Shown: positions 1 to 41,423 of the stretch, one piece after another
Layout: each line of letters opens with the position of its first letter
How positions within the stretch are numbered: the stretch's first letter is position 1
Assembly (NCBI GenBank): GCA_938084765.1
Contig: CALKFO010000019.1
Span: 1 to 41,423, forward strand
Source: Candidatus Bipolaricaulota bacterium
GTDB taxonomy: Bacteria > Bipolaricaulota > Bipolaricaulia > Bipolaricaulales > Bipolaricaulaceae
Length of the DNA: 41,423 bases
Direction of reading: 5' to 3'
Translations under genes and position numbers: made by a program
Notes under the pieces: model-generated
Seen by the model: only the letters and a program-made list of their open reading frames with translations
Databases searched by the model: none
What the model was told of the DNA's origin: nothing

Positions 1-420
1 CGAGGTATCACCAAGTTCTCCGTGGAGTTTGTGAACGAATCAGCGTTTCCTGTGGAGGAAGCGGAGGTGGGATGGGAGGGCCTGCCGGCTGGGCTACGGG
101 AAGACCGATCCCCGCGCTTCTCTTTGCCGCCCGGGGAGAGAAAAACCATGGAGCTGGTGTTCGTGGCGGAGAACATTGACTCCAAGGCCTTTCCTCACGA
201 GGTGGTGCTCGTGGTGCGCTACCGTGCTGGAGCGACCAACCCAGTCCCTGAGGAGTTGGTTTTGCGCGTCCCCGTGCGCCTTGTCCTCGCCGAAGAACCC
301 GGCCCGAGCGCCTCTACGCCCTGGTGGGTGTGGGTACTCGTGGTCGTAGCCCTGGCGGTGCTGGTCCTGGGGAAGGGCGGCTTGTTTCTCTTTTTAGGCG
401 CCGGGCTGCCCCACGTGTGA
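1..420 (+). CDS. C-terminal part of a membrane-anchored secreted protein (CARDB/NEW3-like beta-sandwich followed by a TM helix); 5' end outside window
   Basis: Frame 1 is open from position 1. The translation has beta-rich repeats with 'LPPGERKTMELVF', then a C-terminal hydrophobic helix 'WWVWVLVVVALAVLVLG'. Confidence 0.6.
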   Translation, partial: RGITKFSVEFVNESAFPVEEAEVGWEGLPAGLREDRSPRFSLPPGERKTMELVFVAENIDSKAFPHEVVLVVRYRAGATNPVPEELVLRVPVRLVLAEEPGPSASTPWWVWVLVVVALAVLVLGKGGLFLFLGAGLPHV

Positions 421-435
421 ACCGCAGGGGTCGCG

Positions 436-1197
436 GTGATCCGCTACGTCGGGCTTGGTCTGCTTCAGGGCCTCACCGAGTTTCTTCCCGTCAGCAGCTC
501 GGCGCACCTCCTTTTGGCCCAGCGCTGGCTGGGGATACGTGAGCCGGGTGCGCTTCTTGTGGGTTTCGCCCATCTGGGAACCCTGGCGGCCGTGCTCCTT
601 TGGTTCCGTCGGGACTTGGCGGGCCTGATCGTGGGGGCATGGCGCTGCGAAAAGAGGGCGTGGCGGTATTTGGGCGCATTGGTCCTGGGCACGTTGCCCC
701 TGGGCGTGGGGGCCGGGCTGACCCACGGCCGCTTGGACCACATTTTCCAAGCGGCTTGGGTGCCCTTTGCCCTTCTCGTGAACGGTCTACTCTTGATTTG
801 GGCTGGCTGGCGCCTCCCGAGCGGAACGGGACGGTCTCTCACCCCCTGGCGGGCGTTGGGAATCGGGTTCGCTCAGCTGCTCGCCATCCTTCCCGGGCTT
901 TCCCGTTCAGGGCTAACCGTTTCCTTCGGGCTTCGGCTTGGCCTGACGCGGGAGGAAGCCTTTCGCTTTTCTTTCCTTTTGGGGATTCCTGCCATAGCGG
1001 GTGGGGCTGTGCTTGCCGGCCTAGAGGGAGCCCCAGCTGTGGAAAGCTGGGGCGGGTTGATCGTGACCGCCCTTGTGGCCTGCGCATCCGGGTATCTCGC
1101 CCTGTCCCTGGTGCTCCACGCTGTTCGACGGGGTGTGCTCTGGCCCTTCGGCCTCTACTGCCTTCTTTTGGCCGTTGTAGCCCTGGTCTCGGCGTAA
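436..1197 (+). CDS. uppP: Undecaprenyl-diphosphatase UppP/BacA
   Basis: Signature motifs 'QGLTEFLPVSSSAHL' and 'LPGLSRSGLT' in a polytopic membrane protein of 253 aa. Confidence 0.95.
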   Translation: MIRYVGLGLLQGLTEFLPVSSSAHLLLAQRWLGIREPGALLVGFAHLGTLAAVLLWFRRDLAGLIVGAWRCEKRAWRYLGALVLGTLPLGVGAGLTHGRLDHIFQAAWVPFALLVNGLLLIWAGWRLPSGTGRSLTPWRALGIGFAQLLAILPGLSRSGLTVSFGLRLGLTREEAFRFSFLLGIPAIAGGAVLAGLEGAPAVESWGGLIVTALVACASGYLALSLVLHAVRRGVLWPFGLYCLLLAVVALVSA

Positions 1198-1213
1198 TTG
1201 GACATCTGTCCAA
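1198..1213. repeat. Perfect inverted repeat TTGGACA-TC-TGTCCAA directly after the uppP stop codon
   Basis: Read directly: TAA stop at 1195-1197, then TTGGACATCTGTCCAA. Confidence 0.8.
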
Positions 1214-1317
1214 AGCCCAGGGCCATTCCCTTCCTTGGGGAGAGGCAAAGCCTCCATTTCCGGCAAGTCACGCCGCCTTTTTGTCGAAGAGATCCCTCGG
1301 CAAACTAGGGTTTGCCC

Positions 1318-2235
1318 ATGCGCGGAATTTGCATACTTTTTGCGGTTTTGATCGCAGGGGGGACGGGCTTGGCCGCGAACTTCGCGGCGCAGGGCCGCGC
1401 GGAGGGCACCGGTTGGTTTTGGTCTAAGGAGCTCTATGCCCAATGGCAGTTCTTCGATCTGGCTTGGGCGGGCGAGCACCTTGTGTTTGCCCTCACCTTG
1501 GAGACGCGGGGCTGGGTGACCCCTCCTCCGCCCATGCTCGGTGCGTTCCTGATTTTCTCTTCGTTTGGTTCGCCCTCCCGAACCCAAAGCGTCCTCCTCC
1601 GGCGGGTCGCAGAGCAGGGTCCGCTCGTGCGGTACTTCGGCCAGGCGGTTCTTGCTCGCCGGGACGTGGGTTTTGGTTCCTACCTGGTCGTGACCCTGCG
1701 GGTCAGGTCCGAGGCGGAGGTGGGCGTACATGCGCAGGCGCTGAGCCTGGTGAGCACCTCGCCAACTTTGGTCGGCGCGGCCGGCATGGGTGGCCCCTTC
1801 GTTCCCGCTCCTTCCCACCCCTCCTCCTATGTGGGCCTTCCCGGATCGTCCTCTTCCTTTGGGCAGGACGCCGAGGGGATGGCCTCCCTGAGCATCCGGG
1901 AGTGCGTCGGCCCGGAGGACGCCCCTTATTTGGCGCCCGGAACCTACCGCGCCGAACTGGGGTGGGCAGGGCCCGGCAGCGACGTGGACAGCCGCGATTG
2001 GTTCCGGGTGAACCTCAATCCTGGTCAGCGTTTAGAGTTACGCCTCGCGACCCCTCGCCCCGTGCTGCTGCGCTTGATCGATCCGGTGGGCCAGGAGGTG
2101 GGCCGTCTGGAGGGGCAGGGGGAGCTAGGGCTGGTGTACGAGGCGCAAAGACGCGGCGCATACCTTGTGTGCATCGCCATCGGGGAAGCGTGGCCCCTGT
2201 TCCCGTACACCGTGGAGATCGTGATCCGCCGCTAA
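1318..2235 (+). CDS. Secreted protein with a C-terminal PPC-like (pre-peptidase C-terminal) beta-sandwich
   Basis: ATG at 1318, N-terminal signal peptide 'MRGICILFAVLIAGGTGLAA', C-terminal 'DWFRVNLNPGQRLELRL...YTVEIVIRR' resembles PPC domains. Confidence 0.65.
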   Translation: MRGICILFAVLIAGGTGLAANFAAQGRAEGTGWFWSKELYAQWQFFDLAWAGEHLVFALTLETRGWVTPPPPMLGAFLIFSSFGSPSRTQSVLLRRVAEQGPLVRYFGQAVLARRDVGFGSYLVVTLRVRSEAEVGVHAQALSLVSTSPTLVGAAGMGGPFVPAPSHPSSYVGLPGSSSSFGQDAEGMASLSIRECVGPEDAPYLAPGTYRAELGWAGPGSDVDSRDWFRVNLNPGQRLELRLATPRPVLLRLIDPVGQEVGRLEGQGELGLVYEAQRRGAYLVCIAIGEAWPLFPYTVEIVIRR

Positions 2236-2245
2236 ACTTTAAGGT

Positions 2246-3157
2246 GTGGACGCCGGGGATTTTCTCCTTTCCCTGCGTGAGGGGCTGGAGCCTTGGGAGG
2301 AGGTGGCCGGACGAGCTCGGGTTCCCCTAGAACAAGCTCGTCTTCTTGCCCAGTCTTTGCGGGACCTCGGCTATCCCCTGCTTTTGGCGGAGCAGGGGGT
2401 GGGGCTAGCGCCGGGCTCTCCCGCGCCCCAATTGCTTTTTCCGCGTCTTCGAGGTCGCTTTGGCCGGCCGTATCGGTATCTGGGGGTGGTGAGCAGCACC
2501 CAGGACGTTTTGCGGGTCTGGCACGAGGCCCCCGAAGGGGCGCTGGTGGTGGCGGAGCGCCAGACCCACGGCCGGGGCCGCTTGGGGCGGCCTTGGCTCA
2601 GCCCGCCCGGCAACCTCTACTCCTCCCTCCTCCTGGTGGACCCGGTGCCCGATCTTTTGCCCCTCCGGGCCGGGGTGGCGCTTGTCCAGGCCGCAGGCCA
2701 TGGCCGCCTCAAATGGCCCAATGATCTGTTGAGCCCGGACGGCCGAAAACTCGGGGGCATCCTCATCGAACGGGCCGGCCACCGCCTCCTTTTGGGCATC
2801 GGCGTGAACCTTGAACAGGCGCCCTTGCCCACCGCTGCCGCTCTTGGGGAATTCTGCAGGATCAGGCGTGTGGACCTTCTTGCGGACTTTCTCTACCTCC
2901 TGGAAGCCTGGCTAAACGAGCCCTCTTCCGCTGTCTTGGAGGCCTGGCAGGAGTACGATCAGACCCTGGGAAGAAAGGTGTGCGTTCACACTCCCCGCGG
3001 CGTGGTCGAAGGCGTGGCGGAAACCATCCTGCCGGATGGGGCACTTTTGGTGCGTACCCGCCAAGGACGGACCCGTGTGCACGTGGGCGACGTGGTTTTA
3101 AGCCCGGTCCAGGACATAGTAGATCCCCAAATACGCCAAGGAAAGCCGCACAGCTGA
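2246..3157 (+). CDS. birA: Biotin--[acetyl-CoA carboxylase] ligase (BirA) with N-terminal helical domain
   Basis: 'SSTQDVLR', 'AERQTHGRGRLGRPWLSPPGNLYSSLLL', 'LKWPNDLL', 'RKLGGILIE'; GTG start. Confidence 0.93.
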   Translation: MDAGDFLLSLREGLEPWEEVAGRARVPLEQARLLAQSLRDLGYPLLLAEQGVGLAPGSPAPQLLFPRLRGRFGRPYRYLGVVSSTQDVLRVWHEAPEGALVVAERQTHGRGRLGRPWLSPPGNLYSSLLLVDPVPDLLPLRAGVALVQAAGHGRLKWPNDLLSPDGRKLGGILIERAGHRLLLGIGVNLEQAPLPTAAALGEFCRIRRVDLLADFLYLLEAWLNEPSSAVLEAWQEYDQTLGRKVCVHTPRGVVEGVAETILPDGALLVRTRQGRTRVHVGDVVLSPVQDIVDPQIRQGKPHS

Positions 3158-3547
3158 GGCCAAGGCGAAGGCCAGGGCAAAGGCCCATGGTCTGCGGTTG
3201 AAGAGGGCCAGCACATAGCTCACGGCGGTGTCGGGAAAGCCCGGGATGAGAAGGCAAAGGAAGAGGGCGGGCGCCCCGAACCGGTTCACCCACTTTTCCA
3301 GGCGGACGGCCCACCTCAGGACCTTCGCTTCCTTTTTGCGCCACCGGGCTACCCGTGGCCAGCGCTTCAGACGATCACCTGCGAGGAAAAGGAGATAAGC
3401 GCCGAGGGCACGGCCGCACACAGCCGCGAGGATCACCGCCCAGGCCGGGGCCTTGGCCACCGCCGCCAACACCAGCTCTTGCGGGCTGGGCAGGATGACC
3501 ACCGTGCCCAGGGCGTACAGGAAGGCCAGGGCCAGGGGCACGCCCAT
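3098..3547 (-). CDS. Small VTT/SNARE-associated (DedA/YqaA-like) membrane protein
   Basis: 149-aa polytopic protein with 'FGAPALFLCLLIPGFPDTAVSYVLAL', typical of VTT-type proteins; converges on birA. Confidence 0.7.
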   Translation of the reverse strand: MGVPLALAFLYALGTVVILPSPQELVLAAVAKAPAWAVILAAVCGRALGAYLLFLAGDRLKRWPRVARWRKKEAKVLRWAVRLEKWVNRFGAPALFLCLLIPGFPDTAVSYVLALFNRRPWAFALAFALASAVRLSLAYLGIYYVLDRA

Positions 3548-4366
3548 TTAGCGGGGGCTCACGTGTTGGCAGCGCGGGCAATAGTTCGTGCGCTGGTTTT
3601 CCATGAGCACCTCACCGATCGGGGTGCCGCACACCCGGCAAGGCGCGCCCGCTCGGCCATGCACGAAGAGAAAATCGCGAATTTCCTTGTCGAACAGGTT
3701 TTCTCCCGCGCGGGCTTTGATCTCCGCAATGGCCCAACGCAGCGTCTCCGGAATGGCTTTCCACAAACGCTCCACCTCCTCGGCGGACAGGGTATGCGCG
3801 TAACGGAAGGGCGACAGGCGCGCCCAAAAGAGGATCTCATCAGCATAAGCGTTGCCGATCCCCGCCACGATGGACTGATCGGTGAGGATCTTTTTTAGGA
3901 TGCGACGCCTTCCTTGCAAGGCCTGGGCGAAGGCTTCCAGGGTGAAGTCCGGAGCGAAAGGCTCCGGACCAAGTTTGGCCAAAGGCGTAGCCTGGGAAAG
4001 ATCGGAATAAAGCCAGACCGCGGCGATTTGGGGAGTCCCTGGCTCGATGAGGCGGAGGTCCGTTTGGTCATCGAACGAGAGCACGAGTGTGGTGGCTTTG
4101 GTGACCTCGTAACGTGATGGGCCATGCCAAAGCCAACCATAGCGCATGAGGTGCACAATGAGGGTGAGATTGCCCTGGAAGGGGAAGAGGAGGTATTTGC
4201 CCCGCCGCGTGAGATCCTGAAGGGTTTTTCCCACGAGGGGGCTGAGGTCGGCAGGGCCGGCCTGGATCAGTCCAGGCCGGCGCACCGCCACCCTCACCAC
4301 CGCCCGGCCCACCAACCGGGCCGCAAGGTTCTCCCTTATGACCTCCAGGTCGGGAAGCTCCGGCAC
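3548..4366 (-). CDS. mutM: Formamidopyrimidine-DNA glycosylase (Fpg/Nei family)
   Basis: N-terminus 'PELPDLEVIRENL', 'RRGKYLLF', helix-two-turn-helix region 'GIGNAYADEILFWARLSP', C-terminal zinc finger 'CRVCGTPI...RTNYCPRCQ'. GTG start directly after the TAA of the preceding gene (TAAGTG). Confidence 0.95.
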   Translation of the reverse strand: MPELPDLEVIRENLAARLVGRAVVRVAVRRPGLIQAGPADLSPLVGKTLQDLTRRGKYLLFPFQGNLTLIVHLMRYGWLWHGPSRYEVTKATTLVLSFDDQTDLRLIEPGTPQIAAVWLYSDLSQATPLAKLGPEPFAPDFTLEAFAQALQGRRRILKKILTDQSIVAGIGNAYADEILFWARLSPFRYAHTLSAEEVERLWKAIPETLRWAIAEIKARAGENLFDKEIRDFLFVHGRAGAPCRVCGTPIGEVLMENQRTNYCPRCQHVSPR

Positions 4367-4945
4367 TTACGGCTCTTTCACCCCTAGATAGATGGTCACC
4401 CCACAAGGAGCGGCACACGGAGCAACACAAGTCGGGCAGCGATAGAGCTTGACATAGGGGGAGCACCACGACACCGGACAAGGCTTGGAAGAGAGCCCCC
4501 AGCAACCGAAGAGGAAGAACGGGAAGAAGCAACACGACTGGTACTGGGATTTGGCCACGATTTTCACGGTGTTTTCATGCTCGCCGGCGGTGGTGGAGAT
4601 CACGATCTTGTAGTAGCCAGGAGCCACAGGGTTACCAGAGGCATCCACCTGCTTCCACACCCACTTCCCTGGGGCCACCGGGCTGGGAAAGACCTCCTGG
4701 TACACGACGCTACCATCCAAGGTGACCACGCGCCAGCCCGTCACCTGCACTTGAGGGGTTGTGGGGCACCAACAGCAGAACCAACTCCAAGGGACGACCA
4801 ACTCAAAACAAACGTCTTCCCCCTGCCAAAAGGCCGTGTAGCACGGCGGCTCAGGGGCAGGGGGTGGGCAAGGTGTCCAGCACTGGCCCATCGCCACCAT
4901 CCCCAAAGCACTGACGCCCACGACCAACGCCACCACTTGCTTCAT
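4367..4945 (-). CDS. Secreted Cys/Trp-rich protein of unknown function with a central BsuPI/FlgD-Ig-like segment
   Basis: 192 aa, signal peptide 'MKQVVALVVGVSALGMVAMG', 16 Cys and 10 Trp counted, central 'GKWVWKQVDASGNPVAPGYYKIVIST'; SD GAGGAGG upstream. Confidence 0.75.
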   Translation of the reverse strand: MKQVVALVVGVSALGMVAMGQCWTPCPPPAPEPPCYTAFWQGEDVCFELVVPWSWFCCWCPTTPQVQVTGWRVVTLDGSVVYQEVFPSPVAPGKWVWKQVDASGNPVAPGYYKIVISTTAGEHENTVKIVAKSQYQSCCFFPFFLFGCWGLSSKPCPVSWCSPYVKLYRCPTCVAPCAAPCGVTIYLGVKEP

Positions 4946-5006
4946 GGCCTTTCCACCTCCTCACCCAGGTCTACACCTTTGAACCTTCTGCGGTTCCCTG
5001 CTTTCC

Positions 5007-5034
5007 ATGCTATGCCGGGCTTGAGCCCTGTCAA
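5007..5034 (-). promoter_or_regulatory. Sigma70-type promoter for the Cys-rich gene/mutM: TTGACA-N16-TAGCAT with inverted repeat GGGCT-CA-AGCCC in the spacer
   Basis: Read on the minus strand: TTGACAGGGCTCAAGCCCGGCATAGCAT. Confidence 0.6.
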
Positions 5035-5044
5035 GTGATGAGGA

Positions 5045-6031
5045 TTACGCTGTGGCGCGTTTTGTCCAGACTTCTTTGTTCACCAACGTGGGCGGCTGCT
5101 CGCCGCGCAAGGCCGCCAGAACATTGTCCACCGCCAGGGCGGCCATCCGGCGGCGCGTGGCCCAGGTGGCGGAACCAATGTGCGGGGTCAGGACCACGTT
5201 GCGCAGGCGCAAAAGCTCCGGATGGACTTCGGGCTCGCGCTCGAACACGTCCAAACCCGCGCCCCAGATCCTCTCCTCCTTCAACGCCCGCACCAACGCC
5301 TCCTCGTCCACCACCGGACCGCGAGCCACGTTGACCAACACCGCGGTCTTCTTCATGAGGGAAAGCTCGCGTGCCCCAAGGAGGTGTCGGGTCTCCGGGG
5401 AGAGCGGGACACACAGCACGACAAAATCGCTTTCCCGAAGGAGCTCCTCCAGGGGAGAAAACCGAGCGCCGAGCGCGTTTTCGGCCTCCGGTTTGCGGGT
5501 GCGGGAGTGGTATAGGATGGTCATGCCGAAGCCGCGGGCCCGCCGGGCCACGGCCTGCCCGATCCGACCGAAGCCCACGATCCCCAGGGTTTTCCCAAAC
5601 ACCTCGAGCCCGAGGTGTTTGGGGAGAAAGGTCCAGCCGGGAAAGCCCTCCTGGCGCAGGTCCCGGTCGGCCTCCACGACGCGGCGGGCCACCGCCAGAA
5701 GGAGGGCCCAGGCCAGGTCCGCCGTGGCCTCCGTGAGCACCTCCGGGGTGTTGGTGACCATGACCCCGCGGCGTGTGGCCGCCGCGACATCGATGTTGTC
5801 CACGCCCACCCCCAGATTGGCCACGATGCGGAGCCTTGGCAGATTGCCCAGGACCTCATCGTCGATGCGATCGGAAAGGAGGACGATCAGCGCTTCCGCA
5901 TCCCTGGCCAAAGCCAAAAGCCCCGCCTTCCCCAACGGCTCCCCCTCGTGCACGCGCACCTCATGTCCTGCCTGGATGAGCCGCTCGACCTCCTCCGGGA
6001 AGAACCGCGTGGTCACCACCACCGTTGCCAT
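5045..6031 (-). CDS. D-isomer-specific 2-hydroxyacid dehydrogenase (glyoxylate/phosphoglycerate dehydrogenase-like)
   Basis: 'GKTLGIVGFGRIGQAVARRARGFGM', 'VNVARGPVVDEEALV', 'LTPHIGSAT'. ATG at 6031 preceded by GGAGGG. Confidence 0.92.
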   Translation of the reverse strand: MATVVVTTRFFPEEVERLIQAGHEVRVHEGEPLGKAGLLALARDAEALIVLLSDRIDDEVLGNLPRLRIVANLGVGVDNIDVAAATRRGVMVTNTPEVLTEATADLAWALLLAVARRVVEADRDLRQEGFPGWTFLPKHLGLEVFGKTLGIVGFGRIGQAVARRARGFGMTILYHSRTRKPEAENALGARFSPLEELLRESDFVVLCVPLSPETRHLLGARELSLMKKTAVLVNVARGPVVDEEALVRALKEERIWGAGLDVFEREPEVHPELLRLRNVVLTPHIGSATWATRRRMAALAVDNVLAALRGEQPPTLVNKEVWTKRATA

Positions 6032-6051
6032 CGCATCCCTCCGATGAGAGT

Positions 6052-6954
6052 TTATCCCCATCGCTCAAGGAGGAAGAGGGTGAGGGAGAGGGTGCCCAAG
6101 GAAAACAGGGTGGAAAGGAGCAAAGCTGTAGCGGCCAGTTCGGGCTTGCGGTTGTATTGGGCAGTCAAGATGTAAGCGTTCACCGCGCTGGGAACGCTTC
6201 CTTCCACCACGAGGCTTCGCTGCACGAGGGGCGTGGAGCCAAAGAGAGGCGCCAGGAGCCAGGCCAAGGCGGAGGCCAAAAGCAGGCGCGCCAGGGCCAC
6301 GGTTCCGGCTGCTCGGGCGAGCATCCGGACGTTCGCCCCGGCCAGCTCCACGCCCAACAAAAGGAGGAAGAGGGGCACAGCCGCCTGGCTGAGAAGCCCG
6401 GTGGCGCGGGCCAACACGGTGGGCCATGCTTGGGTCAACCGCACCCCCACCGCCAAGGCCACGGTATAAGGCCAGGGCACAACCAGGATATTTCGGAGGA
6501 GAGCGCGAACGTTCGGCTTGTCCTCCCAACCTGCGATGCCCACGCCCAAGGTGGCCAAGAGCACGACGTTGGTGGCGAGGAAAATCACACCCACGTCCAT
6601 GGCCTGCGGTCCATAGGCGAAAAGGAGGATGGGGAGCCCAAGGTTTCCGCAGTTTCCAAAGGTGAGGAGGAGGGAGGTGGCGCGGCGGGCGTCCGGGTCG
6701 GTGGGAAAGAGGATGCGGCCAAGGGGCAGGGACAGGAGAAACATGACCCCATAATGGCTGACCACGAACAGGGCCACGAGGACGGCATCCTTGGCGGGCA
6801 GTTGAGCGGTGCGCAGGGTCTCAAAGATGAGGGCTGGGGAAAGGACCCAGAAGCTGAGCACCGCAAGGGGTCGTGCCGAGATGTTTCCCCATCTTCCCAG
6901 GAGGTAGCCCACACCCACCAGCAAGAAGGCCGGGCCGATGACCTGGAGGATCAT
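6052..6954 (-). CDS. AEC (auxin efflux carrier) family transporter
   Basis: About 300-aa polytopic protein starting 'MILQVIGPAFLLVGVGYLLGRWG', with 'TFGNCGNLGLPILLFAYG' typical of AEC permeases. Confidence 0.85.
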   Translation of the reverse strand: MILQVIGPAFLLVGVGYLLGRWGNISARPLAVLSFWVLSPALIFETLRTAQLPAKDAVLVALFVVSHYGVMFLLSLPLGRILFPTDPDARRATSLLLTFGNCGNLGLPILLFAYGPQAMDVGVIFLATNVVLLATLGVGIAGWEDKPNVRALLRNILVVPWPYTVALAVGVRLTQAWPTVLARATGLLSQAAVPLFLLLLGVELAGANVRMLARAAGTVALARLLLASALAWLLAPLFGSTPLVQRSLVVEGSVPSAVNAYILTAQYNRKPELAATALLLSTLFSLGTLSLTLFLLERWG

Positions 6955-6961
6955 GACCTCA

Positions 6962-6991
6962 AGGGTACGCACAAACCTGGGGCGTTTACAA
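6962..6991 (-). promoter_or_regulatory. Promoter for AEC transporter: TTGTAA-N18-TACCCT, 7 nt upstream of ATG
   Basis: Minus strand TTGTAAACGCCCCAGGTTTGTGCGTACCCTTGAGGTCATG; overlaps the divergent -10 at 6987-6992. Confidence 0.5.
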
Positions 6992-6992
6992 T
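6987..6992 (+). promoter_or_regulatory. -10 element TACAAT, 7 nt upstream of the NTPase ATG (leaderless-type)
   Basis: TACAAT CGCGCCG ATG. Confidence 0.5.
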
Positions 6993-6999
6993 CGCGCCG

Positions 7000-7512
7000 A
7001 TGAGGATTGGGATCACGGGGCATCCCGGGGTGGGGAAGACCACGCTGGTGAAGAGGGTGCTCGCCGCGGTGCCCCTGCGGCCCGGCGGGATGATCACCGA
7101 GGAGATCCGCAAATGTGGGTACCGGGTGGGGTTCCTCCTGCGGGATGTGGCCACAGGCCGGGAGGGTTTGCTTGCCCACCGGCATCACTGCGACGGTCCT
7201 CGGTTTGGAAAGTATCGGCTTTGTCTACGGGACCTGGAAGAGCTTGGCGCGGCGGCCATCGAGCGGGCCATCGTGGAAGCGGAGTTGATCGTGATCGATG
7301 AGGTGGGCCCGATGGAGCTCCAATCTGCAAGATTCATCGCGGCCGTGGAAAAGGCTTTGGCCAGCGGAAAACACCTCTTGGTCACCGTGCATCGCGCCTC
7401 CAATCACCGGTTGGCTTACCGCATCCGCCACGAGGTGGATAGGCTCATCCGCCTTACCCCAAGCAATCGCGAGGAAAAGGTACAGGAGGTTATCCGGCTT
7501 CTTTCAGGCTGA
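7000..7512 (+). CDS. THEP1-family nucleoside-triphosphatase
   Basis: 'MRIGITGHPGVGKTTLVKRV' Walker A, 'GGMITEEIRKCGYRVGF', 'LIVIDEVGPMEL' Walker B: THEP1 family pattern. The longer ORF starting at 6025 is an artefactual extension. Confidence 0.92.
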   Translation: MRIGITGHPGVGKTTLVKRVLAAVPLRPGGMITEEIRKCGYRVGFLLRDVATGREGLLAHRHHCDGPRFGKYRLCLRDLEELGAAAIERAIVEAELIVIDEVGPMELQSARFIAAVEKALASGKHLLVTVHRASNHRLAYRIRHEVDRLIRLTPSNREEKVQEVIRLLSG

Positions 7513-8221
7513 CCCAAACTGGACCGGGAAGCCCGTAGAACTTGTGGTAGAACTCCCGGAAGGCTCGCTCGAGCTCCCTCATCATGCGATCCACGTCCTC
7601 GGCCTCAGGGAGCAGGGGGTCAGGGGGGATGGGACTGGCAAAGTGCACGGCAATCCAGCGTTTTTTCACGGTCCTCCCCAGCGCCAGGGGGAACCCCTGC
7701 CACAAGGGGAGGTTTTCCTCCCCGGGCTTGAAGACCAGGGCATTTTCCAAGCCCACCGGAATGAGAGGAACTCCGGCCCGTTTGGCCAAAACCGCTGCCC
7801 CCCGATAGAGTTTTCGCTCCCAAAACCGGTCCCCTTCCGGGAAGACCATCAGGGATCCACCGTTTTTGAGATAGACGACAGCCTCCGCCAGGGTTTTCGG
7901 GTTCACCATGGGCTTGAGTTTCGGGTTCTGGGTGACGCCGAACCGCCAAAATGCCCGGCAAAGGAAGCGCACGAGGGCGTTGGGGCGATCCAGGGAGTAC
8001 AGGGCCCAGCCGCGCCAGTGCCCGCTGGCCCGGGTGACGAAGAGGGGCTCGAAGCCGCCCAGGTGGGTCACGGCGAGCACACAAGGCCGCCTGGGGCGGG
8101 GTCCAACCCGCTTGGTGCGCACGAAAGTGGTGAGGATCCACATGAAAAGCCAATAGCCCAGCCAACACGTTTCCAAAGCAGCCCCGAGGAAGACCGCTTT
8201 CACCAGCCTTTTCACCCTCAT
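7490..8221 (-). CDS. Lysophospholipid/1-acylglycerol-3-phosphate acyltransferase-like protein (PlsC superfamily)
   Basis: 'VLAVTHLGGFEPLFV' (motif I-like) and 'GGSLMVFPEGDRFWERKLYRGAAVLAKRAGVPLIPVGL' (motifs III and IV). Confidence 0.85.
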   Translation of the reverse strand: MRVKRLVKAVFLGAALETCWLGYWLFMWILTTFVRTKRVGPRPRRPCVLAVTHLGGFEPLFVTRASGHWRGWALYSLDRPNALVRFLCRAFWRFGVTQNPKLKPMVNPKTLAEAVVYLKNGGSLMVFPEGDRFWERKLYRGAAVLAKRAGVPLIPVGLENALVFKPGEENLPLWQGFPLALGRTVKKRWIAVHFASPIPPDPLLPEAEDVDRMMRELERAFREFYHKFYGLPGPVWVSLKEAG

Positions 8222-8256
8222 GAGGAGGCCAGTATTATGCTCCGGAGGAGGCGAAC

Positions 8257-8979
8257 ATGAGTGCCCCAAGGGTCAGCATCGTCATGCCGGTGTTGAACGA
8301 AGAGGAATTTTTGGAGCGCACGCTCCAAGCCCTCCGGAGACAAACGTTCCGCGAGTACGAGCTCATCGTGGTGGACAATGGCAGCACGGATCGCAGTCCG
8401 GAGATCGCTGCGCGCTTTGCGGATCGCGTGATCGTGGAGGCACAGCGCGGATATGACCGCGCCCTGCACCGGGGGATCAGCGAGGCCCGCGGCGAGCTCA
8501 TTGTCCAGGCCGATGCGGACACGTTCTACCCTCCTCACTGGCTTTCCCTCATGGTCCAAGCCTTGGAGAAAACGGGCGTGGTGTGCGCCTATGGGCCATG
8601 GGCGTTTTGGGAAAGCCCTCCCTGGCGGCGGCGCGTGGAGGCCGCTTTGTGCACGGCCGTGCAACGTGTCACCCACCTGTTCGGGTTTTGCCAGACCACC
8701 GGGCTCAACATGGGTTTTCGCAAGGAGGCCTATGTTCAAGTGGGCGGATATCCGGCGTTGGGGGGGCTGGCGGCGATTGATATCCGCATGGGACTGCGCC
8801 TCAAGCGGGTGGGTAAGGTGGAGTTTGTGCCGGACATGCTCGTGTATACCTCCGACCGCGCCTTTCGTCGACGCGGTTTTTGGCGCCATGGGCTCCTCAT
8901 GTGGCGCAACTTCTGGGACATCGTCCTGCATCAGGACCGGCTGACCCTGGAGGACTGGTACGCCTGGCGCCGGGGGTAA
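8257..8979 (+). CDS. Family 2 glycosyltransferase
   Basis: 'VSIVMPVLNEEEFLERTLQALRRQTFREYELIVVDNGSTDRS' and 'QADADTFYPPHWL'; SD GGAGGAGG. Confidence 0.93.
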   Translation: MSAPRVSIVMPVLNEEEFLERTLQALRRQTFREYELIVVDNGSTDRSPEIAARFADRVIVEAQRGYDRALHRGISEARGELIVQADADTFYPPHWLSLMVQALEKTGVVCAYGPWAFWESPPWRRRVEAALCTAVQRVTHLFGFCQTTGLNMGFRKEAYVQVGGYPALGGLAAIDIRMGLRLKRVGKVEFVPDMLVYTSDRAFRRRGFWRHGLLMWRNFWDIVLHQDRLTLEDWYAWRRG

Positions 8980-8986
8980 GGGTTCT

Positions 8987-9718
8987 TTATTGTCGGCTTT
9001 TCCTTTTCAGGACAGCAAGATAATGGGCTGAAGGCACACGATTGCGTTCCAGAGCGATGTCTAGCCAGATGCGCAACGTGAAGGGCACAACGCGCCAGAC
9101 CCCCAGCTGCACGAACGTGCGGTTGGAGGTGTAAGCATGGAGGTTGGGGGAGAACACCACGCGACCCAGGCGGGCCAGGCGTTTGACCAAGCGGAAGTCG
9201 GCGTTGGCCAGATGGGCGAGGGGCGGAAATCCGCCCACTTCCAGGTACGCGGATTTTCGGCAGCCCAAATTGGAGGCGCCGGCCAACGGAACTCCAAGAG
9301 GATACATGATGCGAACCAACGTGGTGTACCCCCTCAGCTCGAGCTTGCGACGCCAGGACGGGCTCTCTTTGAAGGCCAAGGGCCCAAACACGGCCACCAC
9401 ATCCCTGCGCTCCAGGATGCGCACGATTTGTTCCAACCAGTTCGGCGGATAGATCGTGTCCGCGTCCGCGCTGGCTAAAAGTTCAGTCTTGGCCTCCACA
9501 AACCCGCGGTGGCGGGCCAAATCCGGGCCAATCTGGGATTCGTGCAGTACACGATCTGCGTAGCGTTGAGCAATGGCTAGGCTTCGATCTGTGCTTCCAT
9601 TGTCGACCACGATCAACTCGTAATCTCGAAAGGTTTGGGCACGCAGAGAGCGCAGGCAATCCTCCAGATGATTCTGCTCGTTCAGAAACGGGACGACGAT
9701 GGTGATCACGGGTTTCAT
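8987..9718 (-). CDS. Family 2 glycosyltransferase, paralogue of 8257..8979
   Basis: 'ITIVVPFLNEQNHLEDCLRSLRAQTFRDYELIVVDNGSTDRS' and 'SADADTIYPPNWL'. Confidence 0.93.
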   Translation of the reverse strand: MKPVITIVVPFLNEQNHLEDCLRSLRAQTFRDYELIVVDNGSTDRSLAIAQRYADRVLHESQIGPDLARHRGFVEAKTELLASADADTIYPPNWLEQIVRILERRDVVAVFGPLAFKESPSWRRKLELRGYTTLVRIMYPLGVPLAGASNLGCRKSAYLEVGGFPPLAHLANADFRLVKRLARLGRVVFSPNLHAYTSNRTFVQLGVWRVVPFTLRIWLDIALERNRVPSAHYLAVLKRKSRQ

Positions 9719-10845
9719 GCGCGCTCCCTGCGCACTTTATACCACGTGCGATGCCGGCCGAACGCTCGTACAAACCCCAAAAGAATGGTCACCTGGAGCA
9801 AAAGATGCAGGAGGATGGGGCCCACCAGGGTGTTGAGGAGGGCCTCCCGCCAGGTTGGGCCCTCCAGCCAGTATGGGATGAGGACGCCCACGTACAAGGC
9901 GGTCACAAACCCAGGCACCACGTAGCGGAGCAGGACCCAGGTCCCCAATCCAAGATCGATCCACAGGGAAAACCAGGGCAAATAGATGACCCCGGCCAGC
10001 AGCGCCATGAGGACTGCATAGGAAAACTGGCCCGACTTGAGTTCCTCCAGCATCTCCCGGACGCCGCCCGTGTACCAGCGGAGGAACTGGGCGAAAAGGT
10101 CGGCCAGGGACGGAGCATATTGGATGAGGCACGCCGGTCCACGGACAAATTTGGCGAAAATCCCGTGCGAGGCCAGACGATTGCCCAGGTCGAAATCGTC
10201 CACCAGGGTCTGGGGATCGAACTCCCCCGCTTTATCCAACACCTCCCGGCGGAGGAAAAGCCCGCAGGTCATGAACACGGGCCGCCAAAACAACCCCGAG
10301 AACACAAAGGCTTTGGCCAGGGAGAAGAACAGCTCCTGTAAGACCACGGCGAAGGTCCGGTGGCGGTTATAGGGCGCAAAATCCGCAAAGACCACGGGAT
10401 TATGAGGATGGGCTACAAGGGAGCGGTAAAACCCCAAAGCCTCCCGGTCCAACCGGGCGTCGGCGTCCAAGAACAACAGGACCTCCCCTTTCGCTTGCTT
10501 CAGCGCGTGGTTCAGGGCCGCGGGTTTTCCGCACCGATGCGGATCAGCCAGGACCACAAGCTGGGGGATTTCCCGCTGCAACGCGGCGAGGAGCTCCGGG
10601 GTGCGATCCGTGGAGGCGTCCACAACGATGATCTCCGCGTCAGGAGCGGCGTTGGCCAGGCTGCGTATGGTGTTTTCGATCACCGCCTCCTCGTTGCGGG
10701 TGGCAATGATCACGGAAAGCGTCCCGGGCGAGGCGATGTGGCTCAATGCTTCCCGCAGGGTGCGAAAATTGCGCCCGAAGCTCAATAGGGCAAGGACCAG
10801 CCCCACTCCCAACCCACAGAGGAGGCTCAGCACGACTGGGCTCAT
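9715..10845 (-). CDS. Membrane-associated family 2 glycosyltransferase
   Basis: 'LSVIIATRNEEAVIENTIRSL', 'EIIVVDASTDRTPELL', 'VLLFLDADARLD', several C-terminal TM helices. Confidence 0.92.
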   Translation of the reverse strand: MSPVVLSLLCGLGVGLVLALLSFGRNFRTLREALSHIASPGTLSVIIATRNEEAVIENTIRSLANAAPDAEIIVVDASTDRTPELLAALQREIPQLVVLADPHRCGKPAALNHALKQAKGEVLLFLDADARLDREALGFYRSLVAHPHNPVVFADFAPYNRHRTFAVVLQELFFSLAKAFVFSGLFWRPVFMTCGLFLRREVLDKAGEFDPQTLVDDFDLGNRLASHGIFAKFVRGPACLIQYAPSLADLFAQFLRWYTGGVREMLEELKSGQFSYAVLMALLAGVIYLPWFSLWIDLGLGTWVLLRYVVPGFVTALYVGVLIPYWLEGPTWREALLNTLVGPILLHLLLQVTILLGFVRAFGRHRTWYKVRRERA

Positions 10846-13727
10846 CGGGCCACAATGGACACGAGCTTTTCCGGGACAGCGATGATTTTTTCCACACGCA
10901 GGCCCTGGAGGCGAACCTGCACCTCCGGAGAAGCGAGCACTACGGCCTCCAAAGCCTGGGGATCCGCAGCCTTCGCGCGGGGAACTCGGATTCTAGCCCG
11001 CACTTTTCCGTTGATCTGCACGGGGATTTCCACCTCTGCCTCCGCCAGGGCCTGGGGATCGTAGCTTGGCCACGGGGTCTCCAACACGGCCTTTCCCTCG
11101 CCCAGCCGGTGCCACAGCTCCTCGCAGATGAAAGGGGTGAACGGTGAAAGGAGCAAGATGAGGTCCCGGAGGGCACGGCGGAGAAGTCGTGGATCGGCTG
11201 CAGGATCCTCGGCGTACTGGGAAAGCTCATGGGTGAACTCCATGATGGCCGCCACGGCGGTGTTCAGCGCCAGCCTCCCCTCGAATTCCTCGGTGACCTT
11301 TTTGATCGTGCTGTGGAGCTTGGCCCACAGCGCCTGCTCCCTGGGCCCAAACCCCCGAGGATCGGGATCCTCGCGGGTGTTCCCAGCGCGTTCCAGGATG
11401 AGCAGGGCCAGGTTCCAAAAGCGGTGGAGGAAGCGCCAAGCCCCTCGCACGCCCTCTTCGCTCCACTCGATCTCTTTTTCGGGCGGGCCCATGAAGAGGG
11501 TGTACAGGCGTTCTGTGTCTGCCCCGTATTGGGCAATGAGCTCATCGGGCGAGACCACGTTCTTCTTGGACTTGGACATGGCCACCACCGAGACCGTGAG
11601 CTCCGCCCCGCACTTGGGACAACGGTTGCCTGGCTGGACCTCTTTGGGCGGGATCCAGTGATGGGTAGGACACCAAAAGGCCGGGTAGGTGACCATCCCC
11701 TGGGTGAACAGCCTCTTGAACGGCTCGTCGAAGGAGAGCCAGCCCAGATCGTGGAGGAATTTCGTGATGAAGCGAGCATAAAGGAGGTGAAGGATGGCAT
11801 GCTCCACCCCGCCCACATACAGGTCCACGGGCAACCACTTGTTCACCAGTTCCGGATCGAACGGCCGGTCCCCATCCTTCGGCGAGATGAAACGCAGGAA
11901 GTACCAAGAGGAGTCGACAAAGGTATCCATGGTGTCTGTATCCCGCTGGGCTGGTCCACCACAGCGCGGACAGGGAGCGGGGATGAACTCCGGGATGTCA
12001 GCAAGTCCAAGTTTTCCGATGCGGTTCACTTCAGGAAGGAGCACGGGAAGATCCTTTTCCGGGACGGGAACAATGCCGCAGCGGGGACAATGAATCATGG
12101 GGATGGGCGCGCCCCAATAGCGCTGCCGGGAAATGAGCCAATCCCGGAGTTTATAGGTCACCGCGGCCTTGCCCAGACCCCTTTCCTCAAGCCAAGCGGT
12201 GGTCTTCCGCACGGCCTCCGGTCCGGGCGCTCCGGAGAGCGGGCCAGAATTGAGCATCGTCCCGAATCCCGCATGGAAGACCAAGTCCCGCAGCGCAGGG
12301 ATAGCCCAAAGGACCTCCGCGACGCTCCGCTTGTCGGCTAGCGCCGGATCGATGGTCTTGAGTCGGCTCAGGGCTCGCCGTTCCTCCGCCGCGCTTCCGA
12401 TGTTGATCGTCTCATCCGGGAACACGATCTGCCAACCCTGGCCCACCACCGCCCCCCATCCCTGTTCGGCCATATGCCTCTGGAGCAGCGGCAGCACCCT
12501 GGCCAACTGTTCCGCCGGGACCCGCGCCACCGCTCCATCCTCGGTGGACTCAGCGTGGATGCCCAGGCTGGCGAAGGCGGCGGGCAAGGAGGACGCAAAA
12601 GCCCCAGAGGGGAGGAACAGGCGGGCCTCCCCGCTGGGATGGGCGATCACCGGGATCACGGGAAGACCGTGGGACAAGGCGAATTGAAAGTCGCGCTCGT
12701 CGTGGGCAGGGACGCCCATGATCGCGCCGGTGCCATACCCCATGAGGACGTAGTCAGCAATCCAGATGGGGATGCGCTCGCGCGTGGCGGGGTTTAGGGC
12801 ATACGTGCCCAGGAAGACCCCGGTCTTCTCCTTTTCCGTGGAGGTGCGCTCCACTTCGGTCAAACGGTCCGTGGCCGCGCGGTAGGCCTCCACCGCTGCG
12901 CGCTGCTCCCAGGCGGTGAGCTCAGGCACCAACGGATGCTCCGGCGCCAAGACCAGGAAAGTCGCCCCCCACAAGGTGTCTGGCCGGGTGGTGAAGACCT
13001 TGATCTCCGGCCCCTTCTCGGTGGGGAAGACGATCTCCGCCCCCTCCGAGCGGCCAATCCAGTTCTCCTGCATCTTTTTCACGTGCTCCGGCCAGTCCAG
13101 CTTGTCCAGATCCCGCAACAACCGCTCGGCGTAGGCGGTGATCTTGAAATACCACTGCTCAAGCTCCCGTTTCTCCACCGGGGAGTGGCAGCGCCAGCAG
13201 CGACCGCCGATCACCTGCTCGTTGGCCAGCACCACCGCGCAGTGGGGACACCAGTTGACCTTGCCTTTGGCCCGATAGGCCAGGCCCCGCTCGTAAAGCT
13301 TGAGGAAGATCCACTGGGTCCATTTGTAGTAATCGGGCTCACAGGTGGCGATCTCCCTATCCCAGTCGTACTCCACGCCCCAGGCACGGAACTGGCGTTT
13401 GAACTCACGGATGTTCGTCCACGTCCAATCCCGAGGATGGATGCCCTGCTCGATGGCCGCGTTCTCAGCGGGAAGGCCGAAGGCATCCCAGCCCATGGGG
13501 TTGAGGACGTTCCAGCCCCGCATGAGCAGGAAGCGCACAATGGCATCCCCAAGGATGTAGTTGCGGCCGTGCCCGGCGTGGAGCTTGCCCGACGGGTAGG
13601 GGAACATGTTGAGGTAATAGAATTTTTTGCGGGTCTCCTGGATTTTGGCCTTAAAGAAGCCCCGTTCCCGCCAAAAATCCCGCCACTTCTCCTCGATCGC
13701 CTGCGGATTGTATGGCTCGCGGTTCAA
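10842..13727 (-). CDS. leuS: Leucyl-tRNA synthetase
   Basis: 'FPYPSGKLHAGHGRNYILGDAI' (HIGH-like), editing domain, 'MSKSKKNVVSPDE' (KMSKS). Likely TTG start at 13727 with SD AAGGAGG, overlapping the upstream stop as TTGA. Confidence 0.96.
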   Translation of the reverse strand: MNREPYNPQAIEEKWRDFWRERGFFKAKIQETRKKFYYLNMFPYPSGKLHAGHGRNYILGDAIVRFLLMRGWNVLNPMGWDAFGLPAENAAIEQGIHPRDWTWTNIREFKRQFRAWGVEYDWDREIATCEPDYYKWTQWIFLKLYERGLAYRAKGKVNWCPHCAVVLANEQVIGGRCWRCHSPVEKRELEQWYFKITAYAERLLRDLDKLDWPEHVKKMQENWIGRSEGAEIVFPTEKGPEIKVFTTRPDTLWGATFLVLAPEHPLVPELTAWEQRAAVEAYRAATDRLTEVERTSTEKEKTGVFLGTYALNPATRERIPIWIADYVLMGYGTGAIMGVPAHDERDFQFALSHGLPVIPVIAHPSGEARLFLPSGAFASSLPAAFASLGIHAESTEDGAVARVPAEQLARVLPLLQRHMAEQGWGAVVGQGWQIVFPDETINIGSAAEERRALSRLKTIDPALADKRSVAEVLWAIPALRDLVFHAGFGTMLNSGPLSGAPGPEAVRKTTAWLEERGLGKAAVTYKLRDWLISRQRYWGAPIPMIHCPRCGIVPVPEKDLPVLLPEVNRIGKLGLADIPEFIPAPCPRCGGPAQRDTDTMDTFVDSSWYFLRFISPKDGDRPFDPELVNKWLPVDLYVGGVEHAILHLLYARFITKFLHDLGWLSFDEPFKRLFTQGMVTYPAFWCPTHHWIPPKEVQPGNRCPKCGAELTVSVVAMSKSKKNVVSPDELIAQYGADTERLYTLFMGPPEKEIEWSEEGVRGAWRFLHRFWNLALLILERAGNTREDPDPRGFGPREQALWAKLHSTIKKVTEEFEGRLALNTAVAAIMEFTHELSQYAEDPAADPRLLRRALRDLILLLSPFTPFICEELWHRLGEGKAVLETPWPSYDPQALAEAEVEIPVQINGKVRARIRVPRAKAADPQALEAVVLASPEVQVRLQGLRVEKIIAVPEKLVSIVAR

Positions 13728-15178
13728 AGAAGCCCTCCTTTCACCAGGCCTTCGGCGGCATCCAAAACCTTGCGCACTTCTTGGGGGTCGTCCATCTCGC
13801 AGTACAGGCGCAGGATGGGCTCCGTCCCGGACGCTCTGAGCAGGAGCCAACCCCGGGCGAAGCGGAGCTTCAAGCCGTCCAGGTTTTCCGTCCGTTGCAC
13901 GCGGTGGCCGGCCAAGGACTCCGGCGGGTTTTTCCCGACCTTCTCGGCGATCTCCAGGCGGTTGGGAAGATGAAGGTCGCGACGCGCATAATGATGGGGG
14001 CCAAATCGCGAAAACAATTCCTCGACCAACCGAGAAAGAGGCTTTCCTGTGGTGGCCACAAGCTCCAAGAGAAGAAGGTTGGAGAGGATTCCGTCGCGTT
14101 CAGGCAGATGCCAGCTGTACCCATAGCCCCCGGATTCCTCGCCGGCAAAGAGCGCTTCCTTGGTGACCAAATCCCTCACGGCCCACTTGAAGCCGATCTT
14201 GATCTCCCGGCAGGGGACGCCCGCCTCGTCCGCGATCTTCTGAATCAGATCGGTGAGGGCAAAGGATTTGAGGATGGGGCCACGTAAACCTCGATGTTGG
14301 AACAGGTGCCACAGGATGAGGGCGGCCGTGCGATGGGTGTTCAAGAATTGTCCATGTTCATCCATGGCCGCGGCTCGGTCGCCGTCCCCATCGGTGACCA
14401 ACCCCACGATGATCCGGTCCCGCACGCGACCGCGCATCCCGCGGATCACCGCCCGCAAAGGCCCCATGTTCTCCTCGATGGGCTCCGGCTTTTTTCCGCC
14501 AAAGAGAGGGTCGCGCCCATGCCGGATGGCCAAGTGCGGCAGGCGCAACTCCTGGAACAACGCGCGCAGATATCCTTGGGCTGACCCGTACATCGCATCC
14601 ACAACGGGAAAGATTCTGGCTTTGCGGATCAAAGCCAAATCCACTTCCTTTTTGATTTGCGCTAGATACGCGTCCCGTAGCGCGATCTTGAGCACGTCCC
14701 CCCCACTTCCTGGCGAGGCCTCCGGCGGAAGCCAAGCCTCGATGCGCTGGGTGATGTCCTCGGTGGCGGACCCGCCGTATTCGGGCTTGAACTTGACGCC
14801 GTTGTACTCCGGAGGGTTGTGGGAGGCGGTGATCATCACCCCGCCGGCCCGGTGTTGTTCCACCACGGCCCAGGACAGGGCGGGGGTGGGCACCGGCTCC
14901 TCCGTGAGCCACACCGGGACGCCCTGGCTCCTCACGGCCTGGGCCAGCTCGAGGGCGAAGGCCTGGGAGAGAAAGCGCGTATCGTAGCCCACAATGAGCC
15001 CGGCCTCCGCCGCACGCCAGGGAACCCCCCACTCGCGATACGGCGGAAGCTCCCGGCGCTGAGGATCGCCAAGGTAACGGGCCAAGGCCACTCCCACCCT
15101 GGCCACGTTGGCGAACGTGAAATCTCGACCGATCACGCCGCGCCAGCCATCCGTGCCGAAACGGATCTCGGTTTTCAT
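13724..15178 (-). CDS. Phosphoglucomutase/phosphomannomutase (alpha-D-phosphohexomutase family)
   Basis: 'FGTDGWRGVIG', 'MITASHNPPEYNGVKFKP', 'GLVTDGDGDRAAAMDE', 'GEESGGYGY'. Confidence 0.95.
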   Translation of the reverse strand: MKTEIRFGTDGWRGVIGRDFTFANVARVGVALARYLGDPQRRELPPYREWGVPWRAAEAGLIVGYDTRFLSQAFALELAQAVRSQGVPVWLTEEPVPTPALSWAVVEQHRAGGVMITASHNPPEYNGVKFKPEYGGSATEDITQRIEAWLPPEASPGSGGDVLKIALRDAYLAQIKKEVDLALIRKARIFPVVDAMYGSAQGYLRALFQELRLPHLAIRHGRDPLFGGKKPEPIEENMGPLRAVIRGMRGRVRDRIIVGLVTDGDGDRAAAMDEHGQFLNTHRTAALILWHLFQHRGLRGPILKSFALTDLIQKIADEAGVPCREIKIGFKWAVRDLVTKEALFAGEESGGYGYSWHLPERDGILSNLLLLELVATTGKPLSRLVEELFSRFGPHHYARRDLHLPNRLEIAEKVGKNPPESLAGHRVQRTENLDGLKLRFARGWLLLRASGTEPILRLYCEMDDPQEVRKVLDAAEGLVKGGLL

Positions 15179-15420
15179 CGCTTCTTCTTATGTTGCCGAA
15201 AATCCACGCGCTCCACGTGCGGAGGGATCTTCACCCCTTTGCTCTCCAAAAGCTCCACGATCAGGTCCACCGGGATGCCCGTCTCCAACCCTAAATCCTC
15301 CACGAAAACAACCCCGTCCCTGATGGGCACATGTTCAAAGGCCTTTTCCAAGGCCCGACAGTAACCCTCCCGCAGTTTATCCCATTCCTCCCGGAGCTCC
15401 GGCACGGCTAGCTTCGCCAC
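15175..15420 (-). CDS. Small conserved-looking hypothetical protein (81 aa)
   Basis: Overlaps both the upstream and downstream operon genes by a few nt (ATGA-type junctions); charged soluble sequence. Confidence 0.65.
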   Translation of the reverse strand: MAKLAVPELREEWDKLREGYCRALEKAFEHVPIRDGVVFVEDLGLETGIPVDLIVELLESKGVKIPPHVERVDFRQHKKKR

Positions 15421-16607
15421 TCCACGGTGTACTCCACGATGGTTGCGTCCTCGCCGGCCACAGGAACGCGGAATTTTATCCGTTGGGCGTCGAGGACTTC
15501 ATAAGGCAGTGTGGAGCGCACAATGCGCCAGTACCCGTACAGGGTTTCGATGACTTCCACCTCCACGTCCTCCTTTTTGGCGGAGCGGAGGGCGATGCGC
15601 CATGTCTCGCGAAACAGGTGCTCTCCTAAGCGCTCCCGCTCGACCAAGACGCGCTCGCCCCACAGGTCGAACGCCGTCCCCACCCTGAGCTCCACATCCT
15701 TCCCTTTCGGCGCATGAGGGAGGGTGCTAGCTCCCACGAAGATCCCTTCCGCGTACACGCGCATTTCCCCGCCGGGCAGGACGGTGTCCGGCGCAAAAAG
15801 AAGGCGCACCTCCACGCCGGAGCCGCTCAGGCGATACAACCTTTTGGCGGGAAAGCTTGCGTGCACCAAGGGGATGGCCAACTCTCCCCGGGGGATGTCC
15901 CATAAGCCCGGAAGGTCGTAGCGGTAGTATTCGAAGGCCTCGGCCGGTGCGGCTTCCAGGGCCAAGGGGACCGCTTTGCCCGTTGCGCGCGGACCCCCGA
16001 CCTCCCCAGCCACCAACACGATGGTCGCCCCGGCATAGTCCACCCCGCTTGCATTTTGGATCCAGGCTTTGCCCCAAATGCGCAACTGATCTTCTGTGTA
16101 CTCGGCATCGTAGGCGATCTTCCAGCTGAAGCCGCGGGCCAAAAAGCGAAAGCGCACGGTCCGCTCCCCGGGTGGGGTGGTGCGGTAACGCAGGAGGGCC
16201 TGGGGTGCGGAGCCGGGTTTGGTGTCGACGGCCCCCAACCACTCGTAATCCCGCACGACGACCGTCCCCGCTTCGGTTGCGAGCACAAGCCCTTCCGGGG
16301 CTATGGCGCGCAGGACCCCCCGGAACGTGGCGGTTCTGCTCTGCACCCTGACCTCTTGCCCCACAAGCTGGGCCAGCGACCAGCTCTCGCGGGGAAGAGG
16401 ACGCAGGGCTAGAACCTCCAGCCCCTCCATGGTCAAGGTCTCCCAGAGCGTGTCCTCGGGGAACCCCGAGAGCTCCAGCACCCCTTCCTGGGCCAAGGTC
16501 AGGATGCGGGTTTCTTCCACCAGGGCCAGGCCGGAGGAGTAGAGAACGAGTTTGGTCTGACCCAAGGCGACCAAACTTAATGCCGCCAAAAGCAAAAAGC
16601 TCCACAT
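15408..16607 (-). CDS. Secreted DUF4139-like protein
   Basis: Signal peptide, then 'KLVLYSSGLALVEETRILTL', 'GFSWKIAYDAEYTEDQLRIWGKAWIQNASGVDYAGATIVLVAGEVG', matching my recollection of DUF4139 architecture. Confidence 0.7.
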   Translation of the reverse strand: MWSFLLLAALSLVALGQTKLVLYSSGLALVEETRILTLAQEGVLELSGFPEDTLWETLTMEGLEVLALRPLPRESWSLAQLVGQEVRVQSRTATFRGVLRAIAPEGLVLATEAGTVVVRDYEWLGAVDTKPGSAPQALLRYRTTPPGERTVRFRFLARGFSWKIAYDAEYTEDQLRIWGKAWIQNASGVDYAGATIVLVAGEVGGPRATGKAVPLALEAAPAEAFEYYRYDLPGLWDIPRGELAIPLVHASFPAKRLYRLSGSGVEVRLLFAPDTVLPGGEMRVYAEGIFVGASTLPHAPKGKDVELRVGTAFDLWGERVLVERERLGEHLFRETWRIALRSAKKEDVEVEVIETLYGYWRIVRSTLPYEVLDAQRIKFRVPVAGEDATIVEYTVEWRS

Positions 16608-16647
16608 GGAGAGGGATCACCCCTGCTCATCTTACCCGATTTGGCCG

Positions 16648-16857
16648 TCACTCCCCGAGCTCTTCCAGCTCGCGCTTTACGGCCGCGATCTCCTCCTCCA
16701 CATCCTTTTTGTGGCGTTCGAGCTCCTCGAGGTAGTCGCGGAGGAAGCGGCGATACTCCTCCCGGCTCCACCACGGGCCGAAGCGTGCGGGGCCGAACCG
16801 GAAGAAGAAAAACGGCGGAAATCCTAAGCCAAACGCCCCATAGCGCCACCAGCGCAC
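16648..16857 (-). CDS. Small basic/coiled-coil protein (69 aa), unknown function
   Basis: GTG at 16857 with SD GGGAGGTGAT at good spacing; 'WWRYGAFGLGFPPFFFFRFGPARFGPWWSREEYRRFLRDYLEELERHKKDVEEEIAAVKRELEELGE'. Confidence 0.6.
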   Translation of the reverse strand: MRWWRYGAFGLGFPPFFFFRFGPARFGPWWSREEYRRFLRDYLEELERHKKDVEEEIAAVKRELEELGE

Positions 16858-16873
16858 AGGGATCACCTCCCGG

Positions 16874-18058
16874 TCAATGATACCGGGTGAGGGCAGGAGC
16901 CTTGTGGGGGAGGAGCTCTGCCATGAGCTTGCGGAGTTCGTCCACGTTCTCCCCGGTCTTTGCGGACAGGAGGATGCCCGGTTGGGCCTCCCCAAGGAGC
17001 GTTTCCGCCCGCCTCCAGGCCTCCGGGGTGGTGAGGAGATCCAACTTGTTGAGGACGTACACCACAGGGGGGCGCGGATCCTCGGGCTTCAGGATTTGGG
17101 TGAACACGACATGGCGCACCACCGCCAACTGGAGGGAAGCCGCGGGCGAGGCGGCATCGATCACAAAAAGGAGCAGGTCCGCTTCGCGCACGGCTTCCAG
17201 GGTGGCGTGGAAGGCGGGGATGAGCTGCGGCGGCAGATCCCGGATGAAGCCCACGGTGTCCGTGACCAGGGCCATGCGTCCGTCGGGAAGGAGGGTGCGG
17301 CGCACTTTGGTGTCCAAGGTGGCGAAAAGCTGGTCGGCCACGAGGGCTCCCCCTCGGGTGAGGGCGTTGAACAGGGTGGACTTTCCGGAGTTGGTGTAGC
17401 CCACGAGGGCGACCTCGGGGGGGCCGAAGCGGCGGCGCTTGGCCCGCCGGATTTCCCGGGCCCGCGCGGCCTCCTTGAGCTCGCGCTCCAAGGCCTGGAT
17501 GCGGCGGCGAATGGCCCGCCGGCTCTGCTCCAGGCGCGTTTCTCCAGGGCCCATCGTGCCCACAATGCCGCCGGGATCGGACAAGGCCTTGCCCCAACCG
17601 CGCAGGCGCGGAAGAAGGTATTGCAGCTGCGCTAGCTCCACGGCGAGCGCGGCCTCCTTCGTGCCCGCATGCAAAGCGAAGATGTCCAGGATCAGCTGAG
17701 ATCGGTCGATGATCTTGAGGCCGGTGAACTCCTCGAGGTTTCGGGCTTGAGCCGGGCTGAGCTCCACCCCGAAGATGAGGGTGTCAGCGCCGTGTCTGCG
17801 GGCGAGCTCCAGGACCTCCGCGACCTTCCCCTTCCCGATGTAGGTGGCCGGATCCGGGCGGTCGCGCCGCTGGAGGGCGGTGCCCACCACGTGGACGCCG
17901 GCGGTCCAGGCCAGAGCTGCGAGCTCCGCCAGCCGCTCCTGAGGGTCAGCCCCAGGAGGGGTGACCTCGACCAGGATGGCCCGTTCGCCCCCGTAGATGC
18001 GGGCTCGGAGCCCCAGGTAGTCCTCGATGACCAGGCGTTTTAATCCCGCTCTTCCCAT
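16874..18058 (-). CDS. hflX: GTPase HflX
   Basis: 'GPGETRLEQSRRAIRRRIQALERELKE', 'VALVGYTNSGKSTLFNALT', 'VTDTVGFIRDLPPQLIPAFHATLEAV'. Confidence 0.95.
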   Translation of the reverse strand: MGRAGLKRLVIEDYLGLRARIYGGERAILVEVTPPGADPQERLAELAALAWTAGVHVVGTALQRRDRPDPATYIGKGKVAEVLELARRHGADTLIFGVELSPAQARNLEEFTGLKIIDRSQLILDIFALHAGTKEAALAVELAQLQYLLPRLRGWGKALSDPGGIVGTMGPGETRLEQSRRAIRRRIQALERELKEAARAREIRRAKRRRFGPPEVALVGYTNSGKSTLFNALTRGGALVADQLFATLDTKVRRTLLPDGRMALVTDTVGFIRDLPPQLIPAFHATLEAVREADLLLFVIDAASPAASLQLAVVRHVVFTQILKPEDPRPPVVYVLNKLDLLTTPEAWRRAETLLGEAQPGILLSAKTGENVDELRKLMAELLPHKAPALTRYH

Positions 18059-19284
18059 ACTTGGGCGCCCAGGGCCCGAAGCTTCTCCGCCAGGTTTTCA
18101 TAGCCCCGGGCCAGGTGGTGGTCGCCGCCGATGAAGCTTACCCCTTCGGCGGCCAACGCGGCCAGGACCAGGGCTGCGCCGGCCCGGATGTCCGTGGCCT
18201 CCACCCGGGCCCCCCGCAGCCGCTCCACGCCCTCCACCACGAGCACATTGCCTGTGACCTGGATTTTCGCGCCCATCTGCAGAAGCGGCTCCACGTGGCC
18301 GAACCGCGCGGCGTACACGGTTTCCGTGATCGTGGAGCGGCCCTCGGCGCGGGCCAACAGGGCCACCATGGGCGGCTGGAGGTCCGTGGGGAAGCCCGGA
18401 TAGGGCCAGGTCCGGAAATCCACGGCCTTGGGCCGCTGGGGGCCCTCCACCTCCACCCAATCTGGCCCCACCTCCACGGCCGCGCCCGCCAGCGTCAAGC
18501 GGTCCACCAGAGCCCAAAGATGTTCGGGGCACGCGGCGAGGGCCCGTACCCGTCCCCCGGTGATGGCGCCCGCCAAAAGGTAGGTGCCCGCCTCAATGCG
18601 ATCGGGAATGATCGAGTGTTCGGCTCCCCCCAGCTTGGCGCACCCCTGGATGATCACGCGGTCCATTTCCCAGCGCACTGGGGCGCCCATCTCCGTGAGA
18701 AGGGCGGCCAATTCCACCACCTCGGGTTCGCGGGCTGGGTTCACCACCACGGTTTTGCCGCGGGCCAGGGCGCCCGCCAAAAGAAGTTGTTCCGTGGCGC
18801 CCACGGAGGGGAAATCCAGGTAGATCGTGGTGCCCTGGAGGTGGCGAGCGTGGGCATGCACGGCGCCGTGGTGCAGTTCCACCTGGGCGCCGAGCCGGGC
18901 CAGGCCGTGCAAATGGAAATCGACGGGCCGGGGACCTAAGGCGCAGCCGCCCGGCAGGGCCACCCGGGCCCTGCCCATCCGGGCCACCAGCGGTCCCAGG
19001 ACCAAAAAGGAAGCGCGCATCCTCTGGACGAGCTCAGCGGGGGCCTCCGGGCACAGTTCCTCGCCACCCCAGATCCGCAGGATCCCGTTCTCCCAGTGAA
19101 CCTCCTTGCCCAAGGCCCGCACGAGCTCCACTGCCGTTTCCACGTCCAAAAGCCGGGGAACATTGCGAAGGATTAAGGGCTCAGGGGTCAACAGGCTGGC
19201 GAAGATCGCGGGGAGGGCGGCGTTCTTGGCGCCGGAGATCCTCACCTCTCCCTGAAGCCTATTCCCGCCCAGGATGCGGATCAC
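18040..19284 (-). CDS. murA: UDP-N-acetylglucosamine 1-carboxyvinyltransferase
   Basis: 'GGNRLQGEVRISGAKNAALPAIFASLLT', catalytic Cys context 'ALPGGCALGPRPVDFHLHGL', 'YPGFPTDLQPPMVALL'. Confidence 0.96.
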   Translation of the reverse strand: MIRILGGNRLQGEVRISGAKNAALPAIFASLLTPEPLILRNVPRLLDVETAVELVRALGKEVHWENGILRIWGGEELCPEAPAELVQRMRASFLVLGPLVARMGRARVALPGGCALGPRPVDFHLHGLARLGAQVELHHGAVHAHARHLQGTTIYLDFPSVGATEQLLLAGALARGKTVVVNPAREPEVVELAALLTEMGAPVRWEMDRVIIQGCAKLGGAEHSIIPDRIEAGTYLLAGAITGGRVRALAACPEHLWALVDRLTLAGAAVEVGPDWVEVEGPQRPKAVDFRTWPYPGFPTDLQPPMVALLARAEGRSTITETVYAARFGHVEPLLQMGAKIQVTGNVLVVEGVERLRGARVEATDIRAGAALVLAALAAEGVSFIGGDHHLARGYENLAEKLRALGAQVWEERD

Positions 19285-20099
19285 GGCAGGAGAGGCCGGG
19301 GATCCACAGGGGTGCCGAGGTACCGCACCTCAAAATGAAGATGGGGACCGGTGGAAAGGCCGGTGTTTCCGGATAGGGCGATCACATCCCCCGCTTGTAC
19401 GTAGTGGCCCGGGCTCACCAGGACCTTGGAGAGGTGGCCGTAGTAGGTTTCGTAGCCGTTTTCATGGTCGATGATCACCAGGAGGCCGAAGCCTCCCTCC
19501 CAGCCGGCCACGGTGACGCGACCTGGGGCCGCGGCCCGCACGGGTGTGCCCTCCGCCACCGCGATGTCGATTCCCGTGTGGAAGGAGGGGACGTTGTAGA
19601 TGGGATGGATGCGGGGGCCAAACCCCGAGGAGATGGGGCCCCGCACGGGCCACTGGAGCCCGCTCCCCTGGAAAGAGGCCAGGGGCACCGTTTTGGGCTC
19701 AGGGACGAACAGCCGCGCCCCCACTTGGGGCTCTCCCCGGAGGTTGTTGGCCTGACGCAGGCTTTCCGCGCTGACCCCGTAAGCCCTGGCGATGGCATCC
19801 AAGGTCTCCCCGGGCTTCACCGTGTGCAGAACCCCATCCTTGAGGATGATGAGCTGTTGTCCGGGGTAAATCGTGGTGGAGGTGAGGCCATTGCTGGCCA
19901 TGATCCAGGCCACCGGGACACCGAAGCGGGAAGCGATGGCACTCAAAGTGTCTCCGGCCCGGACTTGATAGACGCTGACGTGCGCGGAGAGGCTGGGCAG
20001 GGTCTGGGCGGGTCCCCCCTGTTCGGGCTGCAACGCCCAGGGCACGAACAGGAGGGGCAAACACAGGGCCAAGACCGCCCAAAGCCAGAGGTTATTCAC
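19281..20099 (-). CDS. LysM-domain M23 family metallopeptidase (murein endopeptidase-like)
   Basis: Two LysM-like repeats ('YQVRAGDTLSAIASRFGVPVAWIMASNGL', 'HTVKPGETLDAIARAYGVSAESLRQANNL') and peptidase M23 'HTGIDIAVAEGTPV...GPHLHFEVRYLGTPVDP'. Confidence 0.95.
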   Translation of the reverse strand: MNNLWLWAVLALCLPLLFVPWALQPEQGGPAQTLPSLSAHVSVYQVRAGDTLSAIASRFGVPVAWIMASNGLTSTTIYPGQQLIILKDGVLHTVKPGETLDAIARAYGVSAESLRQANNLRGEPQVGARLFVPEPKTVPLASFQGSGLQWPVRGPISSGFGPRIHPIYNVPSFHTGIDIAVAEGTPVRAAAPGRVTVAGWEGGFGLLVIIDHENGYETYYGHLSKVLVSPGHYVQAGDVIALSGNTGLSTGPHLHFEVRYLGTPVDPRPLLP

Positions 20100-21339
20100 T
20101 GTTCATCAGCTCCAGGAACTGTTTGTTCGTCTTTGTCCGTTCCATGCGCTGCTTGATGAACTCCAGGGCCACCCCTGGATCCGGCATCTCGGAGATGAGC
20201 TTACGCAGGATCCACACCCGGCGAAGGACATCTGGCTCAAGGAGGAGTTCCTCTTTTCTTGTGCCGGACTGGATGAGATCGATGGCCGGAAAGATTCGGC
20301 GGTTGGCGAGGTCCCGGTTGAGCACAAGCTCCATGTTCCCCGTGCCCTTGAACTCCTCGAACACCACCTGGTCCAGGCGTGAGCCGGTGTCGATGAGGGC
20401 CGTGGCGATGATGGTGAGGGATCCCCCCTCCTCGATGTTGCGGGCCGCGCCGAAGAACTCCTTGGGTTTGTACAGGGCTGTAGGGTCGATGCCGCCGGAA
20501 AGGAGCTTGCCCGAGGGGGTGATGGAGAGGTTGTAGGCCCGGGCCAGACGCGTAAGGGAGTCCATGAGGATCACCACGTCGTACCCCACCTCCACCAGGC
20601 GCTTGGCCTCGGCGGTGACCAGCTCCGCCAGCTTCGTGTGATGCTGGGGCTCCATGTCGAAGGTGGCGGCAATGACCTCCGCCCGCTTCACCGAGCGCTT
20701 GAAATCCGTGACCTCCTCCGGCCGCTCGTCCACCAGGAGAATGAGCAGCTTGATGTCCGGGTAGTTCGCCTCCAGCCCCTGGGCGATGTGTTTGAGCAGG
20801 GTGGTCTTGCCGGCCTTGGGCGGGGACACGATGAGCCCGCGCTGCCCCTTCCCAATGGGGGCGAAAAGATCGATCATGCGGGTGGAAAGCTCCTCGGGAT
20901 CGTGCTCCAGAACGTACTGCTGGTTGGGATGGAGGGGGGTCAGCTGGGAGAAGTCCTTGCGCTTCCGCACGGTTTCCGGGTCGAGGCCGTTCACCTCTTC
21001 CACGCGCAGGAGCGCAAAGTACCGCTCGCCTTCCCGCGGCGGGCGCACCGGCCCCCTCACGATGTCCCCATCCTTCAGGGCGAACTTGCGAATTTGGGAA
21101 GGGGAGACGTACACGTCATACCGACTGGGAAGACAGGATTTATCCCGGAGGAATCCGTAGCCGTCGGGCATGATCTCCAGGACCCCCACGACGGTGAGCT
21201 CCTGGCGGTCGGCCAAGGCCCGCATCACCGCCATCTCCAGCTCCGTTGGGGAGAGCTCCGCACTTCCGTCTACCCCCAGCTTTTCCGCGAGCTCCACGAT
21301 CTTTTCGTGCCCGAGGGCGCGGATCTCGCTGATCTCCAT
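20092..21339 (-). CDS. rho: Transcription termination factor Rho
   Basis: 'GVLEIMPDGYGFLRD...DVYVSPSQIRKF', 'GQRGLIVSPPKAGKTTLLKHIA', 'LLVDERPEEVTD', 'GGIDPTALYKPKEFFGAARNIEEGGSLTI'. Confidence 0.97.
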   Translation of the reverse strand: MEISEIRALGHEKIVELAEKLGVDGSAELSPTELEMAVMRALADRQELTVVGVLEIMPDGYGFLRDKSCLPSRYDVYVSPSQIRKFALKDGDIVRGPVRPPREGERYFALLRVEEVNGLDPETVRKRKDFSQLTPLHPNQQYVLEHDPEELSTRMIDLFAPIGKGQRGLIVSPPKAGKTTLLKHIAQGLEANYPDIKLLILLVDERPEEVTDFKRSVKRAEVIAATFDMEPQHHTKLAELVTAEAKRLVEVGYDVVILMDSLTRLARAYNLSITPSGKLLSGGIDPTALYKPKEFFGAARNIEEGGSLTIIATALIDTGSRLDQVVFEEFKGTGNMELVLNRDLANRRIFPAIDLIQSGTRKEELLLEPDVLRRVWILRKLISEMPDPGVALEFIKQRMERTKTNKQFLELMNSE

Positions 21340-21352
21340 AGCCCTCACCTCG

Positions 21353-21988
21353 CTAGAGCTTTCGGAACAGGGATCGCACGACATCGGCGTACATGCTCAA
21401 GCGGTCCCGCAATCCCCACCACAACCCATATTTCTCCTCTTTCCGCACGTGGCTGACCCCCTCCCAGATCACGGTCTTCTGGCGCCAGCCCTCGCGAAAG
21501 GCGAGCTTTGTGATCGCGGTTTCCACGCCGAAGTTGGTTTCCTCGGCCGCCGCGGCGACCTTTTCCCACAGGGCGCGGGACATGATGCGTTGGCCGGAAA
21601 GGAAGGGCACGACCCGCTGGGAGAGATCGGTCGCTGGGCGGCCCTTGCGGAACACGGCGATCACCACCTCCGCATCCCTCTTTTGGTAGGCGCGCACCAA
21701 ATCCTCCACGTGTTTGGGGGTGAGTCCCGTGAGGTCAGCGTCCAAGAAGAGCAGCACATCTCCACTTGCCTCCCGGGCTCCTGCGGCCAGCGCCGCACCC
21801 TTGCCCCTGTTTTCGGGAAGCCGCACCACCTTCACCCCGTAGCGCGCGGCCACCGCTGCCGTCGCGTCGGTGGAGCCGTCGTCGACCACAATGACCTCGT
21901 GCACGGAAGGGGCGGCCAAAACCGGCTCCAAGACGGCGCCGATGCGTGCGGCTTCGTTATAAGCGGGGATGACGACGGAAACCTTCAT
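21353..21988 (-). CDS. Family 2 glycosyltransferase (polyprenyl-phosphate / glucosyl-phosphoglycerate-type)
   Basis: 'VSVVIPAYNEAARIGAVLEPV', 'VIVVDDGSTDAT', 'LLFLDADLTGLTP', 'FLSGQRIMSRALW'. Confidence 0.9.
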   Translation of the reverse strand: MKVSVVIPAYNEAARIGAVLEPVLAAPSVHEVIVVDDGSTDATAAVAARYGVKVVRLPENRGKGAALAAGAREASGDVLLFLDADLTGLTPKHVEDLVRAYQKRDAEVVIAVFRKGRPATDLSQRVVPFLSGQRIMSRALWEKVAAAAEETNFGVETAITKLAFREGWRQKTVIWEGVSHVRKEEKYGLWWGLRDRLSMYADVVRSLFRKL

Positions 21989-22018
21989 CTGGGCAAGAAC
22001 CCGCGATCCTGCCTGTGC

Positions 22019-22047
22019 ACTATACCGCGGCTGGGGGGCTTCGTCAA
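22019..22047 (-). promoter_or_regulatory. Sigma70-type promoter TTGACG-N17-TATAGT upstream of the GT2-rho-murA operon
   Basis: Minus strand TTGACGAAGCCCCCCAGCCGCGGTATAGT; the proS stop TGA lies inside the -35 hexamer. Confidence 0.7.
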
Positions 22048-23765
22048 CGGCTTTGGCCCAAAAGCTCGTGTACGGCCGCCACCACCGGGGCAGGCCGCGC
22101 TTCCACTTCGCGTTTCTCCCCGTCCTTTCGGCGTTCCAACTCCACGCGGTTTTGGGCGGCTGCCCGCGGCCCCACCACCACCAGCACAGGGATCCCCCAC
22201 AATTTCGCGTCGTGGAACTTCTCGCCCGCGCTTTGGTCCCGGTCGTCCAGCAACACCTCCAGCCCGGCCTGGGCCAGGCCGCGGGCCAGCTGCTCCCCCA
22301 GGGCCAGGAGCTCCGGCCGCCGGGGATCCAACACGCTCACGATCACGTGGAAGGGCGCAAGGTTCGTGGGCCAGATGATGCCCTCCTCGTCGTGGTGGGC
22401 CTCGATGACGGCGGCGAGGAGCCGGCCCACCCCGATCCCGTAGCAGCCCATGATGAGGGGCTTGGGTTTCCCCTCCCGGTCGAGGAAGGTGGCGCCCATG
22501 GCCTCCGAATATTTCGTGCCCAGCTTGAAGATGTGGCCAAGTTCGATGGCCCGATGTACGGAGAGGCGTCCGCCGCAGCGGGGGCACCGATCGCCCTCCC
22601 GCGCCTTGGCCACATCGGCCACAAGATCCGCCCGAAAGTCCCGGGGGAAATTGACGTTTTTGAGGTGGAAGCCCGCGCGATTCGCGCCGGCCACGAGGTT
22701 CCGGGCCTTGGGGATGGAATCGTCCACCACCACCTTCACCCCGGTGCGGCGGATGCCGATGGGCGAGGCGTAGCCGGGAACAGCCCCGCAGGCGGCGATC
22801 TCCTCCTCGGTGGCGGGCCAAAGCTCCGCGCTGCCCACCGCCCGGGCCAGCTTGGTCTCGTTGACCTCGAGGTCCCCGCGGATGACCACGAACACGAGTT
22901 CCCTGGGGGTCCGGTAGAACACGGCTTTGGCGGTTTTGCGGGTGGGCACGCCCAGGAAGTGGGCCACGGCTTCAATGGTGTAGCAGCCGGGCGTGGCCAC
23001 CTCCTCCAGGGGGAGCAGGGGCTCGGGCGGGTCCTCGTCCTTCAGCCCCACCGCGCCCTCAAGGTTGGCCGCGTAGTCCTTGTTCTCGCACTGGATGAAC
23101 GCATCCTCCCCGTAGGGGCTGGGGAGCATGAACTCGTGGGACTCCGACCCGCCCATGAGGCCGGGGTCAGCCTCCACCGGCACGACCTCCAGGCCACAGC
23201 GCTGGAAGATGTTGAGGTAGGCCTGGTAGACTTTGCGGTAGAACTGGTCCAGGTCCTCTTTGGACTCGTGGAAGCTGTAGCCGTCCTTCATGGTGAACTC
23301 GCGGGCCCGCACCAGCCCCCCACGGGGACGGGGTTCGTCCCGGAATTTGGTCTGAATTTGGTAGAACATGAGAGGGAGCTGCCGCCACGAGCGGATTTCT
23401 TTGCGGGCGATGTCGGTGATGACCTCCTCATGGGTGGGGCCGAGGACCATTTCCCGGCCGGCGCGATCCCGAAACCGGCCAAGGATGGGGCCAAAGTCCT
23501 GAAGACGGCCGGTCTCCATCCACAGCTCCGCGGGATGCACCATGGGCATGGTGATCTCCATCCCGCCGATGGCGTCCATTTCCTCACGGATGATGGCCTC
23601 GATCTTATGGAGAACACGCCGAGCCAGGGGGAGGTAGGTGTAGATCCCGGCCGCGAGCTTCCGAATCATCCCCGCCCGCAGCATGAGCTTGTGGCTGGGA
23701 AGCTCGGCCTCCGCGGGGTCCTCCTTCCACGTGGGCAGAAAATACTGGGTCGCCCGGATCAGCAT
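22044..23765 (-). CDS. proS: Prolyl-tRNA synthetase
   Basis: 'ASHKLMLRAGMIRKLAAGIYTYLPLARRVLHKIEAIIREEMDAIGG' type class II start (here 'PSHKLM...'), 'LGPTHEEVITDIAR', 'RDEPRPRGGLVRAREFTMKDGYSFH'. Start assigned at ATG 23765. Confidence 0.96.
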   Translation of the reverse strand: MLIRATQYFLPTWKEDPAEAELPSHKLMLRAGMIRKLAAGIYTYLPLARRVLHKIEAIIREEMDAIGGMEITMPMVHPAELWMETGRLQDFGPILGRFRDRAGREMVLGPTHEEVITDIARKEIRSWRQLPLMFYQIQTKFRDEPRPRGGLVRAREFTMKDGYSFHESKEDLDQFYRKVYQAYLNIFQRCGLEVVPVEADPGLMGGSESHEFMLPSPYGEDAFIQCENKDYAANLEGAVGLKDEDPPEPLLPLEEVATPGCYTIEAVAHFLGVPTRKTAKAVFYRTPRELVFVVIRGDLEVNETKLARAVGSAELWPATEEEIAACGAVPGYASPIGIRRTGVKVVVDDSIPKARNLVAGANRAGFHLKNVNFPRDFRADLVADVAKAREGDRCPRCGGRLSVHRAIELGHIFKLGTKYSEAMGATFLDREGKPKPLIMGCYGIGVGRLLAAVIEAHHDEEGIIWPTNLAPFHVIVSVLDPRRPELLALGEQLARGLAQAGLEVLLDDRDQSAGEKFHDAKLWGIPVLVVVGPRAAAQNRVELERRKDGEKREVEARPAPVVAAVHELLGQSR

Positions 23766-23772
23766 GGGTGGG

Positions 23773-23801
23773 AGATTACCGAAAGACTTGGGCCAAGACA
23801 A
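23773..23801 (-). promoter_or_regulatory. Sigma70-type promoter TTGTCT-N17-TAATCT, 7 nt upstream of proS ATG
   Basis: Minus strand TTGTCTTGGCCCAAGTCTTTCGGTAATCTCCCACCCATG; the dinG-like stop TAA is the first three bases of the -10. Confidence 0.7.
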
Positions 23802-26022
23802 CGTCTAGCTCCCTCAATTCCTGGAGGATGCGGGGTGGGACAGGCAGGACGCGGAGGAAATGGCCCCGGTATCGGCGGGAAGCCAGGCGCGGATCGGCCA
23901 GGAGGATCACACCCCGGTCCGAGGAGCTGCGCACAAGCCTTCCCAAGCCCTGCCTGAGCTTGAGCACGGCCAGCGGGAGGAAAAGCTCGCGAAAATCGTT
24001 GAGCCCTTGGGCGCGCAGGAGCTGGGCCTCGGCTTCCAGCACGGGGTCCCCGGGCGAGGGGAATGGCAAGCGGGCCACCACCAGGATCTCCAGCTCCTCT
24101 CCGGGGAGGTCCACGCCCTCCCAGAAGCTGTCCAGGCCCAGGAGGGCCGCGGGCGGGCGCATGCGGCGGAACCGCCGCAGAACCTGGGCCCGCTCCCCGT
24201 CCCAACCTTGGGCCAGGTGGGGCACATCGGAAAGGAGCCGGTGCACCTCGCCCAGGGTGCGTCGCGCCGTGAACAGGACCAGGGCTTTGGCCGGGACCTT
24301 GTGCAGAACATAGCGAAGGGTTTGGGCCAAAGCCGCCGGGTAATCCTCGCTGTCGGGCTCGGGAAGGTACGCCAAGATGGCCACTCCCACGCGCTCGTAG
24401 GTGAACGGAGCGGGCCAGGAGAGGAACTCCGCGTCCGGGGCCAGGCCCAAACGATCCGCCACCACGCCGGGCCTCCCCGGCCCGCCCAGGGTGGCGGAGG
24501 TGAGGACGGCCCCGCGGATCCCGGGCCAGAAGCTCTCCCGCAACCGCCGGGCCAGATCCAGCGGGGTGAGATGGAGGGCCGGCGAGTCCTCCTTGTTCGA
24601 CCACGGCACCCAACTTCCCTCCCCCGGCGCGAAGAAGAAGGCCAAAGCTTGGGCCTGTTCGGCCAAGGCTGCGCCCAGATCGGCAAGCTCTTCCTTGGGG
24701 GAGAGGGACTGGGCCAGGCCGTGCAGGGCCTGGCGGAGGGGCGCGGCTTCGGCCTCCAGGCGCCGCAGGGTTTGGGGCTCCAGCCGGGACCGGCCGGGCG
24801 GAATGGCCATCTGCACCGCCCGCCAAAACGCCTGATGCGCTTGCTTTGCGCCCTCCAGAAGCTCATCCAAGTTCGTCTCTATCTCGTGGCGCTCAACCTC
24901 TCCCAAGAGGCCGGGGAGATCCGCGGGGGTGAGCGTGATGCCCAGGGCTTCCCGCAGGGCAAAGGGGAAGGCATGGGCCTCATCCACCACGAGGAAATCG
25001 TAAGGTCCCAGGATGGCGTTGTTGCGGGCCAAGTCGGCCCCCAAGAGGGCGTGGTTCACCACGACCAGCTGGGCGGCCTTGGCTTCCTCCCGGGCTAAAC
25101 GGGAGGGACATCGCACCAGCTCAGGACAGCGGCTGCCCCAGCACCGGCCTGGCCGGTCGCGGAGGTCCTCGAAAAGCGCGCCTTCCTCTAGGAAACCGAT
25201 CTCGTCCAAATCGGCCCGGCGCAGGGCCAAAAGCTCCAGGGGAACGAGGATATCCTCGGGGACCAGTTGCGCCCGCAGCCGCCCAAGCCGCGCCAGGCAG
25301 AGGTAGTTCTCCCGCCCCTTCAGCAGGGCCCAACGCACCCCAAGCCCAAGCCGTTCGGACAGCCACGGCAGGTCTCGCTGGCACAGCTGATCCTGCAGGG
25401 TGCGGGTACGGGTGGCCACCACCCCCCGACCGCCCTTCCGCAAGCGCAGCAGAAGGGGAATGAGGTAGCCGAAGGTTTTCCCTGTGCCCGGACCGGCCTC
25501 AAGGAGGACGACCTTCCCTTCGGCCAGGGCGTTCTCCACCGCATGGGCGTAGGCGCGCTGCGCGGGGCGGTCCTCCAGGCCCAGGGCCCTCAACCTCTGG
25601 AAGGCTTCGTCCAGGGAGGTTGGGGGGCGAGGTCGGGGAACACGCGGCCGGTCGGGGAGCGGCAACCCCTCAGGCAGAAGTTGGGCCAAGGCCCACCGTG
25701 CCGGGTCCGGCCACCCCCGCACCTCTTCCCAGGCGCGCAGGAACAGATGCCCCAGGGCCTCGGCCCGCCCCCAGGGATCCGCCGTGCAGGACAGGCCGAA
25801 GCGGGAAAGGAGACCTTCCACGTGGGGTTCCTCCGGCCAAACCGCTCGGAAAAGGATGACGAGGGGGAAAGCATTTCCTAGGGAAGCGCCCGCGTTTTCC
25901 ACCAGGATGGGGAGCCGCGGCAGCGCCTCCCGTGGGCCGGCCAGGCGCTCCTCAGGCACGGACCCCCGGAAGCGCACAGCGAAGACGCCGTCGTTGTGAG
26001 GAACGCTAACAAGGAACTCCAC
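23776..26022 (-). CDS. DinG/XPD-like ATP-dependent helicase
   Basis: 'LLEAGPGTGKTFGYLIPLLL' Walker A, 'FLVVDEAHAFP' DEAH box, 'GLDSFWEGVDLPGEELEILVVARLPF', 'GLGRLVRSSSDRGVILLADPR'; putative Fe-S Cys set. Confidence 0.93.
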   Translation of the reverse strand: MEFLVSVPHNDGVFAVRFRGSVPEERLAGPREALPRLPILVENAGASLGNAFPLVILFRAVWPEEPHVEGLLSRFGLSCTADPWGRAEALGHLFLRAWEEVRGWPDPARWALAQLLPEGLPLPDRPRVPRPRPPTSLDEAFQRLRALGLEDRPAQRAYAHAVENALAEGKVVLLEAGPGTGKTFGYLIPLLLRLRKGGRGVVATRTRTLQDQLCQRDLPWLSERLGLGVRWALLKGRENYLCLARLGRLRAQLVPEDILVPLELLALRRADLDEIGFLEEGALFEDLRDRPGRCWGSRCPELVRCPSRLAREEAKAAQLVVVNHALLGADLARNNAILGPYDFLVVDEAHAFPFALREALGITLTPADLPGLLGEVERHEIETNLDELLEGAKQAHQAFWRAVQMAIPPGRSRLEPQTLRRLEAEAAPLRQALHGLAQSLSPKEELADLGAALAEQAQALAFFFAPGEGSWVPWSNKEDSPALHLTPLDLARRLRESFWPGIRGAVLTSATLGGPGRPGVVADRLGLAPDAEFLSWPAPFTYERVGVAILAYLPEPDSEDYPAALAQTLRYVLHKVPAKALVLFTARRTLGEVHRLLSDVPHLAQGWDGERAQVLRRFRRMRPPAALLGLDSFWEGVDLPGEELEILVVARLPFPSPGDPVLEAEAQLLRAQGLNDFRELFLPLAVLKLRQGLGRLVRSSSDRGVILLADPRLASRRYRGHFLRVLPVPPRILQELRELDVVLAQVFR

Positions 26023-26453
26023 TACAGGTGGGAAAGGAGGTCGATGCGGCGGACCACCCCGATCAGACGACCCTGGGCATCGACCACGGGGATCTGTTTC
26101 AAGCCTCGGCGCAACATGAGGTCCGCCACGTACAGGTCGGTGTCCTCCGGCTTACAGGTCACCACATCCTTTGCCATGAACTGTTCCGCCGGAAGATGCG
26201 CGATCTCCTCTAGCCTTCGGGCCATCTGGTTCAGGCTGGGGAGAAAGGAGGCCGAGCGCAGGAGATCCATGTAGCCAGGGACAAGGGCGCGGATGATGTC
26301 CCGCTCGGAAATCACACCGACCACCCGTCCTTCTTCGTCCACCACGGGGAGGGAGGCATGCCCGGATTGCTCCAGGAGGCGGATCACCTGGACCAAAGGG
26401 GTGTCCCGATCCACAGAGGTCAAATCACGCCGTAAAAACTCCCGGACCTTCAT
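26022..26453 (-). CDS. Tandem CBS-domain protein
   Basis: 'TPLVQVIRLLEQSGHASLPVVDEEGRVVGVISERDI' and 'LYVADLMLRRGLKQIPVVDAQGRLIGVVRRIDLL'. Confidence 0.92.
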   Translation of the reverse strand: MKVREFLRRDLTSVDRDTPLVQVIRLLEQSGHASLPVVDEEGRVVGVISERDIIRALVPGYMDLLRSASFLPSLNQMARRLEEIAHLPAEQFMAKDVVTCKPEDTDLYVADLMLRRGLKQIPVVDAQGRLIGVVRRIDLLSHL

Positions 26454-27415
26454 GGTTTGCTCGGGCGCACCTCCACCCGCGCCATCTCCGCGAGGATCCT
26501 CTCCTGGTCCAAGCAGAACTTCTCCTCCACCTCGGCGGAGGCCACGGCCGCCGCCATCCCGTACCGCACGCTCTCGATGAGGTCCTTGCCCTGGACGAGG
26601 CCCACCAGGATCCCGCCCACCAAGGCATCATCCGCGCCCACCAGGTTGCGAAACGCGCTCAAGGGAACCCGGGCTTCGAACTCCCACACCCCCTCCGCCG
26701 AGATCAGGATGTCACCGGTGAGGTGGTGGGAGATGAGGCAGGCCTCCACGCCCTCCTGGATCACGCGTCTTCCCGCCACCAGGATCTCCTCCTTCGTGGT
26801 GAGGGGAAGATCGCCCAAGCTGAGGGCCTCGCGCACGTCGGGTTTCACCAGAAACGGGCGCTCCGGGAACGTACGCACCAGGACCTCCCCGCCTGTGTGC
26901 ACCACGACCTTCACCCCGCGCGCCCTCGCCTGTTTGGCGAGCTCGCGGAAGAAGTCGGGGCTCAGTCCGGGGGCCAAATAGCCGGCAAGGACCACGTACT
27001 CCGCGTAACGCAACATCCTTTCGTATTTGCGCAAGAACATCTCCACCGCGTCCTGGGGGATGGTGGGGCCTTCATCGTGGATGTGGATGGGGTGATATTC
27101 GCGACCCCGCAGGATGAGGGCGACGTTCGTGCGGTTTTCCCCTTCGATCCAGACGAAGTTGGCGCTCACCCCCCGCGCGAGGAGATCCCGCAAGATGATC
27201 TGCCCGGTATGCCCGGCCAAAAACCCCATGGCCACGGTCTCCAGCCCGTGGGCCGCCAGAAAGACGGAGACGTTGATGCCCTTTCCCCCTGCGGAGACCA
27301 AGGATTTTTGTGCCCGGATGAGGAGCCCCTCCTCCGTGGGAAGCAAGGTCTCCGGCAGTTTTTCCAACCAGTAGAACTTGTCCAGGGCAGGGTTGGGGGT
27401 GACGGTGAGGATCAT
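26450..27415 (-). CDS. 1-phosphofructokinase-type PfkB family sugar kinase
   Basis: 'MILTVTPNPALDKFYWLEKL', 'SAGGKGINVSVFLAAHGLETVAMGFLAG', 'VGADDALVGGILVGL' (PfkB signature 2, DDALVGG rather than the usual GDALVAG). Confidence 0.88.
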   Translation of the reverse strand: MILTVTPNPALDKFYWLEKLPETLLPTEEGLLIRAQKSLVSAGGKGINVSVFLAAHGLETVAMGFLAGHTGQIILRDLLARGVSANFVWIEGENRTNVALILRGREYHPIHIHDEGPTIPQDAVEMFLRKYERMLRYAEYVVLAGYLAPGLSPDFFRELAKQARARGVKVVVHTGGEVLVRTFPERPFLVKPDVREALSLGDLPLTTKEEILVAGRRVIQEGVEACLISHHLTGDILISAEGVWEFEARVPLSAFRNLVGADDALVGGILVGLVQGKDLIESVRYGMAAAVASAEVEEKFCLDQERILAEMARVEVRPSKP

Positions 27416-28713
27416 GCGACCCGTTCCTTTACGCCCCCGATGAGCGCGGCAGGCGTGGCCTCCTGGATCTCCACCTCCACCATTTCCCCCACCAGTTCGG
27501 GCCCGCCCGGCGCGAGCACGGTGCGGAAGTCCCGCGTTTTGCCCATCACCATCCCCTTTTCGGGAAGGTACTCCTCCACCAGGATCTCCACGGTGGTTCC
27601 CACCCGCTCCTTGTGGAGGGCGAGGGCGATGCGGCGGGTTAAGTCGAGCACCTCCTGGAGGCGGCGGGCTTTCTCCGCCGGGGAAATAGGGTCGCCGAAG
27701 GGCTCCGCCGGTGTATTGGGCCGCGGGGAGTACGCCGCCACATACACCGTGCCGAACCGCGCCTCCTCGATCAGGGATAGGGTTTCCTGGAAATCCCGCT
27801 CCTCCTCGCCCGGGAAGCCCACGATCACATCGGTGGTGATGTTCACCCCGGGCACCGCTCGGCGGATCTTTTCTACCAGGCGCAAAAAGCTCTCGCGGGT
27901 GTAGCCGCGGCGCATGGCTTTGAGGATCTTGTCGCTTCCGGACTGCACAGCCAAGTGCACGTGCTCGCAGATGTTCTCCTCCTCAGCAATGGCCGCGATG
28001 ACCTCGTCCGTCATGTAGGCGGGATGGGAACTGGTGAAGAAGACGCGGGGAATGGGGATCTTGCCGACCTCGCGCAGGAGGCGGGCGAAGTTCGTGCCGT
28101 CCCGCAGATCGAGGCCATAGGCGTCCACGTTTTGCCCCAGAAGGGTGACCTGTTTATAGCCCTGGTGCGCGAGCTCGCGCAGCTCCGCCAGGATCTCGGG
28201 AAGCGGGCGGGAGCGCAAGGGTCCGCGCACCTTGGGGATCACGCAATACGCACAGGCATGGGAGCAACCCTCGGCGATGGTCACGTAGGCCCAAAAGGAG
28301 CTCACGCGGCGCACGGGAAGCCGCTCGAGCTCCACCGGGTCGGGGAGGTAGGCGATGCGCTCCCCGCGGCGGGCCCGCTCGATGAGGTCGGGCAGGAACC
28401 GCAGCCCCACCGTGCCGAAGGCGAAGTCCGCGCCCCGGCAGATCTCCAGGATGGCCGCGCCCCGGCCCTGGGGCATGCATCCGCCCACCCCGATGAGGAG
28501 GGGCTTGTGCCTCTTCAGCCGACTCAGGTCCTGAACGCGGCTCACCACCTTGTCCTCGCTCTTTTGGCGGACCATGCAGGTGTTGAGAAGGACGATGTCG
28601 GCGTCCTCGGGCCGCTCGACAAGCGCGTAGCCAGCGGCCGTGAGAACGCCGGCGATCTCCTCGCTTTTGTGGTGGTTGAGCTGACACCCCCAGGTGAGCA
28701 CACAAACCCGCAT
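27412..28713 (-). CDS. miaB: tRNA-2-methylthio-N6-dimethylallyladenosine synthase (MiaB-type methylthiotransferase)
   Basis: 'VCVLTWGCQLNHHKSEEI', radical SAM 'AEGCSHACAYCVIPKVRGPLRSRP', 'DVIVGFPGEEERDFQETL', C-terminal TRAM-like segment. Confidence 0.9.
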   Translation of the reverse strand: MRVCVLTWGCQLNHHKSEEIAGVLTAAGYALVERPEDADIVLLNTCMVRQKSEDKVVSRVQDLSRLKRHKPLLIGVGGCMPQGRGAAILEICRGADFAFGTVGLRFLPDLIERARRGERIAYLPDPVELERLPVRRVSSFWAYVTIAEGCSHACAYCVIPKVRGPLRSRPLPEILAELRELAHQGYKQVTLLGQNVDAYGLDLRDGTNFARLLREVGKIPIPRVFFTSSHPAYMTDEVIAAIAEEENICEHVHLAVQSGSDKILKAMRRGYTRESFLRLVEKIRRAVPGVNITTDVIVGFPGEEERDFQETLSLIEEARFGTVYVAAYSPRPNTPAEPFGDPISPAEKARRLQEVLDLTRRIALALHKERVGTTVEILVEEYLPEKGMVMGKTRDFRTVLAPGGPELVGEMVEVEIQEATPAALIGGVKERVA

Positions 28714-28721
28714 GGCCTTTG

Positions 28722-28749
28722 ATCCTATCCGGTTCGCTCCCCCAGGCAA
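28722..28749 (-). promoter_or_regulatory. Promoter for miaB: TTGCCT-N16-TAGGAT, 8 nt upstream of ATG
   Basis: Minus strand TTGCCTGGGGGAGCGAACCGGATAGGATCAAAGGCCATG. Confidence 0.45.
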
Positions 28750-28768
28750 CCGCGTCGTCGAGGTGGGG

Positions 28769-28774
28769 TATCAT
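28769..28774 (+). promoter_or_regulatory. -10-like TATCAT, 6 nt upstream of the GTG start of the LptFG-LptD fusion
   Basis: GGGGTATCATTCCCCCGTGCGG. Confidence 0.4.
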
Positions 28775-28780
28775 TCCCCC

Positions 28781-31717
28781 GTGCGGACCCGACTGGACGC
28801 GTACCTCGTGCGTGAGATCCTCCCGCCTTTTTTCTTGTCCTTGCTGGCCTTTTTGGTGTTCATCAGCCTGGAGCTCGTGCTTTCCCTTTCCGACGCGGTT
28901 TTCGCCCGCGGGGTTTCGGCTGCCGCGCTCCTGCGCCTTTTGAGCTTCAAACTCCCCTACATCCTGACCCTGGCCGCGCCGGCAGGTGCCCTCCTCGCCA
29001 CCTTCCTGGCCCTGGCCCGCTTGGCCTCGGATCGGGAGCTCCTGGCCTTGCAAGCCCTCGGTTATTCCCTGCGCCGCATCCTCCTCCCCTTCCTGGGGTT
29101 CGGCCTGAGCGTGAGCGTCCTGTGCCTGGTGTTTTCGGAGCTCGTCGTTCCCGAAGCCGAGGCTCTCTATCGCCGCGAACTTCTCGCCATCCTGTACCGC
29201 AGCCCCACGCCCATGGTCCAGGAAAACGTGTTCTTTCGGGGCCCTCAGGGCGAACTGTTTTACGTGGACCGCTACACCGGGGCGAAGGTGGAGGGCGTGG
29301 TGGTGTACGACCTCTCGGGACGCCTTTTCCCCAAGAGCGCCTTCCCGGCCGTGGTCACGGCGAGGGAGGGCGTGCTGGAGCGGGGGGAGCTTCGGCTTCG
29401 CGAGGGCCGGGTGCTCCAGTTCGGCGCCGCCGGCGAGCTCACGGAGATCCTGGGCTTTGGGGAGCTGCGCCTGGAGGTGGGGGAAAAGCTGGAGGAGGCC
29501 GTGTTGGGCGGGCGCACCCCCAGCGAGATGTCCGCCCGGGAGTTGCGGGAGCGCATCGACCTTCTGCGGCAAAGCGGACATGATGTGCGGCACCTTTGGG
29601 TGGAGTACCACGGGAAGCTGGCCATCGCCGGCGCGGCTTTCGTGTTCGTCCTGTTTGGGGCGCCGTTGGGGGTGGTTTTGGGTCGGCGGGGCCGGGCCAC
29701 GGGCATGGTGGTGGGGTTCCTCCTGGCGGCCGGAGCCCAGGCCCTGTTCCTTTGGGCCCGCACCCTCGCCCGCCGGGGCCTCCTGCCGCCCTTCCTCGGC
29801 GGCTGGCTTCCCCACCTCGTCCTGGGGGCCTTGGGCGCCCTGCTCTGGGCCGGCGCGGATCGGCTGCGCTTTCGCGGGAGCGTCCTTTTCCTCCTGTGGG
29901 CGCTGAGCGTTGGGGGGCTCGCCGCCCCACCCTTCACCGAGCTCGCCGCGGAGGAGTTGGTGGTGGAGGCGGAGGGCCGCCATTGGCGTGCCCACCAGGT
30001 CCGCCTCGTCTTGGGCAGCTACACCCTCCAGGCCCACAAGGCGGAGTTCCGGGAGGAAGGGGGCTGGACGCTCCAGGCCGAAGGGGCTCGGGTGGAAACC
30101 GACGAGGGCTGGGTGGAGGCCCAGATCCTGTGGAGCCAGCTCTCCCCATCCGGGGAGATCACCCGAGCTGAGCTCCGGCGCTTCCAGGGTCAGGCCCGCT
30201 TTCTTGGGCCGGAAAAACCCGAGCTCCTCTTCTTTTCCGCCGAGCAGGGCGTGGTGGACCTGGACCAAGGGGAGATCACCCGCCTGTGGGGTACCCAGGT
30301 TCTCTTCACCACCTGCCCTTGCGTGGAAGGTGCGCCTTACCTCGTGCGGGCCGAGGAGTTCCTCCTTCTGCCCGAGCGGTGGCTATTGGTGCGGAACTTG
30401 CGGGTGGATTCCTTCGGCTACCCTGTGGTTTGGCTTCCTTTCTACGCGGCCCGGCTCGGTGAGGAGGGCATCCCCTTCCTGCCGGAGGTAGGCCGCACGG
30501 GATTGGGCTGGTTCCTGCGCTGGTCCATCCCCTGGTCGCCCTGGGAAGGGGCGGTGGGGGCCCTGGTGCTGACCTGGTTCCCCGAAGCTGGCCAGATCCA
30601 GCCCGGTCTCTCTGCGGCCTGGGAGGCGGGAAGCTTTTCCCTGAGCGCGGACCAGGGGTTTTTGCGGGTGAGGGGCCGGGTGGGGGGCGAGCCTTGGCAG
30701 GGCCAGGCCCGCTGGCGCGCGAACACCCTAACCCTCGATCTTTCGGGAAAGGTCCAGGGCTGGGACGTGAGCATCAGCGCGGGCACCGTGGAAAGCGGGA
30801 CAGGCAGGTATGTGCGGCGGCCTGAGCTCGCCCTTTCCCGCGCCCTTTCGGCCTGGGAGGGGGAGCTGCGGGTTCGCTTGGGGATCGGGCAGTTTCAGGA
30901 AGAGGGGAGACAAAGCTGGCGGGTTGGTCTAGGACTGAGCTGGGCGAGGACGATGTCCCTGGGCTTGGCCCAGCTCCGCCTGGCCTGGGAGGCCGGGCTG
31001 GATCAGTACATGGGGGCTGAGCGTCTGTATCTTGCGGCCAACCCCAGTTGGGCTTGGGGTGGGATCTCGTTGTGGACCCAACAGCGCCTCACCCTCGGGC
31101 GCTCCCCGTTCACGTTCGACGCCCTGCCCACCCAAAGCCAGATCGGCCTCACCTTGGGCACCCGCAGCCGGGGGTGGACCCAAAAACTCAGCCTGGGCTG
31201 GGACCTGCTGGGCCCGGCGCCCCTCCCCGCCTCCTGGAGCTTGAGCGGGCCTAATCTATCCCTGCAGGTTTCGGTTCGCCTTTTCCCAACCCTGGGGGTC
31301 CAGGCCCGGGCGCAATGGCGCGGCCGGGGGCCCAACTGGCTGGTGGAGGCCAGCGGAAGCTATACGGGGACCTGGCAGGACGTGCTCCTGCGCGGGACCT
31401 TCTCCGGGGAAGGGACGGACCTGGCGTGGGGCCTCCGTCTTTCTCCCTGGCCGTTGGCGCTGCGCCGCCTTTACCTGGATGCCAAGGGAGCCATCAGCCC
31501 GGAGTGGTCTTGGAGCGCGGTTTTTGAATACGATCTGACCTTCCGGAGCGTGGTCCAGGCGGAGGTGGGCCTCTTTCGCACCTTTGCCGGATGCTTGCGG
31601 CTGGGTCTGCGCCTGGGCCTGGGCACCTTCCGGTTGAGCTTGGATGTCCCAGCCTTTCCCGCGTTTTCCGTGACGTTCGCGCCCTTGGACGAGGGGCTGC
31701 GGGTGGGCGGGCTATAA
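28781..31717 (+). CDS. Fusion protein: LptF/LptG (YjgP/YjgQ)-type permease (about aa 1-360) plus OstA/LptD-like domain and predicted beta-barrel (about aa 382-978)
   Basis: N-terminus 'RLDAYLVREILPPFFLSLLAFLVFISLELVLSLSDAV...ASDRELLALQALGYSLRRILLPFLGFG' with LptF/G topology. The ORF continues without a stop into 'ITRLWGTQVLFTTCPCVEGAPYLVRAEEFLLLPERWLLVRNLRVDSFGYPVVWLPFYAARL', an LptD signature, then long amphipathic beta-strand-like sequence. Confidence 0.88.
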   Translation: MRTRLDAYLVREILPPFFLSLLAFLVFISLELVLSLSDAVFARGVSAAALLRLLSFKLPYILTLAAPAGALLATFLALARLASDRELLALQALGYSLRRILLPFLGFGLSVSVLCLVFSELVVPEAEALYRRELLAILYRSPTPMVQENVFFRGPQGELFYVDRYTGAKVEGVVVYDLSGRLFPKSAFPAVVTAREGVLERGELRLREGRVLQFGAAGELTEILGFGELRLEVGEKLEEAVLGGRTPSEMSARELRERIDLLRQSGHDVRHLWVEYHGKLAIAGAAFVFVLFGAPLGVVLGRRGRATGMVVGFLLAAGAQALFLWARTLARRGLLPPFLGGWLPHLVLGALGALLWAGADRLRFRGSVLFLLWALSVGGLAAPPFTELAAEELVVEAEGRHWRAHQVRLVLGSYTLQAHKAEFREEGGWTLQAEGARVETDEGWVEAQILWSQLSPSGEITRAELRRFQGQARFLGPEKPELLFFSAEQGVVDLDQGEITRLWGTQVLFTTCPCVEGAPYLVRAEEFLLLPERWLLVRNLRVDSFGYPVVWLPFYAARLGEEGIPFLPEVGRTGLGWFLRWSIPWSPWEGAVGALVLTWFPEAGQIQPGLSAAWEAGSFSLSADQGFLRVRGRVGGEPWQGQARWRANTLTLDLSGKVQGWDVSISAGTVESGTGRYVRRPELALSRALSAWEGELRVRLGIGQFQEEGRQSWRVGLGLSWARTMSLGLAQLRLAWEAGLDQYMGAERLYLAANPSWAWGGISLWTQQRLTLGRSPFTFDALPTQSQIGLTLGTRSRGWTQKLSLGWDLLGPAPLPASWSLSGPNLSLQVSVRLFPTLGVQARAQWRGRGPNWLVEASGSYTGTWQDVLLRGTFSGEGTDLAWGLRLSPWPLALRRLYLDAKGAISPEWSWSAVFEYDLTFRSVVQAEVGLFRTFAGCLRLGLRLGLGTFRLSLDVPAFPAFSVTFAPLDEGLRVGGL

Positions 31718-31718
31718 T
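31713..31718 (+). promoter_or_regulatory. -10 element TATAAT, 7 nt upstream of the CDP-alcohol phosphatidyltransferase-like ATG
   Basis: GGGCTATAATAGAAGGGATGAGC; contains the TAA stop of the upstream fusion gene. Confidence 0.5.
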
Positions 31719-31725
31719 AGAAGGG

Positions 31726-32265
31726 ATGAGCAAAAGGGAGCGCCTTCCGGATTGGCTGACGGCCAGCCGCGTTCTCATTGCCTTGGCCATTCTGGCCTTG
31801 ATCCCTGCGGGGCCGCAGGCCTTGGGCGTGGTGGCCGGCCTCCTCCTTTTGGGGTGGACCACGGACATGGTGGACGGCCGCCTGGCCCGCCGCTACGAAA
31901 AAGGGGCCACCTGGCTGGGCGAGCACGACTTTCAAATCGACATGCTCATGGTCCTCGCCTCCGCCGTGTTTTTGGTGAGCACCGGGCTTGTGCCCGCGGA
32001 GGTGGGTCTTCCCTACATCGTGACGGCGGTGCTCATCTCCCTGTACACCCTGCGCTACCGGCACTTCTTGAAGTTCAAGTCCGTGACCATGCTGTTGGCC
32101 TTTCCTTGGGTGTTCACGCCCTTCATCATCGCCCTTTTCCGTGAGCCGGCGGCGGCCTACGCTGGGCTGGTGTGGATGATCCTCGCCCTCATCCTGGACT
32201 GGCGCCGCTTCCTGGGCGTGGTGGGCGACTTCCTCGCCGGGGCCCGGGCCTACTTCCGCCGCTAA
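31726..32265 (+). CDS. CDP-alcohol phosphatidyltransferase family protein
   Basis: 'TTDMVDGRLARRYEKGATWLGEHDFQID' matches D-x2-D-G-x2-A-R-x8-[G]-x3-D-x3-D except at the G; polytopic. Confidence 0.88.
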   Translation: MSKRERLPDWLTASRVLIALAILALIPAGPQALGVVAGLLLLGWTTDMVDGRLARRYEKGATWLGEHDFQIDMLMVLASAVFLVSTGLVPAEVGLPYIVTAVLISLYTLRYRHFLKFKSVTMLLAFPWVFTPFIIALFREPAAAYAGLVWMILALILDWRRFLGVVGDFLAGARAYFRR

Positions 32266-33263
32266 AGGAGCGAGGAGGGCGCGCGGCCCAAGTGGGCATA
32301 GGCCCGCTCCGTGGCCACCCGGCCCTGGGGCGTCTTCCGGATGAAGCCCATGGCGATGAGGTACGGCTCGTATAGCTCGGCGATCGTCTCGGGGTCCTCG
32401 CCCAAGGCCGCGCTGAGGGTCTCCAACCCCACCGGCCCGCCCGCAAACCGGTCGATCATCACCGCCAGGATGCGCCGATCCAACTCGTCCAGGCCGGCTC
32501 CGTCGATCCCCAGCATGCGGAGGGTCTCGCGGGCCACCTCCAGGCTGATGGTGGAATGCCCCTGGACCTGGGCCACATCCCGCGCCCGGCGCAGCAGGCG
32601 CAGGGCGATGCGCGGGGTGCCCCGCGCCAAGGACCCCAACTCCCAGGCGGCCTCGGGCGTGATCCCCACCCCCAATTTCTCCGCGGCCCGCCGCAAGATC
32701 TCCGCCAGTTCCTCAGGCCCATAGAACTCCAGGCGAAACACGACCTCGAACCGGTCCCGCAAGGGCGTGGTGAGGAGGCCCTCCCGGGTTGTGGCCCCGA
32801 TCAACGTGAAAGGAGCCAACGGGAGCTCGATGCAACGGGCATGGGGTCCCTCCCCCAACACGATGGGAAGCTTCCAGTCCTCCATGGCTGGATAAAGGAT
32901 CTCCTCCACTTTGGGGTGCAGGCGATGGATCTCGTCCACAAAGAGGATGTCCCCGGGCGCAAGATGGGTGAGGATGGCCGCGAGATCCCCGGGACGTTCC
33001 AAGGCGGGACCGGAGGTGACCTTGATCTTGACGCCCATTTCGTGGGCGATCACATGGGCCAGCGTGGTTTTCCCCAGCCCGGGCGGGGAAAGGAGGAGCA
33101 CATGGTCCAACGGTTCCCCGCGGGCCTTGGCCGCCTGGATATAAACCCTGAGGCGCTCCTTGATCTTCTCCTGCCCCACGAACTCCGCCAGGGTCTGTGG
33201 GCGCAGGGCGCGCAGCTGAGGCTCGGTGGCCTCCGCTTGCGGGTCCAACCACCGGGCACGCAT
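32262..33263 (-). CDS. ruvB: Holliday junction branch migration helicase RuvB
   Basis: 'LRPQTLAEFVGQEKIKERLRVYI', 'DHVLLLSPPGLGKTTLAHVIAHEMG', 'LFVDEIHRL', 'GATTREGLLTTPLRDRF'. Confidence 0.97.
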   Translation of the reverse strand: MRARWLDPQAEATEPQLRALRPQTLAEFVGQEKIKERLRVYIQAAKARGEPLDHVLLLSPPGLGKTTLAHVIAHEMGVKIKVTSGPALERPGDLAAILTHLAPGDILFVDEIHRLHPKVEEILYPAMEDWKLPIVLGEGPHARCIELPLAPFTLIGATTREGLLTTPLRDRFEVVFRLEFYGPEELAEILRRAAEKLGVGITPEAAWELGSLARGTPRIALRLLRRARDVAQVQGHSTISLEVARETLRMLGIDGAGLDELDRRILAVMIDRFAGGPVGLETLSAALGEDPETIAELYEPYLIAMGFIRKTPQGRVATERAYAHLGRAPSSLL

Positions 33264-33272
33264 GGTGCGGCC

Positions 33273-33278
33273 ATTGTA
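33273..33278 (-). promoter_or_regulatory. -10 element TACAAT, 9 nt upstream of ruvB ATG
   Basis: Minus strand GGCTACAATGGCCGCACCATGCGTGCC. Confidence 0.45.
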
Positions 33279-33303
33279 GCCGGAAGACCCGGTCGCGCAC
33301 CAG

Positions 33304-33332
33304 TTGCTGCCTACGTACCGCGGGCCTACAAT
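33304..33332 (+). promoter_or_regulatory. Sigma70-type promoter TTGCTG-N17-TACAAT, 9 nt upstream of the beta-propeller gene ATG
   Basis: TTGCTGCCTACGTACCGCGGGCCTACAATGGCTAACCGATG. Confidence 0.65.
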
Positions 33333-33341
33333 GGCTAACCG

Positions 33342-34145
33342 ATGCGTGCCGTGCTCGTTTTCCTCTTGTCCCTAGGGGGGTGGGCCCAGGTGTGGGACCT
33401 CACCGCCATGGATTGGTCCTGGGATGGCGTCCACATGCTGATGGTGTCCCAGGGGCAGCTTTATGTGGGTCTGGCGCCGGAGGGTCGGGCCCTGCGGCTG
33501 CTGTATGTGGGCTTTCGCCTGGAATGGGCCCGCTTTGCTGGAAAAGATCACCTGGTGTTCTCCGCCCCCCTTGCGGAGGGAGGATGGGGCCTTTGGTGGG
33601 GCACCCTGGCTGAGGATTCCCCGGCCCTCCTCTACACCTCCTCCGCGCCCCTGCGATGGCCTACAGCCTCCTGGGACGGCACCCAGGTCGCCTTCGTGGA
33701 AGACTGGGATCGCTTGATGGTGCTGGATGTGCGGACGGGCGCAGTGGAGCTGGCCGTGGGCGGGGCTTGGCCCAAGGCCACCCCGGAGTTCACCCCCCAG
33801 GGCTTGGGCCTCCTCTTCGCGGGGCTGCTCCTCCACGAGGGCGAGGGAAGCTGGGACCTTTTTTATTACGACCTCCGCACCCGCGACCTGATTCAGCTCA
33901 CGGTGGATCCTTATTTTGACTGGTGTCCTCGCATCTCGCCCGATGGCCTTTGGGTGGCCTTCGTCTCCAACCGAGGTGGTGCGCCCGATATCTGGGTGTT
34001 GCCGCTCGGGGCCGGCGAGCCCTTCCCGGTGACCGCGGACCCCTGGGAGGACGCCTTTCCCGCCTGGTCTCCAGACGGGAGCGCCTTGAGCTACGCCTCC
34101 CGCCGGCCCCAGGGCTGGGTGTTCCTCGTGGTGGGCGCCTACTAA
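33342..34145 (+). CDS. Secreted TolB-like (PD40) beta-propeller protein
   Basis: Signal peptide, then repeats 'PRISPDGLWVAFVSNRGGAPDIWVLPLGAGEPFPVTADPWEDAFPAWSPDGSALSYASRR'. Confidence 0.82.
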   Translation: MRAVLVFLLSLGGWAQVWDLTAMDWSWDGVHMLMVSQGQLYVGLAPEGRALRLLYVGFRLEWARFAGKDHLVFSAPLAEGGWGLWWGTLAEDSPALLYTSSAPLRWPTASWDGTQVAFVEDWDRLMVLDVRTGAVELAVGGAWPKATPEFTPQGLGLLFAGLLLHEGEGSWDLFYYDLRTRDLIQLTVDPYFDWCPRISPDGLWVAFVSNRGGAPDIWVLPLGAGEPFPVTADPWEDAFPAWSPDGSALSYASRRPQGWVFLVVGAY

Positions 34146-34149
34146 GCCT

Positions 34150-35022
34150 ATGCGGGTGATCGCCGTAGGACGCTTCGATGGCGTCCATTTGGGCCATCGT
34201 CACCTTCTTTCCCAGGCCCGCACCTTGGCCCGGGCTCGGGGCTGCTCCCTCTTGGCCTACACCTTTCCCCCCGATCCCCCGGCCCTTCTCCCCCTTTCGG
34301 TCAAGGTGCGCCTCTTGGGGGAGCTGGCGGACGAGGTGGAGGTGGTGTCCTTGGCCGAGGTGCGGGACCTGGGCGCGGAGGAGTTTCTGCGTCGGGAGAT
34401 CCGGGAGCGGCTCGGCGGCTGTGTCCTGGTCATGGGGCCCGATCACCGTTTCGGACGGGCGCGGGAGGCCGGCCCGGAGCAGGCCCGCGCGCTCGGGGAA
34501 AAACTGGGGCTCGAGGTGTGGGTGGTGGAGCCGTTTCAGCTGGACGGAAAGGTGGTGAGCGCGAGCCTGGTGCGGGAGCTCATCGCCCAGGGCGCCGTGG
34601 ATCGTGCCGCCCGCCTTCTGGGCCGTCCCCCTGTTCTGGTGGGCCGCGTCGTTTCAGGAGTGGGCCTCGCCCGCCAATTGGGGTTTCCCACCCTCAATCT
34701 GGCGTTGGACCCGATTTTGGTGCGCCCGGCCGACGGCGTGTACGCGGCCTGGGCCTTCTGGCCTGGCGGCCGGGCTCCCGGCCTCTTCTACCAGGGGAAG
34801 CGCCCCACCTTTCCTGGTCTGCCGGCTTCTGCGGAAGTGCACCTGTTCTCCCCTCCTCCGCCCGGGCTGGAGGAGCTTGAGGTGCAGCTCCTCGCCTGGC
34901 TTCGTCCGGACCAGGCCTTTTCCTCGCCGCAGGAGTTGGCCCGCCAGATCGAGCGCGATGTGGAGCGGGCTCGCCAGCTTTTGACCAAATGCGCGCCGCC
35001 GCAGCCCCTCCTTTGGGTATGA
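34150..35022 (+). CDS. ribF: Bifunctional riboflavin kinase/FAD synthetase
   Basis: 'AVGRFDGVHLGHRHLLSQA', 'VMGPDHRFGRAREAG', 'GRVVSGVGLARQLGFPTLNL'. Confidence 0.94.
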   Translation: MRVIAVGRFDGVHLGHRHLLSQARTLARARGCSLLAYTFPPDPPALLPLSVKVRLLGELADEVEVVSLAEVRDLGAEEFLRREIRERLGGCVLVMGPDHRFGRAREAGPEQARALGEKLGLEVWVVEPFQLDGKVVSASLVRELIAQGAVDRAARLLGRPPVLVGRVVSGVGLARQLGFPTLNLALDPILVRPADGVYAAWAFWPGGRAPGLFYQGKRPTFPGLPASAEVHLFSPPPPGLEELEVQLLAWLRPDQAFSSPQELARQIERDVERARQLLTKCAPPQPLLWV

Positions 35023-35023
35023 T
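35018..35023 (+). promoter_or_regulatory. -10-like TATGAT, 7 nt upstream of ATG 35031 (tsaB)
   Basis: GGGTATGATCGAGTCCATGCATGTC; contains the ribF stop TGA. Confidence 0.35.
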
Positions 35024-35681
35024 CGAGTCCATGCATGTCTTGGCCGTGGAGAGCGCTGCGAGTACCGGCGGAGTAGGAATTCTTGGACCCAAAGCTCAGG
35101 TAGAGCTCCTCACCCCCCTCGGTCCTGGGTGGGGGGAGGTCCTGCCCAAGCTCGTTCAAGAGGCCTTGAGCCTGGCCCGCCTGGGCTGGGAGGAGATCGG
35201 GCTTTTGGCGGTGGACATCGGGCCCGGTTCGTTCACCGGGGTGCGCATGGGCCTGAGCCTGGTCAAGGCACTGGCCCAGGTGCGGGGTCTTCCCGTGGTG
35301 GGCGTGCGGCAAACCGAGGTCCTGGGCCTTCCCTGGGCGGCGGTGTGGCCGGGACGGGTCTGTGTGTGGATCCACGACCGGCGGGACTACCTCTACATGG
35401 CCTGGGTCGACCCGGGGCGGGCGGGTCGGGAGGCCGTGCTCACCTTTTCCCAGGCCTTGCCCAAATTGCGCGAGCATCCTCAGGTCCTTCTCGTGGGATC
35501 TGGAGCCCAACGCTTCGCCGCTGAACTCCGGGAGCAGGCCCCCGAGGTGGTGCTCGCCCCCGAGCCCTTCTCCGTGCCGCGCCCGCTCGTTTTGGCGCAA
35601 ATCGCGCGCGCCAAGTATAATGGCGAAGGAAGTTGCGACGTCCTTGCATTGGAACCGCATTACGTTCACGAGGAGGGATGA
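35019..35681 (+). CDS. tsaB: tRNA threonylcarbamoyladenosine biosynthesis protein TsaB (alternative start at 35031)
   Basis: 'VLAVESAASTGGVGILG', 'GLLAVDIGPGSFTGVRMGLSLVKALAQV'. Confidence 0.92.
   Translation: MIESMHVLAVESAASTGGVGILGPKAQVELLTPLGPGWGEVLPKLVQEALSLARLGWEEIGLLAVDIGPGSFTGVRMGLSLVKALAQVRGLPVVGVRQTEVLGLPWAAVWPGRVCVWIHDRRDYLYMAWVDPGRAGREAVLTFSQALPKLREHPQVLLVGSGAQRFAAELREQAPEVVLAPEPFSVPRPLVLAQIARAKYNGEGSCDVLALEPHYVHEEG
35592..35621 (+). promoter_or_regulatory. Promoter inside tsaB upstream of rpmB: TTGGCG-N18-TATAAT, overlapped by inverted repeat TTGGCGC-N9-GCGCCAA
   Basis: TTGGCGCAAATCGCGCGCGCCAAGTATAAT read directly. Confidence 0.55.
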
Positions 35682-35682
35682 C

Positions 35683-35871
35683 ATGGCTCGGGAATGTGCG
35701 ATCTGTGGCCGGAGGGTGAGCTACGGTCGGAGCGTTTCCCATTCCGGCAAGCGAAGCCCGAAGGCCCGTGCGCCCAACTTGCAGCGCGTCCACGCCGTGA
35801 TTGACGGGGTCAGGCGGAGGATCCGGGTGTGCACCCGGTGCCTCAAGGCCGGCAAGGTCCAGAAGGCCTGA
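35683..35871 (+). CDS. rpmB: 50S ribosomal protein L28 (zinc-ribbon, four-Cys form)
   Basis: 'MARECAICGRRVSYGRSVSHSGKRSPKARAPNLQRVHAVIDGVRRRIRVCTRCLKAGKV'; SD GAGGAGGG. Confidence 0.96.
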   Translation: MARECAICGRRVSYGRSVSHSGKRSPKARAPNLQRVHAVIDGVRRRIRVCTRCLKAGKVQKA

Positions 35872-35937
35872 AAGGAGGTGATGGGCGGCGGAAACAGAGG
35901 TTCACCATACCGAGCTTTCCCAAAAAGGGAGGTTGTC

Positions 35938-37827
35938 ATGCGCAAGGCCTTGGCGGTTGTAGCGGTTGTGGGTGTTTTGGCGGCTGGCCAAGTCCTGCAC
36001 ATCGGGCTTTTTGAGGATTTGACCACCACCAACATCTGGGCCCAGATCGGACCGGACGCCACGGTTTGGAACACTTACGTGTTGGGAGGCCAGTACGGAA
36101 GCCTTTACGGCTCAGTGCCCCCAACCTGGACTTGGCTTCCTAGCTTGGCCGACGGTTTCCCCAGCGACTTCGTGGAGGAAGATGGGAAGTGGGTGGCCAC
36201 GGTGAAGATTCGCCAGGGCATCACCTGGACTGATGGCACCCCCCTCACCGCAGATGACGTGGTGTTCACGTTCAATGTCCTCCTCACCCAAGTGGGCGGG
36301 ATGCGCATGGCTTTAGCGCTGGGCGGCAACTGGCCCGCATACTGTCCGGATACCCTCCTCGCTGTGGAGAAGGTCGATGACTACACCGTGAAGTTCGTGT
36401 ACGCCGAGGAGCCTGGCCTGGGCGAGTGGACCTTTGGAGCGCTCGGTTGCCCCATCGTGCAAAAGGCTTATTGGGAGCCGAAGTTCCAAGCGGCCCTTCA
36501 GACCGAGGACCCCGCTGGTTCGCTCCTGGCTGTGGTTCCCGTGGACGAACCGATCTTGGGCGGGTATGACTTCGCCCGGTGGGAGCCTGGAGCGTTCGCC
36601 GTTGTTGAGAGGAACCCTACCTATTATGGCACCGGTGAAATCCTCACCTTGTACGAGGGCGGCGGCGCGGAGATTTCGAACCCCAGGCTGAACTACCGCT
36701 TCGAAGCCTATGGCGGCGCAAAAACCGGGCCCGTGCTCCACAAGCTTGTGGAAGGTCCGTATGTGGACTCCATCATCTACCCCATCTACCTCAACCAGGA
36801 TGCGGCCGTATTGGCCCTCCAGAAGGGCGAGATCGCCATGTTCCTGAACCCCTTGGGCTTGGCCAAAGGGTTTGAGGACCGGCTCAAGGCCACCCCGGGT
36901 GTGCAGATCATCGCCAACCCGCCGTGGGGCTTCCGGTACCTCGCGTTCAACATGCGCCGGGAGCCCATGAACTACAAAGCCTTCCGGGTGGCCATCGCTA
37001 CGCTCATCGACCGGGAGTACGTTGCCAATAGTGTGTTCCAGGGGATCATCACCCCCATGTACTCCGTCGTTCCCGAGTCCAACCCGTTCTGGCACAACCC
37101 CGACATCGTGGTGTATGGCAAGGGCCTGACCCATGCCGAGCGGGTGGCCGAGGCTGTGCGCATCCTCAAGGAAGCCGGCTTCTCCTGGGATGCTGAGCCC
37201 AAGGTGATCAACCCTGGCACCCGCAATGAGGCGGTGATCGGCGTTCTGCCGGACGGCCAAGTAGTTCCTGCGCCCAAGGGCTTCAAGCTTCCGGATGGCC
37301 GGTACTGCCCCGAGCTGGAGCTCCTGGCCCCTTCGGCAGGGTACGACCCGCTCCGGGCCACGTTCGCCCTGTACATCGAGCAGTGGTGCAGGGAGCTCGC
37401 CATCCCCATCAAGGCTAACCTCACCGGGTTCAACGTCATCGTGAACAAGGTGTGGGCACCCGATGGATTTGACTTCGACATCTACATGCTGGGTTGGAGT
37501 TTGGGCAACCCGGCTTTCCCTGATTACCTCTATTACTTCTGGCACTCCTCGCAGGACGTGCCTGACGGGTTCAACACCCCGGGCTATCGCAACCCCGAAT
37601 TCGACCGGCTGGCGGAGGCCTTCTTGAAGGCCAAGAGCGTGGAGGAGGCCCGGCCCTTGGTGTTCCGCATGCAGGAGCTCCTGGCTGAGGATGTGCCCTA
37701 TGTGGTGCTCTTTGACACCCCCATCAAGGAGGCCTTCCGCGCGGACATGATCGAGTTCCCGTATACCGAGGTCCTGGGCGGGATCCAGTTCGTGTGGCCG
37801 CTCACCACGGTCAAGGCTCTCAAGTGA
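35938..37827 (+). CDS. ABC transporter substrate-binding protein, family 5 (peptide/oligosaccharide type)
   Basis: Signal peptide without lipobox Cys, 'WVATVKIRQGITWTDGTPLTADDVVFTFNVLL', 'VAIATLIDREYVANSVFQGIITPMYSVVP'. Confidence 0.93.
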   Translation: MRKALAVVAVVGVLAAGQVLHIGLFEDLTTTNIWAQIGPDATVWNTYVLGGQYGSLYGSVPPTWTWLPSLADGFPSDFVEEDGKWVATVKIRQGITWTDGTPLTADDVVFTFNVLLTQVGGMRMALALGGNWPAYCPDTLLAVEKVDDYTVKFVYAEEPGLGEWTFGALGCPIVQKAYWEPKFQAALQTEDPAGSLLAVVPVDEPILGGYDFARWEPGAFAVVERNPTYYGTGEILTLYEGGGAEISNPRLNYRFEAYGGAKTGPVLHKLVEGPYVDSIIYPIYLNQDAAVLALQKGEIAMFLNPLGLAKGFEDRLKATPGVQIIANPPWGFRYLAFNMRREPMNYKAFRVAIATLIDREYVANSVFQGIITPMYSVVPESNPFWHNPDIVVYGKGLTHAERVAEAVRILKEAGFSWDAEPKVINPGTRNEAVIGVLPDGQVVPAPKGFKLPDGRYCPELELLAPSAGYDPLRATFALYIEQWCRELAIPIKANLTGFNVIVNKVWAPDGFDFDIYMLGWSLGNPAFPDYLYYFWHSSQDVPDGFNTPGYRNPEFDRLAEAFLKAKSVEEARPLVFRMQELLAEDVPYVVLFDTPIKEAFRADMIEFPYTEVLGGIQFVWPLTTVKALK

Positions 37828-37845
37828 ACGGGATGCGCAAAGGAT

Positions 37846-37879
37846 GCGGGGGGTGGTGCTGGGCCACCCCCCGCTTTTT
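37846..37879 (+). terminator. Rho-independent terminator between the substrate-binding protein and the first permease
   Basis: Perfect 11-bp stem GCGGGGGGTGG / CCACCCCCCGC, 7-nt loop TGCTGGG, followed by TTTTT. Confidence 0.9.
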
Positions 37880-37895
37880 CGCCTAGGAGAGAAAA

Positions 37896-39047
37896 ATGCT
37901 GCGCTTCATCCTCTCGCGGCTGGTCCAGATCGCCATCACCTTCTTCCTCTTCTTGACCGTGGTGTTCCTCCTGTTCCAGGCCATGCCCGGGGACTACACC
38001 AAACAGTTCATCATGAACCCCAAGATTCCGCCTGAAGCAAGGAAGGCCCTGCAAGAGCGGCTAGGTCTTACCGGAAGCGTTTGGGATCAATACATCCACT
38101 ACGTGCGCAACGTGTTCACCGGGAATCTGGGCGTCTCGTTCCAGCATTATCCTCGTGAGGTTTGGGACATCATCAAAGAGCGACTCCCCCGCACGGCTGT
38201 GCTCTTCCTCGTCGCAGAGCTGGTGGCCTTTGCCCTGGGCTACCCGTTGGGGAAATACATCGCCTGGCGCAGAGGGCGGACCTCAGATTACGTGGTCACC
38301 GTGACCGGGATCCTCTTTTACACCATCTTCACCCCTCTTTTGGCCATCATCCTCCTTTTTGTATTCTCCAATGCGCTGGGTTGGTTCAGAAGCGGAGGGT
38401 TCCTTACGCCCAGCCTTTGGCTGCGGCCGCCGGTGCAACCCCAGACCGTGTTCCTGCTTCTGACCGCGACCGTGCTCGGCCTTCTTGGGCTGTGGAGCGG
38501 CAGCTTCTTTCTCACCAAACGGATCGGGCATCCGCGGCCGCGGGCCTGGACCCGGCGCGGTCTCGTCCTGTTCGGCGTGATCTTGGCCACTTGGGCTTGG
38601 TGGAGTTCTGGCCTCGGTCCTTACGTCTGGGACATCGTTTGGCACATGTTCCTGCCTGTTTTGGCCGTGACCCTCATCTCCTTTGGAGGAACGATGCTCC
38701 TCATGCGGGACTCCATGCTTGAAGTGATTCGCGAGGATTACATCACCACCGCCAAAGCCAAAGGCCTTCCCGACAAAGTCGTGCGCGACAAACACGCGGC
38801 CCGCACCGCCCTTCTTCCCACCGTGACCAACTTCACCATCGGCCTTGGCTTCATTGTCTCCGGAGGCATCGTCACGGAAACCATGTTCTCCTGGAAAGGG
38901 ATGGGGTTGACCTATCTGGAAGCTGTGCTCCAACAGGACTTCCCTTTGGCCATGGGCTGCCTTACCTTCACCGGGATTCTGGTGCTTCTCCTGCACCTGG
39001 TGGTGGACGTGCTCTATGCCCTCTTGGACCCGCGCATTTCCTATTGA
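37896..39047 (+). CDS. ABC transporter permease (DppB/OppB-like)
   Basis: 'MLRFILSRLVQIAITFFLFLTVVFLLFQAMPGDY', EAA loop 'EDYITTAKAKGLPDKVVRDKHAARTALLPTVT'. Confidence 0.94.
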   Translation: MLRFILSRLVQIAITFFLFLTVVFLLFQAMPGDYTKQFIMNPKIPPEARKALQERLGLTGSVWDQYIHYVRNVFTGNLGVSFQHYPREVWDIIKERLPRTAVLFLVAELVAFALGYPLGKYIAWRRGRTSDYVVTVTGILFYTIFTPLLAIILLFVFSNALGWFRSGGFLTPSLWLRPPVQPQTVFLLLTATVLGLLGLWSGSFFLTKRIGHPRPRAWTRRGLVLFGVILATWAWWSSGLGPYVWDIVWHMFLPVLAVTLISFGGTMLLMRDSMLEVIREDYITTAKAKGLPDKVVRDKHAARTALLPTVTNFTIGLGFIVSGGIVTETMFSWKGMGLTYLEAVLQQDFPLAMGCLTFTGILVLLLHLVVDVLYALLDPRISY

Positions 39048-39056
39048 GGAGAGGTT

Positions 39057-40004
39057 ATGACCACCCAAGTTGGAACGAGGTTTGAACCGCTGTGGAAGAT
39101 CCGGCTCCGCCTCTTCCTCAAAAGCTTTCAAAAGAACTGGGCTTTGTTTTGGGAGTCGCGCATCGGTCCCATCGGGCTGGGGATCATCCTGGTCTTTGTG
39201 CTCATGATGATCGCTCATCCCATCCTCATGGCCACGGTATGGGAACCCCGGGTTTATGACCCCATCATGGGGTTTGATCCCACGCTGTTGGGGAAACATC
39301 CGGCACCGCCCTCCCGAGCCCATCCCTTGGGCACCGATCCCATTGGCCGGGATATCCTCTCCCAACTCATGTGGTCCACGCGCTCGGAGTTTGCGCTGGG
39401 GGTCACGTCGGCCCTGATCACCGTGGTCATTGGCACGCTGATCGGTGCCATTTGTGCCTATTTCGGCGGCGTTGTGGATGCCATTTTCATGCGCATTGCT
39501 GACCTGGTCATGCTCTTCCCCTTCATCGCCCTCCTCATGGTCCTGCGCAGCGTGGTCCATTTGGACCTGCTGCGCTTGGCCCTGGTCATGGGGATCCTTT
39601 CCGGGTTTGGTGGGATCACCATCACCCTCAAGGCGCAGGCGCTGACGGTGAAGGTGAAGCCCTATATCGAGGCGGCGAAGGTCGCCGGCGGCAGCGCCTT
39701 CCACATCATCCGCCGCCATATCATCCCCAACATCATGCCCCTTTCCTTCCTCTACATGATGTTCAACGTGACCGGCGCGGTGTTCACCGAGGCGGTGCTC
39801 TCCTACTTTGGGCTTTTGGACATCCGCATGAGCTGGGGGATCATGATCCACACCGCGGCGTCCGCGGGGTATTTGGGCGCCTTTAGCCAATACTGGTGGC
39901 TATGGGCCCCACCGGGCGCGGCCATCACCCTCCTGTGTTTTGCCTTTTACCTCGTGGGCCGGGGTCTAGACACCGTGGTCAATCCCCGGCTGAGAAAGAG
40001 GTGA
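39057..40004 (+). CDS. ABC transporter permease (DppC/OppC-like)
   Basis: 'HPLGTDPIGRDILSQLMWSTRSEFALGVTSALI', EAA loop 'EAAKVAGGSAFHIIRRHIIPNIMP'. Confidence 0.94.
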   Translation: MTTQVGTRFEPLWKIRLRLFLKSFQKNWALFWESRIGPIGLGIILVFVLMMIAHPILMATVWEPRVYDPIMGFDPTLLGKHPAPPSRAHPLGTDPIGRDILSQLMWSTRSEFALGVTSALITVVIGTLIGAICAYFGGVVDAIFMRIADLVMLFPFIALLMVLRSVVHLDLLRLALVMGILSGFGGITITLKAQALTVKVKPYIEAAKVAGGSAFHIIRRHIIPNIMPLSFLYMMFNVTGAVFTEAVLSYFGLLDIRMSWGIMIHTAASAGYLGAFSQYWWLWAPPGAAITLLCFAFYLVGRGLDTVVNPRLRKR

Positions 40005-40007
40005 GCC

Positions 40008-40973
40008 ATGCCCCTTTTGGACGTGCGTGACCTCACCATGCACTATGTCACGAAAATGGGCGATGTGCACGCTGTAGACGGCGTCACATTTTCCCTGGAA
40101 CACGGGGAGGCCATCGGGCTTGTGGGCGAATCCGGGTGTGGAAAGACCTCCATTGCCCTCACCTTACTGCGCCTTCTTCCGGACAACGCCAAATTCTTGG
40201 GTGGGCAGGCTCTTTTTGACGGCGTGGATCTCACGCGTCTGCCGGAAAGCGAGATGCGCAAGATCCGCTGGCGCGGGATCTCCATGATCTTTCAAGCCGC
40301 CATGAACTCCCTGAACCCTGTCTATCGCGTGGGTGACCAGATCATCGAGGCCATGCAGACCCACATGAGCATAAGCTATAGGGAGGCGCGCAAGCGCGTG
40401 GCCGAACTGTTTGAGCTTGTAGGCCTGGCTCCCGAGCTCATGGATCGGTATCCCCATGAGTACTCCGGAGGCATGAAGCAGCGCGCGGTGATTGCCATGG
40501 CCTTGGCCTGTGACCCCAAGCTCATCATCGCGGATGAGCCCACCACCGCCCTGGATGTGATCGTTCAGGATCGCATCCTCCGACGCATCGATGAGGTGCG
40601 CAAGACCCTGAACATGGCCATGATGTACATCTCCCACGACATCGCCGTGATCGCCGAGGTCTCCCAACGGATCGGGGTCATGTACGCGGGCCACCTCGTG
40701 GAGTTCGGGGACACGGTGACCTTGTTCGGACGCCCCGCTCACCCCTACACCATCGCCCTCATGTCGGCGTTCCCTTCCCTGCGGGGTGAGAAGAGGAAGC
40801 TTCGGGCCCTGCCGGGCGAGCCGCCGGATCTTCTTCGGCCCCCGCCGGGATGTCGCTTCCACCCCCGCTGCCCCTTTGCCACCGAGATCTGCACCACCCA
40901 GGCTCCTCCGCAAGACATGATCGAGCCAGGCCACACGGTGGCCTGTTGGCATCCCCAGGTGAGGAGGTCTTGA
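40008..40973 (+). CDS. ABC transporter ATP-binding protein (DppD/OppD-like)
   Basis: Walker A 'GLVGESGCGKTSIALTLLRLL', signature-like 'YPHEYSGGMKQRAVIAMALACDPKLIIADEPTTALD', OppD/F C-terminal Cys motif 'GCRFHPRCPFATEICTT'. Confidence 0.96.
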   Translation: MPLLDVRDLTMHYVTKMGDVHAVDGVTFSLEHGEAIGLVGESGCGKTSIALTLLRLLPDNAKFLGGQALFDGVDLTRLPESEMRKIRWRGISMIFQAAMNSLNPVYRVGDQIIEAMQTHMSISYREARKRVAELFELVGLAPELMDRYPHEYSGGMKQRAVIAMALACDPKLIIADEPTTALDVIVQDRILRRIDEVRKTLNMAMMYISHDIAVIAEVSQRIGVMYAGHLVEFGDTVTLFGRPAHPYTIALMSAFPSLRGEKRKLRALPGEPPDLLRPPPGCRFHPRCPFATEICTTQAPPQDMIEPGHTVACWHPQVRRS

Positions 40974-41423
40974 TGGCCCCGCTGGTCTCCGTGGAGGGTC
41001 TCACCAAGCTTTTCCCCGTGAAACGGCGGGTGTTCACCCTTCGCGTGCGCCAGCATGTCCACGCCGTGGACGGGATCTCCTTTGCTGTGGAAGAGGGCGA
41101 GATCTTCGGGCTGGCGGGCGAGTCGGGCTGCGGAAAAACCACGACGGGGAAACTCCTCGTGAAGCTCCTGGAGCCCACCTCGGGCCTGATCACCCTGGAG
41201 GGAAAGGACATTACCCGTATCCACCGCGGGAGACCCTTGCGGGAGTTCCGCCGCAAGGTACAGATGATCTTTCAGGATCCCTATGAGTCCCTCAATCCGC
41301 GCTTCACCGTGTTCGACACGATTGCTGAGCCCCTTGTGATCCAGGGCGTGGGATCGCTCCTGGAGCGGGAGGCCAGGGTGGCGGAGATCCTCGCGCAGGT
41401 GGGCCTCACCCCGCCGGAGACTT
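40973..41423 (+). CDS. ABC transporter ATP-binding protein (DppF/OppF-like), truncated by window end
   Basis: 'GLAGESGCGKTTTGKLLVKLLEPTSG', Q-loop 'VQMIFQDPYESLNPRFTVFDTIAEPL'; ATG overlaps the previous stop by 1 nt. Confidence 0.93.
   Translation, partial: MAPLVSVEGLTKLFPVKRRVFTLRVRQHVHAVDGISFAVEEGEIFGLAGESGCGKTTTGKLLVKLLEPTSGLITLEGKDITRIHRGRPLREFRRKVQMIFQDPYESLNPRFTVFDTIAEPLVIQGVGSLLEREARVAEILAQVGLTPPET

Follow-up and report, generated by a model that had tools for sequence, protein, structure and literature searches.

A single gene in a Bipolaricaulota genome encodes, in one unbroken reading frame, an LptF/LptG-type permease of the inner membrane followed by an LptD-like protein, and this fusion is conserved across the phylum. 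We consider it likely, with a probability of about 0.7, that the product is an Lpt polyprotein, which signal peptidase I would cut into the subunit of an LptF/G homodimer and LptD. Each component falls in a known family; what is new is how they are arranged and the taxonomic context in which they occur. The initial annotation was aware of no described LptF/G–LptD fusion, and we likewise found none in the literature searched.

The fused gene and its distribution in Bipolaricaulota

The window, by which we mean the whole stretch of 41,423 nucleotides that was analysed (contig CALKFO010000019.1 of assembly GCA_938084765.1), carries the fused gene on its forward strand, where a frame of 978 residues runs from a GTG at 28781 to a stop at 31717; an alternative in-frame GTG start lies upstream at 28694. 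The features discussed below are as follows, with the evidence for each in brackets:

28781..31717, + strand: fused LptF/G–LptD gene (frame; PF03739; survey of same-frame fusions)
28802..29845, + strand: LptF/LptG permease domain, residues 8-355 (PF03739, E 4.7e-78; AF2; Foldseek to LptG)
29858..29926, + strand: junction, residues 360-382 (signal-peptide-like; free N-terminal signal peptide in a split relative)
29939..30310, + strand: LptD_N/LptA-like jellyroll, residues 387-510 (LptD_N in relatives; AF2)
30308..30322, + strand: TTCPC motif closing the jellyroll, residues 510-514 (family conservation; profile alignment to LptD 8h1r)
30485..31681, + strand: LptD-like β-barrel, residues about 569-967 (AF2; Foldseek to LptD)
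31592..31594, + strand: C938, a cysteine invariant in the family and close to the C-terminus (matched in the alignment with the LptD 'CCW' cysteines)
31726..32265, + strand: CDP-alcohol phosphatidyltransferase gene (PF01066, E 3.3e-10; synteny)

The first ~360 residues had been read as an LptF/LptG permease, and PF03739 (LptF_LptG) indeed matches residues 8-355, scoring 263 bits where the cut-off is 27.9. This half scores below the equivalog cut-offs of both LptF and LptG and is, therefore, neither F nor G specifically. In the AF2 model (pLDDT 83.8 for the whole chain), it comprises six membrane helices and a periplasmic jellyroll, a fold that Foldseek matches to LptG with a TM-score of up to 0.80 on the target. 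There is one LptF/G gene in the genome from which the window derives and, fragments aside, one per genome in the phylum; a distinct LptF plus LptG subunit pair was found neither in that genome nor in the phylum survey. Given that only one such gene was found, the permease is probably a homodimer.

The survey covered 100 genomes of the phylum Bipolaricaulota, of which 90 have the permease above cut-off and 91 the LptD half. Among the 90 permease-bearing genomes, the two halves are fused in the same frame in 81, cut by a contig end in six, encoded by adjacent genes in two and by distant loci in one. Thus, the single-frame fusion proposed in the initial annotation stands, and genuinely separate genes, which it had suggested looking for in related genomes, are confined to G043/G044 and G072. 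When genome contigs were scanned with the single sequence there were no matches; with the family alignment (26 fused relatives) as the query, 61 loci were recovered, and the few deltaproteobacterial and spirochaete loci among them match the permease half only. As a separate observation, five deltaproteobacterial or myxobacterial frames of about 760-810 aa (L124:4140-6467, L125:6866-9292, L128:2825-5104, L129:3310-5640 and L130:6908-9223) suggest a tandem fusion of LptF and LptG in one frame. Additionally, genomes G079-G082 (genus g34) and G040-G042 and G045 (family f2) are without LptF/G, the LptD half and a recognisable LptB, and retain Omp85; the whole export system has possibly been lost from them.

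The split relatives are of two kinds. In G072 (CP070725.1), the halves lie far apart, at L149:6793-8967 and L150:9487-10806, with no gap nearby: the LptF/G gene ends '...RRAVPFLGGLAAG*', stopping within the segment that matches the junction, and the LptD gene starts MRAIAAVAAVVCAVLAPVVLAADE..., thereby having its own N-terminal signal peptide. The permease tree places G072 within the clade of fused genes (support 0.989), indicating a secondary fission, and its permease keeps the ancestral neighbourhood beside a MiaB-like gene. In G043 and G044, an LptC-like gene, lptB, a single lptF/G and lptD are separate and adjacent (L048:115-5209 and L047:4788-10588, respectively). These two genomes adjoin Bipolaricaulaceae in the permease tree with weak support (0.80) and on a long branch, and their unfused state could be either ancestral or secondary.

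The junction and the fate of the chain

Beyond the final helix of the permease, the chain has a predicted cytoplasmic location; it continues with arginines and a short hydrophobic core and closes on an AxA-type end (DRLRFRG / SVLFLLWALSVGG / LAA). The junction, thus, has the character of a signal peptide with a positively charged n-region, and the same layout is seen in 67 sequences despite fast divergence. An [AGSTV]x[AGS] motif follows the junction core in 99% of these 67 sequences, as against 82% in shuffles; as alanine is common, this simple count is weak, and a signal-peptidase matrix and the junctions of the relatives were therefore added. The matrix, applied to alanine-rich sequence that yields AxA sites by chance, gives a median of 8.5 for the junction, 5.0 for shuffles and 3.0-7.9 for true helix ends. 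Among the relatives, many junctions end in textbook sites, including AFAQDE, VRAQE, IAHAQDP and AWAQE. Taken at the level of sequence, these features suggest, without being decisive, a retained LptD signal peptide, in which signal peptidase I would have its candidate cleavage site around residues 379-382. The strongest argument for this assignment comes from G072, in which the LptD gene has a signal peptide of its own.

The initial annotation allowed for one chain bridging the envelope or for a precursor that is later split; the fusion itself stands, and the junction and the split relative favour the latter. It is the combination of a signal-peptide-like junction and a separate LptD gene with its own signal peptide that leads us to prefer a polyprotein over an intact chain. 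The first ~358 residues are the sole LptF/G-type permease found, two copies of which would form a homodimer on LptB dimers. The chain would re-cross the inner membrane via a segment that retains the signal-peptide function of an ancestral LptD, and signal peptidase I would cut behind this segment, thus releasing the LptD half into the periplasm, from where BamA would insert it as an exit gate of the outer membrane. LptB would supply the energy with which the permease extracts a lipid, the LptC-like product of the gene next to lptB would help to span the periplasm, and delivery of the lipid to the outer leaflet would presumably fall to the LptD half. A precedent for a cleaved polyprotein is provided by fbcH of Bradyrhizobium japonicum, a cytochrome b/c1 polyprotein that joins a membrane protein to an exported protein and whose internal signal peptide is cleaved, although this is a respiratory complex and its proteins are unrelated to Lpt.

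The alternative that survives best is that the chain stays uncut, with the junction as a seventh transmembrane helix, such that one polypeptide would be anchored in the inner membrane while its barrel resides in the outer membrane. The frame is kept across the phylum, an internal translation start is lacking at the junction, and a similar topology, in which one chain sits in the inner membrane at one end and forms an outer-membrane β-barrel at the other, has been proposed for MlaD of Veillonella parvula (PMC10665443). MlaD, however, belongs to an MCE-family phospholipid system rather than to Lpt, and no signal-peptide-like junction has been argued for it, unlike the fusion described here. Moreover, sequence change has been much quicker at the junction than in the permease helices, TM3 aside (the pairwise identity is 26% for the h/c region of the junction, compared with 51-58% for five of the six helices and 35% for TM3), the junction has the layout of a signal peptide, and the halves are separate genes in G072 and G043/G044. 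The single jellyroll of ~125 aa that precedes the barrel also seems too short to span a normal periplasm. We, therefore, regard an uncut chain as unlikely, if still worth bearing in mind, and it is a little more doubtful that an intact chain would act as permease and barrel at once, tether both membranes and export a lipid other than LPS in a phylum that lacks LPS.

The LptD-like half and the weaker alternatives

The C-terminal half of the putative polyprotein is an LptD-like jellyroll followed by a large β-barrel, as assigned by fold and profile, in agreement with the OstA/LptD-like region read from the sequence at the outset. By itself, this half gave no significant family match, only noise, in Pfam and NCBIfam scans. 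Nevertheless, LptD_N matches nine of the 26 fused relatives (best 1.8e-6) and is above cut-off in 15 genomes, in 14 of them within the fused frame, with the window protein below. PF04453 has no match in the window protein, and all relatives scanned fall below its cut-off (best 17.0 bits versus 22.4). The family profile finds the solved LptD 8h1r with a weak 3.6e-4 (the C-half profile alone gives 0.011), in an alignment that matches up the cysteine regions. The landmarks of the C-half in the 26-member alignment are TTCxC, W.P, SPF.FD and a cysteine near the end; T510, T511, C512 and C938 are invariant, and C514 is nearly so. The pattern that had been quoted as LptD-type corresponds to the LptD cysteine and 'W.P' region. 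C512/C514 and C938 are the putative counterparts, by alignment, of the cysteines in the N-domain and at the barrel end of LptD, respectively, and may form a long-range disulfide.

The structural models agree with this assignment. Modelled alone, the C-half is a jellyroll and then a barrel (AF2 pLDDT 89.4), and its best 38 PDB matches in Foldseek are all LptD, with a best E of 1.2e-20 and modest TM-scores that reach at best 0.47 on the query. For the full chain, Foldseek returns LptD first, then LptG and LptF. The full-chain AF2 model runs from six permease helices and a jellyroll, through a low-confidence linker (residues 362-381; pLDDT <50), to a further jellyroll and the barrel; with a pTM of 0.44, it describes the halves themselves and not their relative placement, or whether one or two membranes are bridged. 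That the half could be an unrelated outer-membrane barrel would be in line with the window protein having no LptD Pfam match and with the PF04453 scores, but it is very improbable when set against the LptD_N matches in 15 genomes, the uniformly LptD structural neighbours, the cysteine positions that line up with LptD and the co-occurrence of LptB and LptC genes.

Slighter still is the chance that LptD is also made separately by ribosomes that initiate within the frame at the junction, in which case the fusion would be a read-through product: 13 of 42 junction windows do contain an in-frame ATG, but a start together with a Shine-Dalgarno-like site is seen in only 2 of the 42 (5%), below the 17% of control windows, and an internal start was rejected on these grounds. 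Finally, despite the window belonging to a fragmented draft of 129 contigs, an assembly or frameshift artefact near 29850-29940, for which the initial annotation had advised a check, is rejected by the survey with near certainty, since the fusion recurs with the same continuity and an alignable junction in 81 genomes, including the single-contig G004 and G005.

Partner genes, cargo and related systems

The initial annotation recognised no LptA, LptB or LptC in the window; LptB and an LptC-like gene are encoded elsewhere in the genome. The lptB gene (G000:C116:4192-4893) scores 268 bits with TIGR04406, against a cut-off of 240, and between it and pyrG, in the LptC slot, lies a gene (L133; G000:C116:4889-5494) whose product, of 201 aa, carries a signal peptide. 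No family model in Pfam or NCBIfam matches this protein, which we would call LptC-like by virtue of its position and sequence character; it may combine the roles of LptC and LptA, and no free LptA gene was recognised by PF03968. Across the phylum, LptB is above cut-off in 78 of the 100 genomes and missing from those without the permease, and lptB has an LptC-family gene as its neighbour, usually within a pyrG-lptC-lptB arrangement. Signal peptidase I and Omp85 are found in 82 and 88 of the genomes, respectively; both were missed in the window's own genome, which is 88% complete, and signal peptidase is present in all seven of its congeners.

In relation to the cargo, LpxC was found in none of the 100 genomes and LpxB in none above cut-off, so that the transported lipid is probably not ordinary LPS or lipid A; these counts bear on lipid A and not on other glycolipids, and the glycolipid cargo suggested in the initial annotation is hypothetical. 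The CDP-alcohol phosphatidyltransferase gene starts just 8 nt past the stop of the fusion, an adjacency that recurs in about 32 related loci, and the two genes are probably co-transcribed.

The system has in common with the Lpt machinery of Escherichia coli (LptB2FG-C-A-DE) the LptF/G permease fold, the LptB ATPase, an LptC-like gene beside lptB, and the LptD jellyroll and barrel with conserved cysteine positions. It differs in that LptF/G and LptD are encoded in one chain, in that a single permease gene takes the place of LptF plus LptG, and in the lack of LpxC, of LpxB above cut-off and of a free LptA by PF03968. Atypical diderms such as Thermotogae and Deinococcus-Thermus are LPS-less and have a reduced Lpt system, in which LptB and LptF/G are present, whereas lptD and lptE are reported never to be found (PMC8871954). 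Bipolaricaulota resemble them in possessing LptB and LptF/G, yet no LpxC-type LPS synthesis, but differ through an LptD-like half that is joined to the permease; its presence is at odds with the reported absence of LptD from such organisms. Similarly, no LPS-associated genes were reported for the Acetothermia genome Ran1, the first closed genome of the phylum, and its envelope type could not be decided (PMC6092417); an LptD-like protein is now placed in this same phylum.

An annotation that records only the permease domain conceals the outer-membrane half of such genes. The fusion also offers a clean test of how far the parts of a trans-envelope machine can be covalently joined. Overall, a machine for surface-lipid delivery persists in bacteria that have no known lipopolysaccharide genes, which suggests that the role of Lpt machines extends to other surface lipids, and that these machines may predate or outlive LPS.

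Follow-up and report, generated by a model that had tools for sequence, protein, structure and literature searches.

A phylum-wide LptFG–LptD fusion in Bipolaricaulota with a candidate internal signal peptide at the junction

The window, a 41,423-nucleotide stretch of a contig that belongs to Candidatus Bipolaricaulota/Acetothermia, contains a fused lptFG-lptD gene at positions 28781–31717. The gene and all of its parts lie on the forward strand. It starts with GTG and comprises 978 codons and a stop codon, and full-length homologous ORFs are present phylum-wide. The N-terminal LptF/LptG permease part (residues 1–357; 28781–29851) contains six transmembrane (TM) helices and a periplasmic β-taco. 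The permease is followed by a basic n-region or cytoplasmic loop (residues 358–366, GADRLRFRG; 29852–29878), recognized from the sequence and the alignments, and by a fast-evolving, length-variable h-region (residues 367–378, SVLFLLWALSVG; 29879–29914). In the subsequent c-region (29915–29926), the site GLA↓A is predicted to be recognized by signal peptidase I, with the cut between A381 and A382 (29923/29924). The mature LptD predicted from this site and from its LptD fold match consists of residues 382–978 (29924–31714) with the N-terminus APPFTELAAEEL. The peptide beginning at residue 382, the predicted mature N-terminus, is APPFTELAAEELVVEAEGR, and the tryptic peptide that spans the predicted cut is GSVLFLLWALSVGGLAAPPFTELAAEELVVEAEGR.

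According to profile matches and structural modeling, the window ORF is an LptF/G permease followed by a predicted complete LptD consisting of a β-taco and a barrel. The PF03739 (LptF_LptG) profile covers residues 8–355 of the window protein (E=4.7e-78). Past residue 355, Pfam yields nothing reliable in the window protein, and the LptD_N and LptD profiles do not exceed the cut-off. LptD_N does exceed the cut-off in the LptD half of six phylum genomes, and where the gene is fused, the match immediately follows the junction. The separate LptD of genome G050 is also matched by Pfam, and the PF04453 match is weak in the split LptD. The AlphaFold model, which was generated with 61 phylum sequences, exhibits a mean pLDDT of 88 and a pTM of 0.53. 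In the model, six helices with the LptF/G β-taco, inserted between TM3 and TM4, are followed by a second β-taco or jellyroll (∼residues 387–510; 29939–30310) and a barrel of ∼26 strands (∼residues 520–966; 30338–31678). PF03968 matches the second β-taco in relatives. A Foldseek search matched the model both to LptG/LptF chains (6mjp_G, E=1.8e-14, TMt 0.82) and to full-length LptD structures (4q35_A, E=3.9e-22). An LptD-type conserved stretch, TTCPC...PVVWLPFY (residues 510–556; 30308–30448), contains the invariant or nearly invariant residues C512, C514, W551 and P553, and the alignment shows conservation of the CxC motif (C512 and C514) and C938 in the LptD half. LptE, the partner of LptD, is generally poorly conserved.

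No LptB gene adjoins the lptFG-lptD fusion in the window. A CDP-alcohol phosphatidyltransferase gene (PF01066; 31728–32265, forward strand) begins ∼10 bases past the stop codon of the fusion, and the two genes possibly form an operon that includes an envelope-lipid enzyme. Farther downstream, a TolB-like PD40 repeat protein (33342–34145, forward strand) carries a signal peptide ending in GGWA↓QVWD, the usual cut-site form of the phylum.

The LptFG–LptD fusion characterizes nearly the whole phylum. LptF/G is present in 91 of 100 Bipolaricaulota genomes, nearly always as a single gene. Homologues of the fusion were located in contigs by an alignment-based scan; a scan with the single window protein gave nothing. 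At 83 of the 86 readable junctions, the frame continues beyond permease helix 6 into a hydrophobic segment. The three exceptions are the two genomes of family f5, which are truly split, and G077 (a single contig, 69% complete), where a stop 23 residues after helix 6 perhaps reflects a frameshift. Two further copies are interrupted, one by a frame break in the LptD half (L050 in G003) and one inside LptFG near residue 130 (L049 in G036), by frameshift, real decay or assembly error. Four genomes of family f2, genus g14 (G037, G039, G083 and G084; 87–93% complete), contain no LptF/G at all. Omp85 is kept in G037 and G039, the two of these genomes that were searched, which suggests a loss of the exporter.

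The stop codon of LptFG is TAA in both f5 genomes, and the GTG start of LptD lies two bases downstream. An LptB-like ABC ATPase gene immediately precedes the split pair in this family (L038 and L045, reverse strand). The split LptD is homologous to the fused LptD halves (best phmmer E=6.6e-53). At its N-terminus, a short n-region that includes basic residues precedes a hydrophobic core; this stretch can be aligned with the fusion segment, and the alignment extends into the following LptD domain. The fusion segment thus occupies the place of a real N-terminal signal peptide in relatives. This alignment lends support to the proposal of the initial annotation that the segment derives from the N-terminal signal peptide of a formerly separate LptD. 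In the LptFG tree, the split f5 pair branches basally next to the fused clade, a position that fits a single fusion. The branch has a support of only 21 and long branches meet there, so the direction may instead have been fission in f5.

The signal-peptide-like segment that the initial annotation had noticed at the LptFG–LptD junction is located directly after helix 6 (WLPHLVLGALGALLWAGAD) in the translation from the GTG at 28781, with residues 361–393 (29861–29959) reading RLRFRGSVLFLLWALSVGGLAAPPFTELAAEEL. Residues 361–382, between the two halves, exhibit the anatomy of a Sec signal peptide of the signal peptidase I type, with a basic n-region, a hydrophobic core and the small residues G379 and A381 at positions −3 and −1. 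The GLA↓A site, which had been anticipated around residue 381, lies exactly there. A basic-then-hydrophobic segment is found at the junction in all 83 in-frame junctions examined. Its sequence has drifted far more than that of the permease helices. The mean pairwise identity of the segment core is 0.28 within the window's own family, f1, compared with 0.56–0.75 for TM1–TM6, and 0.24 in the other families, compared with 0.42–0.58. The segment is also variable in length (10–14 residues in f1 and 13–21 in the other families), whereas TM2–TM6 of f1 are invariant in length.

The putative cleavage site was evaluated by a shuffle test. Two weight matrices for scoring signal peptidase I cleavage, one based on general knowledge and one derived from 21 phylum BamA signal peptides, had been dropped: they did not separate the segment cleanly from f1 helix 5, which likewise has small residues near its end and scored equal to the junction, and the BamA matrix was dominated by Q at +1. 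Because neither matrix was discriminating alone, they were replaced by a test in which the same residues of nonredundant junctions were shuffled. In the other families, where the test was anchored on the first polar residue, a small −3/−1 pair was observed in 22 of 36 junctions (10.4 expected). In f1, the pair was observed in 13 of 18 junctions (4.7 expected) under a site rule that was picked after the sequences had been viewed and that sets the anchor one position ahead of the first P or charge. None of 5000 shuffles reached the observed count in either set. The controls TM1, TM3 and TM5 mostly exhibited no excess, with the exception of TM3 of f1 (p=0.006).

The junction sites of the other families (AWA↓QEPP, GWA↓QELP, VRA↓QEMT, AFA↓QDEE and GMA↓QEEP) are similar in form to the signal peptides of BamA in the phylum (GWA↓QESL, GMA↓QETS and AWA↓QQPF). 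The f1 sites are the least canonical, with APPF rather than QE past the cut (GLA↓APPF). In the AlphaFold model of the window protein, residues 366–381 constitute the sole internal stretch with a pLDDT below 50, and a low-confidence stretch recurs at residues 391–405 in the model of a distant homologue. The low confidence may partly result from poor alignment of the variable segment. The evolutionary rate, the −3/−1 pattern, the BamA-like form and the model confidence favor a segment that behaves as a signal peptide and not as a seventh helix.

These sequence and model features point, with good probability, to a phylum-wide LptFG–LptD polyprotein that contains an internal signal peptide and that signal peptidase I most likely cleaves. 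Both termini of LptF/G are located in the cytoplasm, and LptD must therefore be re-exported. Helices 1–6 would be inserted like those of an ordinary LptF/G permease, which leaves the C-terminus in the cytoplasm. The next 20-odd residues, comprising the basic n-region, a 12–15-residue core and GLA↓A, would then act as an internal signal peptide that restarts translocation, so that the LptD half would be exported via Sec. Signal peptidase I would cleave between A381 and A382. LptFG, with the signal peptide retained at its C-terminus as a short tail, would form an inner-membrane homodimer with LptB, and the freed LptD would be delivered by BAM to the outer membrane, where the two products would serve in envelope-lipid export. 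Such a polyprotein could have originated from a separate lptD located 2 bp after lptFG, as in f5, through stop loss and a frame change with retention of the signal peptide. Omp85/BamA was found in 55 of 60 relatives.

Alternatively, the segment could be an uncleaved signal-anchor. It would then form a seventh TM helix with the LptD half in the periplasm, and a permanent contact site would arise where a single chain is embedded in both membranes. We consider this arrangement unlikely. Every homologue has a hydrophobic segment with in-to-out orientation, and the f1 sites, the least canonical ones, would suit an uncut chain. LptC consists of one TM helix followed by a β-taco. Pfam recognized no LptA in the phylum genomes except in the LptD part itself, and LptC was recognized in only 13 of 60 genomes, all outside f1, so that a short direct bridge is imaginable. 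A precedent for one chain that runs from the inner to the outer membrane also exists in Veillonella parvula, whose elongated MlaD has been described as a bridge that stays uncleaved and comprises an MCE domain and a ∼150-residue helical spacer (PMC10665443). Both proteins combine an inner-membrane part and an outer-membrane barrel in one polypeptide. Unlike MlaD, the Bipolaricaulota protein contains a signal peptide-like segment and lacks a periplasm-spanning spacer, with only ∼5 residues between the segment and the LptD β-taco in the AlphaFold model.

If the chain were uncut, the modeled β-taco would hang ∼5 residues off the inner membrane with nothing to cross the periplasm, and the single LptFG gene would imply a homodimer that tethers two barrels per transporter. 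Cutting would remove both the spacer problem and the two-barrel problem. Moreover, no other part is as variable as the segment, which also differs in length, unlike the packed TM1–TM6 helices; the small residues at −1 and −3 are kept, and several fused genomes have LptC as a separate gene. Of the two fates that the initial annotation had offered for the segment, cleavage that releases the LptD half is thus the predicted one, given the retained signal peptidase I-like sites and the drift of the hydrophobic part, and the extra anchoring helix is disfavored. It is likewise rather doubtful that at least some members of the phylum, with f1 as the best candidate, leave the segment uncut or cut it slowly, so that one chain is integral to both membranes and keeps them closely apposed as a minimal, LptA-free exporter of a non-lipid-A substrate.

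Release of the LptD half near the junction by another protease, such as a site-2 or rhomboid-type protease, a DegP-like protease or signal peptide peptidase, is very unlikely. The search for signal peptidase I in the draft genome that contains the window (88% complete) gave no recognizable match. However, the enzyme was found in 7 of 7 genomes of the same genus and in 51 of 60 relatives, with a PTGSM.P box in those read, and the −3/−1 pattern is the one that is read by signal peptidase I. The signal peptidase I of the window's genus has a PDZ domain inserted between the serine box and the remaining catalytic domain (L207:312–1316, reverse strand), and PF10502 matches are split in many genomes.

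Internal translation initiation, by which the same mRNA would yield LptD as a separate protein with its own N-terminal signal peptide, is scarcely credible. The split LptD of f5 has its GTG start at the same place, and the initial annotation had pointed to an in-frame TTG at about 29851 as well as to the lack of an ATG or GTG immediately before the segment. The codon table of the window ORF bears out the latter observation, with no in-frame ATG or GTG between codons 346 and 393. Position 29851 is not a codon start; the nearest in-frame start-like codon is the TTG of codon 351 (29831–29833), which has no SD-like sequence upstream and is thought to be unused. After the segment, in-frame start-like codons are observed at 29957 (TTG), 29960 (GTG) and 29963 (GTG). 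Among the homologues, start-like codons at the junction are scattered and are missing from 5 of 83, and an SD-like sequence is present in only 9 of 83; this lack of a conserved start with SD leaves initiation at the TTG unsupported. An assembly or annotation artefact that joined two genes, conceivable because most of the genomes are metagenome-assembled, is refuted by the recurrence of the fusion in independent assemblies from many projects, including the single-contig genomes G011 and G021.

By analogy, the internal-signal-peptide polyprotein mechanism proposed here has a bacterial precedent, although in an unexpected machine. The FbcH protein of Bradyrhizobium japonicum, a cytochrome b-c1 precursor attributed to work by Thony-Meyer et al. 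(1989/1991), is reportedly cut by signal peptidase after synthesis. In FbcH, as in the window protein, one ORF encodes a polytopic inner-membrane protein and, after an internal signal peptide, an exported component of the same machine; for the LptFG–LptD fusion, the separate-gene state is also observed, in f5. The proteins are unrelated, and both FbcH products stay in the inner membrane, whereas the second product in Bipolaricaulota would be an outer-membrane β-barrel. The canonical Lpt system of E. coli and others (LptB2FG-C-A-DE) employs the same permease and translocon folds but encodes LptF, LptG and LptD as separate genes; in Bipolaricaulota, one LptF/G is fused to LptD, with no recognized LptA and no LpxC. 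The Lpt-like system of Borrelia likewise operates in a diderm that lacks LPS, but its Lpt proteins are encoded by six separate genes (PMC10353723). No published account was found of a single gene in which the inner-membrane ABC permease and the outer-membrane translocon of one machine are fused.

LpxC (PF03331) was absent from all 60 phylum genomes, including G000, and was found in four control genomes. Given the absence of LpxC, the exported lipid is probably not lipid-A LPS, as judged from gene content. In these 60 genomes, LptFG–LptD and Omp85 are nearly universal, and the Lpt system occurs without lipid A. No LPS genes were seen in Ca. Bipolaricaulis in an earlier study, which could not establish whether the envelope has one or two membranes (PMC6092417). 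LptD is reported as missing from atypical diderms in a survey without mention of Bipolaricaulota (PMC8871954). If cut, the fusion would be a rare cellular polyprotein in which an internal signal peptide routes the halves to two membranes with a fixed 1:1 synthesis; if not cut, it would be a two-membrane protein. Either way, the presence of LptD and BAM without LpxC makes the envelope type of Bipolaricaulota testable. Four members of the phylum (L156, L155, L204 and L185) are deposited as Thermotoga sp., Neomarinimicrobiota or Atribacteria.
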